Assembly: GCA_943330235.2 (NCBI GenBank)
Contig: CALQGY020000011.1
Coordinates: 1 to 56,955, forward strand
Reading direction: 5' to 3'
Source of the DNA: Candidatus Kuenenia stuttgartensis
GTDB lineage: Bacteria > Gemmatimonadota > Gemmatimonadetes > Gemmatimonadales > Gemmatimonadaceae
DNA length: 56,955 bases
In this document: positions 1-56,955 of the stretch, piece after piece
Layout of the letters: each line of letters opens with the position of its first letter
Position numbering within the stretch: the first letter of the stretch is position 1
Notes under the pieces: generated by a model
What the model was told of the DNA's origin: nothing
Seen by the model: only the letters and a program-made list of their open reading frames with translations
The model's database searches: none
Made by a program: the position numbers and the translations under genes

Positions 1-1134
1 GAGGGCTCAGAGGGCGCGGCGGTACTGGCTGCGGCGGAGGGGGCTCGGGGGGCGTTCGCTGCGGCGGCGGAGTGGGTGGTGGGGGTGAGGAGCGCGGACA
101 TGAATGGGGTGGGGGTGGGGGAGGGCTTGTTGGCCACGCTGCTGCGTCGCGGGCATTTCTGTGAGGAGGCGCCGCGCGACCTCTTGGCGCGTGCCGAGCG
201 GGCGATGGTTCGCGAAGCGGCGGTGCTCACCGAGCAGGTGGCGACGTCGTTTGATGGCGACTGGTCGCGGGCGCAGGCGGCGATGGCGGCGGACCGCCCC
301 GCGGCCACTGAGTACTACGACACCTTTGTGCGGCGCTGGAACACGGTGCGTGCGGCGGCGATGGCGCAGGATGTGGTGACGTGGCCGGAGTGGCCGATTC
401 GCTACGTGCCCATTCCCGCGTGGGCGCGCGCGGCGCAACCGCAGTTGTATTGGCTCTTCTATCGGTCGCCGGCACCGTTCGATCCGTACACCGTGTACGA
501 CTACGTGGTGGCGCCGGTGGAGCCCGACATGTCGCCCGACGACCAGCAGCAGCGCCTGGCCGCGTGGAACCACAGCACGATCATGCTCAATCACGTGGTG
601 CATCACGGCGGCATCGGGCACCATGTGCAGAACTGGCATGCGGTGCATCGTTCGTCGTCGCGCGTGGGCACGATTGCGGCGGTGGATGCCGCGAGTCGCA
701 TTGGCATGTTTCTGGGCGGTAGCATGGCGGAAGGGTGGGCGTGCTATGCCACGCAGCTGGCCGAGGAGCTGGGCGTCTTCACTCCGTTGGAGCGTTTGTC
801 GGAGCAGCACACGCGCGTGCGGCAGGTGGCGCGGGCGATTGTCGACTTACGGCTGCATCTGGGTGACTGGTCTTTTGATGACGGCGTTGCGTACTACCGG
901 TCGCAGGTCGGGATGAGCGCGGACATGGCGGCTGGGGAGACGACGAAGAACAGCATGTTCCCGGCCACGGCGTTGATGTACTGGTTGGGGACGCAGGGCA
1001 TTCTGGATCTGCGCGCCGAGCAGCGCGCGGCACGCGGCGCGTCGTTTTCGCTGCGCGCCTTTCACGACGACCTGCTGGGCCGCGGCGCGATTCCCGTGTC
1101 GCTGGTGGCACGACTCATGGCGAGCGAGCAATGA
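1..1134 (+). CDS. DUF885 family protein (putative metallopeptidase), 5' partial
   Basis: The frame is open from base 1 with no stop, so the start lies outside the window. The visible 377 residues are the C-terminal part of a family that normally runs to about 550-600. Two family hallmarks are present: a histidine-rich HHGGIGHH segment near 601-624 and an EGWACYATQLAEELG segment near 730-774. In DUF885 proteins these resemble the His/Glu metal site of zinc peptidases, and some members are described as dipeptidase-like or peptide-hydrolysing; that role here is inferred. The stop overlaps the start of the peptide-type binding protein (ATGA at 1131-1134), so the genes are probably translated together. 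That fits peptide cleavage and import. An internal GTG at 76 could be mistaken for the start, but nothing supports it. Confidence 0.85.
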   Translation, partial: EGSEGAAVLAAAEGARGAFAAAAEWVVGVRSADMNGVGVGEGLLATLLRRGHFCEEAPRDLLARAERAMVREAAVLTEQVATSFDGDWSRAQAAMAADRPAATEYYDTFVRRWNTVRAAAMAQDVVTWPEWPIRYVPIPAWARAAQPQLYWLFYRSPAPFDPYTVYDYVVAPVEPDMSPDDQQQRLAAWNHSTIMLNHVVHHGGIGHHVQNWHAVHRSSSRVGTIAAVDAASRIGMFLGGSMAEGWACYATQLAEELGVFTPLERLSEQHTRVRQVARAIVDLRLHLGDWSFDDGVAYYRSQVGMSADMAAGETTKNSMFPATALMYWLGTQGILDLRAEQRAARGASFSLRAFHDDLLGRGAIPVSLVARLMASEQ

Positions 1135-2783
1135 ACCGATGGCCGCGGGCGCGCCGAGGCGCGCTGGGGATGTTGGCGATGGCGATGGCGTGCGGGCGCG
1201 GCGACCGTGCTGCCGGTAACGGTGGTGGCGGGAACGCAGGCGCCGGTGCGAGCTCGGGTGCGTCAAACGAGCTGCTCATCGTCGGCTATGATCGCGAGCC
1301 GGATACCATGAATCGCTATGCCACGCACATTCTCGAAGACATCGAGTCGTGCGTGGTGGAAGGGTTGGTGACCAACGACGAGCGCATGAACATCGTGCCG
1401 TTGCTGGCCGCCGAAATTCCCACACTGCAGAATGGTGGCGTGCGCGTACGCGCGGATGGCGGCATGGACGTCACGTGGAAGCTGCGCCCCGGCGTCACGT
1501 GGCACGACGGCCGCGCGCATACGTCGGCCGATGTGCAGTTCACGGTCGCGGCCATCAACAAGGGCGACTGGAAGCCGGAGAGTGTGGACGGGTTTGACCG
1601 GATCACGTCCGTGGATACGCCAGATTCGCTCACGGCGATTGTGCACTACAAGGAAGTGTACGCGCCGTACCGCTTGCAGTTCGTGCGTGGCACGCTGCCC
1701 AAGCATGTCTTGCAGGGGCGCGATCTCAACTCGGCCAACGATTACAACCGCGCGCCGCTAGGCACCGGGCCGTATCGCGTGGCTGAATGGAAGACGGGCG
1801 AGTACATCGTGCTGGAGCGCGTGCCCAATTACTGGCGCGGTGCGCAGTATCCGAAGATCAAACGGTTGCTGTTCAAGTTCCTGGCCAACACCACCACGCG
1901 CATCAACCAGTTGAAGTCGGGCGAAGTCCACATGGTGGCGCTGGTGCCGTGGGACAAGGTGCGCGAGCTGCGGCCCGTGTCGTCGTTGCGCTTGAATCAG
2001 GTCGTGGGGAACGGCTACGAGCATGTGTCGCTGAACGAGAAGCGGTTCGCGCCGTTCCGTGAAGTCGCGGTGCGGCAGGCGCTCTCGCACGCGGTGGACC
2101 GCGAGTTGCTGGTGCGCACACTGCTTGATAGTCTGGTGCAGGTGGTGAATGGTCCCATCCAGCCGCTCTCGCCGGTGTATGAGCCAGCCGTGCGCACGTA
2201 CGGATATAATCCCGCCACCGCGCGGTCGATGCTGGACGCTGCCGGATGGAAACCGGGCGCTGACGGTATTCGCGTCAAAGGTGGCGTGCGTCTGTCGTTC
2301 ACGATCATCACGCAGGCTGGCTTTGCCATTCGCGAGAACGTCGCGCAGGCGATGCAGCAGCAGTTTCGCGATGTCGGCGTTGAGGCGAAGGTGCAGCTGG
2401 TGGATGGCACCTCCATCAGCAGCCTCTGGTTCAACGGCGACTTTGACGCCATGCTGCACTGGTGGCAGCAGGGTGCCGATCCGGAAATCACGTTGTTCTT
2501 TGCCGCTGATCGCATGCCGCCGGCGGGTCGCAACATCAACTACCTCGCGGATGCCGCGCTCACCACGCTGCTGTATCAGTCGGACCGCACCGTCGATGAG
2601 GCCAAGCGTGCGGCGTTGCTGAAAGAGGCGCAGCGTCGGGTGGCCGAGCTGGCACCGGAGATCCCGTTGTACAACACGGCGAAGGTGGATGCCATTCCTG
2701 CGCGCCTGCAGCACTTCACCGGCAACCCCACGAATGCGGGGCCATTCTGGAACGTGCATGAGTGGGAGCTGGTCGCGAAGTGA
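1131..2783 (+). CDS. ABC transporter substrate-binding lipoprotein, SBP family 5 (peptide/nickel type)
   Basis: A 550-residue solute-binding protein of the DppA/OppA type. The N-terminus has a basic stretch and a hydrophobic run ending in LAMAMAC, a lipobox, so it should be a lipoprotein facing the periplasm. A low-complexity Gly/Ala linker (about residues 25-45) precedes the family-5 domain, which shows typical motifs such as LRPGVTWHDG, SADV and the central GTGPYR. The length is usual for the family. The start overlaps the stop of the DUF885 gene by four bases, and two permease genes follow. The ligand is probably an oligopeptide, inferred from family and from the peptidase-like neighbour; nickel or sugar ligands cannot be excluded. 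Confidence 0.92.
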   Translation: MNRWPRARRGALGMLAMAMACGRGDRAAGNGGGGNAGAGASSGASNELLIVGYDREPDTMNRYATHILEDIESCVVEGLVTNDERMNIVPLLAAEIPTLQNGGVRVRADGGMDVTWKLRPGVTWHDGRAHTSADVQFTVAAINKGDWKPESVDGFDRITSVDTPDSLTAIVHYKEVYAPYRLQFVRGTLPKHVLQGRDLNSANDYNRAPLGTGPYRVAEWKTGEYIVLERVPNYWRGAQYPKIKRLLFKFLANTTTRINQLKSGEVHMVALVPWDKVRELRPVSSLRLNQVVGNGYEHVSLNEKRFAPFREVAVRQALSHAVDRELLVRTLLDSLVQVVNGPIQPLSPVYEPAVRTYGYNPATARSMLDAAGWKPGADGIRVKGGVRLSFTIITQAGFAIRENVAQAMQQQFRDVGVEAKVQLVDGTSISSLWFNGDFDAMLHWWQQGADPEITLFFAADRMPPAGRNINYLADAALTTLLYQSDRTVDEAKRAALLKEAQRRVAELAPEIPLYNTAKVDAIPARLQHFTGNPTNAGPFWNVHEWELVAK

Positions 2784-2834
2784 TGCGATTGGTGCGATGG
2801 GTACGATTGGTGCGCGGTTGATGCGGGTGGGCGT

Positions 2835-3782
2835 ATGTGGCGAGTAGTCGGGCGGCGCTTCGCACAGGCCGTCCCGCTGCTGCTTGGGATTTCGCTGGTG
2901 CTCTTCGGGTTGCTGCACCTCGCCCCCGGAGGGCCGCTGTCGACGTACCTCGAGAACCCGAATGTGCGCCCCGAAGACATCGAGCGGCTGCGGCGGGCCA
3001 TGGGACTGGACCGTCCGCTGGGCGTGCAGTATGTGTCGTGGTTGTCGGCATTCGTGCGTGGCGATTGGGGATACAGCTACGCCGACGGTCGACCGGTTCT
3101 CGAGCGGGTGCTTGAACGCATCCCGGCCACGCTGGAGCTCGTTGGCGTGGCGGTCGCCGCGGCGCTCGCGCTGGCGGTACCGGTGGGCGTGTTCTCGGCG
3201 ACGCGTCGCGGAGTGGATCGCATCACCAGCGTACTGGCCGTGGCCGGCATTTCCCTGCCGGTCTTCTGGTTCGGGCTGGTGTTGCAGTTGATCTTCGCTG
3301 GCGCACTGGGGTGGCTGCCGTCGTCCGGTCGCCAATCGTTTGGCGACGGCGGTGTGGTCGATCGTCTGTCGCATCTCGTGTTGCCGGCCATCGTGCTGGC
3401 GGTCGCGCTGGCGGCGGGGTGGTCGCGCTATCTGCGGCGCGCGATGCGCGAATCACTTGCACAGCCGTTTGTCGACATCGCGCGCGCACGCGGCTTGTCG
3501 GAGCGTCGACTGCTGTGGCAACACGCGCTGCCGTTAGCGTTGCCGACGTTTGTCACGGTGGTGCTGCTGGACGCGTCCATGCTGGCCTCGGGCGCTGTGG
3601 TCACGGAGAGTCTGTTCGGCTGGCCCGGGATCGGGAGCCTCTTCACCGAATCGCTGGCCAAGCGCGACTACGCGGTGCTGATGGCGTTCCTGATGGTGGG
3701 ATCGGTCGCGGTGCTATCGTTCAATTTGATGGCGGACGTGTTGGTGCTATGGCTTGATCCGCGCACTCGGCAGGGCGAGTAG
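2835..3782 (+). CDS. ABC transporter permease, DppB/OppB type
   Basis: A 315-residue inner-membrane permease. It has the N-terminal helix and periplasmic loop typical of DppB (LLHLAPGGPLS, then a GLDRPLGVQY loop), six predicted membrane segments, and the EAA loop in the form ARARGLSERRLLWQHALP near residues 215-235 that contacts the ATPase. It ends directly at the start of the next permease (TAG then ATG at 3783). A 51-base spacer separates it from the binding-protein gene. That spacer carries imperfect repeats of a GATTGGTGCG-like motif and nothing else recognisable. No strong ribosome binding site is seen; the ATG at 2835 gives the normal family N-terminus. Confidence 0.93.
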   Translation: MWRVVGRRFAQAVPLLLGISLVLFGLLHLAPGGPLSTYLENPNVRPEDIERLRRAMGLDRPLGVQYVSWLSAFVRGDWGYSYADGRPVLERVLERIPATLELVGVAVAAALALAVPVGVFSATRRGVDRITSVLAVAGISLPVFWFGLVLQLIFAGALGWLPSSGRQSFGDGGVVDRLSHLVLPAIVLAVALAAGWSRYLRRAMRESLAQPFVDIARARGLSERRLLWQHALPLALPTFVTVVLLDASMLASGAVVTESLFGWPGIGSLFTESLAKRDYAVLMAFLMVGSVAVLSFNLMADVLVLWLDPRTRQGE

Positions 3783-4601
3783 ATGCCGCGCATGCGTGGC
3801 GCTCGGTGGAGCGCGGCCTCGACGGCGACCGTAATGATGGCGGTATTGCTGGTGGCGGCGCTGATCGCGCCGTTGGTCGCGCCGTTCGCCATGGATGCGC
3901 TGGATCTCGCGCATCGACGCGCCGCGCCCTCGATGACGCACTGGTTCGGCACGGATGAACTGGGGCGTGATCTGCTGACGCGTGTGCTCTTCGGCGCGCG
4001 CGTGTCGCTGGCTATCGGTCTGGTGTCGGCGGCGATGAGTGTGGCCATTGGCGTCGCGGTGGGTGCGACCGCCGGCTACGCGCGGGGATGGACGGACGAT
4101 CTGCTCATGCGCGCCACCGATGCGATGCTGTGCATTCCGCGACTGCCGCTGCTCATGATTGCCGCGGCGTTCCTCCACCCCGGCGTGCCCCTGTTGGTGG
4201 CGCTGGTGGGCGTGGTGGGGTGGATGGAGACGGCGCGCGTGGTGCGGACGTCGGTGCAATCGCTGGCCACGCGCGACTTCGTTACCGCGGCGCGCGCAAC
4301 GGGGGTGACTTCGCTGCGCGTGTTGGTGCGACACGTGCTCCCGGGTGTGGTGCCCGTGGCGACGGTAGCCACGACCTTAGCGATTGGTCGTGGCATTCTG
4401 TTGGAAAGTGCGCTGAGCTTTTTCGGTGTGGGCGTGCAGCCGCCCACCGCCAGTTGGGGCAACATGTTGTATCAGGCGCAAAGCACCATGACCAGCGAAC
4501 CGTGGCTGGCCATCTTCCCCGGGCTGATGATTTTCATCACCGTGCTCTCCTGCAACGCCGTTGGCGACGCCCTCGGCGCCTCACCGACGGCACGGTCGTA
4601 G
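3783..4601 (+). CDS. ABC transporter permease, DppC/OppC type
   Basis: A 272-residue inner-membrane permease that should pair with the preceding DppB-type protein. Hallmarks are the HWFGTDELGRDLLTRVLFGAR segment near residues 52-72, the EAA loop (ATRDFVTAARATG, near residues 163-175), and the C-terminal ESALSFFGVG and PPTASWGNML motifs. It begins with no gap after the upstream permease. The operon ends here: the next gene is on the other strand, so the one or two ATPase subunits such importers need are not encoded in this window. They may lie upstream of base 1, or a shared ATPase may be used. About 110 bases downstream hold no recognisable feature. Confidence 0.93.
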   Translation: MPRMRGARWSAASTATVMMAVLLVAALIAPLVAPFAMDALDLAHRRAAPSMTHWFGTDELGRDLLTRVLFGARVSLAIGLVSAAMSVAIGVAVGATAGYARGWTDDLLMRATDAMLCIPRLPLLMIAAAFLHPGVPLLVALVGVVGWMETARVVRTSVQSLATRDFVTAARATGVTSLRVLVRHVLPGVVPVATVATTLAIGRGILLESALSFFGVGVQPPTASWGNMLYQAQSTMTSEPWLAIFPGLMIFITVLSCNAVGDALGASPTARS

Positions 4602-4710
4602 CCGTAATCGCCTGCTGAGCGGCGACCGGACACGCCGTTTGCAACGCATCGTTCCACGCTTGTTTCCGCGCCTGTCCGCGTTCTCCGCGGCCTCCGAATC
4701 GGTCGCTGCG

Positions 4711-5643
4711 TCAGTACCCGCGATCGCGATCCACCACCCACGGCGGCGTGTCCCCGCGCTCGAATGCCGCGAGACACTCGAGGAATCCGGTGGCGGCGCC
4801 CGTGTGCGTGGTGAGCCCCGAGATATGCGGTGAGACCATCACGCGTGGATGACTCCAGAGCGGTGAGGTGGCGGGCAACGGCTCGACATCAAAGACATCG
4901 AGCGCCGCGCCGCGCAGCCATCCGGCATCGATGGCATCGGTGATGGCCGACTCGTCCACCACCGCGCCGCGGCCCGCGTTGATCAGCGTGGCGCCGGTGC
5001 AGCGCGACATCACGTCGCGCGAGAACAGTCCGCGCGTGGCGGTGGTGAGGGGCACCGTGAAGATGATCCAGTTGGCGTGCGGCACGAGCTCCGCCAGCGC
5101 GTCGACGCGTGCGAGCGCATGGAAGACGGCATCATCACCACGCCCGGTGCGGGAGACGCCGGTGACGTGCGCGCCGAGCGCCGAGAAGAGACGTGCGACG
5201 TTCGTGCCGATATCACCGGTGCCGACCACCAGGACGCGTGCACCGTGCAGCGTGTCGGTGTCGCGGGGCGCCCACTGATGCGCCGTCTGCGCGGTGTGGA
5301 GCTCAAGAATCTGCTGCGTGAAGGCGAGTGCGCGCGAGAGTGCCCACTCCGCGATACGCGGGCCGAACAACTCGGACGTCCGCGTGAGTAGAATCTCGCG
5401 CGGGAGTTCGTCGGGATAGAGCCATGAGTCGACACCCGCGCCGGTGCAGTGGACCCAGCGAATGTTACCCATGGTAGGCAGCGGCGGGCGACGGAAGCCG
5501 ATGTAGGTATCGCCCCACGCGAGATCATCGCTGGTGAGCTCGGTGTACTTGTTGCCGCGGATCTCGAGGTCGGGACGCGCGGTGCGGAGCAGCGCGGTGA
5601 GTTCCGCGTGGGCGTTAGCGCCGATGACGATGCGTTGAGTCAT
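4711..5643 (-). CDS. D-2-hydroxyacid dehydrogenase family protein (NAD-dependent)
   Basis: A 310-residue cytosolic oxidoreductase of the D-isomer-specific 2-hydroxyacid dehydrogenase family, which interconverts 2-oxoacids and D-2-hydroxyacids with NAD(P)H. Visible are the Rossmann motif GTGDIG (about residue 140), the catalytic Arg in NAGRGAVVDE, the Glu in DVFDVEPLP and the His in SPHISG. The ATG at 5643 is chosen because it gives the MTQRIVIGAN start; an in-frame extension of five codons exists. It is transcribed convergently to the ABC operon and divergently from the next gene. Substrate cannot be told from sequence; the short N-terminal substrate domain resembles glyoxylate/hydroxypyruvate reductase-like members. 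Confidence 0.9.
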   Translation of the reverse strand: MTQRIVIGANAHAELTALLRTARPDLEIRGNKYTELTSDDLAWGDTYIGFRRPPLPTMGNIRWVHCTGAGVDSWLYPDELPREILLTRTSELFGPRIAEWALSRALAFTQQILELHTAQTAHQWAPRDTDTLHGARVLVVGTGDIGTNVARLFSALGAHVTGVSRTGRGDDAVFHALARVDALAELVPHANWIIFTVPLTTATRGLFSRDVMSRCTGATLINAGRGAVVDESAITDAIDAGWLRGAALDVFDVEPLPATSPLWSHPRVMVSPHISGLTTHTGAATGFLECLAAFERGDTPPWVVDRDRGY

Positions 5644-5821
5644 GGCACAGCATGCCACGCGAACACAGCAGTCGGCAAGGGATCGTCACGTGCGAATTGA
5701 CGGCGATCAGTTTGCTTGACGAATGAATCGGTGTTGATCATGTGTTCAGTGCCTTCCGGAAATCCGGCCTGCTCCAGTCGAGCAGAGGCGTGGAGGGTCA
5801 CTCACGTCAATTGGAGGTCCT

Positions 5822-6406
5822 ATGTTCGCGTTTCGTCAGCGTCTCCCGTTTGCCCTGCTAGTCGCGTCGATGGGTCTGGCTTCGGCCGCCAACGGCCAGA
5901 CTGCACTCGCCCTGTCAGGTGGGGCGACAATCCCCACGGGGGATTTCCACTCGTATGCCAAGACGGGCTATGTGGGCAGCGTCGGCATCCTGTTTGCGGT
6001 CGGCCCCAAGGGGCTGTCGGTGGGCGCCGAGGGGTTGTACGGCAGCAACAATCACTCGGACGTGACCGGTGACAAGACCAATCTCAGTGGCGCGTTGGGC
6101 ACGGTCACCTATCGCATCGGGGATGCCGAAGAGATGGGCATGTTTGTGATCGGCAACCTTGGCGTGATGCGACATGCGTTCAAGTCGGACAATGCGCCCA
6201 GCACCGACGAGGCGAATTCGGGGGTGGCGTTCGGTGCGGGCGCTGGGGTGGTGGTCCCACGTGGGGACTTGAACTTCTTCATGGCCGTTCGCTATCTCGT
6301 GGCCGATGTCAAGGTTCACTATCTCGTGAACAGCAACAAGCACACCACGACCTCGTTCATTCCAATCCAGCTCGGATTGACGATGCCGCTGGGTTCCAAG
6401 AAGTAA
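5822..6406 (+). CDS. Small outer-membrane beta-barrel protein
   Basis: A 194-residue exported protein. A Sec signal peptide ends near ASAANGQ (about residue 26), and the mature part is a series of short amphipathic beta strands ending in a near-terminal aromatic/hydrophobic strand (IQLGLTMPLGSKK), as in 8-stranded OmpA/OmpW-like barrels. A good Shine-Dalgarno GGAGG (5813-5817) sits five bases before the ATG. A perfect 6-bp hairpin, CTGCTC-N5-GAGCAG (5769-5785), lies in the leader. The 3' end overlaps the end of the convergent histone-deacetylase-like gene by 50 bases. Role unknown; a structural or pore function is possible. The specific barrel family is not certain. Confidence 0.8.
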   Translation: MFAFRQRLPFALLVASMGLASAANGQTALALSGGATIPTGDFHSYAKTGYVGSVGILFAVGPKGLSVGAEGLYGSNNHSDVTGDKTNLSGALGTVTYRIGDAEEMGMFVIGNLGVMRHAFKSDNAPSTDEANSGVAFGAGAGVVVPRGDLNFFMAVRYLVADVKVHYLVNSNKHTTTSFIPIQLGLTMPLGSKK

Positions 6407-7325
6407 CGCGACTCCCCGAACCACCGACGAACGACGCGGCAACGGCGACGGTCCCGAGATGCACGGCCACGGTGTCGTGCACCTCTCGGCCGTAGCCGCC
6501 GGCGATGGTGATGCAAACGGGGAGGCCGATTTCGCGAGAGGCCTGCAGCACCATCGCATCGCGTCGGCGCAGTCCGTCGAAGGTGAGCTTGAGCCGCCCC
6601 AGGCGATCGCCCTCGTGCGGATCCGCGCCGGCGAGATATACGACCAGATCGGCGCGCGCCGCGTGCAGGACCCGCGGCAGGTGTTCATCCAGCAGCGCGA
6701 GATAGCCGTCATCACCGGCGCCGTCTTCGAGCTCGACATCGAGCGAACCAGGCACCTTGTGAAACGGAAAGTTCTTCGCGCCGTGCATGCTGAACGTGAA
6801 CACCGACGGATCATCGGCGAAGCAGGCGTGCGTGCCGTTGCCTTGGTGTACGTCGAGGTCGATGATGACGGCGCGGCGTATCCGTCCCAGATGCTGTAGA
6901 CGGCGCACGGCGACGGCCACGTCGTTGAACGTGCAGAATCCTTCGCCCCGATGCGGGAAGGCATGATGCGTGCCGCCGGCGAGGTTCATGGCAATGCCGT
7001 GATCCATGGCCGCCTCGCTGGCCTCGATGGTGCCACGGACGACCCGCCACGCCCGCTCCACAAATTCGGGTGACCACGGCAGCCCGATGCGCCGCTGTTC
7101 AGCGGCCGGCAGCGTACCGTCGGTGATCTGCTGCACGTAGTCGGCAGTGTGCACGCGCAGCAGATCGTCCAGCTCCGCGCGTGGTGGATTATGCAGATGC
7201 TCCGGCGCCACCAGCCCCGCGGCCAACACGCCCTCACGCAGCAGGGCGTACTTGGCCATCGGAAACCGATGGCCATCAGGCAGAGGAATGGCGTAGGCGG
7301 CCGAGGACCAGCAGTGGAGCGGCAT
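6357..7325 (-). CDS. Histone deacetylase-like (acetylpolyamine/acuC superfamily) zinc hydrolase
   Basis: A 322-residue cytosolic zinc-dependent amidohydrolase of the HDAC superfamily; bacterial members remove acetyl groups from polyamines, acetoin-related or other small substrates, or protein lysines. The His-His pair (GGTHHAF), zinc ligands Asp and His in DLDVHQGNGT, and the third zinc Asp in AGADPHEGD are all present, so it should be active. The start at 7325 gives the standard N-terminus (MPLHCW, then LPDGHRFPMAKY); a longer frame to 7466 lacks homology. No clear ribosome binding site is visible. The last ~17 codons run antisense into the preceding barrel gene. Substrate is not determinable from sequence. 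Confidence 0.92.
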   Translation of the reverse strand: MPLHCWSSAAYAIPLPDGHRFPMAKYALLREGVLAAGLVAPEHLHNPPRAELDDLLRVHTADYVQQITDGTLPAAEQRRIGLPWSPEFVERAWRVVRGTIEASEAAMDHGIAMNLAGGTHHAFPHRGEGFCTFNDVAVAVRRLQHLGRIRRAVIIDLDVHQGNGTHACFADDPSVFTFSMHGAKNFPFHKVPGSLDVELEDGAGDDGYLALLDEHLPRVLHAARADLVVYLAGADPHEGDRLGRLKLTFDGLRRRDAMVLQASREIGLPVCITIAGGYGREVHDTVAVHLGTVAVAASFVGGSGSRVTSWNPAASSIRAGLE

Positions 7326-7588
7326 CAGTCGTGGCGCGGGGTGACGGGATTGCAGAGGACGGACGGAGTACTCGCGGCGCGGTGGCTGGTCGGTCCGGAG
7401 CCACGGGACGATGGATTGCCGCGTGCACATCGGCAAGGGCAACCACGTTGCCGACAGGCTCGGCACGCGGGGAGCGTGATCGGCATTCGCACTTCGCTCG
7501 CGCGTCTGCCGCTCCGGTGCCAGCTTCCAGTCATCCCCGACGGCGGCCGGATTGCCGTTTACGTGTATACGCTCATCCTCAAGGGCTC

Positions 7589-8017
7589 ATGGCGTTTCGT
7601 GGAGTGGTCTTCGTTCGACGCGCGGTCATTGTGTCCGCCGCGGGCGCTCTGAGTCTCGGGGGCGCCGCGTGTGGTGAACGCGCGACGTCCGCGCGCGTGC
7701 GTGCCACGCGGGATACGTGGGTGTTGGTTGGTGTGGTGGAAACACCCAGTGCCGTTGGCGTGCGCGGTGCACGCGTTGCGGCGGAGGGTACGCTGACGGG
7801 GCGCGTTGAGAGTGTGGCGGACTCGCAGGGGCGTTTCGCGTTGTCGGTGCGTGACGATTCGGTGCGGCTCATGGCGGGGCATCTCGGCTTCGCGCAGGTG
7901 GCGGTGCCCGTGCGCGCGACGGGGGCCGAGTCTACGTTCGTGCGGGTGGTGTCAGAACCAACGGTGCTCGAGCTCGCGCCCGTTACCATTTCTCGGGGAT
8001 CTGGAGGGGGGCGATGA
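7589..8017 (+). CDS. Lipoprotein with one carboxypeptidase-regulatory-like (Ig-like) domain
   Basis: A 142-residue predicted lipoprotein. The ATG at 7589 yields a short basic N-terminus, a hydrophobic run and the lipobox LGGAAC. The rest is one beta-sandwich of the CarboxypepD_reg type: VLVGVVETPS near the front, a mid-domain DSQGRFALSV motif and the HLGFAQVAVPV strand. Such domains are common on surface proteins and in SusC N-termini and probably mediate contacts. A longer open frame back to 7181 has shadow-like composition and is not supported. The stop overlaps the start of the next gene (ATGA, 8014-8017), which carries two related domains, so the two products probably act together. Confidence 0.75.
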   Translation: MAFRGVVFVRRAVIVSAAGALSLGGAACGERATSARVRATRDTWVLVGVVETPSAVGVRGARVAAEGTLTGRVESVADSQGRFALSVRDDSVRLMAGHLGFAQVAVPVRATGAESTFVRVVSEPTVLELAPVTISRGSGGGR

Positions 8018-9051
8018 ACGCGTTGCGTGCAGGACTCTGTGGCTCGCGCCGTCTTGGCGGGTTGATGCGGGCGGCGTTGTGCCGCCTTCTGCTGCTCGGC
8101 GTGACTCCGTTGGTGTTGGCTCCGTGGACGCTGGCGCGTGCGCAGGGAGCTCCGGTGCTCAGCGGCATCGTGACCGACCTCGCCGGGCGTCCGTTGGAGG
8201 ATGCGGAGGTCTCGCTCGTGCAACTCCAGCGCCGCGCGCGCACACGGAGCGACGGGTCGTTCCGGTTTGAGGTGCCCAAGGCGGGGAAGTACACGGTGAA
8301 CGCGCGACGTGTTGGCTTCGCGACGATCTCCAAGCGGGTGACCGTGTCTGATAGCGGCGCGACGGTGCGGCTCCAACTCGAGCGCATGTCGTTCTCGCTC
8401 CCCTCGGTAGTCACCACCGCCGAACGCGGCGGGCTGAGTGGCGTCATCGCCGACTCGGGGTTCCACGCGATGCCCGGCGTGGCCGTGCGTGTGCTCGGGA
8501 CCGCGCATCACGCCGAAACCGACTCGGCCGGCGGGTTCTTCACGCCGGTGAAGCCGGGGCAATACTTGGTAGAACTGACGCGCGCCGGCTATGCGCGGCA
8601 GTTGGTGAGCGTGACGGTACCCGAGGGGGAAGGGCGCAAGATCGCGGCGTGGATGATGCCGTCGCTGTCGTCGCCCAATCCCCGCATCGGCGCGAATCTG
8701 TTTGAGATGAACCAGCGTATGACGCGTGCGAATCCCTCGTGGTCCAAGTTTTTTACGCGCGAAGATATGGAAAAGGCGGGCCTCACCGAGCTGCAGCAGG
8801 TGGCGAGTTTCGCCGACGGCGCGCTGATGAATCCGGCCTGCACCGCGCTGTTGGATGGTGGGCCGACCATCGCGCAGATCTGGGAGATCCCCGTCGAGGA
8901 GATTGAGTTCGTGGAGGCGTACACCACGAAGCCGCCCACGCCCAAAGTGACGAGCCTGACGCCGGGTGAGCGTCTGGACCGTGCGACCACCACCGGCATG
9001 ACGCCGGGGTCGGGGTGCCGGACGTCGCTGATTGTGTGGTTGCGGCACTGA
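8014..9051 (+). CDS. Exported protein: two CarboxypepD_reg-like domains plus isolated TonB-plug-like domain
   Basis: A 345-residue protein with an N-terminal membrane/signal segment ending near ARAQG. Residues about 47-125 form a first regulatory-like domain (SGIVTDLAGRPLEDAEV, SDGSFRF). Residues about 140-215 form a second (LSGVIADSGFHAMPGVAV, DSAGGFFTPV). The remainder (about 235-320) resembles a TonB-receptor plug: FFTREDMEKAG, then TALLDGGP, then IPVEEIEFVEAY, the order seen in plug domains. No beta-barrel follows; the protein simply ends. It is translationally coupled to the upstream lipoprotein. I infer a periplasmic or outer-membrane accessory that mimics or regulates a receptor plug. 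The plug assignment is from pattern only. Confidence 0.72.
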   Translation: MNALRAGLCGSRRLGGLMRAALCRLLLLGVTPLVLAPWTLARAQGAPVLSGIVTDLAGRPLEDAEVSLVQLQRRARTRSDGSFRFEVPKAGKYTVNARRVGFATISKRVTVSDSGATVRLQLERMSFSLPSVVTTAERGGLSGVIADSGFHAMPGVAVRVLGTAHHAETDSAGGFFTPVKPGQYLVELTRAGYARQLVSVTVPEGEGRKIAAWMMPSLSSPNPRIGANLFEMNQRMTRANPSWSKFFTREDMEKAGLTELQQVASFADGALMNPACTALLDGGPTIAQIWEIPVEEIEFVEAYTTKPPTPKVTSLTPGERLDRATTTGMTPGSGCRTSLIVWLRH

Positions 9052-9092
9052 CGTCGAGGGCCCGACATCCGTGCCGCCACCGAGGGGCGCGG

Positions 9093-11900
9093 TTACCGGC
9101 TGCTGAGCTGGATCGCGTTGAACAGGAATTTGAACGTGCCGTGCGGCTGCGCACGCTGCAGGATCTCGGGGCCGAACAGGAGTACGCGTCCTTTCCCGAT
9201 CTTGGCTTCGACGGCGGCCGCCGCATTGTAGAGATACGGCTGGCCCCACGCCCATCCGCTGTGCAGAGGCGCTTTGCTGCCGTACCACGCGAGACGCGTG
9301 ACGCCGGCCGCGGCGGCTTGTGGACCCAGCGCGAACGCGGGACTGTCGTCGAAGAACATGTCCACATGTTCGGTGATCCCCTGCGCGTAGGGATTGGTGG
9401 CATCGACGGCCGTCGAGAGCAGGGAGCCCGGCACATAGAACTTCGTGCGCGGCAGCGGCGCGCCGTTTTCGACGAGTGCGTTGTCCACGGGCAGTTTGAA
9501 GGCGGCGGCGAGATTGGTGGCTGAACTGCCGATGGCGACAATGGTGCCGCCGTTCTCGACGAACTCGCGCAGCTTGGGGATGGTCGCTGCAACGGTGACG
9601 CGGCCCACCTGATTCGCGAACTCCGCCGGCAGGTTGGGCACCGGTTCGGCCGCCGCGCTGCCACCGCGTCCGCTCCGCTCTCCGGGAATGGCGCCGGTGG
9701 GGAAGACGAGCACATCGTAGCTCGCGTTCAGTGCGCCGGCGTCCAACGCGGGCGCGTAGACGCGCGTGAAGGGAAACTCAAACTGCTCCAGGATCCATCG
9801 CGTCCAGCCGGAGGTGATGGAGCCGCCGTACGTGTCCCACAGCCCAACGCGCGCCGCGCTCAGCTTGCGCGAGGCGACGGGCGCTCGGCCTTTCATCCCC
9901 TCGAAGCTGACGCCGAGCGACGTTGCTAACGTCGCGATGCGCGCGCGTGTCGTGCTGCGTGCCCGCACGTACAGCGCGCCGGCCGGATAGATGTGTCCAC
10001 CGGTCGTGATCGGCGCGGTGAGTCGATAGACCTCGTCACCGCTCGCGATGAGACGGTTGCCGGCGACGAAGGCGTCATTGAGCGCGTTGGTGGTGATGAA
10101 GCCGGACGCTCCATCGGCCGCGGTGATCGTGCCGGCCGGCGCCTTGAGATTCCATTCGCGCACGGTATCGAGCGGTGCCGAGAAGGCCTCGAGGATGCGA
10201 TCGAACTGCACGCCCATCTGGAACGCGAGCGTCCAGCCCGCGTTGTCGTACGGCGGCGTGGGGGGCGAGCCGGGATACGGGAAGACATCCGGGTGGCGTT
10301 GCGGCTCGAACATGTCGAGCACGTGCGGGCGGAACGCTTGCGCCGCGGGAACGACGAGGGAGCCGGCGGGATACGTGGTGTTCCGGACCGTGAACGCCGC
10401 GGGGGCGCGGAGCACCGTGATCCCCGTCTCGAGCAGCGCGTTGATGAATTTGACGGCGGTGGGGAAATCGCGCTGGTTGGACGGAACAATGAACGCGCGC
10501 GGGTCACGCAATCCGGGCGCGCGAATGGCGGCGTAGATATCGGCGTCTGAACGCGTCGGCGCACTGGTCGCGCCCGCGGTGACGGCGCCGCCGGAGGTGA
10601 AGATGGGCTGGCCGGTGACTTCGGCAATGCGACGCGGATTCGCCGTCCAGCTATCCCGATTGCCGGCGTCGATGGACGAGCGGCCCATGACGTAGAAGTT
10701 GTAGAGCGTGTTCTCGCGCAGGCGGGACGCATAATCGAGCATGGCGCGATTGAGCGACACGGAGTAGTCGATGGACTGACGGAAATGCCACTCGCCCGGT
10801 GCGATGGGGAGCGCGAGGTCGCCGCCCGGCACCTGCCGACTCGCGACGAACGGAATGCGCATGGGCGTGGGGCTGCCGATCATCTCGGTCAGCATCGCGA
10901 TGGTGTTGTGAAACGTGGCGGTGTTGCGCAGGCCGCCGTTCCACCAGCCATCATACGGGCCACCGGAGCGCATGGTGGCGCCGGGCTTGTTCTCCACCAC
11001 GAGACGCGTGTGCATGGCCGCGCCCATGGACTGGAGCCCGAGGATGAGCGCCGGATGCAAGTTGAAGTTGTACGGGTCACGCAGTGGCGGTGAATACACG
11101 ACCGTGCCCGCGGGTCCGCTCTGGTGGTGATTGTAGAGCAGCTGCGGATACCACTCGCGGAACATGACGCGATTCATGTTCTCCGTTTCCACCTGCGTGG
11201 ACGCGAAGAAGTCGCGGTTGTTGTCGTGGCCGATGTACTTCTGATAGAGCGACGGGAGCCCGGCGAGCGTGCGCTCTGTCGGCACGCTGTTCCGCATGTA
11301 CCAGTTGGCCACGAGCTCGTTGCCATCGGGGTTGGCATGGACGAACAGAATCACGCAGTCATTGAGAATGCGCAGCGTTTCGTCGTCGGTGCCGGAGACC
11401 ATCTGGTAGACGGTTTCGCCAAGCTGCTGTGCGCCAAGCGTTTCGGTGGCGTGCAGGCCGCCATCAATCCAGACCACCGTGCGCCCTTCTTTGGCGAGCG
11501 CGCGGGCCTGCGCGTCGGAGAGGCCATCCGCATGCGCGAGGCGGGACGAGATCTCCTTCAGTCGGTCGATCCGCCGGTAGTTCTCCGGCGACGTCACGAT
11601 GGCCATGAGATGGGGCCGCCCCTCGGCCGTCTTGCCGATCTCCACCACGTGAATGCGATCGGACTCCTTTTCGAGCGTCCGCCAGTAGGCCGAGAGCTGC
11701 GTGTAGCTGGCGAGGAAGTAGTCGTCGCCGAAGTTCGCGCCCAGGGCTTGGATGGGGGTGGTGATCCGTGCCTGCGCGCGCGCAGCCTGTGGAACGCCCG
11801 CCAGCAGGGCGAGCAGTGCGACCGCGCCGCGAATGCGTGCGTGACGGACGGGACGCGTCAGGTTGGACGCAGGACGTGCACGGAATCGGCGGACGAACAT
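9093..11900 (-). CDS. Secreted M14 family zinc carboxypeptidase-like protein (935 aa)
   Basis: A secreted metallopeptidase. The signal peptide ends near AARAQA (about residue 43), followed by an M14 domain with zinc ligands His150 and Glu153 (GLHATE), the NPDG substrate motif, and a third His in NHHQSG (about 257). A catalytic-type Glu lies in LTEMIGSP. About 500 further residues form extra domains; a late part resembles a glutamine-amidotransferase-like fold seen in large Gemmatimonadota/Bacteroidota M14 proteins. The start at 11900 is supported by GAGGT upstream; the frame is open for 91 more codons without homology. It is divergent from the M28 peptidase gene (223-base shared promoter region). 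Confidence 0.88.
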   Translation of the reverse strand: MFVRRFRARPASNLTRPVRHARIRGAVALLALLAGVPQAARAQARITTPIQALGANFGDDYFLASYTQLSAYWRTLEKESDRIHVVEIGKTAEGRPHLMAIVTSPENYRRIDRLKEISSRLAHADGLSDAQARALAKEGRTVVWIDGGLHATETLGAQQLGETVYQMVSGTDDETLRILNDCVILFVHANPDGNELVANWYMRNSVPTERTLAGLPSLYQKYIGHDNNRDFFASTQVETENMNRVMFREWYPQLLYNHHQSGPAGTVVYSPPLRDPYNFNLHPALILGLQSMGAAMHTRLVVENKPGATMRSGGPYDGWWNGGLRNTATFHNTIAMLTEMIGSPTPMRIPFVASRQVPGGDLALPIAPGEWHFRQSIDYSVSLNRAMLDYASRLRENTLYNFYVMGRSSIDAGNRDSWTANPRRIAEVTGQPIFTSGGAVTAGATSAPTRSDADIYAAIRAPGLRDPRAFIVPSNQRDFPTAVKFINALLETGITVLRAPAAFTVRNTTYPAGSLVVPAAQAFRPHVLDMFEPQRHPDVFPYPGSPPTPPYDNAGWTLAFQMGVQFDRILEAFSAPLDTVREWNLKAPAGTITAADGASGFITTNALNDAFVAGNRLIASGDEVYRLTAPITTGGHIYPAGALYVRARSTTRARIATLATSLGVSFEGMKGRAPVASRKLSAARVGLWDTYGGSITSGWTRWILEQFEFPFTRVYAPALDAGALNASYDVLVFPTGAIPGERSGRGGSAAAEPVPNLPAEFANQVGRVTVAATIPKLREFVENGGTIVAIGSSATNLAAAFKLPVDNALVENGAPLPRTKFYVPGSLLSTAVDATNPYAQGITEHVDMFFDDSPAFALGPQAAAAGVTRLAWYGSKAPLHSGWAWGQPYLYNAAAAVEAKIGKGRVLLFGPEILQRAQPHGTFKFLFNAIQLSSR

Positions 11901-12123
11901 CGGTGGAACCTCGTAAGACGGGAGGGCGGGCGTCGGACCCGTCAAGTCTGCGGCGACGCATCGGGAAAGGCGAGGGGGCCGCGACCAGATGGCGCGAGGG
12001 CCGCTTGGTACGTACGATTCGCAGCATCCGCTCGCTGCATCCGCTGCCGGTCCGTGAGACAGGGTTGCTCTCGCGCTGTGCCGGCGTTTCGTAGGCCCCG
12101 CCGACTTGTCAGGTAATTCTGTG
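11901..12123. promoter_or_regulatory. Divergent intergenic region between M14 and M28 peptidase genes
   Basis: These 223 bases separate two divergently transcribed secreted peptidase genes and must hold both promoters and leaders. Apart from the GAGGT ribosome binding site of the minus-strand gene (about 11909-11913 on the plus strand), I see no clear -35/-10 pair or palindrome. Shared regulation of the two peptidases is inferred from the layout only. Confidence 0.4.
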
Positions 12124-13674
12124 ATGCGACCGAAGTCCGTCGTCCGCGCCGCGTTCGTCGCGGCCTCCCTCACGCCGTTCGCGCTGCAGGCTCAGGCCAA
12201 AGCGACGGCGTCGGCCGCCGGCCAAGGCGTGCCAGCCGCCATGTCGACCATCCGCGAAGCGGATCTGAAGCGCGACCTCTACACGATGGCCAGCGACGGC
12301 ATGCGTGGCCGCGAAGCGGGTACGGTGGATGAGATGCGTGCCTCCGTCTGGGTGGCGGAGCAGCTGCGGGCCATGGGGGTGAAGCCGGCGGGGCAGGACG
12401 GCAGCTATTTCCAGTGGTGGAATATGCTGGTGACCCGTGTCTCCACCATGTCGAGCAGTGCCTCCGTTGGCGGCAAGACGCTGACGCTCTGGAAGGACAT
12501 CGTGCCACTCGGCGCGGCGAACGCGGACGCGATGGGACCGACCGTGTGGGTGGGCGATGGGAGCGATACCACCATTGATGTGCGGGGCAAGATTGCCGTG
12601 GCGATGATGGTCGCGCCGCAGGCATCGGCGGTACGCACCACCACCAATTCGTACGAGGTGCGATATGCACAGGCGGCCATCACGGCCACCACGAATCGGC
12701 TGCAGCGCCGCGGGGCGTCGGCCATCATCATCGTGGCCGATTCCATCGCGGATAGCGCGGTCGAGCCCATGGGAATCTTGCGGATGCGTGGCACGCAGGA
12801 CGTGGTGGGCGGTGCGCCGCGATTTGCGGCGACCGCGCAACCCGCGCCGGCGACAGCGCCGCGCCCTGCGCCCACGGCCACGTTTTTAGTGCATCGCGCC
12901 ATGGGTACGTCGCTGCGCACCGCGTCGGTGCCGGCGGAGTTGCATGTGCGCATGGAGCGCTTTGAGACGCCGTCGTGCAACATCGTGGGGATCATCCGCG
13001 GCACGGACGTCAAGCTGCGCGACGAGTATGTGCTGTACAGCTCACACCAGGACCACGACGGTGTGCGCTATGTCATTGGCGCGGACTCGGTGTGGGCCGG
13101 TGCCGACGACAACGGCTCGGTGAGTGTGGCGGTGCTGGCGACCGCGCGCGCGTTCGTGAAGCAGCCGGCCAAGCGCTCCATCCTCATTGTGTTCCACGGC
13201 GCTGAAGAGCGCGGTCTGTTGGGGTCGCGATATCACGCCGCGCATCCGGTGGTACCGCTCGCGAGCATCGTGGCGGTCCTGAACGGCGATATGATCGGCC
13301 GCAATAACCCAGACTCGGCCAGCCTGCTGGGCATTCAGCCGCCACACCGCAACTCCAGCGAGTTGGTGGACATGGCGCTCAAGGCCAACAACCTGACCGG
13401 CAAGTTCAAGCTCGACTCCATCTGGGATCGTCCCACGCATCCGGAAGGCTGGTACTTCCGCAGCGATCATGTGCCGTACGCGCGCATGAACGTGCCGTCG
13501 GTGGAGTACTCCACCAACCTGCACGATGACTATCACACGCCGCGTGACACCCCGAAGAACATCGACTATGCCAAGCTCACGCGCATGACGCAGTGGATGT
13601 ATCTCACCGGTTGGTTCGTCGCGAACAACCCGAAGCGTCCGGCGATTGATCCGGGCTTTAAGTTGGAGCGATAG
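12124..13674 (+). CDS. Secreted M28 family aminopeptidase-like metallopeptidase with PA-type insert
   Basis: A 516-residue exported peptidase. The signal peptide ends near LQAQA (about residue 25). Residues about 100-285 form a protease-associated-like insert, and the M28 catalytic core follows with two-zinc ligands in order: His308 (SSHQDHDG), Asp328 (GADDNGS), Glu-Glu 361-362 (GAEERG), Asp389 (NGDMIGR) and His471 (DDYHTPRD). All ligands are kept, so aminopeptidase activity is expected, releasing N-terminal amino acids outside the cytoplasm. The ATG at 12124 is preferred over upstream GTG/TTG codons. It lies in a trio of peptidase genes and is followed by a large hairpin (13727-13836). Confidence 0.92.
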   Translation: MRPKSVVRAAFVAASLTPFALQAQAKATASAAGQGVPAAMSTIREADLKRDLYTMASDGMRGREAGTVDEMRASVWVAEQLRAMGVKPAGQDGSYFQWWNMLVTRVSTMSSSASVGGKTLTLWKDIVPLGAANADAMGPTVWVGDGSDTTIDVRGKIAVAMMVAPQASAVRTTTNSYEVRYAQAAITATTNRLQRRGASAIIIVADSIADSAVEPMGILRMRGTQDVVGGAPRFAATAQPAPATAPRPAPTATFLVHRAMGTSLRTASVPAELHVRMERFETPSCNIVGIIRGTDVKLRDEYVLYSSHQDHDGVRYVIGADSVWAGADDNGSVSVAVLATARAFVKQPAKRSILIVFHGAEERGLLGSRYHAAHPVVPLASIVAVLNGDMIGRNNPDSASLLGIQPPHRNSSELVDMALKANNLTGKFKLDSIWDRPTHPEGWYFRSDHVPYARMNVPSVEYSTNLHDDYHTPRDTPKNIDYAKLTRMTQWMYLTGWFVANNPKRPAIDPGFKLER

Positions 13675-13726
13675 GGCGGAGCGAACGGTGCTGGGGGACT
13701 AGCATGGTCTCGCGCGCTGTCAAACG

Positions 13727-13836
13727 GCCTTGCGCGGAATCAGGCTGAAAAAAACGGAAACTACGGGATACTTCTTTGATCATATAAGAATAAATCCCGT
13801 GGTTTCCGTTTTTTTCAGCGCGTTTCCGCGCAAGGC
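13727..13836. repeat. Long near-perfect inverted repeat (43-nt arms, 24-nt AT-rich loop)
   Basis: The left arm is 13 bases (13727-13739), a 4-base mismatch and 26 bases (13744-13769). The right arm mirrors it exactly: 26 bases (13794-13819), 4 bases, 13 bases (13824-13836). Within the 26-bp part only one position is a G-T wobble. The loop (13770-13793) can pair further (TTCTT with AAGAA) around a TGATCA palindrome. The equal mismatch spacing on both sides shows the arms derive from one duplication. It could be a mobile palindromic element or a decayed miniature transposon that also works as a terminator. Confidence 0.85.
13748..13815. terminator. Bidirectional rho-independent terminator core
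   Basis: The inner part of the inverted repeat has a 15-bp stem (13755-13769 with 13794-13808, one wobble) flanked by seven A residues on the left (13748-13754) and seven T residues on the right (13809-13815). This is the layout of a terminator that works in either direction. The loop is long (24 bases) but can fold. It would end transcripts of the M28 gene. Confidence 0.7.
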
Positions 13837-13973
13837 AGTCCCTCCCCCCGCTCGCCAACCTCGCGACTTGGCGTTCCCGCACCGGCGATGCGTTGCCGTT
13901 CCGCCGCCGCCGCCGCAAGTTTTGACTGTTGCTCACTCACCGCACGGCCCGACTCGCACTCACAGGACGTCGC

Positions 13974-16298
13974 ATGATTCCGTCTTCTTCTCGTCGCACG
14001 CTCGCCGCGCTGGCGTTGACCGTGGCGCTGCCGTTGGTGACGGCCGCTCCGGTCCACGCGCAGAAAGCCGCCAAGGGCGCCGCGTCGAACATTCCGTCGC
14101 CCGCCAGCATCCTGGGCTGGGAGCCCGGTACCGACCGCAAGCTGCCCTCGTGGAAGCAGGTCACCGACTATTTCACCGCGCTCGACAAAGCCAGTCCGCG
14201 CGTCACGCTGCGGACGCTTGGTCAGACGACACTGGGACGCCCGTTCCTGGCGGCGTTCATTAGCGATTCGGCGACGCTCGCCAATCTGCCCAAGTTTCAG
14301 AAAATTCAGCGCCAGCTCATGGACCCGCGCCAGCGCGGGCAGGCCACGGTGGCGTCGCTTGTCGCCCAGGGGAAGAACGTCATCCTCATCACGTCGAGCA
14401 TTCACTCTACGGAAGTGGGCGGATTCCTCACGCCCTTCGTGCTGGCCGATCGATTGGCGCGCGCCGAGACGCCTGAGGCGCGTGAGATTCTCGCCAACAC
14501 GATCATCATGCTCGTGCCCAGCCAGAACCCGGACGGCGTCGACATTGTCGGCGACTGGTACCGCAGCAGCATCGGCACCCCGTTTGAGGGGAGCACGCCG
14601 CCGGTGATCTATCATCACTACACCGGTCACGACAATAACCGCGACTGGTACGCGTTCACGCAGAAGGAAACCCGCTATACGGTGGATTCGCTGTACACGC
14701 CGTGGGATCCGCAGATCGTGAACGACATCCACCAGCAGGGGAGCAACGCGGGGCGCATCTTTATTCCGCCCTATATGGATCCGGTGGAGCCGAACATCGA
14801 TCCCATCCTCACCGCCAGCACGAACGCGTTGGGTATGGCGATGTCGTGGCGTGTCATTGCCGATGGGCTCACGGGTGTCGCTACGAACGCGGCGTACGAC
14901 GAATGGTCGCCGGCGCGACAGTATTCGCTGGTGCACCGCGGAGCGCGCCTGCTCACCGAAACGGCCAGTGCGCGTCTTGCCTCGCCCATGAACATTCCGT
15001 TCTCGGCGTTGGGAACGGGACGCGGCTACGATGCGCGTGAAGCGACGTGGAACTTCCCGTCGGTGTGGCCGGGCGGTACGTGGGGCATTGGCGACATCGT
15101 GAAGTACCAGACGAGCGCGTCGTGGGCGCTGCTCATTGAAGCCGCACGCAATCGCGCCGGCTGGCTGGAGAGCTATGCGGCATTGGGCGATCGCGCCCTG
15201 TCCACCGAGCATCCGTGGACCACGACCGTCGTCCCGACCGCGTACGTGATTCCGAAGGCGCAGCGCGACTCAACGGCCTTGCAGCGCCTGCTGTGGACCT
15301 TGCAGCACGGGCAGGTGGATGTGTTTACCGGCACCGACGGCAACTACGTGGTGCCGATGAACCAGCCGTTTGGTAGCTATGCGAAGACGCTGCTGGAGCG
15401 CCAGAAGTATCCCAACCTGTCCGAATATCCCGGTGGCCCGCCGAAGCGCCCGTACGACGTCACGGCACACACGCTGCCGCTGCTGTTCGGTGTCGACGTG
15501 CAGGCGGTGACGAGCACGAATCTCAGCATGGGCGCACTGGTGAAGCCGGTGGCCGAGCCGACGTATCGTGTGGCCGGGTTGAGCGGCACGAGCCGCAAGC
15601 GCATCGGTATCTACGCGAGCTACAACGCGTCGATGGATGAAGGGTGGACGCGGTGGGTGTTTGACGCGAACAAGATTCCCTTCACCACGATGCACGACAA
15701 GGATATGCGTGCCGGTGGACTGCGCGCGAAGTTTGACGCCATCATCCTGCCCGATCAGAGCGCGGCGCAGTTGCGTCGCGGGCTGAGCGCGCCGTATCCC
15801 GATTCGCTGCGTGGCGGCATCGGCGAGGCCGGCATTGCGGCACTCAAGGAGTTTGTCACGGCGGGCGGCACACTGCTGGCCTTCAACGATGCCAGCGAGT
15901 TCGCCATCGAAGCGCTGGGACTCCCGGTGAAGAACGTGCTGGCCGGTGTGAAGAACACCGACTTCTACGCGCCGGGGTCGCTGCTGGGCGTGGAAGTGGA
16001 CAAGGCGCATCCGCTGGCCGCGATGTTCACGGCCCCGGTGCCGGCGGTGTGGTTTGAAGACAGCCCGACGTTTGAGATCACCGATCCGTCAAAGGCCACG
16101 GCGGTGGCGCGGTATCAGGCCGCTGGCGACCCGATGCTCTCCGGCTGGCTGTTGGGCGGCGCGAAGTTGAACGGCAAGGTCGCGATGGTGGATGCCACCA
16201 TGGGACAGGGGCACGCCGTGCTGTACGGCTTCCGACCGCAGTACCGCGCGCAGACCAATGCGACGTGGCCGCTGATCTGGGCGGCGATCCTGCGATAA
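13974..16298 (+). CDS. Secreted M14 family zinc carboxypeptidase-like protein (774 aa)
   Basis: A second, divergent M14 metallopeptidase. The signal peptide ends near VHAQ (residue 30). The catalytic domain has His144 and Glu147 (IHSTEVGG), a NPDG motif at about 185-188, a YTGHDNNRDW segment shared with the other M14 protein, a third zinc His in DIHQQG (about 253), and a Glu in LLTETASARL (about 325). A long C-terminal region follows, again with an amidotransferase-like end. The ATG at 13974 has AGGA six bases upstream; an in-frame TTG at 13929 is less likely. Together with 9093-11900 it forms a paralogous M14 pair flanking the M28 gene. A convergent terminator follows. Confidence 0.9.
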   Translation: MIPSSSRRTLAALALTVALPLVTAAPVHAQKAAKGAASNIPSPASILGWEPGTDRKLPSWKQVTDYFTALDKASPRVTLRTLGQTTLGRPFLAAFISDSATLANLPKFQKIQRQLMDPRQRGQATVASLVAQGKNVILITSSIHSTEVGGFLTPFVLADRLARAETPEAREILANTIIMLVPSQNPDGVDIVGDWYRSSIGTPFEGSTPPVIYHHYTGHDNNRDWYAFTQKETRYTVDSLYTPWDPQIVNDIHQQGSNAGRIFIPPYMDPVEPNIDPILTASTNALGMAMSWRVIADGLTGVATNAAYDEWSPARQYSLVHRGARLLTETASARLASPMNIPFSALGTGRGYDAREATWNFPSVWPGGTWGIGDIVKYQTSASWALLIEAARNRAGWLESYAALGDRALSTEHPWTTTVVPTAYVIPKAQRDSTALQRLLWTLQHGQVDVFTGTDGNYVVPMNQPFGSYAKTLLERQKYPNLSEYPGGPPKRPYDVTAHTLPLLFGVDVQAVTSTNLSMGALVKPVAEPTYRVAGLSGTSRKRIGIYASYNASMDEGWTRWVFDANKIPFTTMHDKDMRAGGLRAKFDAIILPDQSAAQLRRGLSAPYPDSLRGGIGEAGIAALKEFVTAGGTLLAFNDASEFAIEALGLPVKNVLAGVKNTDFYAPGSLLGVEVDKAHPLAAMFTAPVPAVWFEDSPTFEITDPSKATAVARYQAAGDPMLSGWLLGGAKLNGKVAMVDATMGQGHAVLYGFRPQYRAQTNATWPLIWAAILR

Positions 16299-16342
16299 CC
16301 GCGGTTGCCCTCGCCTGAGGGCACCCGCTGGGTGAAAAACAG

Positions 16343-16374
16343 AAGGGAGACCGCGCGGTTCGGCGGTCTCCCTT
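16343..16374. terminator. Terminator hairpin between convergent genes
   Basis: A perfect 12-bp stem, AAGGGAGACCGC (16343-16354) with GCGGTCTCCCTT (16363-16374), closes an 8-base loop. It sits in the 115-base gap between the convergent M14 and CRTAC1 genes and could serve both. There is no long T-run on either side. Confidence 0.7.
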
Positions 16375-16413
16375 GGTGTATCGGACAGAGCGGCTGACGC
16401 TGGGCGCGTCGTG

Positions 16414-18468
16414 TTACGGCTCCACCACCTCAATCCGCTTGCCGCCGGCAATCGGTCCGCCGATCACCTGCTTCTTTCCGCTGGGCCAGCGGATCTCAAT
16501 CGACGCCGCGGCGTCGGCGGTACCCAGACCGAAGTACAACGGCAGGTCGCTGTGGGACAGGTAGCCCGACTGCCCGTCGTTGACCTTCACGAGCCGTCGA
16601 CCGTCGGCCAGGACCACGGTGACGTGCGCCCCGACGGCCTGTCGGTTGGACGCCGTGCCGCGCAGGTGCAACGAGAGCCAATGCACCGTGTGTGTGGCGG
16701 CGAGGTTGCTGAGCAGCACCTGCGGCGCGGCATTGAATTCGTTGGTGATGATATCCAGATCGCCATCGCCGTCCACATCGAACATCACCGACGAGCGCGT
16801 GCCGCGTGATGCCATCATGGTGGCCTCACCCGCTGCATTCATGCGGCACCCTGAACTGGCGGCATCGGGTTGGCGGCAGTTCTGGCAGACCTTGGAATCG
16901 CGGTCGGCGCCGTTGGGGCCGCACTGTGCGACAAACCAGTCCTGCTGCGTCACGCTGCCACGACGCGGCTCGACGCCCAGCGTGAACGCGGCGGGCAGGA
17001 AGTGCTGTCCTGCCTCGTTCAGGAACACGTCGTTGGTGGCGTACGGATACGGGAAGTTCATGCTGTTCGACACGAAGATGTCGTCCCAGCCGTCGGCGTT
17101 GAGATCGTCCACGCTCGGCCCCCACGGCCAGTACGTCTCCACGCCCATCGAGTCGGACACTTCGGCGTACGCGGCGCCGGCGCCGACGCCGGCCCCGGCC
17201 CCGGCACCGGCCCCGACGCCTTGCTTCGCGAAGAGCGCATTGCCGAACATCAGATGCGCGCGGCCCGTCGGGAGCATGCCGTCCTGGACATGCGCCGCAT
17301 TGGTCTTGCGCGCCTTCCCGCTCCAGTCGGCCGGATCGATCATGTCGATCATGTCCGAATGCATGTCGGTGATGAACAGGTCGAGTCGTCCGTCACCGTT
17401 GAAGTCGAACACCTTGAGCCCCATGGCACCGAACGGGGTGCGAGGAAACCACCGTGCCGTCTCGTCGCGAAAGCGCGTGCCGCCGTCATTACGCCACAGA
17501 TGGTTCTCGCCCTGCATGTTGGTGAGGTACAGGTCGGGGCGCCCGTCGTCATCGACATCGATGATGGAGGCATCACCGCTCCAACTCTTGTCCACGAGTC
17601 CCGTCTGTCGACTCACGTCCTCGAAGCGGCCATCACCGCGATTGCGGTAGAGGATGCTGGCTTCGGCGCGATCGGGGTGCAGGTGCCCCATGAAGGCATC
17701 GGTCACGCCGATGTAGTAGCCGCCCGCGCCGGTGTCGTTCGTGGTGTAGCGCCCGACGTTGGTGACGAACAGATCGAGCTTCCCGTCGCCGTCGTAATCA
17801 AAGAACAACGCCCCCGACGAGTGTCCGCTGTGCGTCACGCCTGCGCGCGACGTGATGTCGGTGAACGTGCCGCCACCGTCGTTGTGAAACAGATGATTGC
17901 CGTGCCGCACCGTGGTGACGAACAGGTCGGGGCGTCCGTCGTTGTCGATGTCGCCGAAGGCGCAGCCGACGCCGATCTGGTCCACCGCGCCGAGTCCGGC
18001 GGCGGCGGTGATGTCGGTGAAGCGGCCACCGCCTGCATTTTTATACAGGCCGTTGCTGCCGCGCTGCGTGACGAAGAACACATCCGTGCGGCCATCACCA
18101 TCCACGTCAGCGGCGCAGAGACCCGAGCCGTGATCGTAGTGGACGGCCTTGTACGTGCGCCCCGCGTCGTCGACCATCTGGTTGACGAACGCAATGCCGC
18201 TTGAGGCCAGCGCATCGGTGAATCGGAAATCGTGCAGCGCCACCGATGACGACGCCATCGCGCGTTCCTGATCGCGTCGGGTGAGCATCCACGCGGCGGT
18301 GGTATCGGTGGCGCCTGCGGTGGCGTCACCCGCGGTGGCACCTCCCGCGGTGGCGGTCTTGTCGGCGGCGGTGTCCGCAGATCGGCAGGCCGCCGCAAGC
18401 AGCAGCACGCTGAGCACGCGACGCGCCATCGGCCCATGCGCCGACGTGGTGTGAAGAGGACGTATCAT
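16414..18468 (-). CDS. CRTAC1 family lipoprotein (FG-GAP/VCBS propeller with ASPIC/UnbV C-terminus)
   Basis: A 684-residue predicted surface lipoprotein (lipobox LLLAAAC). The body has repeated calcium-binding FG-GAP/VCBS motifs such as ADVDGDGRTDVFF, GDIDNDGRPDLFV, DYDGDGKLDLFV and DVDDDGRPDLYL, forming a seven-bladed integrin-like propeller. The C-terminus carries the ASPIC/UnbV module (SIEIRWPSGKKQ). A Gly-Ala-rich hexanucleotide repeat (17172-17220) makes a GAGAGAG stretch, and a four-Cys segment (VCQNCRQ, later SGCRM) is present. The start at 18468 is used; the Met at 18429 would leave a minimal lipoprotein signal. It begins seven bases after the asparaginase gene ends. Function is unknown; adhesion or enzyme binding is typical speculation for the family. 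Confidence 0.88.
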   Translation of the reverse strand: MIRPLHTTSAHGPMARRVLSVLLLAAACRSADTAADKTATAGGATAGDATAGATDTTAAWMLTRRDQERAMASSSVALHDFRFTDALASSGIAFVNQMVDDAGRTYKAVHYDHGSGLCAADVDGDGRTDVFFVTQRGSNGLYKNAGGGRFTDITAAAGLGAVDQIGVGCAFGDIDNDGRPDLFVTTVRHGNHLFHNDGGGTFTDITSRAGVTHSGHSSGALFFDYDGDGKLDLFVTNVGRYTTNDTGAGGYYIGVTDAFMGHLHPDRAEASILYRNRGDGRFEDVSRQTGLVDKSWSGDASIIDVDDDGRPDLYLTNMQGENHLWRNDGGTRFRDETARWFPRTPFGAMGLKVFDFNGDGRLDLFITDMHSDMIDMIDPADWSGKARKTNAAHVQDGMLPTGRAHLMFGNALFAKQGVGAGAGAGAGVGAGAAYAEVSDSMGVETYWPWGPSVDDLNADGWDDIFVSNSMNFPYPYATNDVFLNEAGQHFLPAAFTLGVEPRRGSVTQQDWFVAQCGPNGADRDSKVCQNCRQPDAASSGCRMNAAGEATMMASRGTRSSVMFDVDGDGDLDIITNEFNAAPQVLLSNLAATHTVHWLSLHLRGTASNRQAVGAHVTVVLADGRRLVKVNDGQSGYLSHSDLPLYFGLGTADAAASIEIRWPSGKKQVIGGPIAGGKRIEVVEP

Positions 18469-18474
18469 GTCAGG

Positions 18475-18969
18475 CTACCGTTCGTGGATGGCTTCGAAGA
18501 TGCCCAGCTCGCGATTCTTGCGCACATTGTCCCACGCGAAATAGCGCCCGTTCATGGCGATGTAGACGCCGGGGGGGAGCCACTGCACGAACGACAGGGC
18601 GCTGCCCAGGTTGAACAGTCCGTCCGAGCTGCCGAACGCGTACGGAATCATCGCGCCGGTAAGGACGATGGTCTTGCCGAGCTGGCCGGCGGCGAGCACG
18701 CGCGCGGTCTCCACCATGGTGTCGGTGCCGTGCGTGATGACGAGGTGCTGCTCGGTGCACGCGCGGCAGGCCTCGCGGATGTGGTCGCGTTGCGCCTCGG
18801 TCATCTCGAGGCTGTCCACCATCATCAGCACCTCAACCGGCAGCTCTACATGGCAGCGGCCGCGGCGCAGCATCTCCTCGACGTGCGTGTTACGGAAGTA
18901 CAGGGCACCCTGCAGCTCGTCGTACTCTTTGTCGAATGTGCCACCGGTGACGAAAATACGAGCAGACAT
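18475..18969 (-). CDS. Short asparaginase-family protein (N-terminal domain only)
   Basis: A 164-residue protein matching the N-terminal domain of L-asparaginase: the TGGTFD motif with the nucleophile-type Thr near residue 9, and THGTDTM with the second catalytic Thr and Asp near residue 91. Full asparaginases are about 330 residues with a C-terminal domain; this one lacks that domain, and ends cleanly, so it belongs to a known class of single-domain members rather than being obviously broken. No signal peptide is seen. If active it would hydrolyse asparagine or a related amide in the cytoplasm. It is followed closely by the CRTAC1 gene on the same strand. Confidence 0.85.
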   Translation of the reverse strand: MSARIFVTGGTFDKEYDELQGALYFRNTHVEEMLRRGRCHVELPVEVLMMVDSLEMTEAQRDHIREACRACTEQHLVITHGTDTMVETARVLAAGQLGKTIVLTGAMIPYAFGSSDGLFNLGSALSFVQWLPPGVYIAMNGRYFAWDNVRKNRELGIFEAIHER

Positions 18970-18990
18970 AAGCGCAGTTGGGCGAGTGCC

Positions 18991-19022
18991 AAAGGAGACG
19001 GGCGGTGGTGCGGCCCGTCTCC
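18991..19022 (-). terminator. Terminator hairpin after the VOC gene
   Basis: On the minus strand a perfect 10-bp stem (19022-19013 with 19003-18994, GGAGACGGGC arms) with a 9-base loop is followed by TTT (18993-18991). It sits 22 bases after the stop of the VOC gene and before the asparaginase gene, so it should separate the two transcription units. Confidence 0.6.
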
Positions 19023-19044
19023 GGAAATTAGCGGGTCCGTGGTG

Positions 19045-20163
19045 CTACTTCACATTGGGTCGCCGCGGGTTCACCGCGATGGCCAGGTTGAGCCGCGTGT
19101 CGTGTGTGTTGTAGCTGATCTGCAGGTTGTAGCCGTTGGGCGTGGTGGTGTGATAGCTCTTGTACTGCGCCACGTGAATTTCAGCGCCGTCGGAGGTGTC
19201 GATGGTGCACACCAGCCCGCGCTTCTCCAGTTCCGCCTTCACGCCATCGGTGTCCCACGGCGAGATGCCAAACGAGATGTGATCAATCCGTCCGCCGGCG
19301 CGCCCGCCAGGCTGCCCGAACGCGGGGTCGAACGGGTTGCCACCGCGAATGATGATATCGCCGACGTCCCCCATCATCAGTTCGTTCTGGCTCCCCTCGT
19401 CGTAGGTGGGGGACCACCCGAGCAAATTCACATAGAACGAGACGCTGCTCTTGTAGTTGGCCGCGCCGAACGAGAAGTGATCGAGCCACACCGTCTGCCA
19501 ACCGGTGGATTCGAAGGGCGCGGGCGCCGACGACTTCGCGGCCGCGCGGGCGGCGGCAAACGCGGCGTGGCGCGCCTTCGTGTACCCCTTGCCGTTCCCG
19601 ATCTGGAGATCGAACCCGTCCGGATCTTTTACGTGAAAACTTTCGTAGCCCTTGCCATCGTTGTCGGCCACCGGCGACATCCCACGTTTACGCAGTTCGG
19701 CTTCCACCGCCTTCGCGTTCCAGGGCTCAATGTCGAAGCCGTAGCCATCGACAACCGCGTGCACGGGCACCGCGGCGGCATTCCGCCGCGTCGGCGGGGC
19801 GGGGAAGGACTCGGCGGGCACCTTGGTGAAGACCGCCGTGCCCCAGTCCCCCATATCCATCACCACTTTGGTGCCGTCGTCGCTGCGCAGCGTCCAGCCC
19901 ATCAACGCGGTATAGAACGCCGCTTCTTTCTGCGGTTCGGCCACGCGGAAGGCGATGTGACTGAGTGCCGTGGTGCGCCATCCGGTGCGCTCGAACACCG
20001 GCTTGATCGGATCGGTGTTGCAGGCGGGGGTGCCGTAGGCGCGAATGCAGCGTCCCTGCGCGGTGGCGGACGCGGGAGCGGCGACGGCCGCACAGGAGAG
20101 GGCGCTCAGGAGGGCGGTCCGCATCGCCGAGTGGCGCGCGCGGGTGGGATGGCGGGGCGACAT
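19045..20163 (-). CDS. Exported protein with two VOC (glyoxalase/bleomycin-resistance) domains
   Basis: A 372-residue protein. An N-terminal signal peptide ends near ASATAQ (about residue 36), which is unusual because most VOC proteins are cytosolic. Two VOC modules follow. The first is about residues 55-195 (LSHIAFRV, AAFYTALMGW, KDPDGFDLQIGNG). The second is about residues 225-350 (LDHFSFGAANYKSSVSFYVNLLGW, TPNGYNLQISYN). Each ends in the usual P-[DN]-G-[FY]-[DN]-L-Q strand. Possible metal ligands His and Glu/Gln are visible but the reaction is unknown. The ATG at 20163 has a strong GAGGAG site upstream. Divergent from the phosphatase gene with a 246-base gap in which I see no clear promoter. 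Confidence 0.87.
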   Translation of the reverse strand: MSPRHPTRARHSAMRTALLSALSCAAVAAPASATAQGRCIRAYGTPACNTDPIKPVFERTGWRTTALSHIAFRVAEPQKEAAFYTALMGWTLRSDDGTKVVMDMGDWGTAVFTKVPAESFPAPPTRRNAAAVPVHAVVDGYGFDIEPWNAKAVEAELRKRGMSPVADNDGKGYESFHVKDPDGFDLQIGNGKGYTKARHAAFAAARAAAKSSAPAPFESTGWQTVWLDHFSFGAANYKSSVSFYVNLLGWSPTYDEGSQNELMMGDVGDIIIRGGNPFDPAFGQPGGRAGGRIDHISFGISPWDTDGVKAELEKRGLVCTIDTSDGAEIHVAQYKSYHTTTPNGYNLQISYNTHDTRLNLAIAVNPRRPNVK

Positions 20164-20409
20164 GCGGACTCCTCGCAACGGGAAATGGTCAGCGCCGGTC
20201 CGCGCGCCCACTGGCGGCGTTCCTTGGGCCCCTGCGTCAACATGCACCGGGGCGTCACGGCCAATGTGCGGCGCGGGAACGCTCGCGTCGAGGGTGGTGG
20301 CGCTCGTTCGTCATCCAGCGGCAAGCACGTGATGCTAGACTTGGACGTATCGATCTCCCTGGGGCCGAGCGGGTCCTAGGGGCGGAGCCCTCTGTCAGGA
20401 GCCGTTCGC

Positions 20410-21615
20410 ATGATTCCTTCCGGCACCGCCGGTTCATTCGCACCGGTCACGCGCGCCGTGGGCGCTCTGGTGACTCGTGCCCGCGTGTTGCGTGGTACGC
20501 TGGTGCCGCTGGCGTTGTTGCTGCCGGTCGCCGCCGGCGCGCAGGGCGTGCGCGATACGGTCGTGACGGCACCCACGCTGGCGCCGCGCCAACCCTTGCC
20601 CACCGAAGCGGCCACGGCCGCCGTGACCAAGTTTTCGTTCATCGCCTACGGTGATACGCGGGGACGACACGATGGGAAGGAGATCCAGGCTGAGCATCAG
20701 CTGGTCGTCGAGTCGATGCTGGCGACCATCAAGAAGGCGGCGACGACGGCGGACCCCATCCGGTTTGTGCTGCAGAGCGGCGACGCGGTGGTGAACGGCG
20801 CGAATGCGACGCAATTGCAGGTGAGCTACATCCCGCTGATTAACCGGCTCACGCAGGAGGGCGGCGTGCCCTATCTGTTGTCTGTGGGCAATCACGACGT
20901 GGGCAGCTCCAGCGATCCGGCCAACCAGCAGCGTGTGGACGGCTTGCATAATTATTTCGCCGCTAATGCCAATCTCATTCCGGCCGAATCCTCACCACGT
21001 CGTCTGAAAGGCTATGCGGCGTATGCCGTTGGTTACGGCAATACGTTTTTCGTCGCGTTCGATTCCAACATCCCCGATGACACCGTGCAGCTCGCGTGGG
21101 TGCGCGGGCAGCTGGAACATCTCGATCGGAAGCGCTATCCGAACATCGCGATGTTCTTTCATCATCCGCCCTTCTCCTCGGGGCCGCACGGTGGCGCCAA
21201 TCTGGAGCGGCAGGCGGCGTCCATCCGCGCCAAGTGGATGCCGCTGTTCCGCCAGCATCATGTGCGCTTGTTGCTGACCGGGCATGAACATTTGTATGAG
21301 CATTGGGTGGAGCAATACACCGACGCGAGCGGGCTCCACCGGATCGATCAGATTGTCAGTGGCGGTGGCGGCGCGCCGCTGTACGCGTACACCGGCGAGC
21401 CTGACCTGCGCGACTACATCAAGAATGCGGGCGAGGCCAAGGTCTCCCTCGATCATCTGGCGCGCCCATCCAGCGCGCCCGGCGGGAATCCGTTCCACTA
21501 CGTCGTGATCCACGTGGATGGACTGCGCGTGACGCTGGAGGTGGTAGGCGTTGACTGGGGGCGCGGCTTTGCGCCGTACCGGTCGTCCGGGGTCACGTTG
21601 GGCGAGCGTCCGTGA
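20410..21615 (+). CDS. Secreted calcineurin-like metallophosphoesterase
   Basis: A 401-residue exported phosphoesterase. The signal peptide ends near VAAGAQG (about residue 46). All metallophosphatase blocks are present in order: YGDTRG, SGDAV, GNHD, HHPPF and TGHEHLYEHW, giving the two-metal Asp/His/Asn site. It should cleave phosphomono- or diesters in the periplasm or outside. AGGAG (20397-20401) lies eight bases before the ATG. The stop shares bases with the start of the amidohydrolase gene (TGATG at 21613-21617), implying translational coupling and a joint role, for example in salvaging phosphorylated amides or nucleotides; that role is inferred. Confidence 0.92.
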   Translation: MIPSGTAGSFAPVTRAVGALVTRARVLRGTLVPLALLLPVAAGAQGVRDTVVTAPTLAPRQPLPTEAATAAVTKFSFIAYGDTRGRHDGKEIQAEHQLVVESMLATIKKAATTADPIRFVLQSGDAVVNGANATQLQVSYIPLINRLTQEGGVPYLLSVGNHDVGSSSDPANQQRVDGLHNYFAANANLIPAESSPRRLKGYAAYAVGYGNTFFVAFDSNIPDDTVQLAWVRGQLEHLDRKRYPNIAMFFHHPPFSSGPHGGANLERQAASIRAKWMPLFRQHHVRLLLTGHEHLYEHWVEQYTDASGLHRIDQIVSGGGGAPLYAYTGEPDLRDYIKNAGEAKVSLDHLARPSSAPGGNPFHYVVIHVDGLRVTLEVVGVDWGRGFAPYRSSGVTLGERP

Positions 21616-23666
21616 TGGCGCGCGAGCGTGGTGGGGTCCGCGCTGCACGCCTGCGGTGGTCGCGTGCACTCGTTGTTGTGGGCGCGACACTGGCCAGCGC
21701 GCACGCCGCCGCTGCTCAGGCGGTCACACCGCGCGCGCCCGTTGCGGCCGAGCGCGACTCGCTGCGCCTGTATTATGTGGGGCGTCCAGTCGGATGGGAG
21801 CGCTACTCGATTGCGGCGCAGGGCGACGGATCGCAACTGCTTGCCGACTTCGACTACATCGATCGCGGCCGTCGCAATCACCTCGGCGCCACGATGTCGC
21901 TGGGCGCGGACCTGCGCCCGCAGTCGCTTGAGCTCGCGCGCGTCACCGACACCTCGCGCACCGTCACGGTGCGTGTGGATGTGCAGGGCGATCGCGCCAC
22001 GGTGCTACGCAACGGCACGACGACGCAGGTCATGCTGCCCCCGGTCGCGTTTGCGCTGGCGCCGTATCAGCCGGTGTCGCAGCATCTGGCATTGGTGCGC
22101 TACTGGCTGACGCACGGTCGTCCGGCGCAACTCGCCGTGGTCCCCGGGGGGCCAGTGAACATGGTGACCATCACACGCGGCGGCCTCGATACGCTCGCCG
22201 TCGCGGGCGCGGGCGCGGGCGCAGGCGCGGGCGCGGGCACACGTACGGTCCTCACGCGCTACGGCATTGATGGCGTCGTGTGGGGACGCGAGTACCTCTG
22301 GATTGACGCCAATGGCCACCTCGCGATGTTCGCTGCTGCAGCCGGTGGCCTGTCGTTCAAGGCCATTCGCGCGGCGTTGGTGCCCAGCGTTGAGGGGTTG
22401 ATGACGATTGCCGCCCGTGCGGCGATGACCGATCTGGTCGCGATGTCGCATCGCACCGCGCCAATCGCGCGTGGTGCCATCGCGCTCGTCGGAGCGACGC
22501 TCGTCGATGGCACGGGAGGCGCGCCGGTGGTGAATGCCACGGTGGTGGTGGCGCAGGGACGCATTGTCGACGCCGGGCCGAGTGCGCGGGTGACTGTGCC
22601 GGCTGGCGCGCGCCGCATTGATGTGCGCGGCAAGACGATTGTCCCGGGGCTGTGGGATAGCCATGCGCATTTGCATCAGGCGGAGTGGGTGCCCGTCTAT
22701 CTCGCGGCCGGTATCACCACCGTGCGCGATATGGGCAACGAGCTGACGTTCCTTACCGCGTTGCGTCGCACGGTGGCGTCGGGGCGCGCCAATGGTCCCA
22801 CCATTGTCGCGGCCGGACTCATTGACGGCCCGGGCCCGAACGCGTTCGGTGCGTTGAGCGCCGAGACACCGGAAGAGGGACGTGCAATTGTGCGTCGGTA
22901 TCACGCGCTGGGCTTTGAGCAGATGAAGCTCTACTCGCTGCTCTCGCCCGCCGTCGTGGGCGCGGTGTGCGATGAAGCGCATCGGCTCGGTATGACGGTG
23001 ACCGGACACATCCCGACGTCGCTCACGCTGCGTGCGGCGGTGGACTCGGGGATGGATCAGGTGGCGCACCAGCCGCTTCGTGGCGAGGTGGGGAGCGAGG
23101 AGCTCCAACGCACCATCGCGCATCTCGCGCAGAAGGGGACCGTGATCGATCCCACGTCGTCCTGGGGCGAGATTGGCGGACACGCGCAGTCGGAGCCGTT
23201 GCAAAGTTTCCAGCCGGTCACGGCGTTCTTGCCGCCGGTATTTCTGCAAACCCGCGCGGCTGGATGGGGCGTTGCCGGATCGGACACGGCCACGGCCCAT
23301 AGCCGCCTGGCCCGATCACTCGCCGTCACGAAGGCGCTGCACGACGCCGGCGTACCCATTGTGGCGGGGACGGACGAAGGCGTGCCGGGCTTCAGCGTGT
23401 ATCGCGAGCTGGAGCTCTATGTGCAGGCGGGATTCACGCCCATGGAGGCGCTGCGGTCGGCGACGGCGGTGCCGGCGGCGGCCATGCGCATGACGCGCGA
23501 GGTCGGCACGGTGGAAGCGGGGAAACGCGCCGACCTGCTCGTGTTGGATGCCAATCCGCTCGACGATATCGCCAACATCCGCACGGTACGTTTCGTGATG
23601 CAACGCGGTGCGTTCTTCGAAAGCGCTGCACTGTTCCGCGCGATCGGCTTTACGGTTTCGCGCTGA
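21615..23666 (+). CDS. Secreted amidohydrolase with extra N-terminal beta domain
   Basis: A 683-residue protein. The signal peptide ends near AAAAQA (about residue 35). Residues about 45-275 form a beta-rich domain of unknown function with an Ala-Gly repeat from tandem GCGGGC-like hexamers (22203-22240). The C-terminal ~400 residues are an imidazolonepropionase-like amidohydrolase: entry VGATLVDGTGG, metal motif HAHLH, later His in TGHIP and VAHQP, Asp in GTDEG, and the closing AGKRADLLVLDANP. Metal ligands appear complete. The ATG at 21615 is chosen over the GTG at 21612 because TGATG gives coupling to the phosphatase. The 3' end overlaps the convergent cytochrome gene by 17 bases. Substrate unknown. 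Confidence 0.9.
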   Translation: MARERGGVRAARLRWSRALVVVGATLASAHAAAAQAVTPRAPVAAERDSLRLYYVGRPVGWERYSIAAQGDGSQLLADFDYIDRGRRNHLGATMSLGADLRPQSLELARVTDTSRTVTVRVDVQGDRATVLRNGTTTQVMLPPVAFALAPYQPVSQHLALVRYWLTHGRPAQLAVVPGGPVNMVTITRGGLDTLAVAGAGAGAGAGAGTRTVLTRYGIDGVVWGREYLWIDANGHLAMFAAAAGGLSFKAIRAALVPSVEGLMTIAARAAMTDLVAMSHRTAPIARGAIALVGATLVDGTGGAPVVNATVVVAQGRIVDAGPSARVTVPAGARRIDVRGKTIVPGLWDSHAHLHQAEWVPVYLAAGITTVRDMGNELTFLTALRRTVASGRANGPTIVAAGLIDGPGPNAFGALSAETPEEGRAIVRRYHALGFEQMKLYSLLSPAVVGAVCDEAHRLGMTVTGHIPTSLTLRAAVDSGMDQVAHQPLRGEVGSEELQRTIAHLAQKGTVIDPTSSWGEIGGHAQSEPLQSFQPVTAFLPPVFLQTRAAGWGVAGSDTATAHSRLARSLAVTKALHDAGVPIVAGTDEGVPGFSVYRELELYVQAGFTPMEALRSATAVPAAAMRMTREVGTVEAGKRADLLVLDANPLDDIANIRTVRFVMQRGAFFESAALFRAIGFTVSR

Positions 23667-24189
23667 CGAACCCGATCGCCTTGAGCGAGTCGTCACTCGC
23701 CACCAGCTCCCGCGTGCCCGCAGGAAAGCCGTTGGCGCTCAGCACATAGGCGATCACGTCCACGACATCCGAACGGCGGTACGTGCCCGGGGTGTCGGTG
23801 GGCATGGAGCTCATGATGCGGTCGTGGAGTTCGTACAGCGAGTGGCTGTTCCAGTTACTGACGAACGTGCCGCCGGTGAGGGCGGGCGACTCGTCGGCGC
23901 CGCCCAGCGATGGTTGGTGACAGCGGGCGCAGGTGCGTCCATACGTCGCCTGGCCGCGCGCGGCCTGTTCGGCGTTGAACACACTGTCCCATGTTGTGCG
24001 TCCGCGCATATGCGATCGCATATGCGAATATGCGGAGAGAGGCACTTGGTCGGCGGCAGACCCACGGCGCGCCCCGCCGTGCACGGCGGACGCAAACGCC
24101 GACAGCGGCAGCACGGCCACGGCCAACAGGACGGCCAGTCGGCCGCGTCGCGTAACGCGGCGCATCACGGGGCGCATTTCTAGTCGCAT
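23650..24189 (-). CDS. Exported c-type cytochrome, partner of the PQQ dehydrogenase
   Basis: A 179-residue protein with an Arg-rich signal peptide (cleavage near AFASA), a linker, and one cytochrome c domain with haem motif CARCH (about residue 88) and a likely axial Met in SSMPTDTPGTY. Its ATG (24189) overlaps the stop of the PQQ dehydrogenase (TGATG), so the two are translated together. Family knowledge says such cytochromes take electrons from the PQQ enzyme to the respiratory chain. The linker is encoded over a 22-bp perfect palindrome (24005-24026) that produces a repeated SHMR motif. The GTG at 24192 is an alternative start. Confidence 0.9.
   Translation of the reverse strand: MRLEMRPVMRRVTRRGRLAVLLAVAVLPLSAFASAVHGGARRGSAADQVPLSAYSHMRSHMRGRTTWDSVFNAEQAARGQATYGRTCARCHQPSLGGADESPALTGGTFVSNWNSHSLYELHDRIMSSMPTDTPGTYRRSDVVDVIAYVLSANGFPAGTRELVASDDSLKAIGFVSAKP
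24005..24026. repeat. Perfect 22-bp palindrome inside the cytochrome c gene
   Basis: The sequence reads CGCATATGCGA and its exact reverse complement with no spacer, centred on GCGATCGC. It lies in the linker between signal peptide and haem domain, and a partial third unit (AATATGCG) follows it. It is AT-richer than its surroundings and encodes the SHMRSHMR repeat. It may be a small palindromic element tolerated in frame, or a protein-binding site. Confidence 0.8.
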
Positions 24190-26282
24190 CACTTCGCCGC
24201 GCCCGCCGGCAGCCGGTAGGCGATGTACTCGCCAGAGTACGCGCCGCCGCTCACCGCGACCACGAGGTACTGCCGCCCGTTCACCAGGTACGTCATCGGC
24301 GAGCCGCTCTGTTGCGCGGGCATCACCACGGCGCCCACTTCGCGGCCGCTGGTCTTGTCATAGGCGCGCAGCATCGCGCCGCGGGCGCGTGTCGCGGATG
24401 TCGTCACCTGCGGGTCGCCCGCGATCACGAGGGTCTTCGTGACAAGCGTGCCGATCATCCCGGGCTGGCCGGTGCGCGGCAGCGTCATGTCTTTCAGCGC
24501 GTCATGCGTGCGCACCGCGTCAGGCGTCTCGCCGTGCGGGACCTGCCAGACGATCTCGCCCTTGTCGAGGTTGATGGCCGAGATGGTGGCGTAGGGCGGC
24601 TTGAACAGTGGCAGGCCTTGCACCGTGAGGCTGTTGGCGCGCGGTGTGCCGGGCGGCTGTGGGGCCAGCCCCTGCACGAAATCCATGTCCGACGCGCCCG
24701 CGGCCGGCGTCACGAGCCCCAGCACCGCCGGCGAATAGTTGGACGCGTGCACGTACAGCATGTGCGTCTCGGGATCGTACGATCCCCCCGGCCAGTTGGT
24801 CCCGCCGTTGGTGGGGCCGTTGGCGAGTGTGGCCACGGGGCCACCCGCTTTGCTGACGACGGGCGGCGTGAAGATGGGCCCGAGTTTGAACTTCGACGCG
24901 ACAGCGACGCCTGCCGCCTTGAGCTCGGGGGTGTAGTCGATGAGATCGTCCAGCGACACGCCGTTCCGCGCATAGGCGGCGGGCTTGGTGGGGAAGGGCT
25001 GCGTGGGCGCGTACCATTCGCCCGGTACGTCGCCCGCTTCAACCGGCTTCTCGACAATGGGCCACACCGGCTTCCCGCTGACGCGATCGAACACGTACAG
25101 AATGCCCTGCTTGGTCGGTACCGCGACGCTCTTGAGCGCGCGTCCGCCCACCGTGATGTCGGCCAGAATGGGGGCGGCCGATAAGTCGAAGTCCCAGATG
25201 GGATGATGCACCATCTGGAAGTGCCACTTCTTCACGCCGGTGGCGAGATCAAGACAGACAAGACTCTCGCCGTACAGGTTGTTGCCGGGGCGATGACCGC
25301 CGTAGTAGTCGCCGGTGGGCGACTCGACGGGCAGATACACGAGCCCGAGCGTTTCATCCACCGTGAGCTGCGTCCACACCCCCGTGTTGCCGGTGGTCTC
25401 GGCGGAGTTCTTGAGCCACGTGTCGTAGCCCGGCTCGCCCGCCTGCGGAATGGTGTGAAAGATCCACAGGCGCTTGCCGGTGCGCGCGTCGTAACCGCGG
25501 ATGTAGCCCTTGTTGTTGCGGAACGACTTCGGCGCGCCGCCCTCGCGGAAGGCCGCGCCGATAATCACCACGTTGCGTGCTACGACCGGCGCCCCCTGAA
25601 AGCCCATTTCGCCCGTGACAAGATCGGGGAGAATGGTCTGATCGGTTTCCGTCTTGAGATCAACGGCGCCGCTGTCGCCGAACGTGGTGATGCGCGCGCC
25701 GGTCTTGGCGTCGAGGGCGATGAGGCGATAGCCCGGCGTCACGTACAGAATGCGCGCGGTGGTGCCGTCCGACCAATACGAGAGGCCGCGTCCCGAGAGC
25801 GGGCGCACCGCGGCCGCACCGCGCGCACCTTCCTGCTCGATGTGCGTCCACAGTTTGGCGCCGGTGGCCGCATCCAGCGCGACGACGCCACGACTCGTGC
25901 CGCCGGTAGCGTAGAGCACACCGCCGATCATCAGCGGCGTGCCTTCCAGTTTGAACTCCGGCCGAGGCCCGAGCGAATCGGTCTTGAAGCGCCACGCCAC
26001 TTCGAGCGTGCTGAAGTTGGTGGCGTTGATCTGCTCCAGCGGCGCGTAGCGTGAGCCGCGCGTGTCGCCCGTATAGCTGGGCCATTCGCCGGCGGCGGTG
26101 GTCATGGGGGCGGGCTTGGCCACCGCTCGAGACGCCGCCTTGGAGGCGGGAGACGCTGGCGACGCCGATGGCGACGCCGCTGGCGACGCTTGCGCACCCA
26201 GCAGGGCGGGGGCGAATGACGCGAGCAGGGCGGGGAGAGCGGCGCACAGCGCGCCGGCGCGCACGGCAGGGAATGAGGGCAT
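24189..26282 (-). CDS. PQQ-dependent dehydrogenase (quinoprotein alcohol/glucose dehydrogenase type)
   Basis: A 697-residue periplasmic quinoprotein. A signal peptide (about residues 1-30) is followed by an Ala/Ser/Pro linker and an eight-bladed propeller. Hallmarks are the first blade (EWPSYTGDTRGSRYAPL, then LEVAWRFKT), repeated PQQ-blade motifs such as GVVALDAATGAKLW and TGKRLWIFHT, and the active-site region DFDLSAAP. It should oxidise an alcohol, aldose or polyol and pass electrons to the coupled cytochrome c (23650-24189). The start at 26282 gives a sensible signal peptide; the frame extends to 26345. Divergent from the acyl-CoA dehydrogenase gene with a 191-base gap holding no clear motif. 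Substrate unresolved. Confidence 0.92.
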   Translation of the reverse strand: MPSFPAVRAGALCAALPALLASFAPALLGAQASPAASPSASPASPASKAASRAVAKPAPMTTAAGEWPSYTGDTRGSRYAPLEQINATNFSTLEVAWRFKTDSLGPRPEFKLEGTPLMIGGVLYATGGTSRGVVALDAATGAKLWTHIEQEGARGAAAVRPLSGRGLSYWSDGTTARILYVTPGYRLIALDAKTGARITTFGDSGAVDLKTETDQTILPDLVTGEMGFQGAPVVARNVVIIGAAFREGGAPKSFRNNKGYIRGYDARTGKRLWIFHTIPQAGEPGYDTWLKNSAETTGNTGVWTQLTVDETLGLVYLPVESPTGDYYGGHRPGNNLYGESLVCLDLATGVKKWHFQMVHHPIWDFDLSAAPILADITVGGRALKSVAVPTKQGILYVFDRVSGKPVWPIVEKPVEAGDVPGEWYAPTQPFPTKPAAYARNGVSLDDLIDYTPELKAAGVAVASKFKLGPIFTPPVVSKAGGPVATLANGPTNGGTNWPGGSYDPETHMLYVHASNYSPAVLGLVTPAAGASDMDFVQGLAPQPPGTPRANSLTVQGLPLFKPPYATISAINLDKGEIVWQVPHGETPDAVRTHDALKDMTLPRTGQPGMIGTLVTKTLVIAGDPQVTTSATRARGAMLRAYDKTSGREVGAVVMPAQQSGSPMTYLVNGRQYLVVAVSGGAYSGEYIAYRLPAGAAK

Positions 26283-26473
26283 CGGTGCAATTACGGGCGG
26301 GTCTCCGGACGACGCAAGGCACGCGACGGTCGACGCGGCTCCCATTGGTGTGCGCGCGCTGAACGCGACGCGATCGTGCCACCCCCGCGCGGACGTGATA
26401 GCTTCGGGAGGCCATCCGGCCTGGCTGCCAGTCGGGGCGGCGCGGGTGGCGTTTCTCTCATGCCGAGCCGTCC

Positions 26474-28348
26474 ATGGCCAGTCCGCTGCATCACCCGCTA
26501 CTCAATCCGCGCGACCTCGACTTTCAGCTGTTCGAGGTGCTGCAGGCGGACGCGTTGACGCAGCGCGCACATTTTGCGGAGCACTCGCGCGAGACGTTCG
26601 ACGCGGTGCTGGCGACCGCGCGGGCGCTGGCTGAGTCGCAGTTGCAGCCCAATGCGCGCGACAGCGACGAGCAGGAGCCCTTCGTGCGCGACGGGCGTGT
26701 GGTGACGCCGGCCTCTGTGCAGCAGAGCCTCTCGGCGCTGGCGGACGCCGGGTTCATCGCGGCCACGCACGCGTTGGCCGATGGCGGCATGCAACTGCCG
26801 CATGTCATCGCCAGCGCGGCGTTGCTGTGGTTTGATGCGTCGGACATCGCGACGTCCTCGTACATCATGCTGACGGCGGGCGTCGCGAATCTCGTGGCCG
26901 CGTTCGGCACCGACGATCAGCGCGCGCGCTATCTCGAGCCGCTGTTGACCGGTCGCACCTTCGGTACGATGGCGCTGACGGAGGCGGAGGCGGGGTCGTC
27001 GCTGGCCGATCTCCGGACGCAGGCCACCCCCGCCGGCGAGGGATGCCCCGCCAATACCTATCGTGTCACCGGCACGAAAATGTGGATCTCCGGCGGCGAG
27101 CACGAGATGGCGGAGAACATCGTGCACATGGTGCTCGCACGATTGGAAGGCGCGCCGCCCGGTGTGCGCGGGATTTCGCTGTTGCTCGTGCCGCGCTATC
27201 GCACCGCCGCCGACGGCACACGCGCGACCAACGGCGTCGTGCTGGGCGGGCTCATTCACAAGATGGGATGGCGTGGCACCACGAGCACCATCCTGAACTT
27301 CGGCGAGCACGAGCCCTGCCTCGGTGAGCTCATCGGCGAGCCGCATCGTGGCCTCGCCTACATGTTCCAGATGATGAACGAGGCGCGCATTGGTGTGGGG
27401 CGCGCGGGCACGGCCATCAGTTATGCGGCGTATCGGCACGCGCTGGCCTATGCACGCACGCGGCGACAGGGGCGTCTGCCGGGCGAGAAGGATCCGACGC
27501 GGCCACCGGTGCCCATCATCGAGCATCCCGATGTGCGGCGCATGCTGCTGGCGCAGAAGAGCATGGTGGAGGGGGCGCTGGCGTTGATTCTCGAGTGCGC
27601 GCACCTGGTCGATGATGAGCGCAGCGCGCCCGACGAGGCGGTGCGGCGTGAGGCGACGCTGCTGTTGGAGATGCTCACGCCGGTGGCGAAATCGTGGCCC
27701 GCCGACGCGGGACAGGAGTCCATCTCGCTGGCTCTGCAGACGCTCGGCGGGTACGGCTTCGCGCGCGAGTATCCCATCGAGCGGTTGTATCGGGACAATC
27801 GTCTCAATGCCATTCACGAGGGGACCAACGGCGTGCAGGCGCTTGATCTCCTGGGGCGCAAAGTCCGGCAGGAGCAGGGCGCGGGCTTTCGCGCGCTCGT
27901 CGCACGCATGCGCACGGTAAATCACCACCACATGCCTGACGCCACCCATACCGATTCTGATACCGATACGAGTACCGATACGAATACCGATACCGGGGCA
28001 TCCCTGCGCGACCTGCGTGTGCAGTTGGACGAGGCGATCACGCGGCTGGAGCGCGTCACGGCCACGCTGCTGCGGTCCGGCGCGGAGCCGGCGCGGGCAC
28101 TGGCCAACGCCAGCGCGTATCTCGATCTCATGAGCCGCACGGTGGTCGCGTGGCTTTGGTGGCGACAGGGCGCGGTGGCGGCCGCGGCGCTGCCGAACGC
28201 CTCAGCGGCTGACGCCGAGTTCTATCGGGGCAAGCTGCAGGCGGCGCGGTATTGGTTTGGCTGGGAGCTGCCGCGTACGGAGCAGTTGGCGGCGCTCCTG
28301 GAGCGCGAGGACGCGACGCCGTTTGCCATGCAGGACGGCTGGTTCTAG
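26474..28348 (+). CDS. Acyl-CoA dehydrogenase (FadE-like, with C-terminal extension)
   Basis: A 624-residue flavoenzyme of beta-oxidation, oxidising acyl-CoA to enoyl-CoA with FAD. Blocks seen: the FAD/substrate region GTMALTEAEAGSS and GTKMWISGGEHEM, the GLAYMFQMMNEARIGVG helix, and the catalytic Glu in AIHEGTNGVQALDL (about residue 455). This IHEGTNG form and the added ~130-residue C-terminal helical domain are typical of the large FadE-type subfamily. A 17-residue Asp-Thr-rich tract from four 12-bp tandem repeats (27949-27996) separates catalytic core and extension. No signal peptide; cytosolic. Monocistronic, with no strong ribosome binding site at the ATG. Confidence 0.93.
   Translation: MASPLHHPLLNPRDLDFQLFEVLQADALTQRAHFAEHSRETFDAVLATARALAESQLQPNARDSDEQEPFVRDGRVVTPASVQQSLSALADAGFIAATHALADGGMQLPHVIASAALLWFDASDIATSSYIMLTAGVANLVAAFGTDDQRARYLEPLLTGRTFGTMALTEAEAGSSLADLRTQATPAGEGCPANTYRVTGTKMWISGGEHEMAENIVHMVLARLEGAPPGVRGISLLLVPRYRTAADGTRATNGVVLGGLIHKMGWRGTTSTILNFGEHEPCLGELIGEPHRGLAYMFQMMNEARIGVGRAGTAISYAAYRHALAYARTRRQGRLPGEKDPTRPPVPIIEHPDVRRMLLAQKSMVEGALALILECAHLVDDERSAPDEAVRREATLLLEMLTPVAKSWPADAGQESISLALQTLGGYGFAREYPIERLYRDNRLNAIHEGTNGVQALDLLGRKVRQEQGAGFRALVARMRTVNHHHMPDATHTDSDTDTSTDTNTDTGASLRDLRVQLDEAITRLERVTATLLRSGAEPARALANASAYLDLMSRTVVAWLWWRQGAVAAAALPNASAADAEFYRGKLQAARYWFGWELPRTEQLAALLEREDATPFAMQDGWF
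27949..27996 (+). repeat. Four tandem 12-bp repeats in the acyl-CoA dehydrogenase gene
   Basis: Units are TACCGATTCTGA, TACCGATACGAG, TACCGATACGAA and TACCGATACCGG. The period is a multiple of three, so copy-number change would lengthen or shorten the Asp-Thr linker between domains without breaking the frame. Confidence 0.85.
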
Positions 28349-28481
28349 CCAGCAGCGGGGCCGACGGCGACATTGGCGGGACTTGGTCTGAGACGCTTGG
28401 GCGCCGTTTTCGTACGTGATGCCCCGCGCACGATGTCTTTCGTCGTGGCGCCTCAGTTGGTCGTCCTTCTGGAGCGCTGTC

Positions 28482-30440
28482 ATGTCGATCACGATGTCGC
28501 GCGTGGTATCACAGCTCGCTTTGCGTACCGCTTGGCTTGCCGCCTCGCCTCACGTCCTGTCGCGCAGCCCGTGGGCGCCGCCGCGGTTCTGGCGCACGCT
28601 GGTGGTCGCCGTGGTGGCGGTCTCGAGCGCCGAGCGCGCGTCGGCGCAGGCGGGCAACCGCATCACGCACGGACCGATTTTGGGTCGCGTGGGTGCGCAC
28701 GAGATCAGCGTCTGGGCGCGCACCTTTCGCGCCGGGCCGTTCCGGGTGCGGTACGGGAAGAGCGCCGATCGGCTGGACCAGATCTCGGCGCCGGTTACGA
28801 CCACCGTCGATCACGACAACGCGGCCGTCGTGACGCTGGCGGGACTCGACGCCGACGCGACCTACTTCTACGAACTGGCACTCGGTGCCGGTGATGCCGC
28901 GACGCCGGCGATTCAGCGCAACGGGTCGTTTCACACGCTCCCCGATGCCGAGGACGTGCGCGACGCCAAGTACAACCCCAAGGGCCTGTTCAACTTCAGT
29001 TTCCAGTACGGACACGGCAATAATCAGGCAGCGGTCGGACTGGGGCCCGCGCTCCCGACGTTCCGGAAGATGCTGGAGCAGAAGGTCCCCGAGCGCGTCA
29101 ACTTCGCGGTCCTCAATGGCGACTGGATTTACGAGGAGCGCCGCGAGTTCCCGCCCGATCAGTGGCTCAAAGACGTGGGCATCACGCCGGCCAACACGCC
29201 GTCGGTGGTGGCGCTGGCTCCGACGATTACGGGCGTCTGGGAGAACTACAAACTGTACCTCGAGCGCGGCACGAACCTGTCGCTCTGGCATCGCAATGTG
29301 CCGTCGTACTTCACGATGGACGATCACGAGATGCTGAACGACATGTTCGGCTCGGGCACGGCCGGCTTCCGCAATCGTCGCGCGGCCTTTCGCGATATCG
29401 GGACGCAGGCGTGGTACGACTATCTGGGATGGAGTAATCCGCCGGCGTCCGATCAGGGGATTCTCTTCGGACAGGCGGAGATGACCAAGGGGAGCGATAT
29501 CCTGGTGGACCGCACGCGCGACTTCACCACGATCGATCTGGCGAAGGCCTCCAACCTCATGGTCCATTGGGGCGGCGCGACGGCCGGCGTGCACGACGTG
29601 GCGCTCGACGGCGTCGGCGGTGATCCGAATTCCGGAGCCTACGACATTGTCGAGCGGCTCGATGCGCATCGCCTGCGGATCCGCCCGAGCGCGCGGGAAA
29701 CCAGCCGCCCGGCATATTCCATCGGTCGCAAGACGTACTCGCGCATGCGGGTCAGCAACGCCGACATCTTCTATCTCGACACGCGCTCCTACAAAGACGT
29801 GTACGATGTAAAGAATCCCGGTAAGCCCGGTGTCTCCATGCTCGGCGCGAAGCAAAAGGCGTGGCTCAAGGAGGAAATGCGCGCGAGCGATGCGCAGATG
29901 TTCTTCGTGTTCTCATCGGTGAATCTGAGTATCCCGCACGTGGGCACGAGCCGCGGCGCCGCGAACTCCGCTGCTGAGGCCGAGCGGGATGATGCGTGGA
30001 CGGCGTATCTCGAAGAGCGCGCCGAGATGATCAAGTACTGGGAAGGGCTGGGCAAGCCGGTGTTCGTGATCACCGGCGATCTGCACAACAGCTTTGCGAT
30101 CAACATCTCCGACAAGCTGTGGGAGTTCGCCGCGGGCCCGCACAACTCCCGCAATCACGGTGTGGAGGCGGAAGGGAATCGGCCGCCCAATGGCCCCTTC
30201 TCGTACGGCGGATTGAACGTGAACATCCGCTGGTCGAGCTTCTTCCTGGAGGAGACGCCCACCGACCTGCGGACGGAGCCGATCTACGGCATCGTGCAGG
30301 TGAACAACGTGTTCACGAACCGTAAGACGACGGGGAAGAACCTGACGATCGCCTTCCCGCGCCCCCAGGTGATCTTCCAGTTCTACAGCGGGCTCACGGG
30401 CGCGCTGCTGTACGCGGAATCGATCGTGGTGGGGAACTAG
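28482..30440 (+). CDS. Secreted PhoD-like alkaline phosphatase/phosphodiesterase
   Basis: A 652-residue exported phosphatase. After a hydrophobic segment ending near ERASAQA (about residue 56) comes an N-terminal fibronectin-like PhoD domain (ITHGPILGRV, ISVWART, YFYELALG) and then the metallophosphatase core: NGDWIYE, the DDHEML ligand block, NADIFYLDTRSY, and ITGDLHNS. It probably releases phosphate from phosphodiesters or monoesters outside the cytoplasm with calcium/iron. ATG at 28482 is preferred since GGAG (28471-28474) lies seven bases upstream; the frame is open to 28416. Its last four bases overlap the convergent membrane-protein gene. An insert at about residues 335-395 with the LMVHWGGATAG segment is longer than in classical PhoD. 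Confidence 0.88.
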   Translation: MSITMSRVVSQLALRTAWLAASPHVLSRSPWAPPRFWRTLVVAVVAVSSAERASAQAGNRITHGPILGRVGAHEISVWARTFRAGPFRVRYGKSADRLDQISAPVTTTVDHDNAAVVTLAGLDADATYFYELALGAGDAATPAIQRNGSFHTLPDAEDVRDAKYNPKGLFNFSFQYGHGNNQAAVGLGPALPTFRKMLEQKVPERVNFAVLNGDWIYEERREFPPDQWLKDVGITPANTPSVVALAPTITGVWENYKLYLERGTNLSLWHRNVPSYFTMDDHEMLNDMFGSGTAGFRNRRAAFRDIGTQAWYDYLGWSNPPASDQGILFGQAEMTKGSDILVDRTRDFTTIDLAKASNLMVHWGGATAGVHDVALDGVGGDPNSGAYDIVERLDAHRLRIRPSARETSRPAYSIGRKTYSRMRVSNADIFYLDTRSYKDVYDVKNPGKPGVSMLGAKQKAWLKEEMRASDAQMFFVFSSVNLSIPHVGTSRGAANSAAEAERDDAWTAYLEERAEMIKYWEGLGKPVFVITGDLHNSFAINISDKLWEFAAGPHNSRNHGVEAEGNRPPNGPFSYGGLNVNIRWSSFFLEETPTDLRTEPIYGIVQVNNVFTNRKTTGKNLTIAFPRPQVIFQFYSGLTGALLYAESIVVGN

Positions 30441-31015
30441 GCAGCGTCGCGCGGCCGCAGCCGCGCCACCACAAACCCCATCGCCAGCAGGAACGACAGC
30501 AGCGTGATGGGGGGGAGGCGTCCCGGCCAGTGGGCGGTATCGCTCCACGACGGATAGCCAATGGCCCCGACGTGCAACGCCGAGAGCAGCAACACCAACC
30601 GGCCGGCGCCCGGGATCAGGCTGCGAAACCCGTCGGCGATGACGGGGACGGTGGCGAGTCGGACCAGCACCACGGTGCCCAGCGCGCCGGCCAGCAGCGA
30701 GAGCTCGGCTTGCCAATGCATGTACCCGGTGGGCGCGTAGAACTTCGCGAAATAGACCGGGTTGAGGATGGCGAAGGACATCAGGAGATGCAGCAGGACC
30801 AGCAGAAGTCCCGTGGTGCCGAGCCGGTGTCGCCGCGCCCCGGGCACCAGCGACGCCATCCCAATCAGGACCAGCCCCGCGACGGCGATGGCCTTGTTCG
30901 TGATGAAGAGCGGAATCTGCTCCGGCGATGCGCCGGCGGCGATCACGTAGCGCAGCACCGCGTACCCGAGACCGGCAAGTACGGCCATCGGGGCAAGGAG
31001 GTCATCGCGGCGCAC
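30437..31015 (-). CDS. Uncharacterised multi-pass membrane protein
   Basis: A 192-residue protein with five or six hydrophobic segments (for example LAPMAVLAGLGYAVLRYVIA, GLLLVLLHLLMSFAIL, LVLLLSALHVGAIGY), so an inner-membrane protein. A GTG start at 31015 is preferred because GGAG lies six bases upstream; an ATG at 30988 would drop nine residues. Conserved-looking His residues (LLHLL, LHVGAIG) recall haem-binding membrane proteins such as ferric-reductase-like or cytochrome b561 folds, but I cannot assign a family. It is convergent with the PhoD-like gene and overlaps it by four bases, and is divergent from the SusC gene. Confidence 0.7.
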   Translation of the reverse strand: MRRDDLLAPMAVLAGLGYAVLRYVIAAGASPEQIPLFITNKAIAVAGLVLIGMASLVPGARRHRLGTTGLLLVLLHLLMSFAILNPVYFAKFYAPTGYMHWQAELSLLAGALGTVVLVRLATVPVIADGFRSLIPGAGRLVLLLSALHVGAIGYPSWSDTAHWPGRLPPITLLSFLLAMGFVVARLRPRDAA

Positions 31016-31158
31016 TGCGGGCTCCGGTAAAGAGGGGGGAGGGGCGACGGAGGGGATTCAGCCTTGGCGGCGGCGCGGCGTCAAGGGGCACGAGAGCGCG
31101 TACGCGACTCATCCCTGACGGCGTGCCGCACGGGTCGTCGGCCCGAAACGGCAGGGTA

Positions 31159-31174
31159 GTCACCTCATGGTGAC
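31159..31174. promoter_or_regulatory. Palindrome GTCACC-N4-GGTGAC, candidate operator
   Basis: A perfect 6+4+6 palindrome about 200 bases upstream of the SusC gene. Dyad symmetry of this size suits a dimeric DNA-binding regulator. No regulator gene lies nearby in the window. Confidence 0.45.
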
Positions 31175-31192
31175 AGTCGGTCACAATCGTTT

Positions 31193-31210
31193 TTGTCCAA
31201 TTATTGACAA
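31193..31210. promoter_or_regulatory. Palindrome TTGTC-N8-GACAA overlapping a TTGACA box
   Basis: A perfect 5+8+5 dyad in an AT-rich patch. Its right half is part of TTGACA (31204-31209), a consensus -35 hexamer, so a bound repressor would block the promoter. The -10 element is not clear. Confidence 0.45.
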
Positions 31211-31361
31211 CCGAACGCTTGAGCCCGAATCTATCCGGACGAGCCCCTCCGTTATCGGGGCCGTGACGTGATCCGGCACCACACCGGACGCCTCGCAGTA
31301 TTCGCCTGTCCCCCTTCCTGGCAGGCGACGCACGATACCCCATTCTCGCGTGGAGGTTTTG

Positions 31362-34277
31362 ATGCGCTACCGACGTTGCTCTTTGGGCCGACTGGCCAGT
31401 GCGATGCTCGTTGCACAGGTGCTGGCTAGTTCGTTCACCCCCGCTCGAAGCGCGGCGCAGGGTGCGCCCGGAACCGTTCGCGGCACCGTGACGAACAGTG
31501 TGAACGGTGCGCCGCTGGCGAACGCACAGATCGCGATTCCCGGCACGACGCTGGGCGCGATGACGAATGCCGCCGGTGTGTTTTCCATCTCGCAGGTGCC
31601 CGCGGGTAATCAGATTGTCCGGGCGCGATTGATTGGCTACGCGCCGGTTGACAAGCCGGTGTTGGTCCCGGCGGGCGGCTCGGTGAACGTGACCTTTGCG
31701 TTGACGGTCAGCGCCGTCTCGCTCGATGAAGTGGTCGTGACGGGCACCGGCGGTTCGGCGCGTAAGCGCGAAGTCGGCAACTCCATCGCGCAGGTGAAGA
31801 TCGCCGATGTGCCGGAAGTCCCGACGAACTTGTCCACCATGCTGTCCGGCCGTCTGGCCGGTGTGACAGTGGGCGGTGGTGTCGGTAATGCTGGTGCCGG
31901 ATCGGCCATTCGTTTGCGCGGCACCACCAGCGTGTCGCTCACCAACCAGCCGCTCATCTTCATTGACGGCGTGCGCACGCGCAGCGACGAATATCCGCGC
32001 AACGGCATCTTCACCGGCACGACACAGCGCGGCGCGAACTCCAATTCCAGCCCGCTCAACGACATCAATCCGGACGATATCGATCGCATCGAGATCGTGA
32101 AGGGTGCGGCGGCCGCCACGTTGTACGGCACCGACGCGGCGGCGGGCGTGATTCAGATCTTCACGAAGCGCGGCGCCTCGGGCGCGGCCAAGTGGCAGGT
32201 GCGCTTCAACAGCGGCGTGAGCAGCCTTCAGAAGTTCGGCACCGATTCCGTGCCGTTGCTGTTCATGGATCCGTTCCTGCGGAACAGCGCGCAGTCGCCG
32301 GAAGGGAAGGGGTGGATCCCCGGCCTCGACAACTACGCGTCGCGCTACGGCACGGCGGTGCAGGTGTCCGGCGGCACGGGCGACAACCTCAAGTATCTGA
32401 TCTCGACCAGCGCCGACAATGTGGACGGCGTGCTGCCCAACGACCGCGACCGCAAGTATCAGGTGCGCGCGAATCTGGACTTCCAGCCCATGAAGAAGCT
32501 GGCCGTCAACTGGAGCAGCGCCTACACGAATGACCTGATCAATCAGACGCCGGCCGGCAACAACGCGCAGGGGCTCACGCTCAACGCGTTCCGTCGCGAC
32601 CGCAACTACTTCGCCAACGCCAACCCGGACACCATCCGCCGGGTGCTGGGGCAGCAGCTGACGACGAATATCGATCGCCTGATCATGGGCATGACCGGCA
32701 CATTCACGCCGTTCGCGCACTTCTCCAGCCGGTTGACGTTGGGCTTCGATCGCGCCGCGCTGGAAAACCGGAACGTGCGTCCGTTCGGCTTCCCGGCGGC
32801 GCCCCTTGGCGTCATCCAGAACCAGCGCTGGGCGAACAGCACCCTCAGCACCGACTGGGTGAACAACTACGAATTCAATCTCGCCAAGGATCTGCATGTC
32901 ACCGCGTCCGCGGGCACGCAGTATGTGAACTCGCTGGTGGGCGATGTGGTGGCGCTGTCGGAAAACTTCGCCTCGCCGTCTGATCCGACCGTGGCCAGCG
33001 GCGCGATCAAGAACGCCGACGAAAACCGTCAGCGTGTCATCACGGGCGGCGCCTTCGCGACGACGCTCTTCGGCTTCAAGGACCGCTACTTCTTCACGGT
33101 GGGCGCGCGTCTCGACGGCAACAGCGCGTTCGGTAAGGACTTCGGTCTGCAGCTCTATCCGAAGATGTCCGGCTCGTGGGTGGTGTCCGACGAAGGGTTC
33201 TGGAAGGAGAAGTACGGCACGCTCAAGCTCCGTGGTGCCTACGGCGCTGCCGGTCGTGCACCGGGCGCCTTCGCCGCCGTGCGGACGTACAGCCAGGTGG
33301 GCTGGGGCACGGCCACGGCGGTGCGTCCGCTCAACGTCGGTAACGCCGACCTGGGCCCTGAGCGCACGACGGAAATGGAACTCGGCTTCGATCAGACGCT
33401 GTTCAGCGGCCGGACCACCATCGACTTCACGTACTTCAACGCCACCACGACGGACGCGCTGTTCAGCGTGCGCTCCATCCCCAGCCTCGGCTTCCTCAAC
33501 AACACGTTGAAGAACGTCGGTGAGATGAACAAGGCGGGCATTGAAGTCGCGATCAATCATGACATCATCAATCGCGATCACTTCGGCCTGCGTGCCGGCT
33601 TGAACGTGAGCACGAACAACAGCGAAGTGGTGAGCCTCGGCGGGGCACCGTCGTTCAGCGTGGGCAACTCCGGCTGGGTGGTGCAGGGGCAGCCGGCTCC
33701 CGTGGTGCGCGGCAAGCTCATTCGCAATCCGGATGCGCGTGGTGCGGCGCCTGATACCGTGTCCAACTACGACTTCGGTCCCAGCCAGCCCACCAAGATC
33801 ATCGGCGGCAGCATCAATATCCGCGGCTGGAAGAACATCAGCCTCTCCATGCGCGGCGAGTATCAGGGCGGCGCGTACATCGAAGAAGGCGCGTCGTACA
33901 ACGCGCTCTCGCGCTCGGTGTTGTGGCCGACCTGTTTCGATGCGTATGCGAACATCTCCGCCGGCAAGCCTATCACGGTCCGTGAGACGCTCACCTGCAT
34001 TCCGGCCAACGTCCGCACGGACATGTTCATCTTCAAGGCCGATTTCTTCCGGGTGCGCGACATCTCGTTGACGGTGCCGCTCGGCAAGCTCATCCCGCGC
34101 ACGGCCAGCAGCACGTTTGTCTTCTCGGCCCAGAACATCATGCGGCACAACTTCGGCATGCCGCTCTTCGATTCTGAGATGACCAATAACGACTCGTTCA
34201 ACGCCACGGTGCGCGGCATCAATGAACAGATCCCGGCGCCCGCGACGTTTCTGATGTCACTCCGCATCTCTTACTGA
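31362..34277 (+). CDS. SusC/RagA family TonB-linked outer-membrane receptor
   Basis: A 971-residue outer-membrane nutrient transporter. Order of parts: signal peptide (to about residue 33, PARSAAQ), CarboxypepD_reg-like domain (about 38-118), TonB-box-like segment LDEVVVTGTG, plug domain (about 125-250, with GRLAGVTV, RLRGTTSVS, PLIFIDGVR, IEIVKGAAAATLYG) and a long beta-barrel ending in LMSLRISY with a terminal aromatic residue. It imports large substrates with SusD as lid, powered by TonB. GGAGG sits five bases before the ATG. Six bases downstream begins the SusD-like gene. Substrate is unknown; the following secreted creatininase homologues hint at amide or lactam compounds, which is inference. 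Confidence 0.95.
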   Translation: MRYRRCSLGRLASAMLVAQVLASSFTPARSAAQGAPGTVRGTVTNSVNGAPLANAQIAIPGTTLGAMTNAAGVFSISQVPAGNQIVRARLIGYAPVDKPVLVPAGGSVNVTFALTVSAVSLDEVVVTGTGGSARKREVGNSIAQVKIADVPEVPTNLSTMLSGRLAGVTVGGGVGNAGAGSAIRLRGTTSVSLTNQPLIFIDGVRTRSDEYPRNGIFTGTTQRGANSNSSPLNDINPDDIDRIEIVKGAAAATLYGTDAAAGVIQIFTKRGASGAAKWQVRFNSGVSSLQKFGTDSVPLLFMDPFLRNSAQSPEGKGWIPGLDNYASRYGTAVQVSGGTGDNLKYLISTSADNVDGVLPNDRDRKYQVRANLDFQPMKKLAVNWSSAYTNDLINQTPAGNNAQGLTLNAFRRDRNYFANANPDTIRRVLGQQLTTNIDRLIMGMTGTFTPFAHFSSRLTLGFDRAALENRNVRPFGFPAAPLGVIQNQRWANSTLSTDWVNNYEFNLAKDLHVTASAGTQYVNSLVGDVVALSENFASPSDPTVASGAIKNADENRQRVITGGAFATTLFGFKDRYFFTVGARLDGNSAFGKDFGLQLYPKMSGSWVVSDEGFWKEKYGTLKLRGAYGAAGRAPGAFAAVRTYSQVGWGTATAVRPLNVGNADLGPERTTEMELGFDQTLFSGRTTIDFTYFNATTTDALFSVRSIPSLGFLNNTLKNVGEMNKAGIEVAINHDIINRDHFGLRAGLNVSTNNSEVVSLGGAPSFSVGNSGWVVQGQPAPVVRGKLIRNPDARGAAPDTVSNYDFGPSQPTKIIGGSINIRGWKNISLSMRGEYQGGAYIEEGASYNALSRSVLWPTCFDAYANISAGKPITVRETLTCIPANVRTDMFIFKADFFRVRDISLTVPLGKLIPRTASSTFVFSAQNIMRHNFGMPLFDSEMTNNDSFNATVRGINEQIPAPATFLMSLRISY

Positions 34278-34282
34278 GGCCC

Positions 34283-35572
34283 ATGCCGATGCGTATGACT
34301 TTTTCTTCGACCCGCGTGTCCATGCCGCGTCGTCTTGCCCGTGTCGCGGCACCGCTCGCGATCCTCGCTGGCATCTCGGGCTGCGCGCTGGACGCGGTCA
34401 ATCCCGGCCCCATCCAGGCCGATGCACTCAATTCACCGAGCGCCTTGAACTCGCTGGTGGCGGGCTCCGGTCGTGACTTGTCCGAAGCGCTGAACTGGAC
34501 GTCGTATACCGGCGGTGCGGTCGCGCGCGAAATTTTTCCCGGTGGCTCCACCGGCTCGTTCGGCATCTCGGTGCAGGCCCAGAATGGCAAGCTGACGGAT
34601 GACGACGGCAGCACGTGGTGGGATTATTCCCAGCGCGCACGCTGGACTGCTGAAGATGCGGTGACGCGCACCAAAAACGTGCTGGGCGCCGCGTCGGCCA
34701 CCAGCGCGACGCTGGCGCAGGCGCTCGTCTGGGCCGGCTATGCCAATCGCCACCTCGGCGAGAACTTCTGTGACGGCATCATCAACGGTGGCAAGCCGGA
34801 AGCCTACACGGTGTATCTGGAGCGCGCCGAGGCGTACTTCACAGAAGCCATGACCGTGGCCACGGCGGCAAACAACACCGCGCTGGCGCAGGCCGCCACT
34901 GCGGGTCGTGCATCCGTGCGTTTGCTGCGCAACAACACGGTCGGCGCGGCGGCCGACGCGGCGTTGGTGCCCAGCACCATGACGTACAAGATGCCGTACT
35001 ACCAGAACGAACTCGATCAGTACAATCGCATCTTCTGGGCCAGCGCGAACCAGCCGTATCGCGCGCACACGGTGTGGAACACGTACATCGAGGCGTATCG
35101 CAAAACTACGCGTGATCCGCGCGTGCCGTTTGACAGCAGCCTCACCATCCTCCAGGGTGACGCCGCCGTGGGCTCGCTGGGCAAGGTGCGCTGGTACTTC
35201 CAGACGAAGTATCCGGCACTGACCTCGCCGATCAACCTCACGTCGGGTTGGGAAATGCGTCTCATCGAAGCCGAAGCCAAGCTGGTGGCCAACGATGTGT
35301 CCGGTGCATTGACGTCCATGAACGGTCGTCGCACCGCGCTGGCGTTGGCGCCGGTGTCGGCGGCCGACATCACGGAAGCCTGGACGATGCTCAAGCGCGA
35401 GCGTGGCATCGAGTTGTGGCTGGAAGGCCGTCGCCTCGGCGACATGCGCCGGTGGAAGGCGCTCAACCGCCCGGGCACGCTGGACGCTAAGGAAGACATG
35501 ACGGGGCGCGATATGTGCTTCGCCACGCCGTTGTCGGAGAAGCAGACGAACACGAATTACACCACGCCGTAA
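34283..35572 (+). CDS. RagB/SusD-like outer-membrane lipoprotein
   Basis: A 429-residue partner of the SusC protein. A hydrophobic N-terminus ends in LAGISGC, a lipobox, placing it on the outer membrane. TPR-like helices include AGYANRHLGENFCDG and the AEAYFTEAMTVA segment, and the C-terminal SusD signature appears as MLKRERGIELWLEGRRLGDMRRW. It would sit on the extracellular side of SusC and capture ligand. It is short for the family (often 450-600 residues). It starts six bases after the SusC stop with GAGG overlapping the gap. A hairpin at 35602-35629 follows. Confidence 0.93.
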   Translation: MPMRMTFSSTRVSMPRRLARVAAPLAILAGISGCALDAVNPGPIQADALNSPSALNSLVAGSGRDLSEALNWTSYTGGAVAREIFPGGSTGSFGISVQAQNGKLTDDDGSTWWDYSQRARWTAEDAVTRTKNVLGAASATSATLAQALVWAGYANRHLGENFCDGIINGGKPEAYTVYLERAEAYFTEAMTVATAANNTALAQAATAGRASVRLLRNNTVGAAADAALVPSTMTYKMPYYQNELDQYNRIFWASANQPYRAHTVWNTYIEAYRKTTRDPRVPFDSSLTILQGDAAVGSLGKVRWYFQTKYPALTSPINLTSGWEMRLIEAEAKLVANDVSGALTSMNGRRTALALAPVSAADITEAWTMLKRERGIELWLEGRRLGDMRRWKALNRPGTLDAKEDMTGRDMCFATPLSEKQTNTNYTTP

Positions 35573-35601
35573 CGCACGACGTGGTGATCCGCCGTACCAC
35601 G

Positions 35602-35636
35602 CGTGGCGTCCTAGGCTCGGGGCGCCACGTTTGGTT
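35602..35636 (+). terminator. Terminator candidate after the SusD gene
   Basis: A 7-bp stem, CGTGGCG (35602-35608) with CGCCACG (35623-35629), closes a 14-base loop and is followed by TTTGGTT. It lies 29 bases after the SusD stop and 50 before the creatininase-like gene. It may end or attenuate the SusC/D transcript before the next pair. Confidence 0.5.
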
Positions 35637-35678
35637 TCTCCGCTCTTCGTCTCACCTCATTCACCAAGGACGCTGTTC

Positions 35679-36494
35679 ATGCGACAGATGTTCACTGCGC
35701 TGCTCTGCCTGGGCATGGCGGCTGGTCGCGCCGGCGCGCAGCCGGCCGCCCATCCGGTGTTCCTCGACGAGCTCACCTCGCCGGAAGTGCGCGATCTCCA
35801 GCGCGCGGGCACGACCACGATTCTGATCGCCACCGCGGGGCAGGAGCAGAAAGGCCCGCACATGGTGACCGGCGAACACAAGTTCGTCATGCAGTACAAC
35901 GCCGAGCGCATTGCCCGTGCACTGGGCAACGCCATCGTCGCGCCCGTGATCACGTATGTGCCTGAAGGCAGTTGGGACGCGCCGCTCAAGGGGCACATGG
36001 CCAAGGCGGGGTCCATCACGCTGCCCGAAGACCGCTTTGTCGAACTGCTCGTGCACGCCGGGAAGAGCCTGCGCGCCGGCGGCTTCACGACGGTCATTCT
36101 CATCGGCGATTCCGGCGGCAATCAGTCCGGCATGAAGGCCGCCGCGGATGCGCTGAACGTCGCGTGGAAAGACATCGGGGGGCGCGCGCTGTTCATCGGC
36201 GATTACTACACCAAGTCCACCGCCGACATTCGCACGTACCTGGGTGGCCTCGGCTATTCGATGGAGGCCATCGGCAGCCACGCCGGTATGGTGGACACGT
36301 CGGAACTGTTGTTCGTCAATCCCGCCCTCGTGCGGCGTGAGCGGCTGGCCCCGTCGGGCGGATCTCCCGAAAGCGGTGTCAGCGGCGACCCGACCAAGGC
36401 CAGCGCCGAGTTGGGCAAGCAGTTGGTGCAGATCAAGATCGACAACGCGCTCGCGCAGATTCGGTCGTCGCTCTCAGCGCGTGGAGGCAACTGA
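35679..36494 (+). CDS. Secreted creatininase-family protein with altered metal-site motifs (first of pair)
   Basis: A 271-residue creatininase-fold protein with a signal peptide (cleavage near AGRAGAQP), whereas typical creatininases are cytosolic. The family fold is recognisable from QEQKGPHM, ITYVPEGSW, LIGDSGGNQ and GSHAGMVDTSELL. Compared with the usual EQHGPHLP...TD and NGHGGN motifs, the metal His of EQHG is Lys, the Asp position is His-like (GEH), and the NGHGGN His is replaced (GDSGGN). HAGxxDTS is kept. So metal binding and reaction may differ from amide-bond hydrolysis by creatininase or mycofactocin-type MftE. AAGGA (35666-35670) supports the ATG. The stop overlaps the next paralogue's start (TGATG). 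Confidence 0.85.
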   Translation: MRQMFTALLCLGMAAGRAGAQPAAHPVFLDELTSPEVRDLQRAGTTTILIATAGQEQKGPHMVTGEHKFVMQYNAERIARALGNAIVAPVITYVPEGSWDAPLKGHMAKAGSITLPEDRFVELLVHAGKSLRAGGFTTVILIGDSGGNQSGMKAAADALNVAWKDIGGRALFIGDYYTKSTADIRTYLGGLGYSMEAIGSHAGMVDTSELLFVNPALVRRERLAPSGGSPESGVSGDPTKASAELGKQLVQIKIDNALAQIRSSLSARGGN

Positions 36495-37357
36495 TGCGTA
36501 CCCCGTACGGAGCCCTCGTGATCGGCACGCTGCTGGCCCTCGGCGTGAGCGGTGCGCGTCCAGCGCAGGCGCAGGCCCAGGCGCAGGCCCAGGCGCAGGC
36601 GCAGGCGCGCCCCAACCTTTATGGCCCACCGTATCTCGAGGCCATGACGTGGACGGAAATTCGCGATGCCATTGCGGGCGGTAAGCGGACGGTCATCATC
36701 CCCACCGGTGGCACCGAGCAGAACGGGCCGCACATGGTGATGGGGAAGCACAACTACATCGTGACCTTCGCGGCCGGGCAGATGGCCGAGCGATTGGGAA
36801 ACGCCTTAGTCGCGCCGACCATCCAGTACGTCCCCGAGGGCGATTACACGCGCCCCGGCTTTGGCGATAAGCCGGGCGTCATCTCGCTGCCGTCACCCAG
36901 CTACGATCGCCTCTTGGACGCGGCGGTGCGCTCACTCCGCGTGCACGGGTTTACCGACATCCTGCTGATCGGCGACAGCGGTGGCAATCAGGATGGCATC
37001 ACGAATGTGGCGAAGGCCCTCGACGCGGAGTGGGCCGGTACGGGCGTGCATGTGTACGGGCTGGTGGACTACTACGCCAAGTCGCGCATTGCCCTGCGGG
37101 ATTATCTGCAGAAAACGTTTGGGTGGGATGAGGCGACGGTCGGATCGCACGCCGGCACCAGCGATACGTCGCAGCTCCTCTACGTGTTCGGGCAGGGCAT
37201 TCGCACCGACAAGTTGGCGCCGGGCGGCGGCAGTCCTGACGCCGGTGTCAGTGGCGATCCGACGAAGGCGACGGCCGCCATCGGCAAGATTGCCGTGGAC
37301 ATGAAGGTCAATGCGGCACTCGAGCAATACAAAGCCGCGAAGGCCGGCGCACGCTAA
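36494..37357 (+). CDS. Secreted creatininase-family protein with altered metal-site motifs (second of pair)
   Basis: A 287-residue paralogue of the preceding gene, translated from an ATG that shares a base with its stop (TGATG at 36492-36496). The signal peptide is followed by a run of Ala-Gln repeats from tandem GCGCAGGC-type hexamers (36564-36608), probably a flexible linker. Core motifs mirror the first copy: TEQNGPHM (usual His now Asn), IQYVPEGDY, LIGDSGGNQ (usual His lost) and GSHAGTSDTSQLLYV. The shared changes in both copies argue for a conserved variant active site rather than random decay. A hetero-oligomer of the two is possible, since creatininases are hexamers. Confidence 0.85.
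   Translation: MRTPYGALVIGTLLALGVSGARPAQAQAQAQAQAQAQARPNLYGPPYLEAMTWTEIRDAIAGGKRTVIIPTGGTEQNGPHMVMGKHNYIVTFAAGQMAERLGNALVAPTIQYVPEGDYTRPGFGDKPGVISLPSPSYDRLLDAAVRSLRVHGFTDILLIGDSGGNQDGITNVAKALDAEWAGTGVHVYGLVDYYAKSRIALRDYLQKTFGWDEATVGSHAGTSDTSQLLYVFGQGIRTDKLAPGGGSPDAGVSGDPTKATAAIGKIAVDMKVNAALEQYKAAKAGAR
36564..36608 (+). repeat. Tandem hexanucleotide repeat encoding Ala-Gln
   Basis: About seven units alternating GCGCAG and GCCCAG-type hexamers just after the signal-peptide region of the second creatininase-like gene. The period keeps the reading frame, so copy-number changes would only alter linker length. Confidence 0.8.
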
Positions 37358-37372
37358 GCGCGCACCGGCCTT
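37340..37372. terminator. Terminator candidate between convergent genes
   Basis: An 8-bp perfect stem, AAGGCCGG (37340-37347) with CCGGCCTT (37365-37372), spans the stop codon of the creatininase-like gene; inner bases can pair partly. It lies just before the end of the convergent ankyrin gene at 37397. Confidence 0.5.
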
Positions 37373-37396
37373 CGTGGTCCGTCTTGGTGGGTCAGA

Positions 37397-39298
37397 TCAG
37401 CAGGAGATGCACTTGTGGTTGTTCTTGGAGCCCAGCTCCTCGAGCAACTTGATCGTGTCGAGGAACGGGGAGACGCGCTGCACCGGCCCATTCGCCATGT
37501 CTGCCGTGGTCTGTCCGTTCCGCGCGACGGCCTTCACGTCGGCGCCTTTGGAGACGAGGTACTTGATCATCTCGTTGTCGCCACGAGCGGCGGCGAAATG
37601 CAACGCGGTGTAGCCACCGTAATCGCGCGCGTTCACGTCCGCGCCCAGCTCCTCGATGAGGAACTTCACGCTGGGCATCCAGCCTTCGTTGACGTGCCGG
37701 TGATCGTTAGCGGCGAACCCCTGTCCGTAGCCCACGCCGGCCGCGGCGTGGAGCGGCGTCTCACCAAGCCCGCCTTCAGGCACCGGCGGCAGTCCGGACG
37801 GATCCTCTTTCGTGACCAGGACATTCGCACCGCGCCGAATGCGGGCGACGGGCTTGATGGTGCCGATCTTGGGATCGGCGCCCGCCGCGAGCAGCATCTT
37901 CATGGCGGGGATGTCGGTGGCGTACGCGGCGCGGAAGAACGGGGTCGCCCCGGCGAAATCGACGCGCAGATTGTCGCGGTTGTAGGTGGTGTACCAGAGC
38001 GAGCGGACCAACCGCACGTTCGGGTTGGCCTTGGCCTTGAGCAGGGCCGCCATCACGTCGTAGTAGCTGGCGCGCTGCTGCAGGTGATACGCCGGCTGCG
38101 GCGTGCGGGAGGACGGTGCCCACTCCTTGTTCAACACGCCGAAGAGCGGCGTCGCCCCCGCCTCGCTGGCGAGGTTCGGATCGGCGCCCGCCGCGATCAG
38201 CTGGATGGCGACGTCATACTGCCCGTTAATGGCGGCCATCAACAGGGGGCTGGTATGATCGCCGGCGCTGACCTGATTCACATCCGCGCCGCCGGCCAGC
38301 AAGGCCTTCACCGTTTCCTGATTGCCTTCACGCACCGCGAGGAGCAGCGCGGTGTGCCCGCCCTGCAGCCCCAGCAGCTCGGTGTAGCCCGGCGAGTCAT
38401 CATCCAGCCCAGCGCCCCCTTGGGCGGCCAAGCGCGCTTCCTCGGCTGCCGTGGCTTCAGCATTGCTGGCCAATGCCGCGGCGCCGGCGCTCTGGCGTTC
38501 CACTTCGAGGGCGGCCTTCACCGCAGCCTGCACCTGTTTCGAATCGGGCTGCCAGTTGGGGTTCTTCGTGGCCCCCTGCTGCTCACGCAGCTGCGCCAGC
38601 ACGGCATTGCGCCGTGACTTGGCTTGCCGGTCCTGTGCGGAGCTGGCCATCGGGTCCATGGTCTTGGCCGTGCGGCGCCAATCGGCACCGCGCGCCATCA
38701 ACAGGCGTACGGCATCGGTGCGGCCACGTTCGGCGGCCACCATGAGCGGCGTCTGATCACCGAGCGGCTCGATGGCGTTGACGTCGCCGCCGGCCTTGAG
38801 CAACGCGGAGATGATAGCCGTGTCGCCGCCCATCGCCGCGAGATGCAGCACGGTGACCCCATCACTGGTGAGTGCGCGGGCGTTGGCCGAGGCGCGCAAC
38901 AGCACGCGGACCACCGACGCGCTCGCGTTTTGCGCCGCGATGTGGAGCGGGGTGTAGGCACCGATGCGCGTGGTGGCGCCAACGTTGGCACGCGCCTGCA
39001 CCAGCACGCGCGTCAGCGCGGAGTCCCCGCGGTTGGCGGCCCAGTGCAACGCGGTCATGCCGTCGCCCTGCGCGGCGTTGACGTCGCCGCCCTTGAGCAC
39101 GAGGGCGCGCACGGCGGCCACATCACCGCGCATGGCGGCGTCGGCGACCGAGGCGGCCTTGTCGGGGGCCGTGTGGTGGGCGGCGTGCGACGGTGCGACG
39201 ACGACCGGTCGGTGGAGCGCCATGGTGCCGCCCATCGGCAGGACCATGGCGAGCGCGCCAAGACGACGGCGCAACGAGGGCGTATCAGTGAGTCCCAT
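37397..39298 (-). CDS. Exported ankyrin-repeat protein with C-terminal Cys-x-x-Cys
   Basis: A 633-residue protein with an N-terminal hydrophobic segment (about residues 12-30), so probably secreted or periplasmic. Ankyrin repeats occupy about 50-210 (units such as GMTALHWAANRGD, TPLHIAAQNAS, TVLHLAAMGGD, TPLMVAAERGR) and again about 310-620 (TALLLAVREGN, SPLLMAAINGQ, TALHFAAARGD). An Ala/Glu-rich helical spacer (about 215-300) lies between. It ends in NNHKCISC; the two final Cys suggest metal, haem or disulfide use. It is the last gene of a three-gene minus-strand cassette with DUF1552 (15-base gap) and DUF1592 genes, which suggests it scaffolds these exported proteins. Confidence 0.9.
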   Translation of the reverse strand: MGLTDTPSLRRRLGALAMVLPMGGTMALHRPVVVAPSHAAHHTAPDKAASVADAAMRGDVAAVRALVLKGGDVNAAQGDGMTALHWAANRGDSALTRVLVQARANVGATTRIGAYTPLHIAAQNASASVVRVLLRASANARALTSDGVTVLHLAAMGGDTAIISALLKAGGDVNAIEPLGDQTPLMVAAERGRTDAVRLLMARGADWRRTAKTMDPMASSAQDRQAKSRRNAVLAQLREQQGATKNPNWQPDSKQVQAAVKAALEVERQSAGAAALASNAEATAAEEARLAAQGGAGLDDDSPGYTELLGLQGGHTALLLAVREGNQETVKALLAGGADVNQVSAGDHTSPLLMAAINGQYDVAIQLIAAGADPNLASEAGATPLFGVLNKEWAPSSRTPQPAYHLQQRASYYDVMAALLKAKANPNVRLVRSLWYTTYNRDNLRVDFAGATPFFRAAYATDIPAMKMLLAAGADPKIGTIKPVARIRRGANVLVTKEDPSGLPPVPEGGLGETPLHAAAGVGYGQGFAANDHRHVNEGWMPSVKFLIEELGADVNARDYGGYTALHFAAARGDNEMIKYLVSKGADVKAVARNGQTTADMANGPVQRVSPFLDTIKLLEELGSKNNHKCISC

Positions 39299-39313
39299 GA
39301 TTGCAGTCCGTGG

Positions 39314-40687
39314 TTAGAACGTGAACTCGCCGGTGCTGTCACCGAAGGAATGCAGATCGTCCATACCCGCCCGATGCATGAGGCTGAGCATCGCATTGGC
39401 CATGGGCGTGCCGTCCGGGGCCTTGAGGTGCACGTTGCCCGGCAGCTTGTCGTTGGCGCCGCTCAACACGATGAGCGGGCAGCGCCGGTGGTTGTGCGTA
39501 TTGCTGTCCGACATCGGCGAGCCGTAGACGATGGCGGTCTTCTCCAGCAGCGACTTGTCGCCATCCATCGTGGTCTTGAGCTTGTCGAGCAGATACGGCA
39601 GCAGCCCCACGTGGTAGCGGTTGATCTCCGCGAACTCCCGCACGCGGGCCGGGTTGTTGCCGTGGTGCGATGACGGGTGGAAGCCGGTGAGCACGCCGCT
39701 GTCGGGGAACACGCGCGCCGAGGCATCGCGGCCCATCTTGAACGAGAAGACGCGGGTCATATCGCTCTGCAGCGCGAGCACCTGCAGGTCGAACATGATC
39801 TTCACATGATCCGTGTACGAATCCGGCACGCCAGTGGGGGCGCCGGAGAGCTCGCGCTCCTCGCCGCTGGCGTTGCGCGATTCCACGTGCTGGATGCGCC
39901 GTTCGATCTCGCGGATGTTCTCGAGATACTGATCCATGCGCTGCCGGTCGGCGGTGCCGAGCTCGCGTTGCAACTGGCCGACGCGCTGCGTGATCCAATC
40001 CAGCACACTGCCGGTGCTGCGGGTGCGAGAGGCGCGCTCGGCGGCCGTGCCACCGACACCGAACAGCTGCTCGAAGGCCACGCGCGGATCGCGGATCATC
40101 GGCAGCGGATCGGTGGGCGACGCCCAGCTGATGGAATCCGTGTACATACACGAGTAGCCATAGGCGCATCCGCCCGCACGGTCCAGCGGCTCGATGCACA
40201 GCTGCATGGACGGGATGGGTGTGCCTTGGCCGAACCGTTGCGCGTACATCTGGTCGATGGAGGCCCCAACGAAGATGTCTGAGCCTTCCGTCTGCGTGGG
40301 GTGCGCTTGCGTGAGGAAGACCGCACTCGACCGGAAATGGTCGCCGCCGATCTCCTCGGACTTGTACGCCTCCGCCATGCGCACATCGGTGTTGCTGATG
40401 ATGCTCAGGTATTTGCGCCACGGCTCAAGCGGCGAGAGCGACGTCGCGCTCAGGTCAAACGACGATCCCGTGCCGGCCGGTGCCCACAGGTTTTCCGTGA
40501 GTCCGTACGGGCTGCATCCGGCGGCGCCGTGCACCATTTCCATGAACAGCATGCGCATCGGGTCGGCGGCCGCGCTCGCGAAGCGGCCGACGGGGCGCAT
40601 GACGTCGAGGTACGGGAGCGCCACCATCGCGCCCATCCCCTGAAGGAACGTACGACGGTCGAGCGGTTGGCGAGTGATAATGGCCAT
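39314..40687 (-). CDS. DUF1552 domain protein, Tat-exported
   Basis: A 457-residue protein. The N-terminus DRRTFLQGMGAMVALPYL is a clear twin-arginine signal, implying export of a folded protein, often with a cofactor. The rest matches DUF1552: FMEMVHGAAGCSPYG, SPLEPWRKYLSIISNT, RSSAVFLTQAHPT, SIDQMYAQRFG, and the late YGSPMSDSNTHNHRRCPLIVLSG block. The family is related in fold to sulfatase/alkaline-phosphatase-like proteins and is normally encoded next to DUF1592 cytochrome proteins, as here. Eleven bases separate it from the DUF1592 gene. Function is unknown. The ATG at 40687 is set by the Tat signal; the open frame continues to 40993 as shadow. Confidence 0.93.
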   Translation of the reverse strand: MAIITRQPLDRRTFLQGMGAMVALPYLDVMRPVGRFASAAADPMRMLFMEMVHGAAGCSPYGLTENLWAPAGTGSSFDLSATSLSPLEPWRKYLSIISNTDVRMAEAYKSEEIGGDHFRSSAVFLTQAHPTQTEGSDIFVGASIDQMYAQRFGQGTPIPSMQLCIEPLDRAGGCAYGYSCMYTDSISWASPTDPLPMIRDPRVAFEQLFGVGGTAAERASRTRSTGSVLDWITQRVGQLQRELGTADRQRMDQYLENIREIERRIQHVESRNASGEERELSGAPTGVPDSYTDHVKIMFDLQVLALQSDMTRVFSFKMGRDASARVFPDSGVLTGFHPSSHHGNNPARVREFAEINRYHVGLLPYLLDKLKTTMDGDKSLLEKTAIVYGSPMSDSNTHNHRRCPLIVLSGANDKLPGNVHLKAPDGTPMANAMLSLMHRAGMDDLHSFGDSTGEFTF

Positions 40688-40698
40688 GGGGCGCGTCC

Positions 40699-43263
40699 TC
40701 AGCGGGATGAAGTTTCGGGTTGCATGGCCGCGTTGGTCTTCGCGGGATCGTCGATGCGCTGCATTTGGAACGCGGGACTGCGGATGACGCCGAGGATGTA
40801 GGCGGACATGCGATTGTCCTTCGTGGCCGCCTCGCGCACGATGCCGCGCACGGTGGGCATATCGTACGATTGGACGCGCCGGCCGGTGGCGTAGGCCAGC
40901 ATGTTGCGCGTGAAGGTGCGCAGCAGCGTCTCCTGACGCTTGAGCAGCGCCGCCTGCAACTCGGGGAGTCCCTGCGCCTTCGAGCCATCCCACAGATCGC
41001 CGCGCGAATCAATGGGCATGCCGTTGTCGCGCACACGCCAGCGACCCGTGACGTCGAAGTTCTCCATCGCGAGACCGATGGGGTCCATCATCTTGTGGCA
41101 CGAGCTGCACGCCGGATTCTTGCGGTGCTCTTCCATGCGTTCACGCACGGTGAGCGTGCGTGCGCCGTTGGCGCCCGGTGTGGCTTCCAGGTCGGGCACG
41201 CCCGGCGGCGGCGGCGGCGGCGGGCTATTCAGCATCACTTCCATCACCCACTTGCCGCGCTCGACGGCCGAGGTGCGACCGGCGTGCGACGTGAGCGTGA
41301 GGATGCTCGCTTGCCCCAGCAGTCCGCGACGAGAATCATCGGGATACTTCACCTTGCGGAAGGCGCTGCCGGCCACGTTCGGAATGCCGTAGTGCCGCGC
41401 GAGTTGTTCGTTCACGTAGGTGTAGTCGGCGCGATACAAGTCGAGGACGTTCTTGTCCTCGCGCACGAAGCTGTCGAAGAACAGTTCGGTCTCTTTGCGC
41501 ATCGCGCCACGCAGCTGTTCGTCGAAATCGGGATACTGCCGGATGTCCGGCTGCACCATGTCGAGATCGGGGAGGCGCAGCCACTGCGAGGCGAAGCGCG
41601 TGGCGAGGGTGCTGGCGCGCGGATCGGCGAGCATGCGGCGCACCTGCCGCTCCAGCACGGCCGGCTGCGAGAGCTGGTTGCGCGCCGCGAGGTCGATGAG
41701 CGCGCGATCCGGCGGGCCTGACCACAGGAAGAACGCGAGGCGTGAGGCGAGGTCCATGTCGCGCAGCTTGTACACCGTGCCCGGTGTGGCCGTGTTGGGC
41801 GCGAGCTCGAAGCGGAAGACGAAGTCGGGGCTGGCCAGCAGCCCTTCCATGGCCGAACGCACACCGGCTTCGAAGCCGGCCTTGTCCGCACTGCCGGCGT
41901 CATACAACGACATCAGTCCTTTCGTGTCCTCGGCCGTCAGCGGCCGGCGGTACGCGTCGGTGGCCAGACGCGTGATGATGGACTGTGCGCACGTGCGCGC
42001 CGCCAACGTGGCGCTGGGGCGACAGGTGAAGATGCGCCGACGCGCCGGCGTTTCGGACACGCCGGTGACGCTGAGCGGGCCCTTGATGGTGAACTCGCGC
42101 AGGTGCGGCAGCTCGGAGAAGCCGTACGCGGTGGCGTTGGAGGTGCTGCTCAGCGAGTACTTGAGCGGCGAGATGAGATCGAGCGCGACCCCTTGGAATC
42201 CGGGCGGGATGAACGCCGCCGCCAGACGATGCGGCCCGGCGGTGATGCGCACCGCCTCCGTGGACATCGCGACGCCGTTGGGGTCGGACGCGTGCATGAA
42301 TCGGTCGATGTCGAGCAGCGCGACGCGCTCGCCATCGATTGAGATCTCGATACGCTCACCGCGCGCGATGCCGCCCGCGAAAGCGCCCGTGGTCTCGTGG
42401 AAAAAGTTCACATCGAAGCGATAATCGCCATCAGCCGGGAACAGATGCTCCACTGCGATGCCGCCGCGCGTGCCGAACGGCGCGCCGTCCACGTGCGCGG
42501 TTTGCGATGCCATTTTCGGCACCGTGTACGTATGCGATGCCGCTGAGGCGTTGGCATTGCCGAGCGCGAGCCAGCTGATGTCGCTGGCAGCACGCAGGTA
42601 GCCGTCGAGCAAGGTCGGCGAGAGCGCCTGCACGTCGGCGATGTTATCGAAATTGTCGCTCTTGGTGTCGGGCGGCAGATACACCGCCGCGTCCACCTCA
42701 AGTCCGAGAATCTGCTTCACCGACTCGCGGTATTCCGCGCGATTCAGACGCTGGAACGTGCGGTGTCCGGGATTCGGATGCGCGATGGCGGAGGAGTCGA
42801 GCTGATGCTCGAGACTGGCCACGAGGGCATCGACCGTGTCGGCCGACGGGCGCGCTGATCCGACAGGCGGCATCATGCCCGACCGCAGCTTCGCCACCAT
42901 TTTTTCGGCGACTTCAGGCTGCAGCGGTGCCGTACCCACATCGAACGTCGCGAGCGACAGATTGCCGCGCTTCATGGTGGGGTTGTGGCACTTCTGGCAG
43001 TACTGCTTCACCACCGCATTGAGCTCGACGGATGACGGGCGTCGCGCGGTGTACGCGGCCGCGTGCGCTGACTCGCGTGATGTCGCGTGCGATGTCGCGT
43101 GCGATGGCTCACCTGATGTTGTACGCGATGCTGTACCCGATGCCGAGGGCACGGCGGCGTGCACGCGCGGCAACGGCAGCTTGGGTGGAGCGGGCGGCGT
43201 GGCGTCCTTGGGGAGGACCACGAAGACGCCGAACAGGACGGAAAGGGCAGAGACGGTCCGCAT
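40699..43263 (-). CDS. DUF1592/PSD1-type exported cytochrome protein (DUF1587-DUF1595-DUF1592-DUF1588-DUF1585)
   Basis: An 854-residue protein of the Planctomycete-type cytochrome family. After a short hydrophobic N-terminus and a His/Ser/Ala-rich linker comes a haem motif YCQKCH (about residue 87) with a likely axial Met in RSGMMPP. DUF1587 follows (FQRLNRAEYRESV), then a carbohydrate-binding-like beta domain (about 230-380), DUF1595 (YRRPLTAED), DUF1592 (SPDFVFRFEL, FLWSGPPD), DUF1588 (NSPPPPPPPGVPDL) and DUF1585. A second haem motif, CSSCH, with HKMMDPIGLAMENFD lies near residue 725. AAGG upstream supports the ATG at 43263. It heads the cassette with DUF1552 and ankyrin genes and probably performs extracytoplasmic redox chemistry. 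Confidence 0.93.
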   Translation of the reverse strand: MRTVSALSVLFGVFVVLPKDATPPAPPKLPLPRVHAAVPSASGTASRTTSGEPSHATSHATSRESAHAAAYTARRPSSVELNAVVKQYCQKCHNPTMKRGNLSLATFDVGTAPLQPEVAEKMVAKLRSGMMPPVGSARPSADTVDALVASLEHQLDSSAIAHPNPGHRTFQRLNRAEYRESVKQILGLEVDAAVYLPPDTKSDNFDNIADVQALSPTLLDGYLRAASDISWLALGNANASAASHTYTVPKMASQTAHVDGAPFGTRGGIAVEHLFPADGDYRFDVNFFHETTGAFAGGIARGERIEISIDGERVALLDIDRFMHASDPNGVAMSTEAVRITAGPHRLAAAFIPPGFQGVALDLISPLKYSLSSTSNATAYGFSELPHLREFTIKGPLSVTGVSETPARRRIFTCRPSATLAARTCAQSIITRLATDAYRRPLTAEDTKGLMSLYDAGSADKAGFEAGVRSAMEGLLASPDFVFRFELAPNTATPGTVYKLRDMDLASRLAFFLWSGPPDRALIDLAARNQLSQPAVLERQVRRMLADPRASTLATRFASQWLRLPDLDMVQPDIRQYPDFDEQLRGAMRKETELFFDSFVREDKNVLDLYRADYTYVNEQLARHYGIPNVAGSAFRKVKYPDDSRRGLLGQASILTLTSHAGRTSAVERGKWVMEVMLNSPPPPPPPGVPDLEATPGANGARTLTVRERMEEHRKNPACSSCHKMMDPIGLAMENFDVTGRWRVRDNGMPIDSRGDLWDGSKAQGLPELQAALLKRQETLLRTFTRNMLAYATGRRVQSYDMPTVRGIVREAATKDNRMSAYILGVIRSPAFQMQRIDDPAKTNAAMQPETSSR

Positions 43264-43439
43264 GCACAACCTTGGAAAAGGGGCGGCGGGACTGCTGGAG
43301 AGGGCGGGAGCACATAATGTGCGTTCAAGTCGCACCGGGTCGCAAGGAATCCGTGCCCGACTGGTTGACGTCTGCCGGTGGGAAGCGGACCTTAGCCGAG
43401 GTCCGCCACGCAGTCCCCCTCCTCAGGACAGGTCCTCGC

Positions 43440-43820
43440 ATGTCGCTGACACTCGTTCGTCGGCTCCTCCCCCTGCTGTGCAGTCTCGTGCTCGTCTCGC
43501 CCGGGGCCGGCCTCCACGCCCAGTCCGCCGATAGCGCGATCAGCGCCGCCAGCATGGAAACGTTTGCCAAGGCCCATATCGCGGTCTCGGCGTTCCGCGG
43601 TCAGGTGCAGGCCGAACTCGCTGATCCGAAGGCGAAAAAAGCCGACGTGCAGGCGACGCTCCGCGACAAGTTGCAGGTTGGCATCGTGCGAATCCTGAAG
43701 GAGTACGGGTTGACCGAGGCGGAATTCATGCGCCTGACGCGTCGCGTCAGTACCGACACCGCCACGCGCGCGGCCTTCGAGGCCACGTTGGCGCGGTTAC
43801 CGGGTGGCAAGCCGGGGTGA
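43440..43820 (+). CDS. Small exported helical protein, DUF4168-like
   Basis: A 126-residue protein with a signal peptide (cleavage near GLHAQS, about residue 28) and a helical mature part of about 95 residues. The pattern FAKAHIAVSAFRGQVQ ... YGLTEAEFMRLTRRVSTD resembles the DUF4168 family, whose members are small exported helical proteins of unknown role. It is divergent from the DUF1592 cassette (176-base gap) and 126 bases upstream of the cohesin-like operon. A 6-bp stem with a GAG loop (43813-43827) overlaps its stop and may be a terminator. The frame is open upstream to 43032, but only this start gives a signal peptide. Confidence 0.7.
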   Translation: MSLTLVRRLLPLLCSLVLVSPGAGLHAQSADSAISAASMETFAKAHIAVSAFRGQVQAELADPKAKKADVQATLRDKLQVGIVRILKEYGLTEAEFMRLTRRVSTDTATRAAFEATLARLPGGKPG

Positions 43821-43946
43821 GACCCCGCCGGTGGACCCGGCACCCTCGGCGCGGTGTCGTAAATTCCTGATGGATGGCGGACTGGACTATTCGCGCTCCG
43901 CTCGTGATCCTGCAGGGGATCGAGCCCTTCCTCACTCCTCCGTGCC

Positions 43947-45809
43947 ATGACGCTTCCCGTGCGTTTCGTTCGTCCGCGCGCCGTGCTGGCCGTGCTGAGC
44001 ACCCTCGTCGCGCTTGCCGGATGCGGTGGGGGCGGTACCAAAAGCATTGTTGCCCCCGTCCCTCCGCGCGAGTCCGTCGCGGCCGTTGACGTCACGCCGA
44101 ACGTGACGACGCTGGCCCCGGGAGCGACGGCCACGCTCAGCGCGGCGGTGCGTGGATCGTCGGGCGCGGCGCTCAGCGGGCGCGTGGTCACGTGGTCCTC
44201 CTCGTCACCCGCCGTCGCGTCGGTCTCGGTGGCCGGGGTCGTCACCGGCGTCGCCGAGGGCACCACGACCGTGTCGGCCACCAGCGAGGGGCAGGCCGGC
44301 TTCGCCACCATTACGGTGCGGACCCCGGTGGCGTCCGTGGTACTGACGCCGCCCGCCGCGTCGCTGGCCCAAGGCGCCACGCAGCTGTTCAGCGCCAGCG
44401 CGCGCGATGCCGCCGGTGCGCCCCTCACGGGACGCGCGGTCACGTGGACGAGCAGCAACAGCCAGGTGGCCAGCGTCAGCGCCGCCGGATTGGTGACGGC
44501 GGTGGCGTTGGGATCGGCCGTTATTTCCGCGACCATCGAGAACATCACCAGCAGCGCCGCGCTCAGCGTGACACCCGTGGCCGTCGCGACGGTGACCTTG
44601 TCACCGAGCGCGTTCACCGCGTTGGTCGGCGCCTCGCAGGCCGTGGTCGCCACCGCAAAAGATGCTGGTGGCAGCGTGATCGCAGGGCGCACCATCACGT
44701 GGAGTTCGAGCAGCGCGGCCATCGCGACCGTGAGTAGCGCGGGCGTGGTCACCGGCGTCGGGGCGGGGAGCGCCACCATCTCAGCGTCCGTCGATGGGGT
44801 GATCGGCACCTCGACCGCCACCATTACGGCCATCCCCGTCGCATCCCTGACGCTCTCGCCGTCCAGTGCGTCCGTGGTGGAAGGGAATGTGGTGGCGTTG
44901 GTCGCGACGCCGCGCGATGCCAACGGCGCCGCGCTGACCGGGCGCGCGGTGTCGTGGACGAGCAGCGCCCCGTCGGTGGCGACGGTGAATAGCACCGGCG
45001 GCGTGACTGGTGTGAGTGCTGGTGCGACGATCATCACGGCCACGGTGGAAGGCCGCAGCGCCACCGCGGCCATCAGCGTCCGCAGCGCGTCGGCCGAACC
45101 GGTGATCGTGAGCACGTCGCTGACGGCCGGTGACACGACGCAGCGGGTGGTGGTGGTGACCGGGCCGGGCGCGACCGTGCAGCCCGCGCTCTTGGTCAAG
45201 AACGCGGCCGGCGTCACGCTCCCGGCGACCGCGGTGCGGTGGACCGCGCGTGATCCGTCGCGCGCGACCGTATCGAGCACGGGGCTCATTACTGGCGTGC
45301 AGGGCGGGCGGACGTTTGTGGTGGCGGAGTCCAACACCAACAGCGCCGTCAGCGATTCGCTGTTGGTGTTCGTACCGGCCAACAGTTCCGGGCCGCTGCT
45401 GCGCACCGCGTCAACGGCCTATCGCCTCGTCGCGACCGACACGTTCTCCATCACCGTGCAAGTGGAGATGCGCGACGGCAAGCTCTTGAGCGCGGCCGAC
45501 TTCGAGATCGCCTGGCCGGGTTCGTCGGCGTCGCCGTACGATCCGTTCACCGTGACCTCGGTGACCACGTTGCGCGCGGGCGTGGTGCTGTCTTCACTCG
45601 GGGCCGACTTCTCGGAGGCGGCGCGCGTGACGTTTGCCACCACGACGCCGGTGGGCGGCACCGTTGCCCTCATCCGCCTCAATTGCCGCGTGCGCACCCG
45701 CAACGCCGCCAATCAGATCGTGCTGACACTCAATGAGTTAGTGGATAGCTCGTTGGCGCGGCTCACGACGTCGGCCAGCACCTTCAACCCTGTGGTGATC
45801 ATCCGGTGA
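43947..45809 (+). CDS. Lipoprotein with Big2 Ig-like repeats and C-terminal cohesin-like domain
   Basis: A 620-residue surface lipoprotein (lipobox LVALAGC, then a Gly tract). Four regular bacterial Ig-like group 2 repeats of about 80 residues (about 44-124, 127-207, 211-291, 295-375) each carry VTW[ST]SS...VASVS..G.VTGV. A fifth, more divergent one spans about 380-470. Residues about 486-620 look like a cohesin: a strand DTFSITVQVEM, then LSAADFEIAWPG, FTVTSVT, RVTFATTTPVGG, ALIRLNCRV and a closing LTLNELVDS. The Big2 array would act as a stalk holding the cohesin away from the membrane. Its stop overlaps the next start (GTGA, 45806-45809), and the operon's last gene ends in a dockerin. The cohesin call is by pattern only. 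Confidence 0.85.
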   Translation: MTLPVRFVRPRAVLAVLSTLVALAGCGGGGTKSIVAPVPPRESVAAVDVTPNVTTLAPGATATLSAAVRGSSGAALSGRVVTWSSSSPAVASVSVAGVVTGVAEGTTTVSATSEGQAGFATITVRTPVASVVLTPPAASLAQGATQLFSASARDAAGAPLTGRAVTWTSSNSQVASVSAAGLVTAVALGSAVISATIENITSSAALSVTPVAVATVTLSPSAFTALVGASQAVVATAKDAGGSVIAGRTITWSSSSAAIATVSSAGVVTGVGAGSATISASVDGVIGTSTATITAIPVASLTLSPSSASVVEGNVVALVATPRDANGAALTGRAVSWTSSAPSVATVNSTGGVTGVSAGATIITATVEGRSATAAISVRSASAEPVIVSTSLTAGDTTQRVVVVTGPGATVQPALLVKNAAGVTLPATAVRWTARDPSRATVSSTGLITGVQGGRTFVVAESNTNSAVSDSLLVFVPANSSGPLLRTASTAYRLVATDTFSITVQVEMRDGKLLSAADFEIAWPGSSASPYDPFTVTSVTTLRAGVVLSSLGADFSEAARVTFATTTPVGGTVALIRLNCRVRTRNAANQIVLTLNELVDSSLARLTTSASTFNPVVIIR

Positions 45810-46297
45810 GACATTCCGCCTTCCCGCGACGCCGGCACCTCCTTGCCGTGCTGGCGCTGCTCGCTGGTGTGGCGAGCGGCTGTCAGCGGACCGTTGATGT
45901 GGTCGCGATGCCGCATCCCGCGGGCACGCTGATGGAGCTGCGTCTCGTGGCGACACGACAGGACAGTGCCTCTGTGGCGTTGCACCTCGCGCCCGGCGCG
46001 ACGGCCTCCATTGGCAGCCTGCAAGCGACAATTACCGCGCCGGTGGGATGGCGCTACGTCGGCTGCGAGGCGGGGCAGGGGGCGCCGTTGCTGGCCTGCC
46101 ACGACGTGGACGGCGAGCTTCGGCTGGCCGGCGCGTGGGTGGAAGGGACGCACAGTGGCTCGCTGCTGACCGTGACGTATGTGAAGTCCTCGGGGGTGCC
46201 CGCCATGGCGTGGCAGCTCGCGGTGCAGGATATGCGCGATGCGATGGGCCGGCCGCTCGCCGATTCCATTCGCGTGCGGCGGGAGATCGCACCATGA
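45806..46297 (+). CDS. Small lipoprotein with possible second cohesin-like fold
   Basis: A 163-residue predicted lipoprotein (LLAGVASGC). It starts at GTG overlapping the stop of the Big2 gene and ends overlapping the next start (ATGA). The mature part is an all-beta domain of about 130 residues: LMELRLVATRQDSASVALHL, GSLQATITAPVGW, a GELRLAGAW strand, GSLLTVTYVKSSG, and WQLAVQDMRDAMGRPL. This order (long strands, a middle G-x-L-x-L-A-x-W, then a closing strand with D-x-x-G) resembles cohesin-like beta sandwiches. Two internal Cys (near GCEAG and LACHD) may form a disulfide. Assignment is tentative; the lipoprotein call is firmer. Confidence 0.7.
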   Translation: MRHSAFPRRRHLLAVLALLAGVASGCQRTVDVVAMPHPAGTLMELRLVATRQDSASVALHLAPGATASIGSLQATITAPVGWRYVGCEAGQGAPLLACHDVDGELRLAGAWVEGTHSGSLLTVTYVKSSGVPAMAWQLAVQDMRDAMGRPLADSIRVRREIAP

Positions 46298-46695
46298 GCC
46301 GCCTGGCGTCTGGCTCCTCGCGATGGCTACTGACCGCCGCGCTGGCGGTGCCGGCAACGGCCATGGCAACGGCCTGTCGTACCGCGGCGCCGCAGCTGAC
46401 GGCGCTCACGCCGACCACCGCCGATGTCTCGCGCGGCGAATTGGTGGAAGTGGTGATCGCCGGGCGTGGGTTTACCGCGATGAATACGGTGCACTTCGGT
46501 CCCGTGGTGTTGGTGCAGGTCCCGCGTCGGTCGGACCGCGAATTGCGCTTTATGGTGCCGCTGGATGACACGCAGCAGCCGGGGCGCGGCGAAGCGCCGC
46601 CGTTGCCGCTGCCGGCGGGCACGTACCGCGTGACCGTGACCACCGCGCGCGGCACCTCCAACGCGCTGCCGTTTCAACTGGGAGTGTTGCGATGA
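46294..46695 (+). CDS. IPT/TIG (Ig-like) domain exported protein
   Basis: A 133-residue exported protein. The N-terminal hydrophobic segment ends in MATAC, which may be a lipobox. One IPT/TIG domain fills the rest: LTALTPTTADVSRGELVEVVIAGRGF, then NTVHFGPV and a closing LPAGTYRVTVTTARGTSNALPFQL. Such domains fold as immunoglobulin-like sandwiches and usually mediate binding on surface proteins. It overlaps the genes on both sides by four bases (ATGA), so it is locked into the four-gene unit. It might be an additional anchor or spacer for the dockerin protein. The domain call is good; its role is inferred. Confidence 0.78.
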   Translation: MSRLASGSSRWLLTAALAVPATAMATACRTAAPQLTALTPTTADVSRGELVEVVIAGRGFTAMNTVHFGPVVLVQVPRRSDRELRFMVPLDDTQQPGRGEAPPLPLPAGTYRVTVTTARGTSNALPFQLGVLR

Positions 46696-49187
46696 CTGGT
46701 GTGCGCCTGTTCAGCGCCGTTCCCCGTCGTGTGCTCGCGACGCTCGCGTGCGCGGTGCTGCCCGTCGTCGCGCACGCACAGCGGCCGCCCGTCCAGCGCG
46801 AGGCCGACAGTGATGTGCGGCGTCGCGCGCTCATCGAGCTGTGGGATGCGATCCCCGGCTCCGAAGAGCCGCGCTCCGGCGCGACCTTTGCCGCCTGGCT
46901 GCGAGAGCAGCCGCGCATGGCCGCGATCTCCGTCCCCGTCCCCGTGCCCGGCGTCTGGTCGTCGATCGGGCCGCTGGGCTTCTACGGCGACAATGGGTTC
47001 TTCGGTTCGCTGCCGCAGCTGGATGCGGGGCGCGTGCCCACGGTGGCCTTCCATCCGACGGAGCGCAACACACTCTTTGTCGGCACGGCCGCCGGTGGCG
47101 TCTGGAAGAGCACCAACGAAGGCGCCTCGTGGGTACCGCTCACCGATGGGCAGTGCTCGCTGGTGATCGGCAATCTGGCCATCGATCCGGTCACCCCCAA
47201 CATCATCTACGCCGGCACCGGCGAACCGTCCGAAGCCACCTACGGCTGCGGCGTGTTGCGCAGTATCGATGGCGGCACCTCGTGGACCAACATCGCGACC
47301 GCGCCGTTTGTCGTCGGCACAGCGGTGCCGTCGGTGTTCTATGGCTTGCTGGTCGATCGGGCCTCGGCGGGGTCGGCCAGCACGACGACGCTGGTGGCCG
47401 CCACGAACACCGGCATCTACCGCTCGGTGAACTCGGGGCAGGCGTGGACGCTGGTGTCGCCGGCGCTGACGTTCAGCGACATCGTACAGCACCCCACCAA
47501 TCCGAACATCATGTACGCGGCGCGCCGCGGCGTAAGCGGCAGCACCACGCCGGGCGGCCTCTGGCGCTCGCAAGATCGCGGCGCGACGTGGGCAGCGTTG
47601 TCGGCCTTCCCCGCGGACTCGGTGGGACGCATTGAGATTGCCGTGTCGCGCGCGAAGCCCGGATCGGTGTGGCTGCTCGCGTCGGCGCCCAACTCGACGT
47701 TTGGCGGCTTATACCGCTGGGATGATTCCACCGCGACGCGTACCACGCTGGCCGCCTCCGGCGTGAATGCGCCCCCGGCCGTGGCCAACCGCAACAACTT
47801 TGGCGGCCAGGGCAACTACGATCTGATGATCGCCCTCGATCAGGCCAACCCCGACAATATTTTTGTCGGCGGCGTGCGCGCGTATCGATCCAAAGACGGC
47901 GGCACCACGTTCCAGGAAATCGCGATGAACATTCATTGCGACTGGCATGTGATTCTGGTCGATCCGTCGGACGCCCGTCGCGTGCTGGCCGGCAGCGACG
48001 GCGGCGCGTTTCTGTCGCGCGATGGCGGTGACGCGTTCCAGTCAATCAACGCGGGGCTCGCCACCACGCTGCACTACGCGGGGCTGTCGCTGCATCCCAC
48101 CGATCCGACCGGCATCCTCACCGGCATGCAGGACAACGGGACCATCATTGCGCGCAACGGCATGACGCAGTGGAACGGCGTATTCGGCGGCGATGGGGCC
48201 TTCACCGCCATCAACCCCAACACGCCCACGACGTACTACGTCTCCAGTCAGAACGGCAATCTCGTGCGCGCCAATGCGCTGACCGGTTCCTTGGTGACGG
48301 TGACCAACGGTATTCCGTCGTCCACCACCGAGCGGCGTGCGTTCATCGCGCCCTTTGTCGTTGATGCCACGCGCCCCACGCGCCTCTACTTCGGCGGCGC
48401 GCGCCTCTTCCGCACGGAGAACGAGGGCGCGCTCTGGAACGCCATCACCACCGACCTCACGCGCGGTACCGGCACCATTTCCGCCATCGCGCTGGCGCCG
48501 TCTGATTCCAACACCATCTACGTCGGGACCAGTGATGCCAACGTGAAAGTCAGTCGCGACTTCGGCGTCACGTGGAACGGCACCTCGGCCACGCTGCCGT
48601 CGCGCGCCGTAGGCGACTTCGCGGTCGATCGACAGGATGCGGCGAAAGCGGTGGTGACGTTTACCAGCAGTGGCACGGGCCACGTGTATCTCACGCGTGA
48701 CGGTGGTGAGTCGTGGACCAACATCACCGGCACGCTGCCTGATGTGGCCACCCAGGCCGCCGCGTGGGGCCCCAACGGGCGGCTCTTCATCGGCAATATG
48801 TACGGCGTCTATTCAAGCCCCGATCTCGGGGTGACGTGGACGCGCGAGTCGGGGGTGCCGTGGATCCGCGTGACGGATCTGGTCTACAACGAGACCACGA
48901 AGCGGCTGGTCGCCGCCACGTACGGACGCGGCATCTGGTCGTACGACTTCAACACCGCGTCCGCCGTGCGGCGTGGCGATGTGAACGGCGACGGCGTGGT
49001 GAACGCCGCCGACGCGCTCATTATTCAGCAGGCCCTCGTGGGCCTGTCGGTGCAGCCCGCGAACACGGTGTTCCCCAATGGCGATGCCAATTGCGATGGC
49101 GCGCTCACCATTCTCGATGCGCTGCACGTGCTGCGCTTTGCCGTGGGCGACGCGCCGGTGGGGTCGTGCGTGGGTACGGTGCGCTGA
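46692..49187 (+). CDS. Secreted BNR/sortilin-type beta-propeller protein with C-terminal type-I dockerin
   Basis: An 831-residue secreted protein. The signal peptide ends near VVAHAQR. Residues about 90-755 are a double propeller built from BNR/Asp-box repeats (STNEGASW, SIDGGTSW, SVNSGQAW, SQDRGATW, SKDGGTTF, SRDFGVTW, TRDGGESW), like sialidase, xyloglucanase and VPS10-type propellers; no catalytic residues can be assigned. From residue about 762 (DNA near 48975) follows a complete dockerin: DVNGDGVVNAAD, then DANCDGALTILD, each with Asp/Asn/Asp/Asp calcium ligands at positions 1, 3, 5 and 12. The upstream co-translated lipoproteins carry cohesin-like domains, the expected binding partners. 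A strong bidirectional terminator follows. Confidence 0.9.
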   Translation: MTGVRLFSAVPRRVLATLACAVLPVVAHAQRPPVQREADSDVRRRALIELWDAIPGSEEPRSGATFAAWLREQPRMAAISVPVPVPGVWSSIGPLGFYGDNGFFGSLPQLDAGRVPTVAFHPTERNTLFVGTAAGGVWKSTNEGASWVPLTDGQCSLVIGNLAIDPVTPNIIYAGTGEPSEATYGCGVLRSIDGGTSWTNIATAPFVVGTAVPSVFYGLLVDRASAGSASTTTLVAATNTGIYRSVNSGQAWTLVSPALTFSDIVQHPTNPNIMYAARRGVSGSTTPGGLWRSQDRGATWAALSAFPADSVGRIEIAVSRAKPGSVWLLASAPNSTFGGLYRWDDSTATRTTLAASGVNAPPAVANRNNFGGQGNYDLMIALDQANPDNIFVGGVRAYRSKDGGTTFQEIAMNIHCDWHVILVDPSDARRVLAGSDGGAFLSRDGGDAFQSINAGLATTLHYAGLSLHPTDPTGILTGMQDNGTIIARNGMTQWNGVFGGDGAFTAINPNTPTTYYVSSQNGNLVRANALTGSLVTVTNGIPSSTTERRAFIAPFVVDATRPTRLYFGGARLFRTENEGALWNAITTDLTRGTGTISAIALAPSDSNTIYVGTSDANVKVSRDFGVTWNGTSATLPSRAVGDFAVDRQDAAKAVVTFTSSGTGHVYLTRDGGESWTNITGTLPDVATQAAAWGPNGRLFIGNMYGVYSSPDLGVTWTRESGVPWIRVTDLVYNETTKRLVAATYGRGIWSYDFNTASAVRRGDVNGDGVVNAADALIIQQALVGLSVQPANTVFPNGDANCDGALTILDALHVLRFAVGDAPVGSCVGTVR

Positions 49188-49222
49188 TCCGGCAATCCAT
49201 GCGCCACCGATAGGGCACAACA

Positions 49223-49269
49223 ACAGAGCCCGGCGCGCATTCGTCTGGCGAATGCACACCGGGCTCTGT
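49223..49269. terminator. Strong bidirectional terminator hairpin
   Basis: An 11-bp perfect outer stem (ACAGAGCCCGG at 49223-49233 with CCGGGCTCTGT at 49259-49269) encloses a 7-bp inner stem (GCATTCG with CGAATGC). It sits exactly between the convergent dockerin and amidase genes and should end both transcripts. Confidence 0.75.
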
Positions 49270-49279
49270 CGTGTGGTGA

Positions 49280-51199
49280 TCAGCCCAGCTTCGGCCGTTC
49301 GCGCAGCCAGTCGGTGTTGCTCTGATACTTGTGTGCGACGGACAAGATGATGTCGTCGTTGTACAAGTTGCCGGCGATCTGCGTGCAGATCGGCTGCGGA
49401 TTGAGCGGCGCCGCTGGTGTCGCGGGCGCAGCACCGCCTCGGCCACCACCCTGCGGCGCGCGCACGCCAAAGCCCATCTGCACCACCACCACGGGATGCC
49501 CCGTCTGCGCATGGACGCCGGTGTCGGCGGCCCCGACGTAGAGGTCGATGTCCTTCAGATACTCCTGCCACGCCGTGATGAGTTTGTGCCGGCGTCGCTG
49601 CGAGTTGATGAAGTCAAACGCCGTGGGCGTGCGCCCCGGCACCCAGCGATTGAGCTGGCCGTTGAGGTTGGCCGTGTTGGCCGCCGCTGCCGCCGCGGCG
49701 ACCGCGGCCGGGGTCGCATTGGCGCCACCGCCACCGCCACCGCCACCGCCAGCTCCGCGACCGCCATTGGCCTGACGGCCATACGTCGTGAGCACTGTGG
49801 CCATGTCCATGCCCAGCTGCTTCGCCTTCATCTGCACGTACGAGTCGAACGCGGCCGCTGACTCCACATCAATGCCACCCGCGCTGCCGGCGACGGTGGG
49901 CGGCTCCGCGATGTCCTTGGGCTTCGCACCGAGGGCCTTGAGCTTTTCCACGAACGCCGTGAACGTCGCGTCCGGATTCTGCGCGTTCTGCGCACGCACA
50001 CCGATGCGCAGCTTGGAGAGGTCGATGTTCGGATTGAAGTGGAAGGGCATGGTGATGGAGCCCGGATCCTTTTCGTCGGCGCCGTGCATGACGTTGAACA
50101 CGATCGCGGCATCTTCCGCGGTGCGCGCCATGGGCCCGACGCGATCCTGCGACCACGCCAGCACCATGCCGCCGAACCGGCTCACGCGCCCAAAGGTGGG
50201 ACGCAGCGCGCTGATACCGCAGGTGGTGGCAGGGCTCACAATCGAGCCCGACGTCTCGGTGCCGATGCCAAACGCCACGCAGCCGGCCGCGGTGGCCGAG
50301 CCCGGGCCTGCCGAGGAGCCGCTGGAGCTCTGCGAGAGATTCCACGGATTCTTGGTGCTGCCGCGGAACCAGACGCCGCCCTGCGCGAACTGTCCCGACG
50401 AGAGCTTGGCGATGAGCACCGCGCCGGCATCACGCAGACGCACGACCACTTCACTGTCTTCGTCGATGATGCGGTTCTCAAAGTCGGCGGCGCCCCACGT
50501 GGTGGGCGTCCCCTTCACGGCGAACAGGTCCTTCACGCCCCACGGGATGCCATGCAGCGGGCCGCGATACTTGCCGGCCTTGAGTTCGGCGTCCATGCGC
50601 GCGGCGTCCGCGAGCCCGCGCTCTTCGAGAATGGTGACGGCGCAGAAGAGCGTCGGGTTGAGCGTCTTCAGGCGCTCGAGATAAATCTTGGTGAGCCGCA
50701 CCGAGGTGAGCTTGCCCGCCTTGATGGCCGCCGCGAGACGGTGCATGGGGAGGAACGCGATCTCTTCATCGGTGGCCGGCAGCGGGGCGGTGCCCCACGG
50801 CGCGAGATGGAAGGAGCCGGGCGCGGTGGCGTTCCACGCGAAAGGCTGGCGTGCAAACGCGGCCATGCCTTTCTCGCGATACGTCTTTTCGAGCAGCGAC
50901 CCGACGCCGCCCGGATACGGCTGGAAGGTCCACGACACGGCTTCCATGTTGTCGAGCGGCACGGGCGGGACGGCGGGGGGCTGCGCGAAGCCGCCGCCCG
51001 CGGCCGCACCGCCCGCGCCGGCGGGCGGTTGCGCGAGCGCCTTGGCGCCGAAGCCGAACGTGGTGGCGGCGGCGCTGGCGAGGGACAGGAACACGAACTG
51101 CCGGCGATCGACGTCGTTCGTGATGCCCATCGCGTCCGCGCGATGCTGCGCGTCGGCTTCGGCCTGGTCCAGCAGATCCAACTCGTCGTACAGCGACAT
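49280..51199 (-). CDS. Tat-exported amidase (amidase signature family)
   Basis: A 639-residue exported amidase. The N-terminal DRRQFVFLSLASAAA is a twin-arginine signal preceded by an unusual 31-residue n-region. The amidase signature core is intact: Lys in PWGVKDLFAV, Ser in QSSSGSSAGPG, and the nucleophile Ser in GTETSGSI, forming Ser-cisSer-Lys. It should hydrolyse amide bonds outside the cytoplasm; substrate unknown. A Gly/Ala low-complexity insert (DNA 49665-49770) splits the C-terminal half, and a second Gly-rich patch lies near 49420-49460. It is convergent with the dockerin gene across a terminator and follows, same strand, the oxidase-like gene by 56 bases. Confidence 0.92.
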   Translation of the reverse strand: MSLYDELDLLDQAEADAQHRADAMGITNDVDRRQFVFLSLASAAATTFGFGAKALAQPPAGAGGAAAGGGFAQPPAVPPVPLDNMEAVSWTFQPYPGGVGSLLEKTYREKGMAAFARQPFAWNATAPGSFHLAPWGTAPLPATDEEIAFLPMHRLAAAIKAGKLTSVRLTKIYLERLKTLNPTLFCAVTILEERGLADAARMDAELKAGKYRGPLHGIPWGVKDLFAVKGTPTTWGAADFENRIIDEDSEVVVRLRDAGAVLIAKLSSGQFAQGGVWFRGSTKNPWNLSQSSSGSSAGPGSATAAGCVAFGIGTETSGSIVSPATTCGISALRPTFGRVSRFGGMVLAWSQDRVGPMARTAEDAAIVFNVMHGADEKDPGSITMPFHFNPNIDLSKLRIGVRAQNAQNPDATFTAFVEKLKALGAKPKDIAEPPTVAGSAGGIDVESAAAFDSYVQMKAKQLGMDMATVLTTYGRQANGGRGAGGGGGGGGGANATPAAVAAAAAAANTANLNGQLNRWVPGRTPTAFDFINSQRRRHKLITAWQEYLKDIDLYVGAADTGVHAQTGHPVVVVQMGFGVRAPQGGGRGGAAPATPAAPLNPQPICTQIAGNLYNDDIILSVAHKYQSNTDWLRERPKLG

Positions 51200-51255
51200 G
51201 ATGTGGTCTCGAAAGGAGTGCGCGGTGTCAGGAGTTCACCCGCACAAAATGAGCA

Positions 51256-51696
51256 TCAAGTCGTCTGCACCGCGAGAGCGCGCGGCGGTTTTTTCGGTGC
51301 CGCCGGGCCGTCGATCGTGCGCCAGATGTTGTAGATGAACAGCATGGATCCCCCCGCCGCGAGGGACGCGCCGACGGCGAGCAGGGTCCGAGACGCGATG
51401 GGTTGGTGCGGAGCGCATACAAAGCCGCCGGTGAGCAACACGAGGCCGACGTTGGCGCACCACCAGTGTACGCCGGCCATACGGCGGTTATGCAGCGCAT
51501 GCCCGGTAAAGCGCGGAATCACGTGGTACGCCACTCCATAGATCACCATCGATACAAAGCCGAGCAGATTCAGGTGCACGTGGGCCGGGCGGTAGATGAT
51601 CGCCTGCGGCGCGACGGCCATCCACACGCCCATCATGGTGCCGAGGCCGAGGCAGACGAGGGCGCTCTTGAGAAAGCGTTGGGCGAACCAGTCCAT
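51256..51696 (-). CDS. Small haem-copper-oxidase-subunit-I-like membrane protein
   Basis: A 146-residue protein with four predicted membrane helices (LVCLGLGTMMGVWMAVA, HVHLNLLGFVSMVIYGVAYHVIP, VHWWCANVGLVLLTGGFV, LLAVGASLAAGGSMLFI). The HVHLNLLG motif and following helix resemble part of subunit I of cbb3-type oxidases or nitric oxide reductases, where such His bind haem, but the protein is far too short for a full subunit (about 450 residues). Similar small COX1-like proteins are often found near nitric oxide response genes. The ATG at 51696 lies 25 bases after the DUF542 gene, so the two form an operon. Haem binding and a role in nitric oxide handling are inferred. Confidence 0.75.
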   Translation of the reverse strand: MDWFAQRFLKSALVCLGLGTMMGVWMAVAPQAIIYRPAHVHLNLLGFVSMVIYGVAYHVIPRFTGHALHNRRMAGVHWWCANVGLVLLTGGFVCAPHQPIASRTLLAVGASLAAGGSMLFIYNIWRTIDGPAAPKKPPRALAVQTT

Positions 51697-51721
51697 GGGG
51701 AACGGCGGTGGCGATGGGGGA

Positions 51722-51937
51722 TCAGGAGACGGCGAGCAGGTCGCGCAGCACGTCGTCGAGCGGTACGCCATGCGTCTCGCACACCAGCGCCAGCGTTTTC
51801 GCACCGCCGCAGCAACTGTCAAACCCATAGCGATCGAAGACCTCGACGGCGCGGGGCGTGAGGGCGACGATGGCGTTCAGGGCCAGATCGCGGAAGGCGG
51901 GCACACGGGGCTCGGCCAGGAATGGGCGTACGGGCAT
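51722..51937 (-). CDS. DUF542 / ScdA N-terminal domain protein
   Basis: A 71-residue protein that matches the N-terminal DUF542 domain of ScdA/YtfE/RIC di-iron repair proteins: AVEVFDRYGFDSCCGGAKTL with the adjacent Cys-Cys, followed by a helix ending LRDLLAVS. Full ScdA proteins add a hemerythrin-like di-iron domain (about 220 residues in all); here only the first domain is encoded. GGAG lies ten bases or fewer before the ATG at 51937. It is the first gene of a unit with the oxidase-like protein and follows a CTAGCA-N7-TGCTAG palindrome. The domain family is linked to nitric oxide and oxidative damage of iron centres; the precise role of stand-alone forms is unknown. Confidence 0.85.
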   Translation of the reverse strand: MPVRPFLAEPRVPAFRDLALNAIVALTPRAVEVFDRYGFDSCCGGAKTLALVCETHGVPLDDVLRDLLAVS

Positions 51938-51982
51938 GAACGAATCTCCAGCAGCGGCCGTCGAGAGTGACGACGGTGATTA

Positions 51983-52001
51983 CTAGCAAAACGGATGCTA
52001 G
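51983..52001. promoter_or_regulatory. Palindrome CTAGCA-N7-TGCTAG, candidate operator for the DUF542 unit
   Basis: A perfect 6+7+6 dyad in an AT-rich patch of the 268-base gap between the divergent DUF542 and RraA-family genes, about 46 bases upstream of the DUF542 start. Size and position fit a homodimeric repressor such as an Rrf2/NsrR-type or Crp/Fnr-type sensor, but the half-site is not a textbook match to either. Confidence 0.5.
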
Positions 52002-52074
52002 AATAACGTCAGGGATTCGCTGGCATGGTGTCGGTCGCGGCTCGGCGGTCCGTTGATCGCGCCGAGGCGATGGG

Positions 52075-52130
52075 GCGGCGCGTGTGTTGCGGCGCGTGTG
52101 TTGCGGCGCGTGCGTCGCGGCGCGTATTTC
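52075..52130 (+). repeat. Four tandem 14-bp repeats upstream of the RraA-family gene
   Basis: The unit is GCGGCGCGTGTGTT: copies 1 (52075-52088) and 2 (52089-52102) are identical, copies 3 and 4 diverge at their 3' ends. The array is non-coding and ends about 75 bases before the ATG at 52206, so copy-number variation could change promoter spacing. Confidence 0.85.
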
Positions 52131-52205
52131 CGGCGTGGACGCCCGCGGGAGGTACTGCGACGGGGGCGCATTCACCACTATCGCCCGATCGGAAGGAGTG
52201 ACCCG

Positions 52206-52886
52206 ATGTCTGTGCAGGGAAAGCTGGGATTTCGTATTCTGCCCTCCGCCGAGCCCATTGAGGCGGCGCTGCTCGATCGATTCCTCCCGTTGTCGTCGTG
52301 TACTGTGGCCGACGCGATGGGTCGCTTCAATTTCATGCACCCAGCCATTCAGGCGCGCACGGGGCTGCCGTTATGCGGCGTGGCTGTGACGGTGAATGCG
52401 CGGCCGGGCGACAATCTCATGATTCACAAGGTCATGCAGGTGGCGCGCGCGGGCGAGATCGTCGTGGTGAACACGGGCGAAAACATCACGAGTGCGGTCT
52501 TTGGCGACATGATCTGCGAGACGTCGGTGGCGATGGGGATTGGCGGCATCGTGGTCGATGGTGCCATTCGCGACGTGGACGGGATCCGGCAGTTGGGCTT
52601 TCCCGCGTTCAGTCGAGCGGTGAGTCCCGGCAGCTGTGATCGCGACGGGCCGGGGGAGATCAACGTGCCCATCAGCTGCGGCGGCATCGTCGTGTGCCCG
52701 GGCGACATTGTCGTGGGCGATGCGGATGGCGTGGCCGTCGTGCCGCGCGCGCATGCGGAGGAGGTGCTGGCGACGGCGCAGCTGATGATGGAGCGGGAGC
52801 GCCTGCGCATTGCCGAGATCAAGAGCGGCACCACGTTCAACGTCGCGATCGACGAGACGCTGCGGCGCCATGGCGTGATTGCGTGA
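52206..52886 (+). CDS. RraA-family protein (HMG/CHA aldolase or oxaloacetate decarboxylase-like)
   Basis: A 226-residue cytosolic protein of the RraA/4-hydroxy-4-methyl-2-oxoglutarate aldolase family. The active-site block appears as GDMICETSVAMGIGGIVVDGAIRDVDGI, with the Arg-Asp pair (IRD) that binds pyruvate enolate and metal; GDIVVGDADGVAVVP closes the fold. The presence of the Gly-Asp and Arg-Asp pairs favours aldolase/decarboxylase activity over a pure RNase E inhibitor role. AAGGAG (52193-52198) lies seven bases before the ATG at 52206; longer frames to 52053 run through the 14-bp repeats and are rejected. Monocistronic; followed by a large hairpin. Confidence 0.92.
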   Translation: MSVQGKLGFRILPSAEPIEAALLDRFLPLSSCTVADAMGRFNFMHPAIQARTGLPLCGVAVTVNARPGDNLMIHKVMQVARAGEIVVVNTGENITSAVFGDMICETSVAMGIGGIVVDGAIRDVDGIRQLGFPAFSRAVSPGSCDRDGPGEINVPISCGGIVVCPGDIVVGDADGVAVVPRAHAEEVLATAQLMMERERLRIAEIKSGTTFNVAIDETLRRHGVIA

Positions 52887-52944
52887 TGGCGTGAGCCCGT
52901 TGATTGCGGCGCCCGTCATGGTTTGGGAGCGCACGGGGACGGCG

Positions 52945-53058
52945 TTGACACAGAGGACGACACAGAGGGCACAGAGGGCACAGAGGGCACAGAGAACACA
53001 GAGAGAAACGCCCCGCTGTTCTCCGTGTCCTCTGTGCCCTCCGTGCCCTCTGTGTCAA
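52945..53058. repeat. 114-bp inverted repeat built of CACAGAGGG tandem units (probable terminator)
   Basis: The left arm starts TTGACACAGAGG and runs through tandem CACAGAGGG-type 9-mers; the right arm mirrors it (CCGTG, CCTCTGTG units) and ends CCTCTGTGTCAA followed by AAA. The loop is around 52995-53020. It lies between the convergent RraA-family and sortilin-like genes, so it can end both transcripts. The direct-repeat-within-inverted-repeat layout is unlike a simple terminator and suggests a mobile or amplified element. Confidence 0.8.
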
Positions 53059-53081
53059 AAATGTTTACCCGCCCAGCCGAC

Positions 53082-56000
53082 CTACCGCCCCGTGAACCAC
53101 CGATCCTCGAGCACGGTCACCGGCTTCGTGTAGTCCTTACCGCCGACCGTAAGCTTGACCGTGTATTCGCCGGGCGTCACGCCACCCGCGCCACCGCCAA
53201 AGCCACCACCACCGCCGCCACCGCCAGCGCGACCCGCGCCGCCGCTGCAGCTGGTGTTCGGCGCACCGAATCCACCGCGTCCGCCACCACCGCCGCCACC
53301 ACCACCGGGCCCACCAAAGCCGCCCGGTCCACCGAAGCCCTGGCCCGCCAGCATCGGTGCCACTAATGCCCACTGCACGCGGTTGATGCCCGCGTCACCC
53401 GCGCCCGTCGAGGTGCACATCGTGCGTCCCTTCGCGTCGATGATCGAGATCTTCACGTCACCGGTGACGGCCGTCTTGAGATAGTAGCTGATGGCCGTAC
53501 CGCGCGGCGCGTTGTCGCCGATGAACACCTTCTGGCCCGCGGCGCGCTGGTTGGAGATGCGATCGTTGGCCCACATCACCGCCGGCCGCACATCGAACAG
53601 CGCGGCGTCTTGCGCCATGAGCGCGGGGGTGAGCTGCTGCAGCGGCGTGATGTCATCCGCAATCCAGATGCTGCGGCCGTGCGACGCGACGATCATGTCG
53701 CCGTCGCGCGGGTGGATGAGGATGTCATCCGTGCGCACCGTGGGATAGTCGTTCATGAACTTCTTCCACGACTTGCCGGCATCGAGCGAGGTGAACAACC
53801 CGAACTCGGTACCCGCGTAGAGCAGGTTCTTGTTGATCGGATCTTCGCGCACCACCTGCACATTGCCGGAGGCGGGCAGATCACCGGTCGCGCTCTGGAA
53901 CGTGGCGCCGTAGTCGTGCGTGACGAAGATGTACGGCTTCAGGTCGTCGCTGCGATGACCGTCGATGGCGACATAGGCCGTCGCGGCATCAAAGTGCGAC
54001 GTCTCAATGCGCGAGATCCAGTACGCGAAGTTGCCCGAGAGCGCATTGGCCGGCAGCCCCGTGATGTTCTTGCCCACTTCCGTGAACGTGCTGCCACCGT
54101 CGCGGCTGACCTGCACGTTGCCGTCATCGGTGCCCACCCAGACAACGCCCGGCATCACCGGCGACTCGTTCACCGAGATGATCGTGCTGTACGACACCAC
54201 GCCATCGTTCTTCGACAGCTGCGGCTTGTCGCCACCGACACCCAGCATCTCCACCTTGCAGCGATCGATCTGCTTGGTGAGGTCGGCGCTGGCCGTGTAC
54301 GTATCGCCACGATTGACCGACTTGAACAGCCGGTTGCCACCATACCAGAGAATGCTGGAGTTGTGCGGCGACAAGAGATACGGCGTGTTCCAGTTGAAGC
54401 GATAGGCGTCGCCCGGCTGCGCGTTGAGTACGTTGCCGTTGGCACCACCGCGTCCGCCACCACCACCGCCGCCGCCGCCCGCGCCACGACCCGCGGCGAC
54501 AATGGCGCCGTCCACGCACATGCTGGCCGTTGCACCCGCTGCGGCACCGCCTGGGGCACCGCCTGCGCCACCTGCGCCGCGTCCCGCCCCGCGACCGCCA
54601 CCACCGGCGCTGGGACGGATGCTCTTCTGCGCGCCGGACTTCAGGTCGTAGCGCGACGTCGAGCCGTCCTGTGACTCGGTGTAGACGATGTTCGGATCGT
54701 TCGGATCGACCTGCGTCTGGAAGCCGTCGCCGCCGCCGATGCCGAACCAGTGGCTATGCATGATGCCCGGGCCGCCACGCACCGCACTCGGCGCGCCCCA
54801 GCTGCCGTTGTCCTGCAAGCCCGTGTACACGTTGTACGGACGACCCAGATCAGCGCTGACCCAGTACGCGAGTCCCGTCGCCATCGTGCTGACGAAGTCC
54901 CACGTCTTGCCCTGATCGTAGCTGATGTTCAAGCCGCCATCATTGCCTTCCATGATGTGGTTGGGGTTCTTCGGATCAATCCAGATGGCATGCTGGTCCA
55001 CGTGCGCCGGCTCGCCATGCTCACCCGCGCGATCGAGCGTCTTGAACGTCGTGCCGCCATCGAGCGACTTCGCCACCGGCAGGCCGGCGACATAAATGGT
55101 GTTCGGGTTGGACGGATCGACGCGCAACTGGCTGAAGTACATGGGACGCGAGTTGCAGTTGCTCATCAGCGTCCAGCTGCCGCCCTTATTGTTGGAGCGG
55201 AACACGCCGCCCTTGGCCACGTCGAGCTTGGGCCCCTTGCTGGTGTCGCCCGCGGCGCGCACGCCGTTGTTGCACCAGTCAAAGCCACCGCGACCGCCGC
55301 CGCCGGCCATTGCCGCCGCAAATGCCGCCGCCGGAACCGTACCGCCTGCGCCACCGGCTGGCGGCGCGTTGCCGCGACCGGCGCCGGCCGGAGCCGCCGC
55401 GCCGGGTGCCGCCGGAGGCGTCTCAGCGGCCGCTTCCGCATCCGTGCCCGCTTCCACCTGCGCGTACAGCACGTTCGGGCTGGAACGCGCGATATCGAGC
55501 GCGATGCGCCCCAACGTGCCGGTGGGCAGGCCGTTGCCGGTCACGCGGCTCCACGTCTTGCCGCCGTTGCTGGTCTTCCAGATGCCACTGCCCGCGCCGC
55601 CGCCAATGAAGCAGCAGCCACTGCGCCGACGCGTGTAGCTGGACGCAAACAGCACGTTGCTGTTGGACGGGTCCATGACGATGTCGATGAAGCCGGTGTT
55701 CTCGTCGATGTACTTGATCTTCGTCCAGCTCTTGCCGCCGTCGGTGGTCTTGTAGACGCCGCGTTCGGGGTTGGGGCCGAACAAGTGGCCGGGGGAGGCC
55801 ACGTAGACGACGTCCGGGTTACGCGGGTCGATCACGATGCGCGCGATGGACTGCGTTTCCTTGAGCCCCATGTGCGTGAACGTCTTGCCGCCGTCGACGG
55901 TCTTGTAGATGCCATCGCCGAACGAGGACGTCTGCCGGTTATTGGGCTCGCCGGTGCCGATGTAGACGATGTCCGGATTGGTGGGATGGATCGCGATGTC

Positions 56001-56363
56001 GCCGATGGACGCGGTGCTGTACGTCTGAAACACCGGCTCGAACGTGGTCCCGTTATTCACCGACCGGAACACGCCGCCCACCGCGTAGCCCAACCAGATG
56101 TGGCTCGGATCACTCTCCGACACGGCGATGTCGTCGATGCGGCCACCCATGCTGGCCGGTCCGATGGACCGGAAGCGGAAGGGCTCGAGCATCGGATCAT
56201 CGGAGAGATTGATGACCGCCGGCGCGGGCGGTTGAACACCGCGGCCCTGTGCGGACGCGGCCGAAGCCAGCGCGGCCGAGGCCAACGTGACCGCAGCGAG
56301 CGCGGTGAGGGGCACGGTGGAACACAGCCTGGCCAGGATGGCGCGGCGTGGAGCAGGAGGCAT
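53082..56363 (-). CDS. Secreted VPS10/sortilin-type BNR beta-propeller protein with Gly-rich inserts
   Basis: A 1093-residue secreted protein. The signal peptide ends near ASAASAQ (about residue 39). Many Asp-box/BNR motifs (SVNNGTTF, TVDGGKTF, TTDGGKSW, TSNGGKTW, SLDGGTTF, SYDQGKTW, SRDGGSTF, SLDAGKSW) build two large propellers like those of the glycosyl-hydrolase/sortilin group common in Gemmatimonadota and Acidobacteriota. Ala/Gly/Pro-rich inserts interrupt it (DNA about 55300-55440, 54440-54610). A poly-Gly C-terminal tract (53195-53340) precedes a final beta strand domain (PGEYTVKLTVGGKDY). No dockerin. Start at 56363 chosen for the signal peptide; no ribosome binding site is clear. Role unknown, probably binding or peptide/glycan processing. 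Confidence 0.88.
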   Translation of the reverse strand: MPPAPRRAILARLCSTVPLTALAAVTLASAALASAASAQGRGVQPPAPAVINLSDDPMLEPFRFRSIGPASMGGRIDDIAVSESDPSHIWLGYAVGGVFRSVNNGTTFEPVFQTYSTASIGDIAIHPTNPDIVYIGTGEPNNRQTSSFGDGIYKTVDGGKTFTHMGLKETQSIARIVIDPRNPDVVYVASPGHLFGPNPERGVYKTTDGGKSWTKIKYIDENTGFIDIVMDPSNSNVLFASSYTRRRSGCCFIGGGAGSGIWKTSNGGKTWSRVTGNGLPTGTLGRIALDIARSSPNVLYAQVEAGTDAEAAAETPPAAPGAAAPAGAGRGNAPPAGGAGGTVPAAAFAAAMAGGGGRGGFDWCNNGVRAAGDTSKGPKLDVAKGGVFRSNNKGGSWTLMSNCNSRPMYFSQLRVDPSNPNTIYVAGLPVAKSLDGGTTFKTLDRAGEHGEPAHVDQHAIWIDPKNPNHIMEGNDGGLNISYDQGKTWDFVSTMATGLAYWVSADLGRPYNVYTGLQDNGSWGAPSAVRGGPGIMHSHWFGIGGGDGFQTQVDPNDPNIVYTESQDGSTSRYDLKSGAQKSIRPSAGGGGRGAGRGAGGAGGAPGGAAAGATASMCVDGAIVAAGRGAGGGGGGGGGRGGANGNVLNAQPGDAYRFNWNTPYLLSPHNSSILWYGGNRLFKSVNRGDTYTASADLTKQIDRCKVEMLGVGGDKPQLSKNDGVVSYSTIISVNESPVMPGVVWVGTDDGNVQVSRDGGSTFTEVGKNITGLPANALSGNFAYWISRIETSHFDAATAYVAIDGHRSDDLKPYIFVTHDYGATFQSATGDLPASGNVQVVREDPINKNLLYAGTEFGLFTSLDAGKSWKKFMNDYPTVRTDDILIHPRDGDMIVASHGRSIWIADDITPLQQLTPALMAQDAALFDVRPAVMWANDRISNQRAAGQKVFIGDNAPRGTAISYYLKTAVTGDVKISIIDAKGRTMCTSTGAGDAGINRVQWALVAPMLAGQGFGGPGGFGGPGGGGGGGGGRGGFGAPNTSCSGGAGRAGGGGGGGGFGGGAGGVTPGEYTVKLTVGGKDYTKPVTVLEDRWFTGR

Positions 56364-56536
56364 GAGACGCGTCCGGAGGTGAGAAGACGGGGCGTGCGCG
56401 GCCGGGCGGGCCGCCCAACGTCGGGGAGTATGCGGCGCGCCGATCATACCGGCAACGTGCGAGACGGTGCGCCCGCTAGCAGTAACGCGGCCCTCGCGCG
56501 ACACGCTGAGAACTGCCACTCTTCTGCGGACCTCTT

Positions 56537-56955
56537 ATGGCGTGCTCCACGCCTTTCACCCCGTCCCGCCCTTCGATGCCAGCGTTTCCTCCTCTCGTCG
56601 CCCGATCCGCTCGGCGGACCCCCTCGGCGCTCGTGGCGGCACTCGCCGTCGCCGCCGTGTCGATCGGCACGCTGATCGTCGTGCCGCCCGCCTCCGCACA
56701 GGCACAGGCCTCGGCCGCCGCGCCGGTGACGCTGCCGCTCAAGACCGCGCGCACCGCCACCTTCACGACCACGACCGGCACCTGGCTGTCGCTGGACGTG
56801 TCGCCCGACGGCCGCACGATTGTGTTCGACTTGCTGGGCGACCTGTACACGATGCCCATCACGGGCGGCACGGCCACACGCCTCACCAGTGGTATGGCGT
56901 ACGATGCGCAGCCGCGCTTCTCGCCCGATGGCAAGCGCGTGGCGTTCGTCTCCGA
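56537..56955 (+). CDS. PD40/TolB-like beta-propeller protein, 3' partial (probably secreted amidohydrolase)
   Basis: The frame is open to the window end. Two in-frame ATGs are possible, 56537 and 56576; the second leaves a compact signal peptide ending near PPASAQAQ. The mature start shows two PD40 units: LSLDVSPDGRTIVFDLLGDLYTMPITGG and, in part, QPRFSPDGKRVAFVS. In Gemmatimonadota such N-termini usually belong to ~1,000-residue exported proteins with a PD40 propeller followed by an amidohydrolase domain; that second domain is outside the window, so this is a prediction. Divergent from the sortilin-like gene, with a 173-base gap in which I see no clear promoter. Confidence 0.75.
   Translation, partial: MACSTPFTPSRPSMPAFPPLVARSARRTPSALVAALAVAAVSIGTLIVVPPASAQAQASAAAPVTLPLKTARTATFTTTTGTWLSLDVSPDGRTIVFDLLGDLYTMPITGGTATRLTSGMAYDAQPRFSPDGKRVAFVS

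Follow-up and report, generated by a model that had tools for sequence, protein, structure and literature searches.

The question raised by this locus is whether four overlapping genes of a member of the Gemmatimonadota encode a cohesin-dockerin set of their own, and what such a set would do outside a cellulosome. The genes lie in a window of 56,955 nucleotides, by which we mean the whole stretch of DNA that was analyzed. This stretch is contig C11 of a genome of 4.02 Mb, assembled in 223 contigs and 91.6% complete, and the named relatives of the last protein come from Gemmatimonas and other Gemmatimonadota.

Gene organization and products of the operon

The features of the locus are as follows.

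43947 to 45809, forward strand: gene A, 620 amino acids in translation; predicted lipoprotein with a VALAGC lipobox, Big_2 repeats that form a stalk, and a cohesin-fold domain at the C terminus
45387 to 45806, forward strand: cohesin-fold domain of A, residues 481 to 620
45806 to 46297, forward strand: gene B, 163 amino acids from a GTG start; short predicted lipoprotein made of one cohesin-fold domain, mature part at 45881 to 46294
46294 to 46695, forward strand: gene C, 133 amino acids; small probable lipoprotein with a lipobox-like Cys and one IPT/TIG-like (CoaZ repeat) domain
46692 to 49187, forward strand: gene D, 831 amino acids; exported BNR/Sortilin-type propeller with a C-terminal dockerin
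48975 to 49184, forward strand: dockerin of D, two EF-hand-like repeats and a Cys-bearing tail, with Cys801 in loop 2 and Cys826 in the tail
49223 to 49269, no strand: strong hairpin between D and a converging gene (z score of -4.23; matched or exceeded in stability by 1 of 200 shuffles)

Each gene overlaps the next by 4 bases, GTGA between A and B and ATGA at both the B/C and the C/D junctions. A sequence-only reading had described a four-gene run joined by such stop/start overlaps, and both the genes and the overlaps were confirmed. The hairpin, which has no T-run after it, is a possible end of the operon.

Gene A had been described as a lipoprotein with a Big2 stalk, and indeed the lipobox is accompanied by five Big_2 stretches (Pfam, E value of 1.5e-50). 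The lipobox-like Cys26 of B is invariant across the 23-row alignment of B proteins. The C protein matched the NCBIfam family CoaZ_rpt_PGGG (NF058597) above its cut-off (E value of 7.9e-8) and Pfam TIG slightly below the cut-off (E value of 0.0011), and neither a cohesin nor a dockerin family was matched in the Pfam and NCBIfam scans of C. An earlier proposal that this IPT protein serves as a spacer found no support, as C is itself lipoprotein-like and matches neither partner family. By a simple rule, lipobox-like motifs were found in 26 of 33 A, 28 of 33 B, 17 of 26 C, and 3 of 33 D proteins, some of the genes being cut by contig ends. The counts point to A and B being lipoproteins, to C probably being one, and to D as a rule not being one. 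The signal peptide of D appears by eye to end near AHAQ.

The dockerin of gene D

The Pfam family Dockerin_1 (PF00404) matched residues 762 to 813 of D with 38.0 bits (cut-off of 22.9 bits; E value of 1.9e-9). When the whole genome was scanned, the D dockerin scored 43.1 bits and was the sole one above the cut-off among the four matches listed, the next scoring 18.6 bits. The ligand positions 1, 3, 5, and 12 are occupied by D763, N765, D767, and D774 in repeat 1 and by D798, N800, D802, and D809 in repeat 2. A complete two-repeat dockerin had been predicted on the last protein, and both the Pfam score and the ligands in each repeat bear this out.

Positions 10 and 11 are Ala-Ala in repeat 1 and Ile-Leu in repeat 2, the very residues from which an asymmetric dockerin had been argued. 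In the 33 operons that encode A, B, and a propeller with a dockerin, every dockerin has Ala at position 10 of repeat 1, whereas positions 10 and 11 of repeat 2 hold 16 different pairs in the 32 complete dockerins; the two faces are therefore unlike. Such a difference between faces might mean a new specificity. Position 4 of repeat 2 is a Cys in all 32 complete dockerins, and the tail of each contains a second one, a conserved pair that suggests a probable disulfide staple within the domain. In loci L034 and L036, which are of the G045/G145 type, repeat 1 is without calcium ligands. The same genomes have two copies of B, of which the second forms a fusion with C (positions 4161 to 5560 in L034).

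A and B as divergent cohesins

The Pfam Cohesin family matched neither A nor B of the window, nor any other protein of the genome, even at an E value of 10. Since direct Pfam profiles fail for A and B, relatives were gathered for family alignments. A first set from a family search comprised 15 loci, 11 of them with the operon (one with D cut by a contig end); the remaining four (L031, L035, L038, and L039) have no such operon and were taken as chance B matches. A second set, of 22 loci (L040 to L061) out of the 79 that a scan with D returned, consists of 21 from Gemmatimonadota and one labelled only "bacterium." The alignments have 23 rows for B (A2) and 22 rows for the A domain (A3).

Compared with each other as profiles, A2 and A3 matched with 95.6% probability over 107 columns. 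Against PDB sequences, A3 gave eight hits, including the cohesins 5m2o, 5aoz, and 2xdh at weak E values of 0.015, 0.025, and 0.37, respectively. A2 gave nine hits with no cohesins; most were artificial or HEAT-type alpha-repeat proteins, and the nine were read as chance or composition matches. A single B relative gave two hits, again with no cohesins, and the B profile also found short N-terminal matches at E values of 0.006 to 0.01.

Structure prediction had been proposed as the check on the first and second proteins, and both models retrieved PDB cohesins at the top ranks. The best of five AF2 models of the A domain had a pLDDT of 91.1 and a pTM of 0.85, with two of the five at 66 to 67, and the model of B had a pLDDT of 87.7 and a pTM of 0.79. 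When the PDB was searched with Foldseek, ranks 1 to 32 for the A domain were cohesins or cohesin-bearing scaffoldin chains (best E value of 3.4e-8, TM score of 0.75). Ranks 1 to 20 for B were likewise cohesins or cohesin-bearing chains, the best being 2xdh (E value of 5.5e-7, TM score of 0.70). Judged by these top ranks, both models have the nine-strand jelly-roll fold of cohesins, at a sequence identity of 5 to 16% to the PDB cohesins in the two lists. We take the sheet of strands 8-3-6-5 to be the dockerin-binding face of a cohesin. In B, the strands at 79 to 90 and 44 to 52 are the most conserved; A shows no contrast among its strands.

Relatives of A and B do reach the Pfam family directly. 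Cohesin was matched at an E value of 0.05 or better by 4 of the 23 members of the B alignment and 3 of the 22 A members, and A-type domains, B-type domains, or both scored above the cut-off in nine genomes (G045, G145, G069, G109, G353, G305, G158, G324, and G174), the B domains in G305 and G158. G045 and G145 have the gene order of the window plus an extra B, and the other seven have second-type or expanded loci. The match to cohesin profiles anticipated by the sequence-only reading was thus found for relatives, which exceed the Pfam cut-off, but not for A and B of the window themselves. Because of the profile cross-match, the fold models, and the Pfam-positive relatives, we conclude that the C-terminal domain of A and the B protein, as modeled, are both divergent cohesins.

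Genomic pairing of cohesins and dockerins

The A-domain profile gave at least 56 matches in at least 42 of the 395 genomes of the phylum; the 42 are a lower bound because the best 10 candidates were scored per genome, in that of the window the best 10 of 30. All 56 neighborhoods were examined with a dockerin profile (A1) made from 11 D dockerins, at thresholds of E 0.01 and 0.001, and 51 contained a dockerin on the same strand 4 to 4,090 bases away. These 51 include the L027 dockerin that is cut by a contig end, at least one B-type domain (G132), and places where cohesin and dockerin share one reading frame. For four of the five dockerin-less matches, the contig ends less than 2.3 kb downstream. 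The other, a weak match in G380 (E value of 2.5e-4), has 32 kb of contig downstream, with no dockerin in the stretch examined. Three genomes of the genus (G069, G109, and G385) have two A matches each, and a dockerin lies on each of the same two contigs. Of 24 loci, 23 have B and 21 have C within 1.6 kb downstream of A.

Among the 30 genomes of the genus, Dockerin_1 was found in 23 and B in 21. Twenty have both, six neither, three the dockerin only, and one B only, giving a Fisher p value of 0.0009 that is optimistic because close relatives are not independent. A local scan showed a divergent B near the dockerin in two of the dockerin-only genomes (G127 and G146), and in the third (G343) D runs to the contig end; the genome with B only is G415. 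B and the dockerin lie on separate contigs in G121 and G339, and the dockerin of G339 is a borderline partial match (23.2 bits) that the A1 profile missed in L198.

The pairing of cohesin and dockerin is more than chance. Conservation of the gene order in related genomes had been put forward as a check, and homologous loci do keep the lipoproteins and the dockerin together. The central claim of the sequence-only reading, a cohesin-dockerin set in one operon, is upheld by the cohesin folds, the Pfam-positive relatives, and the close pairing in 51 of 56 cases. The genome of the window, at 91.6% completeness, has one dockerin above the cut-off, one A match (best 10 of 30 candidates), and one B match. 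A cellulosome was rejected on these counts, neither a scaffoldin nor a set of enzymes to go with it being seen, and the bacterium appears non-cellulosomal, as had been supposed. Cohesin and dockerin proteins are paired in this genome, as we would expect of a non-cellulosomal system.

Other loci in the phylum

Other families of the order have loci (L159, L153, L154, and L157) in which large proteins, as many as four at one locus, come after A and B and start with a cohesin-dockerin tandem. L162 is a locus of the same kind, alone on a short contig, and the set comes from G158, G305, G353, G324, and G174. Six of the seven tandem or neighboring proteins scanned continue into right-handed beta-helix (NosD-like) regions. 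Chains could form from proteins that carry a plug as well as a socket.

Distant members of the phylum (family f11; G148, G150, G151, G153, and G155) have 6 to 11 Pfam cohesin matches each, several of them within a single reading frame, such as four in 1,168 amino acids at G155:C135. These genomes look like they encode true multi-cohesin scaffoldins. In L179, L180, and L152, a weak cohesin-like match (E value of 1e-4 to 1e-3) immediately precedes the dockerin in the same protein. G347, a member of the genus (L156, L158, L163, L195, and L196), has nine dockerin matches on five contigs, and its locus L156 contains a gene with an A-type domain flanked by two propeller-like ends with dockerins.

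The propeller and its C-terminal tail

The D protein matched Pfam Sortilin-Vps10 with 98.4 bits (E value of 5.5e-28), and BNR was also matched. Related propellers occur in other phyla, mainly Bacteroidota, and are 24 to 33% identical to D. Among 49 complete propeller relatives (L062 to L118), 35 have a YPNP-like tail and 14 do not. When every fourth of the 35 motif-bearing tails was scanned, Por_Secre_tail was above the cut-off in eight of the nine. Sorting tails of the type IX system on the propeller relatives suggest that such propellers are anchored. The dockerin of D starts where the sorting tails of the relatives start, directly after the propeller match, which fits anchoring as well; D ends in the dockerin, and no sorting tail is visible in it. 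By eye, two propeller relatives, L115 (Phycisphaerales) and L086 (Sulfidibacter), have Asp-rich, EF-hand-like tails that are possibly dockerin-like.

A predicted display module and its alternatives

We consider it likely that the operon of genes A to D encodes a self-contained cohesin-dockerin display module, a prediction that builds on features computed directly: the presence of a dockerin, the resemblance of A and B to cohesins in fold and homology, and close genomic pairing. A and B would be exported as lipoproteins that each present one cohesin, with that of A topping a long Ig-like stalk and that of B lying near the membrane. D would be exported via its Sec signal peptide and then captured through the C-terminal dockerin, presumably with calcium. 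The dockerin would thereby replace the type IX sorting tail that many Bacteroidota propellers of this family bear. We infer that the dockerin binds A, B, or both, that the docking depends on calcium, and that the complex is located on the outer surface.

The choice between A and B was approached through covariation. Distance matrices from the 33 operons that contain A, B, and a dockerin-bearing propeller were compared after the propeller had been regressed out, near-identical operons having been thinned to 30 (with the truncated L027) or 29 (without it). The dockerin covaried with A (partial r of 0.24, p of 0.001 in 30 operons; 0.28, p of 0.0005 in 29), and the whole dockerin did not covary significantly with B (0.08, p of 0.15 in 30 operons; 0.12, p of 0.098 in 29). 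In the 29 operons, repeat 2 covaried with both A (partial r of 0.28) and B (0.27, p of 0.0015), and repeat 1 did so weakly with A (0.18, p of 0.029) and gave -0.11 with B. Covariation thus appears to back, modestly, an A-dockerin contact better than a B-dockerin one.

The dockerin may bind one of the two only, most likely A, with B employed otherwise, for instance as a periplasmic escort that holds the dockerin of D until A takes over or as an independent adhesin. We give this a real but lesser chance. It would fit the short, membrane-proximal form of B and the whole-dockerin covariation, significant for A alone, but repeat 2 covaries with B too, B comes after A in 23 of 24 loci, and B accompanies the dockerin in most genomes of the genus. 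A bolder scheme, which we find attractive yet doubtful, has one dockerin with two unequal faces serving the cohesins of both A and B, the propeller being handed from B to A or bridging both, such that a three-protein device would have taken over type IX anchoring.

The location of the complex bears on a further alternative. Lipoproteins usually face the periplasm, and the complex could be real but periplasmic, with D held there; its termination in a dockerin in place of a sorting tail would agree with that. The Ig-like repeat stalk of A and the sorting tails of the propeller relatives suit the surface instead, and we regard a periplasmic complex as rather unlikely.

It is improbable that the cohesin-fold domains of A and B bind carbohydrate or matrix, with the dockerin being only a calcium-stabilized tail: cellulose-binding domains do appear lower down in the Foldseek lists of A and B, but the close pairing in 51 of 56 cases, the paired duplicates, and the shared absence of B and dockerin speak for partners. 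Hardly credible at all is D as a GH74-like xyloglucanase docked in cellulosome style, for although GH74 enzymes are its best PDB sequence relatives (E value of 7e-14), the similarity lies in the propeller blades, the first-blade Asp (TDIGG) that we take to be catalytic in GH74, present in 5fkr and 5fkt and Ala in 5fkq and 2cn3, is aligned with an Ala in D, on which ground a xyloglucanase identity was rejected, and a single dockerin above the cut-off in a 91.6% complete genome means that no set of docked enzymes is seen.

Relation to known systems and implications

Cohesins and dockerins outside cellulosomes were reportedly described by Peer et al. in 2009. The operon of genes A to D is a compact variant of such non-cellulosomal systems, with very divergent cohesins. 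In the structure comparison with the PDB, the non-cellulosomal cohesin 2xdh of Archaeoglobus fulgidus ranks first for B and fifth for A. The present set differs from non-cellulosomal proteins of that kind in having two lipoprotein cohesins and a dockerin in one operon, and in that the cohesins of the window fall below Pfam detection. With the type I, II, and III pairs of cellulosomes it shares the cohesin fold and a two-loop dockerin with ligands at positions 1, 3, 5, and 12; it differs from them in the conserved Cys of dockerin loop 2 and tail and in cohesins that are only 5 to 16% identical to PDB ones. The Bacteroidota-type propellers belong to the same family as D but have a C-terminal type IX sorting domain in place of the dockerin.

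A scaffoldin of Candidatus Stygibacter (Cloacimonadota) comprises 3,755 amino acids; it has cohesins in tandem and a C-terminal domain for attachment, and enzymes dock on it (PMC8542988). That system, too, lies outside the clostridia and has a cohesin protein that takes up dockerin cargo, whereas the cohesins of the window are on single-cohesin lipoproteins. For ANME archaea and their sulfate-reducing partners, cohesin/dockerin proteins, among them ones with adjacent cohesin/dockerin domains, have been proposed to act in surface attachment or adhesion (PMC9012536, PMC10553843). The organisms and the cargo are different there, and several proteins are involved as opposed to one closed operon. 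In the titles and abstract openings searched, largely from outside subscription journals, no such operon was described in Gemmatimonadota. Four things look new: the compact combination of two single-cohesin lipoproteins with one dockerin, how far the cohesins have diverged, the phylum, and the exchange of one tail for another.

If the prediction is true, this is a very small complete natural cohesin-dockerin set. As its candidate partners are in one operon, the assignment of partners is directly testable, which is hard in cellulosomes with their dozens of modules. The dockerin, being asymmetric, probably stapled by a disulfide, and provided with two candidate cohesins, might also be useful in protein assembly. 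Since these cohesins escape standard profiles, systems of this kind may be under-counted. For the propeller family, the system suggests docking through a dockerin as another way, besides type IX sorting, of displaying the same kind of cargo.
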